7,918 nucleotides of DNA from assembly GCA_025774615.1 (NCBI GenBank), contig JALGVQ010000205.1:1-7918 (forward strand), given 5' to 3'. Below the pieces are notes generated by a model that was given only the letters and a program-made list of their open reading frames with translations, was not told where the DNA came from and searched no databases. Position 1 is the stretch's first letter. Every line of letters begins with the position of its first letter. The stretch is from a bacterium (GTDB taxonomy: Bacteria > Blakebacterota > Blakebacteria > Blakebacterales > Blakebacteraceae). Of the stretch, positions 1 through 7,918 are shown piece by piece. A program made the position numbers and the translations under genes.

Positions 1-1
1 G

Positions 2-661
2 GAGCTCGACGGTATCGAGCGGCGCGGCGTGGTCCTGGCCTTCTTGATGCGCTTCAAGCAGATCTGCAACCACCCGTCTCAGTGGCTAGGTGATGGCGTC
101 TACGAGCCGGCGGATAGCGGCAAGTTCTCCAGGCTGCGTGAGCTTTGTGAATCTATCGCCGCCCGCCAGCACAAGGTGCTGGTCTTCACCCAGTTCCGCG
201 AGATGACCGGGCCGCTGTCCGGTTTTCTCGCCGAGGTCTTCGGCAACACTGGGCTCGTGCTGCACGGCGGAACACCGGTCAAGAACCGCCAGGGATTGGT
301 CAAGAGCTTCCAGGAGGACGACCGCGTGCCCTTCATGGTGCTCTCGCTCAAGGCCGGCGGCACCGGACTCAATCTGACGGCCGCCTCCCACGTGATCCAC
401 TTCGACCGGTGGTGGAATCCCGCGGTGGAGAACCAGGCCACCGACCGCGCCTTTCGCATCGGGCAGAAGAAGAACGTGCTGGTTCACAAGTTCATCTGCC
501 GGGGTACCGTGGAGGAGCGCATCGACGAACTCATCGCGGACAAGCAGAAGCTCTCTGATGAGGTGCTGTCCGGAGGCGCCGAGTCCTCCTTGACGGAGAT
601 GAGCAACGAGGAGTTGATATCGATGGTGTCGCTCGATCTGAGCAGCGCCGTGGAGGGATAA
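2..661 (+). CDS. SNF2/SWI2-family DNA-dependent ATPase, C-terminal part (5' end outside the window)
   Basis: This is the C-terminal RecA-like helicase lobe of a SNF2-type ATPase, a motor that translocates on double-stranded DNA and remodels protein-DNA complexes. The frame is open from base 2, so the N-terminal lobe (Walker A, DEAH) lies upstream of the window; 219 residues remain. Visible landmarks, in order, are FKQICNHP (the SNF2 signature before lobe 2), KVLVFTQF (motif IV region), LHGGTP, SLKAGGTGLNLTAA (motif V), HFDRWWNPAVENQATDR and AFRIGQ (motif VI with the arginine finger), then VHKFICRGTVEERI, the usual closing segment. The end is the family's normal C-terminus, so only the left side is cut. 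The DinD-like gene starts 16 bases after the stop on the same strand, implying one transcript. The SWIM protein two genes on is a typical partner of prokaryotic SNF2 proteins. The family call is very secure; the cellular role is not known. Confidence 0.96.
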   Translation, partial: ELDGIERRGVVLAFLMRFKQICNHPSQWLGDGVYEPADSGKFSRLRELCESIAARQHKVLVFTQFREMTGPLSGFLAEVFGNTGLVLHGGTPVKNRQGLVKSFQEDDRVPFMVLSLKAGGTGLNLTAASHVIHFDRWWNPAVENQATDRAFRIGQKKNVLVHKFICRGTVEERIDELIADKQKLSDEVLSGGAESSLTEMSNEELISMVSLDLSSAVEG

Positions 662-677
662 CAGGGAGAGACCGGAT

Positions 678-1559
678 ATGGACAAAAAGGACATCGTCAA
701 GCTGCATGCCGAGTTCGATTCTATTGTGCAAATTTGGCCCGACTCGAATGTTGAGTTTTGGTTTGCACGGGATCTGCAGAGGGTCTTGGGTTACGCCCAG
801 TGGCGAAACTTCCAGGAGGTGATCGCCAGGGCCAAAGACTCCTGTAAAAATGCTGGCATAGCCATCGAAGACCATTTTGCCGACGTCAGCAAAAAGGTCG
901 AGATCGGCTCTGGCGCAGAGCGCTCCATCGAAGACGTGATGCTCACCCGCTATGCCTGTTACCTCATCGCGCAAAACGGCGATCCGCGCAAGGAACCCAT
1001 CGCTTTTGCCCAGAGCTACTTCGCTATCCAGACCCGGAAGCAAGAGATCATCGAAGAACGGATCCAACTCCAGGAACGGCTTCAGGCTCGCCAGAAGCTC
1101 AGGGAGTCCGAAACAGAGCTTTCAAAGAACATCTACGAGCGTGGCGTTGATGATCGGGGTTTTGGTCGCATTCGCTCCAAGGGCGACGCGGCGCTTTTCG
1201 GCGGCAAGACTACCGGACATATGAAGAAACACCTGGGTGTGCCCAAGAACCGACCTTTGGCCGACTTCCTCCCCACGGTCACCATCACCGCGAAGAGCCT
1301 CGCCACCGAGATCACCAATTACAATGTCCGAAGAGACGATCTTCAGGGTGAGTTTTTCATTACAGCGGAGCACATCCAGAACAACAAGAGCATCCGTTCG
1401 GTACTGCTCGAGCGGGGAATTCGACCAGAGGCGCTGCCTCCCGAAAAGGACCTGAAGAAGCTCGAGCGGCGGGTCAGGGCCGGGGAGAAGGCGCTGGTCA
1501 AGGTTTCGGCGTTGTCACCGGATGCGACTGACGAACCCTCGGCCGGAGAAGAAATGTGA
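678..1559 (+). CDS. dinD: DinD-like (DNA-damage-inducible protein D) BRO-N domain protein
   Basis: The protein has 293 residues, close to the 274 of E. coli DinD, and is recognisable over its full length. Residues about 8-120 form a BRO-N-type domain (VEFWFARDLQRVLGYAQW, then MLTRYACYLIAQNGDPRK and FAQSYFAIQTRK). A charged helical stretch follows (about 121-150), then the DinD-specific region with GGKTTGHMKKHLGVPKNRPLADFLP at about 175-199 and TAEHIQNNKSIRSVLLERGI near 230-250. E. coli DinD is SOS-induced and inhibits RecA-mediated strand exchange; whether this relative does so is unknown. ATG 678 follows GGGAGA with 8 bases between. I see no obvious SOS box before it, and the short gap after the SNF2 gene suggests it is expressed from the operon rather than as a separate SOS gene. 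Its place between the SNF2 and SWIM genes is the unusual point. The family call is strong; the symbol is by similarity only. Confidence 0.92.
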   Translation: MDKKDIVKLHAEFDSIVQIWPDSNVEFWFARDLQRVLGYAQWRNFQEVIARAKDSCKNAGIAIEDHFADVSKKVEIGSGAERSIEDVMLTRYACYLIAQNGDPRKEPIAFAQSYFAIQTRKQEIIEERIQLQERLQARQKLRESETELSKNIYERGVDDRGFGRIRSKGDAALFGGKTTGHMKKHLGVPKNRPLADFLPTVTITAKSLATEITNYNVRRDDLQGEFFITAEHIQNNKSIRSVLLERGIRPEALPPEKDLKKLERRVRAGEKALVKVSALSPDATDEPSAGEEM

Positions 1560-1568
1560 GGTGAGCCC

Positions 1569-2723
1569 ATGGGCAGATACTATGACAGCTACTGGCCCCC
1601 ATATGTGCCGGTAGCTGAACGTCGCCGCCGCGCGGCGCAGAAGGTCGCCAAGATGAAAAAGGCCGGCCATAATATCTCGCCGGTCGAGATCAACGGTCGT
1701 AAGATCGCCACAACCTTCTGGGGCAACGCCTGGTGCAAGAACCTCGAAGCGTACAGCGACTACTCGAATCGTCTGCCTCGTGGGCGAACCTACGTGCGCA
1801 ATGGCTCGGTGATCGACCTTCAGATCGATGCCGGCCGCGTTCACGCGCTGGTCAGCGGCACGGACCTATACACCGTGAACATCAAGATCAAGCCACTGCC
1901 CAAAAAGAAGTGGACGGAGATCAAGGGGCAGTGCGCGGGCCAGATCGATTCGCTGGTGGAGCTGCTCCAGGGATCCATCTCCAAGAGCGTGATGGAGATC
2001 GTCACCCGCAAGGGCGAGGGGCTGTTTCCATCGCCTCGCGAGATCACGCTTAACTGCTCGTGCCCGGACTGGGCCACCATGTGCAAGCACGTGGCCGCGA
2101 CGCTGTACGGAGTTGGCGCGCGTCTCGACCACGAGCCCGAGCTGCTGTTCACCCTGCGCGGGGTCGACCCGACCGAGATGGTCGAGGCCGCCATCGATCA
2201 GCCGACAGGAGCCAGCAAGGCACGCAAGGGCCGGGTGCTCGAATCCAACGAGCTGTCATCGGTCTTCGGTGTCGACATCGACATGGATGGAGTGTCATCG
2301 GACGTATCTTCAACGTCGACCAAGCCCGCCAAGAGAACGCGGCGCGCGGCGAAGACCAGGAAATCGGCAGCGTCCAAGGCGACCAAGAAGAAGAGCGCAG
2401 CCAAGCTGGCGACCAAGAAAACAGCGCCAGTCAAGAAGACGAGCACCGCCAAGAAGGCCACACCGAAGAAGACCAGCACGAAAAAAGCGGCTACCAGGAA
2501 GAGCACGGGGATGAAGACGCCGAAGAAGCCGGCTCGCAAGAAGGGCGCGGCAAGCACCACCACCGGCAAGAAATCGACCACGAAGAAGCCCGCACCCAAG
2601 AAGTCGACGGCCAAGAAGGAGCCCGCGAAGAAGGCGGCCACCGAAAAGAAAGCTGCTCCCAAGAAGAAAACAACCAAGAGGAAGCCGTCAGCGAAGAAAG
2701 CGACCAAGAAGGTCAAGGGGTAA
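1569..2723 (+). CDS. SWIM zinc-finger protein with histone-H1-like lysine-rich tail
   Basis: The protein has 384 residues in two parts. Residues 1-210 are the conserved core: an N-terminal block (YYDSYWPPYVPVAERRRRAA, then GRKIATTFWGNAWCKNLE and YSDYSNRLPRGRTYVRNG) and a SWIM finger C163-x-C165-x6-C172-x-H174, which should bind zinc. This is the SNF2-associated type of SWIM protein, thought to bind DNA or proteins. Residues about 253-384 are a low-complexity Lys/Ala/Thr/Ser tail with repeated KK, AKK and PKK units, like eukaryotic H1 and bacterial H1-like proteins, expected to be disordered and to coat DNA non-specifically. The start ATG lies 9 bases after the dinD-like stop, with GAGGTGAG just upstream, so translation is probably coupled. 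The cytoplasmic protein may recruit or hold the SNF2 motor on DNA; that is inference. The finger is intact and all four ligands are present. Confidence 0.93.
   Translation: MGRYYDSYWPPYVPVAERRRRAAQKVAKMKKAGHNISPVEINGRKIATTFWGNAWCKNLEAYSDYSNRLPRGRTYVRNGSVIDLQIDAGRVHALVSGTDLYTVNIKIKPLPKKKWTEIKGQCAGQIDSLVELLQGSISKSVMEIVTRKGEGLFPSPREITLNCSCPDWATMCKHVAATLYGVGARLDHEPELLFTLRGVDPTEMVEAAIDQPTGASKARKGRVLESNELSSVFGVDIDMDGVSSDVSSTSTKPAKRTRRAAKTRKSAASKATKKKSAAKLATKKTAPVKKTSTAKKATPKKTSTKKAATRKSTGMKTPKKPARKKGAASTTTGKKSTTKKPAPKKSTAKKEPAKKAATEKKAAPKKKTTKRKPSAKKATKKVKG
2325..2720 (+). repeat. Low-complexity AAG-rich repeat encoding the lysine/alanine tail
   Basis: This stretch of the SWIM gene is dominated by imperfect AAG, GCC and ACC codon repeats that encode KK, AKK and PKK units. 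Units are irregular in length and spacing, so it is degenerate rather than a tandem array. It also produces long spurious open frames on both strands: an acidic Glu/Gln-rich frame on + and a hydrophobic Phe/Val/Leu-rich frame on -. Length variation by slippage between strains is expected. Confidence 0.75.
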
Positions 2724-2727
2724 CGCG

Positions 2728-2763
2728 ATGTTGGGCAAGCGCGACTGGGAGGTTCGGGGCTGA
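2728..2763 (+). other. Possible 11-codon leader ORF overlapping the next gene's start
   Basis: A short frame MLGKRDWEVRG starts 4 bases after the SWIM stop and ends with TGA in the motif TGATG, whose A is the first base of the ATG of the next gene. Upstream is AAGGGG, at a workable distance for ribosome binding. Such overlaps allow translational coupling, here possibly carrying ribosomes from the SWIM gene to the next. A frame this short could easily be chance, so this is only a candidate. Confidence 0.25.
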
Positions 2764-3161
2764 TGCCGGCCGGCGATGCACAGCGAGTCTGGTTCCCGGA
2801 GATGTTGGAGGAGCTGAAGGCGTCGTGGTCGAAAACGATGTCCTGGGACGATCTCGCCGACTTCTGTGCGCGGATGACAGAGACGCGAAAGCAGATCCGC
2901 TATGAGCGGGGCATCCGTCCCCCCAAGACACGGTGTTCCAGGTGCGGCAAGGTCTCGCGGTCCGACATCTCCGGGGTCTCGATTCGGTCGGCCCTGTTCG
3001 CCTTGAAGAACAATGGCGTCATCACGGATGATGAATTCAAGGAGATCGACAAGAGCTGGATGAAGCACAAGAAGAAGAACGACCTCGACGCACACGGTCA
3101 GAAATCCATATCTGCGCAGGACGAAGGAGCCCGCGGAACGGGCACCAACTGTCACGAATAA
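2763..3161 (+). CDS. Conserved hypothetical protein with one CxxC pair
   Basis: This is a soluble, charged protein of 132 residues. The N-terminus (VWFPEMLEELKASWSKTMSW, then LADFCARMTETRKQIR) looks helical. A single C58-x2-C61 pair (RCSRCGK) could be half of a zinc site, completed by another residue or by dimerisation. Next comes SIRSALFALKNNGVITDDEF, a helix-turn-helix-like or small helical module, then a basic KHKKKN segment at about 101-106. The last about 20 residues are polar and probably disordered. I recognise the overall pattern as a recurring protein of unknown function but can give no role. The ATG is preceded by GGGAGG about 10 bases upstream and overlaps the stop of a possible 11-codon leader ORF. 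It is very likely in the operon with the SWIM gene, 39 bases away. Confidence 0.82.
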   Translation: MPAGDAQRVWFPEMLEELKASWSKTMSWDDLADFCARMTETRKQIRYERGIRPPKTRCSRCGKVSRSDISGVSIRSALFALKNNGVITDDEFKEIDKSWMKHKKKNDLDAHGQKSISAQDEGARGTGTNCHE

Positions 3162-3171
3162 AGGATCATCC

Positions 3172-3519
3172 ATGGCAGACTTTGACGATTCAGTATGGCA
3201 ACGCAAGGGTGCGACGCTCAGCGACAAGACGGTGCGCAAGGAGTACGGGTTGACCCAGGATGAGATCGTAGAAGCGATTCGCGACGGACAGCTTCAGTAC
3301 CGCGAGAACTCGATCCATGGAAATCCCTTCCTGCGACTGCTGCGGTACGAAATCGAAGCACTGATCGAGAAGAAGCACGGCGGAGACTACCTGCAGGACA
3401 GACAGACAGAAACGGAACTGACTGCTGTCAATCGCGAGCTGAAGAAGCTCAAGAAGCAAATATCTGTGTTAGAAGGGCGCAAATCGAAGCTGCTCACAGA
3501 CCTTGAGAAACAAGAATGA
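3172..3519 (+). CDS. Hypothetical protein: excisionase-like HTH plus C-terminal coiled coil
   Basis: The protein has 115 residues. Residues about 15-67 (LSDKTVRKEYGLTQDEIVEA, then IRDGQLQYRENSIHG and LLRYEIEALIEKK) have the layout of a small MerR/excisionase-like winged-helix: helix, turn, GLTQDEI recognition helix, a wing around the HGN residues, and a closing helix. That fold is inferred from pattern, not proven. Residues about 76-113 are a heptad-rich, highly charged segment (ELTAVNRELKKLKKQISVLE), a strong coiled-coil candidate that would dimerise the protein. ATG 3172 is chosen because AAGGA lies 6 bases before it and it follows the preceding stop by 10 bases. It may be a small DNA-binding partner or regulator of the operon; no function is established. 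Confidence 0.82.
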   Translation: MADFDDSVWQRKGATLSDKTVRKEYGLTQDEIVEAIRDGQLQYRENSIHGNPFLRLLRYEIEALIEKKHGGDYLQDRQTETELTAVNRELKKLKKQISVLEGRKSKLLTDLEKQE

Positions 3520-3532
3520 AGAGGTCTGGCTG

Positions 3533-4189
3533 ATGGTCGATAACGGGCCAAGTGACCACGCGACTGCTGATGCCGTGGACATGATCCTGGAGTCAAGCAT
3601 GCTGTGGCAGCTTGGCGAGGAAGGGTTGCTCGTTTTCTGGCGCGATCCAGACTCCGACAAGACGAGAGCCTATCCCGACATGCCGGACGTAACCGACCCG
3701 GTGCTGCTCCAGTGGCTCGCCTCCGAGATGAATTCAAACGCGTTACCAGCGACGCCACTTGTCCCGGTAGGAAGGCGGGTCTGGAATCGGCTCATCCGGA
3801 GGGTCGGTCCTCTCCGCAATGAACGTGCTGTCGTCCCCGTTCTTGATTCTGATCTTGCCCTTCAGTCGGCCGTCTTTGCCCAGCTTGACGCTGCCTGTCC
3901 CCGACATCTGGTCGTACTCCCACGCGCCCATCCACATGAAGGAGACGCCCGTCTTGGTCGCCTGCGCGTTCACATGCGCGAGGAGGCAGTGCATCCGAAG
4001 CCGATCATCGTCGCCGGTGAGGGAAAGCAGTGCAGGCCCGAGATAATCGAGACCGTCGTCGATCCAGGTGCCAGTCTCGGTGATGCGCCACCAACCGTAG
4101 TACTCGTCAGGGATATCGGTCATCGCTCTCGCTCCATGGCTCGCGGCTTGGCTTCGTCTTCGTTCCCAGCCTCACCGGCAAGCGCCTGA
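3533..4189 (+). CDS. Acidic hypothetical protein; 5' part plausible, 3' part probably antisense read-through
   Basis: ATG 3533 has AGAGG 8 bases upstream and lies 13 bases after the coiled-coil gene, fitting the operon. The first about 70 residues look like real protein: acidic, balanced in composition, with EEGLLVFWRDPDSD, YPDMPDVTDPVLLQWLASEM. From about 3745 on, the frame lies directly opposite a convincing - strand gene (3743-4123), and its composition becomes that of a shadow frame (runs rich in Arg, Pro, Val and Ala). The next in-frame stop is only at 4187-4189. I therefore suspect the true 3' end was lost or frameshifted near 3730-3770, where another frame stops at TAG about 3767. An upstream TTG at 3503 would overlap the previous gene and is less likely. 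Function unknown. Confidence 0.45.
   Translation: MVDNGPSDHATADAVDMILESSMLWQLGEEGLLVFWRDPDSDKTRAYPDMPDVTDPVLLQWLASEMNSNALPATPLVPVGRRVWNRLIRRVGPLRNERAVVPVLDSDLALQSAVFAQLDAACPRHLVVLPRAHPHEGDARLGRLRVHMREEAVHPKPIIVAGEGKQCRPEIIETVVDPGASLGDAPPTVVLVRDIGHRSRSMARGLASSSFPASPASA
3743..4123 (-). CDS. Conserved hypothetical protein (WWRI-type, beta-rich)
   Basis: The protein has 126 residues and is encoded opposite the preceding operon. It begins with a Trp-rich segment (DEYYGWWRITETGTW), continues with LDYLGPALLSLTGDDDRLRM and a central aromatic stretch (VSFMWMGAWEYDQMSGTG), then alternating Gly/Lys strands (SVKLGKDGRLKGKIRIKNGD, STFIAERT). It ends in a Pro-rich, positively charged tail (PIPDPPSYRDKWRRW). 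The pattern suggests a small beta-barrel or beta-sandwich of soluble type, with no signal peptide or membrane segment. I recognise it as a widely distributed protein of unknown function. GGAG stands 8 bases before ATG 4123, and that ATG overlaps the stop of the upstream chimeric ORF in ATGA, so translation may be coupled to it. Confidence 0.8.
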   Translation of the reverse strand: MTDIPDEYYGWWRITETGTWIDDGLDYLGPALLSLTGDDDRLRMHCLLAHVNAQATKTGVSFMWMGAWEYDQMSGTGSVKLGKDGRLKGKIRIKNGDDSTFIAERTDPPDEPIPDPPSYRDKWRRW

Positions 4190-4365
4190 CGGAGCATGCG
4201 TTCCCTCTGCCCCCGGCGGAACACATCGTGTGAGTTGCAGACTGCACAGCGTAGCTTGTGGGAACGGTGCCGAATGGTGAACCTGATCTTGCCGCCGCCA
4301 TATTGTGTGCGAACGTAGTCGCATCCCTGGATCCCGTAAGCATGGTCAAGTAGAGAGGTGGACAT
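4120..4365 (-). pseudogene. ISL3-family transposase, N-terminal remnant (chimeric ORF)
   Basis: Residues 1 to about 57 match the N-terminus of ISL3-family transposases: MSTSLLDHAYGIQGCDYVRT, then a strand with FTIRHRS, the zinc-binding pair C40-x2-C43 (LRCAVCNSHDVFRRG), and RER before the point where the family continues with an R-x-LPIG motif. Here that continuation is missing. Residues about 58-81 are unrelated, charged and probably disordered (RQALAGEAGNEDEAKPRAME). The DDE catalytic domain is wholly absent; a full transposase has about 400 residues. The 81-residue ORF is thus an inactive remnant fused to foreign sequence, ending in an ATGA overlap with the next gene. ATG 4365 was chosen from family similarity; a GTG at 4413 is in frame but has no support. 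The deletion could have happened when the element and its flank were rearranged. Confidence 0.75.
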
Positions 4366-4435
4366 CGGCGGGATTTCCTTCCGTGCGTCGTAGTTTGCTG
4401 ACTGCTGACACACGGGAGCATCCTACGATGTCCAC
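4358..4435 (-). promoter_or_regulatory. 10-bp inverted repeat around the transposase start codon, with T6 beyond
   Basis: GTGGACATCG at 4358-4367 is perfectly inverted as CGATGTCCAC at 4426-4435, with 58 bases between. An inner pair CCGTG (4381-4385) and CACGG (4411-4415) nests inside. In a - strand transcript that begins outside, the arm from 4435-4426 would pair with the bases holding the ATG (4365-4363), hiding the start codon. Several insertion sequences, such as IS10, use this kind of hairpin to block translation from outside promoters. On the + strand the repeat is followed by six T (4437-4442), so it could alternatively act as a terminator. Function is inferred. Confidence 0.45.
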
Positions 4436-4616
4436 GTTTTTTCTACCTAATTCTCAACTCCTTACGTTAATACGGGGGATCCCAGAAGTACGCAAAAACC
4501 GGATGAACCATAATTACTCCCATTAGCCAGAGTGTTTCGCCGGATTAGGCCGCATGATTCCCTTGTGAAACAGATTGAATACGATCACAGTAGAGGACTG
4601 AAAGCGATGTTATTGA
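4366..4616. other. Gene-free, AT-richer junction between accessory cluster and thiI
   Basis: I see no convincing gene here. Both strands have stops in all frames or only short unlikely frames. The segment from about 4437 to 4530 is visibly richer in A and T than both sides, with a T6 run at 4437-4442. A TGA at 4614-4616 closes the thiI frame upstream. The thiI promoter should lie here, but no TATA-like or -10/-35 element is clear enough to mark. No tRNA and no direct repeats resembling attachment sites were found. It probably marks where the accessory DNA meets the core chromosome. Confidence 0.5.
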
Positions 4617-4628
4617 TCGGATGGATTT

Positions 4629-5825
4629 ATTCGGGGGGACCTCATACGGTACGCCGAAATCGCCCTGAAGGGGAAGAACCAGCCTCAATTTATAAACCGA
4701 CTGATCCGGAATATCAGGGAAGCGCTCGGTCTGCGGGATGATCAGATCATCCGGCAGTCGGGCCAGCTTCTGATACATGTCGAGCGGGAACACCTGCAGA
4801 CGTGTCTGGACGCACTGGCGGGTGTGATGGGTATCGCCTGGTTCACCGAGGTCCATCGTTGTGAGAGTACGGTCGAGGTCATGGGAGAAACAGCCCTCGC
4901 CCTTGTGAATGGGTTGAGGGATGGCAGGGCATCTTTTGCGGTCAATGCCCGACGGGCAGAGAAATCACTCCCCTTCACCAGCGCTGATATCAACAACCGG
5001 ATCGGAGCGCTTCTGCAGGAACAGACCGGCGCTCGGGTCGATCTCGGCAACCCGGAGGTGACGGTACATGTCTCTGTGCGCAAGAATGAGAGTCTCATCT
5101 TCCTCAACAGACTTGATGGCCCGGGCGGATTACCGGTCGGCACGAACGGCAGGGTCCTCTCTCTCCTTTCAGGGGGATTCGATTCAATAGCATCCTCCTG
5201 GTACCTCGCCCGCCGCGGCGCTGAGGTCGACTTCCTCCATTTCCACGCGCTCTCCCGGATCGAGGCGGTCATGGCCTCCAAGATGCCCGCTCTCTGGACG
5301 CAGTTGAGCGGATTCACCAGGTCGGGAAGGACATACCTGGCCGACTACGCGCCGTTCGAAGTGGCACTGCTCGGTTCGTCACCGGGGCTGCAGCGCTATG
5401 AACTCGTGGCTTTTCGCCGACTGATGGTGAGAGTGGGGGAGCGGCTGGCCGAGCAGTATGGGTATGACGGTCTGGTTCTTGGAGACAGTCTCGGTCAGGT
5501 CGCCTCACAGACCATGCAGAACATCGTTGTGGTGGATCGGGCCGTGAACATTCCGATCTTCCGACCACTGATAGGATTGGATAAGACCGAACTGATCGAC
5601 CTGGTTCGACGTATCGGTATGTGGGACGCGGCCACGACCGCGTACAAAGATTGCTGTTCACTCATCGCACGCAATCCCAGCACCCAGGCCGCGCTCGAAA
5701 AGGTCGAGGCACTGGAAGAGGGTCTGGCAATCGGCACCCTGGTCGAGAGGATCGCGGATGAGACCGCGATCGTCCGGATCGATATCAGAGGAGATGCAAA
5801 CGGGGTTGAGAAAGGGGAGGACTGA
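4629..5825 (+). CDS. thiI: tRNA 4-thiouridine synthase ThiI (no rhodanese domain), start codon uncertain
   Basis: ThiI uses ATP to adenylate uridine 8 of tRNA and inserts sulfur to make 4-thiouridine; relatives also serve thiamine thiazole synthesis. Numbering is from an assumed ATT start at 4629, giving 398 residues, the usual length of rhodanese-less ThiI. Residues about 5-40 form the N-terminal ferredoxin-like region (LIRYAEIALKGKNQPQFINR), about 60-165 the THUMP domain, and residues from about 175 the PP-loop ATPase. SGGFDS at 181-186 is the ATP-binding loop, GDSLGQVASQT (about 285-295) is the second signature, and Cys342/343 in KDCCSLIARNP align with the essential Cys344 of E. coli ThiI. 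No ATG, GTG or TTG is in frame between the TGA at 4614 and GTG 4824, and starting at 4824 would delete the first about 65 conserved residues. The gene therefore starts at a rare codon (ATT 4629 or ATA 4644), or carries an indel. TerB follows 4 bases later. Confidence 0.9.
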   Translation: MRGDLIRYAEIALKGKNQPQFINRLIRNIREALGLRDDQIIRQSGQLLIHVEREHLQTCLDALAGVMGIAWFTEVHRCESTVEVMGETALALVNGLRDGRASFAVNARRAEKSLPFTSADINNRIGALLQEQTGARVDLGNPEVTVHVSVRKNESLIFLNRLDGPGGLPVGTNGRVLSLLSGGFDSIASSWYLARRGAEVDFLHFHALSRIEAVMASKMPALWTQLSGFTRSGRTYLADYAPFEVALLGSSPGLQRYELVAFRRLMVRVGERLAEQYGYDGLVLGDSLGQVASQTMQNIVVVDRAVNIPIFRPLIGLDKTELIDLVRRIGMWDAATTAYKDCCSLIARNPSTQAALEKVEALEEGLAIGTLVERIADETAIVRIDIRGDANGVEKGED

Positions 5826-5829
5826 GAAA

Positions 5830-6375
5830 ATGGGTATTCTGGATTGGCTCAGGACGGGCGAAGGCAAAGACGCTGTTGAGGATGGTGGATCACCCGATCG
5901 ATCCCGTTCAGAAACGGTCCGGGAGATCGTGAACGCGCTGAACAGTCTCGACCGGGAGCTGGCCCGCTATATAGCGCTGTACGCCTATATCCTCGGCCGG
6001 GTCGCCTACGCCGACCTGGAGATCGATGAGAAGGAAACCAGGGAGATGGAACGCCTGGTTGTTGAATATGGTGACATCCCCGCAGAGCAGGCCATGATCG
6101 TTGTACAGATGGCGAAGACACACAACCAGCTCTTCGGAGGTACGGAAGGGTATCTGGTGACGAGGGAGTTCGATCAGATCGCGACGAACGATGAGAAGAT
6201 GGCGCTCCTGGAGTGTCTCTTCGCCATTTCTGCCTCTGATGAATCGATCACCTCAGTGGAGGATAACGAGATCAAGAAGATCGCCGGGGAACTCCATCTC
6301 ACTCAGCACGATTTTATTGCCGTCCGGTCCCGGTATCGGAAGCACCTTGAGGTCCTGAAAAAGCGCGAAGAGTAA
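5830..6375 (+). CDS. TerB-family (tellurite-resistance-like) helical protein
   Basis: This is a soluble, acidic, all-helical protein of 181 residues with a TerB-like domain from about residue 32 to 175. The diagnostic parts are YILGRVAYADLEIDEKETRE (a helix with an acidic loop, the usual place for metal-binding Asp/Glu) and, on the second side, FAISASDESITSVEDNEIKK with LHLTQHDFIAVRSRY. TerB domains occur in tellurite- and stress-resistance clusters and in many unrelated settings, so a role in tellurite resistance must not be assumed. The first about 30 residues (GILDWLRTGEGKD, then polar) are linker-like, and no signal peptide is present. ATG 5830 has GGGAGG 9 bases upstream and lies 4 bases after the thiI stop, implying one operon. 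An upstream ATG at 5758 would overlap thiI and has no such site. Confidence 0.85.
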   Translation: MGILDWLRTGEGKDAVEDGGSPDRSRSETVREIVNALNSLDRELARYIALYAYILGRVAYADLEIDEKETREMERLVVEYGDIPAEQAMIVVQMAKTHNQLFGGTEGYLVTREFDQIATNDEKMALLECLFAISASDESITSVEDNEIKKIAGELHLTQHDFIAVRSRYRKHLEVLKKREE

Positions 6376-6403
6376 CCTGATACCTACATTTGCCATGTAA
6401 TAT

Positions 6404-6432
6404 GAAACGGGATGCAACCTCCCGACCGTTTC
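6404..6432 (+). repeat. Inverted repeat in the gap after the TerB gene
   Basis: GAAACGG (6404-6410) is followed after 15 bases by its exact inverse CCGTTTC (6426-6432), a 7-bp stem starting about 30 bases past the TerB stop. It could mark the end of the thiI-terB transcript or be an operator for the lipoprotein gene, which begins 56 bases later. There is only a short pyrimidine run after it, so a terminator role is unsure. Confidence 0.4.
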
Positions 6433-6487
6433 CTCCGTTATGCAGAGGGTAACCAGAGGTAATTCAACGGTCTTGAGGGGGTTCAAT

Positions 6488-6940
6488 ATGACGAAGAACA
6501 ACGGGTCCCGGTTCCCGGGCAGCATCAGACACATGGCGGTCATCGCCCTGTTGCTGGTCATGGCGGGTTGTGCTGGTTCAGCGGCGACGGTCGATACCGG
6601 GACAAGTACGCCATCTGCAGGGGACGCAGCGATGTTCGCCGGCACCTGGGCAGGCACCTTCGATACCAGTCAGTTCTCGGGTGAGATGGTGCTCTCCCTG
6701 GCGTATGAAAACGGTTCGTATTCAGGATCCCTCACAGCCTGGGCGATGGATGAGGAATTCACTGAAGAGATCGGGAACTTCAAGAGCGAGGGTTCTGAAT
6801 TCACCTTCTATACCTTCATGGCCGATGCAGATATCTACTTCACCGGCAAGGTTGAAGAGGGCAAGATGATCGGGACGTTCGGCGTCTACCAGGATGGTAC
6901 CCAGGCTGATGATGCATCCTTCAGTTTTGTGAAGAAGTAA
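6488..6940 (+). CDS. Small lipoprotein of unknown function
   Basis: The protein has 150 residues with a type II-like signal: a basic N-terminus (MTKNNGSRFPGSIRH), a hydrophobic core (MAVIALLLVM) and a lipobox AG-C28, so cleavage before Cys28 and lipid attachment are likely, anchoring it outside the cytoplasmic membrane. A Thr/Ser/Ala-rich spacer follows (about 29-46). The mature domain has alternating strands with repeated Gly-x-Trp or Gly-x-Tyr turns (FAGTWAGTFDTSQF, YENGSYSGSLTAW, YFTGKVEEGKMIGTFGVYQD), the look of a small beta-barrel or lipocalin-like fold. ATG 6488 is chosen because AGGGGG lies about 7 bases upstream and the signal peptide then has normal length; ATG 6440 would add 16 residues without a ribosome site. 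It ends facing the TVP38-like gene. Confidence 0.8.
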   Translation: MTKNNGSRFPGSIRHMAVIALLLVMAGCAGSAATVDTGTSTPSAGDAAMFAGTWAGTFDTSQFSGEMVLSLAYENGSYSGSLTAWAMDEEFTEEIGNFKSEGSEFTFYTFMADADIYFTGKVEEGKMIGTFGVYQDGTQADDASFSFVKK

Positions 6941-6972
6941 GCATACCTGGCTGTTCAGGTCTATTCTGGTGG

Positions 6973-7001
6973 GGGAGAGTGGTCAGGCCGACTGCTCTCC
7001 C
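6973..7001. terminator. Hairpin between convergent genes, candidate bidirectional terminator
   Basis: GGGAGAG (6973-6979) and CTCTCCC (6995-7001) are exact inverses. With two G-U pairs and the inner GTC/GAC the stem reaches about 12 pairs around a 5-base AGGCC loop. It begins 33 bases after the lipoprotein stop and is followed on the + strand by a pyrimidine-rich, T-containing tract. Most of it lies inside the last codons of the - strand gene, so as a - strand terminator it would act at the very end of that gene's coding sequence. Confidence 0.55.
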
Positions 7002-7741
7002 TCTTCTGTTTCTGCTGTTTCCCGGGAGCCGGCGTATCGTTCGACCCACTTCTCGATCCGCTCCCGGTATATGAATCCGATCGCGAAGAGGATGAAGGAA
7101 ACGGCGAGAATGATGATCGCGATCGTCCATTTCTCTCCGGCGGCGGCACTGCCCATCAGAGTGCTGCCGATGATGCCCGCCAATCGTCCTGTCATCGAAA
7201 CTGCCAGAAAATAGATGAATTTCATCGGTGAGAGTCCGGCCACGTAGCAGAGAACATCCTTCGGGATACCCGGGATGACGAACAGCAGGAAGAAGCCGAT
7301 CTGGGCTCGGGGACTTGCCGCGATTCGCTCGAGCTTGTCGACCTGCTCTTCCCTGAAGAACCGGGTCACGAATGGTGTGCCCAGTGCCCTGGCCAGGAAG
7401 AAATTCACGGCTGAACCGATGGCGATCCCGAGGGTGGTGAGTCCGAGGCCCCCAAGGAAGCCGAAGAGATACCCGCCGGCTATCTGTACCGTCTCTCCCG
7501 GGATGATGAAGACCATCACCTGAAGTACCTGTGCGCCGACGAAAACAGCCGGGGCAATGATCCCCCATTGTGAAATCCACTCACGGACGTTCTCCGGAGT
7601 CGAGAAGATCGTCCAGATCTCCTGCCGGAAGACATAGACAAGGACCACCATTGCGATGATCAGGAGAGGGAAGCCGATAACTGCGAGAATCCCCGGGCGC
7701 TCTCTGCTACTATAGGTCGTGTCATATCGATTGCGGAGCAT
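6983..7741 (-). CDS. TVP38/TMEM64-family (VTT domain, DedA superfamily) membrane protein
   Basis: This is an integral membrane protein of 252 residues. Hydrophobic segments are near residues 18-38 (ILAVIGFPLLIIAMVVLVYV), 60-80, 86-115 (with GYLFGFLGGLGLTTLG), 147-165 (FFLLFVIPGIP), 172-198 and 205-224. The two half-domains carry the VTT hallmarks: PGETVQIAGGYLFG in the first and VIPGIPKDVLCYVAGLSP in the second, where re-entrant loops are expected. DedA/VTT proteins include lipid scramblases and undecaprenyl-phosphate or other lipid transporters; the substrate here is unknown. The C-terminal tail is cytoplasm-like and acidic (ETAETEEGEQ). ATG 7741 is preferred because the frame upstream of it runs opposite a credible divergent gene. 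No clear Shine-Dalgarno precedes it, so it may be leaderless. Upstream TTG 7873 is the alternative. Confidence 0.88.
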   Translation of the reverse strand: MLRNRYDTTYSSRERPGILAVIGFPLLIIAMVVLVYVFRQEIWTIFSTPENVREWISQWGIIAPAVFVGAQVLQVMVFIIPGETVQIAGGYLFGFLGGLGLTTLGIAIGSAVNFFLARALGTPFVTRFFREEQVDKLERIAASPRAQIGFFLLFVIPGIPKDVLCYVAGLSPMKFIYFLAVSMTGRLAGIIGSTLMGSAAAGEKWTIAIIILAVSFILFAIGFIYRERIEKWVERYAGSRETAETEEGEQSA

Positions 7742-7843
7742 GGTAATCGGAAACCCCGACCGTGACAATGGCAGCAGGACCTGCCTTGACAGAGGGAACC
7801 GGCCGCGTACCATACGCACGACCTGAATCAGGAAGGCGGCATC

Positions 7844-7918
7844 TTGAGCCCGGTCGAGGATATCGGCAGGCAACTGGCTGAACAGGGATTGAGTATTGGC
7901 GCCATCAAACTCGATCCG
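7844..7918 (+). CDS. 5' end of a divergent gene, possibly orotate phosphoribosyltransferase-like
   Basis: A TTG start at 7844 has AGGAAGG 7 bases upstream and an open frame of 25 codons to the window's end. The visible residues include VEDIGRQLAEQG and LSIGAIKLDP. Orotate phosphoribosyltransferases (PyrE) of some archaea and bacteria begin with a helix and then a pattern like GAIKLxP before the PFTWxSG motif, which would follow just outside the window. That resemblance is suggestive only; other enzymes use similar openings. In-frame TGA at 7787 prevents a much earlier start. It is divergent from the TVP38-like gene, with about 100 bases between. Confidence 0.42.
   Translation, partial: MSPVEDIGRQLAEQGLSIGAIKLDP

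Follow-up and report, generated by a model that had tools for sequence, protein, structure and literature searches.

A dinD gene inserted between the genes of a SNF2-SWIM pair in a metagenome-derived bacterial genome

Three closely packed forward-strand genes, for the C-terminal lobe of a SNF2-family ATPase, a DinD protein and a SWIM-domain protein, open the contig described here, and they raise the question of whether their products form one system or whether one of the genes is a newcomer. The window analyzed, 7,918 nucleotides in length, is one entire contig (C295); the genome to which it belongs was derived from a metagenome and is incomplete (3.3 Mb in 324 contigs, 82% complete). The SNF2 gene (2–661) retains only the C-terminal RecA-like lobe (219 residues), its 5' part lying past the contig end; it is followed after 16 bases by a full-length dinD gene (678–1559, 293 residues) and, after a further 9 bases, by the SWIM gene (1569–2723, 384 residues). 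Positions and gaps are exactly those given in the original prediction, and this spacing suggests that the three genes are co-expressed as an operon in the window.

The SNF2-SWIM pair

The SNF2 fragment is recognized by the Pfam Helicase_C model (76 bits), its best NCBIfam model is the SCO1167/SCO6262 helicase C terminus (264 bits to SCO1167), and its best solved relative is SsoRad54 (1z5z/1z63, E 3e-53). SNF2 ATPases translocate along double-stranded DNA. The lobe also resembles ZorD, DpdE and DrmD, a likeness that concerns the C-lobe only, and no Zorya, Dpd or DISARM partner is encoded within the window, which starts at the contig end.

The product of 1569–2723 scores slightly under the cut-off of the Pfam SWIM model (17.9 versus 19.6). 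Its zinc ligands, Cys-163-x-Cys-165 and Cys-172-x-His-174 (encoded at 2055–2090), do not vary among 41 relatives or among 10 more distant proteins, and the relatives carry the annotation "SWIM zinc finger family protein," so that its identification as a SWIM finger protein holds. Fingers of this family bind DNA or proteins. The core gives a good predicted model (pLDDT 89.6) without a PDB match, ZSWIM8 appearing only at a probability of 0.38. The protein ends in a basic tail of 130 residues (255–384, window 2331–2720) that contains 46 Lys, 25 Ala, 23 Thr and 7 Arg. The original prediction had described this tail as H1-like; the tail is indeed present, but the histone label reflects composition only, as the NCBIfam histone-H1-like model (NF038053) reaches 20.8 bits, on the tail only, against a cut-off of 80, and the tails vary between relatives. 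Homology to histone H1 was rejected on these grounds. Some of the tails in relatives resemble HTH domains by eye. After the SWIM core, a (D/E)LSxxFG(L/I/V)D motif (window 2250–2282 and many other loci) is found family-wide though the tails vary, and this motif could serve to bind a partner.

When GTDB species genomes were scanned with a SWIM alignment, 559 loci were confirmed, and the best 80 of these, together with six loci from viral contigs and the plasmid and whole-genome loci, make up the 95 SWIM loci compared here. SNF2 lies directly 5' of SWIM in the 83 loci in which both genes could be measured, with a median spacing of 4 nt and a spacing above 100 nt in only 4; the corresponding distance in the window is 907 nt owing to dinD. 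SWIM::SNF2 fusion proteins of ~1170–1230 residues were also found. Tight spacing and fusions together argue that the two proteins form a functional unit, and the partnership on which the original prediction had relied is thus confirmed: SNF2-SWIM is a widespread pair and is the conserved unit at this locus. The pair was absent from the three members of the host's family that were searched. SWIM-associated SNF2 ATPases have been named as such (PMC5512222). The window protein is like these SsoRad54-type (SCO1167/SCO6262) enzymes in the sequence of its C-lobe, the N-lobe with its Walker A/B motifs lying beyond the contig end, and in having a SWIM partner encoded adjacently, whereas it is unlike them in the dinD gene between the two and in the long lysine-rich tail of the partner.

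The enrichment of such pairs near defense genes that the original prediction had envisaged was not borne out, as the genes immediately beside SNF2-SWIM included no recurrent defense family. Seventy PADLOC models were matched in genes near the pair versus 31 in far genes, similar in kind and with each model confined to one or two genes. We also considered SNF2-SWIM as the core of a restriction-modification (R-M) or defense island and rejected this, because the neighbors are scattered, none recurs, and R-M parts occur near only 3 of the 95 loci. A match to RhuM adjoins one SNF2-SWIM pair in the pooled neighbor scan.

dinD as an addition to the pair

The product of 678–1559 matches the NCBIfam DinD model NF008573 with 364 bits (cut-off 242) over residues 2–275, as well as Pfam Bro-N and, with 385 bits, the PADLOC candidate PDC-S13. 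It is therefore, like DinD of Escherichia coli, a full-length member of the family, and it is unlike that protein in being encoded within a SNF2-SWIM operon. A recurrent position of dinD between SNF2 and SWIM, a point on which the original prediction depended, was not observed, since neither tblastn nor the DinD HMM at E ≤ 1 detected DinD at any of the 95 SWIM loci (which include the best 80 of 559).

The closest relative among the SWIM loci examined is that of a deltaproteobacterial MAG (L020), the SNF2 and SWIM proteins of which are 95 and 93% identical to those of the window. Here the site is empty: homology covers window positions 1–660 and 1558–2471, and a 42-nt spacer replaces dinD, which places the insertion at 661–1557. 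The SWIM leader GAGGTGAG is retained in L020, and in the window the TGA stop of dinD falls within this same leader, while the ribosome-binding-like GGGAGA upstream of dinD is dinD's own. These data identify dinD as a secondary addition, the corresponding site in the closest relative being empty. A second relative, from Nitrococcus (L021, 88 and 83% identity), has 807 nt of extra sequence in the same SNF2/SWIM spacer (L021 9194–10000), coding for a reverse-strand antitoxin plus a PIN-like toxin, a pair that by eye looks like VapBC; the spacer thus accepts cargo.

With DinD at none of the 95 SWIM loci, an empty site in L020 and a basic tail that varies, the single three-part system of the original prediction is not supported, and a conserved three-gene system was rejected as the main reading of the locus. 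In the flanks of the L020 pair, a transposase DDE fragment (L020 11323–11793) lies 17 nt 3' of the SWIM gene, and a gene for a 457-residue protein of no known family (L020 5843–7213) lies 2 nt 5' of the SNF2 gene.

The usual setting of DinD and its likeness to DdrC

For a comparison of gene neighborhoods, 47 genome loci with DinD were retrieved. The order HsdM-DinD-HsdS was seen four times, with overlaps of 4–8 nt, and other orders include Mod-DinD-Res and PLD-helicase-DinD-methylase. Pfam searches of the 51 immediate same-strand neighbors of DinD returned ResIII (8), N6_Mtase (7), Methylase_S (7), HsdM_N (6) and Eco57I (4), whereas 61 control genes at distances above 6 kb gave only about 3 R-M matches; provided that ResIII, N6_Mtase and Methylase_S each mark separate proteins, the counts are 22 of 51 versus 3 of 61 (Fisher P 1.5e-6). 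By BLAST, R-M parts lie near 16 of the 47 DinD loci compared with 3 of the 95 SWIM loci, although some of the references came from DinD loci, which favors the DinD side. DinD is also frequent in phages and plasmids; a scan of viral sequences gave 80 loci with an alignment as query and one with a single sequence. Its presence in R-M operons, plasmid par operons and phages marks DinD as a guest, typically inside R-M and other DNA-handling operons. RhuM and Fic/Doc are likewise guests of R-M operons (PMC3710099), and DinD is like them a small accessory gene there but belongs to a different protein family. No R-M match was obtained among the window proteins; the contig ends at base 1, and dinD has no methylase, specificity or restriction gene adjacent to it there. 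We know of no toxicity of DinD. Individual loci with DinD inside type I and III R-M operons, often with overlaps of 4–8 nt, are L214, L262, L263, L264, L138, L267, L218 and L225, and dinD directly 3' of the partition genes parA/parB is seen in L174, L177 and L180, which come from Flammeovirgaceae and Thiothrix plasmids.

In E. coli, dinD belongs to the SOS genes, and its product is known to affect RecA in a manner that is still poorly explained; DdrC, like DinD, is induced by DNA damage and has, to our knowledge, so far been treated as specific to Deinococcus. The AlphaFold model of the window DinD (pLDDT 88) has DdrC (PDB 7udi, 8u0g, 7qvb) as its sole significant match in the PDB (E 1.7e-6 and a probability of 1.00 by Foldseek), the next unrelated match being at E 0.095. 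Re-alignment of the 1000 best chains from Foldseek gave a Z of 15.3 over 203 residues for DdrC and 7.9 for the next chain. The identity is 16% and the rmsd is large (9–10 Å), the latter being what a different placement of the two domains would produce. Profile searches match DdrC weakly and in its C-terminal half only (E 0.0047 with a profile of the window and viral DinDs, and 0.045). DinD thus resembles DdrC of Deinococcus radiodurans in its predicted fold, with two domains over ~200 residues, while differing from it in sequence and in the placement of the domains. The homology is probably unreported, as we found no open-access paper that draws this link; only one, a review on solar radiation, contains the names of both proteins. 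DdrC is reported to bind and bridge DNA and to join up the ends of linear molecules (PMC5436757), and an action of E. coli DinD on RecA filaments, in line with the original prediction, has been reported (Uranga 2011, as cited in PMC4457935). If true, a shared fold would let each protein explain the other, and this link and the seat of DinD in R-M operons matter more than the trio itself, a locally altered form of the known SNF2-SWIM gene pair.

DinD and SNF2-SWIM do meet elsewhere. A Thiothrix subterranea plasmid carries parA-parB-dinD-SNF2-SWIM, whereas T. fructosivorans has par-dinD without SNF2-SWIM, and an IMG/VR contig (L366, G663) encodes, all on one strand, DinD-HsdR-YgjP peptidase-SWIM::SNF2-ATPase-SWIM::SNF2-ATPase; this contig is filed as viral but looks like a defense island. 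In a DinD tree the window protein clusters with phage DinDs and one DinD from a Mod-DinD-Res operon, and the Thiothrix protein falls in a distant clade, which indicates independent events. Among 137 DinD loci, chance alone would give about 0.03 such meetings, versus the two seen (P ~4e-4, a rough and post hoc value, with small replicons raising the chance rate), so that the association appears to exceed chance. It likely reflects a weak shared preference of DinD and SNF2-SWIM for the same, defense-type loci. Co-occurrence at the level of genomes is raised (Fisher P 0.03 and 0.002, kinship ignored), and no contig carried matches to both in the 480 genomes searched for DinD and SWIM. The order SNF2-DinD-SWIM was seen only in the window, and gene order differs among all three cases. 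The insertion is therefore largely unique and the pair elsewhere has no consistent link to DinD, an outcome that goes against the original prediction, but not wholly so in view of these two loci and of the strong tie between DinD and R-M operons.

Competing readings and the contig boundary

We regard as probable that the locus is a widespread SNF2-SWIM module, an SsoRad54-type motor with a zinc-finger partner, and that a promiscuous dinD was inserted in its intergenic spacer. The SNF2 protein would act as a translocase on double-stranded DNA, with the SWIM protein as its guide or anchor, and the basic tail of the SWIM protein would add non-specific DNA binding. By analogy with DdrC, DinD may bind and bridge DNA at breaks and restrain RecA there, and in a cutting or translocating operon it would protect or manage broken DNA. 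A SWIM gene of Deinococcus deserti is strongly radiation-induced under the IrrE/DdrO motif (PMC5552922), which fits a role in DNA repair. As a tentative extension, DinD could be a widespread relative of DdrC, a break-binding, DNA-bridging and RecA-restraining guard of the DNA ends made or met by restriction, SNF2-SWIM and partition operons, with SNF2-SWIM as another defense-type host. A dedicated repair or anti-mobile-element machine, in which a SNF2 motor, a DNA-coating SWIM tail and a DinD recombination brake work together, would account for the tight co-directional spacing of the trio, for the independent combinations in Thiothrix and on the contig with the R-M island, and for the raised co-occurrence in genomes, but we consider it very improbable given that DinD is missing from every SWIM locus compared, never shares a contig with SWIM in the 480 genomes, changes its place in the gene order from case to case and is paired here with a tail that is not conserved. 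Somewhat less remote, though still unlikely in our judgment, is neutral or selfish hitch-hiking, by which a phage- or plasmid-borne dinD settles in permissive spacers and its placement carries no functional meaning. The abundance of DinD in phages and plasmids, the unrelated VapBC-like cassette at the same spacer in L021 and the failure to find the window's gene order elsewhere are all consistent with it; the neighbors of DinD are, however, far from random, with R-M components dominating, and the overlaps of 4–8 nt with hsdM are kept, which suggests maintained co-expression.

A further doubt concerns the contig rather than the trio and would not conflict with the insertion of dinD into a SNF2-SWIM module. 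The left 4.5 kb of the window has a tetranucleotide correlation with the host of 0.765, lower than that of any of 21 equally long host chunks (the lowest has 0.818), in contrast to 0.934 for the right part, and it is absent from genomes G001–G003. The sister genome is homologous from exactly 4640 onward, a point within thiI, which lacks its start codon at this boundary; a multi-copy host repeat (4510–4640) abuts here. All of this would be expected of an assembly or binning artifact in which sequence of another organism was joined at the repeat, and yet a real genomic island explains the same facts, a remnant of the N terminus of a transposase lying close to the border of the foreign block (4120–4413, reverse strand). 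This remnant is 47% identical (E 8e-10) to a Pseudodesulfovibrio profundus protein annotated "transposase family protein." Two sharp joins within the trio that leave reading frames and leaders intact are also improbable products of misassembly, and we hold an artifact to be doubtful; the left block is a mobile island unless it was joined to the host at the repeat during assembly.

Searches for tRNAs and Rfam RNAs gave no match in the window, the repeat at the boundary between the foreign left block and the host-like right block included. The thiI gene, which extends to 5825, has no usual start codon, and the repeat abuts it at about codon 5 (window 4617–4660). The repeat itself, ~130 bp in length, is dispersed, with copies in G000, G002 and G003, most of which end in ...ATGTTATTGATCGGATGGATTTATTCGGGGGGACA.
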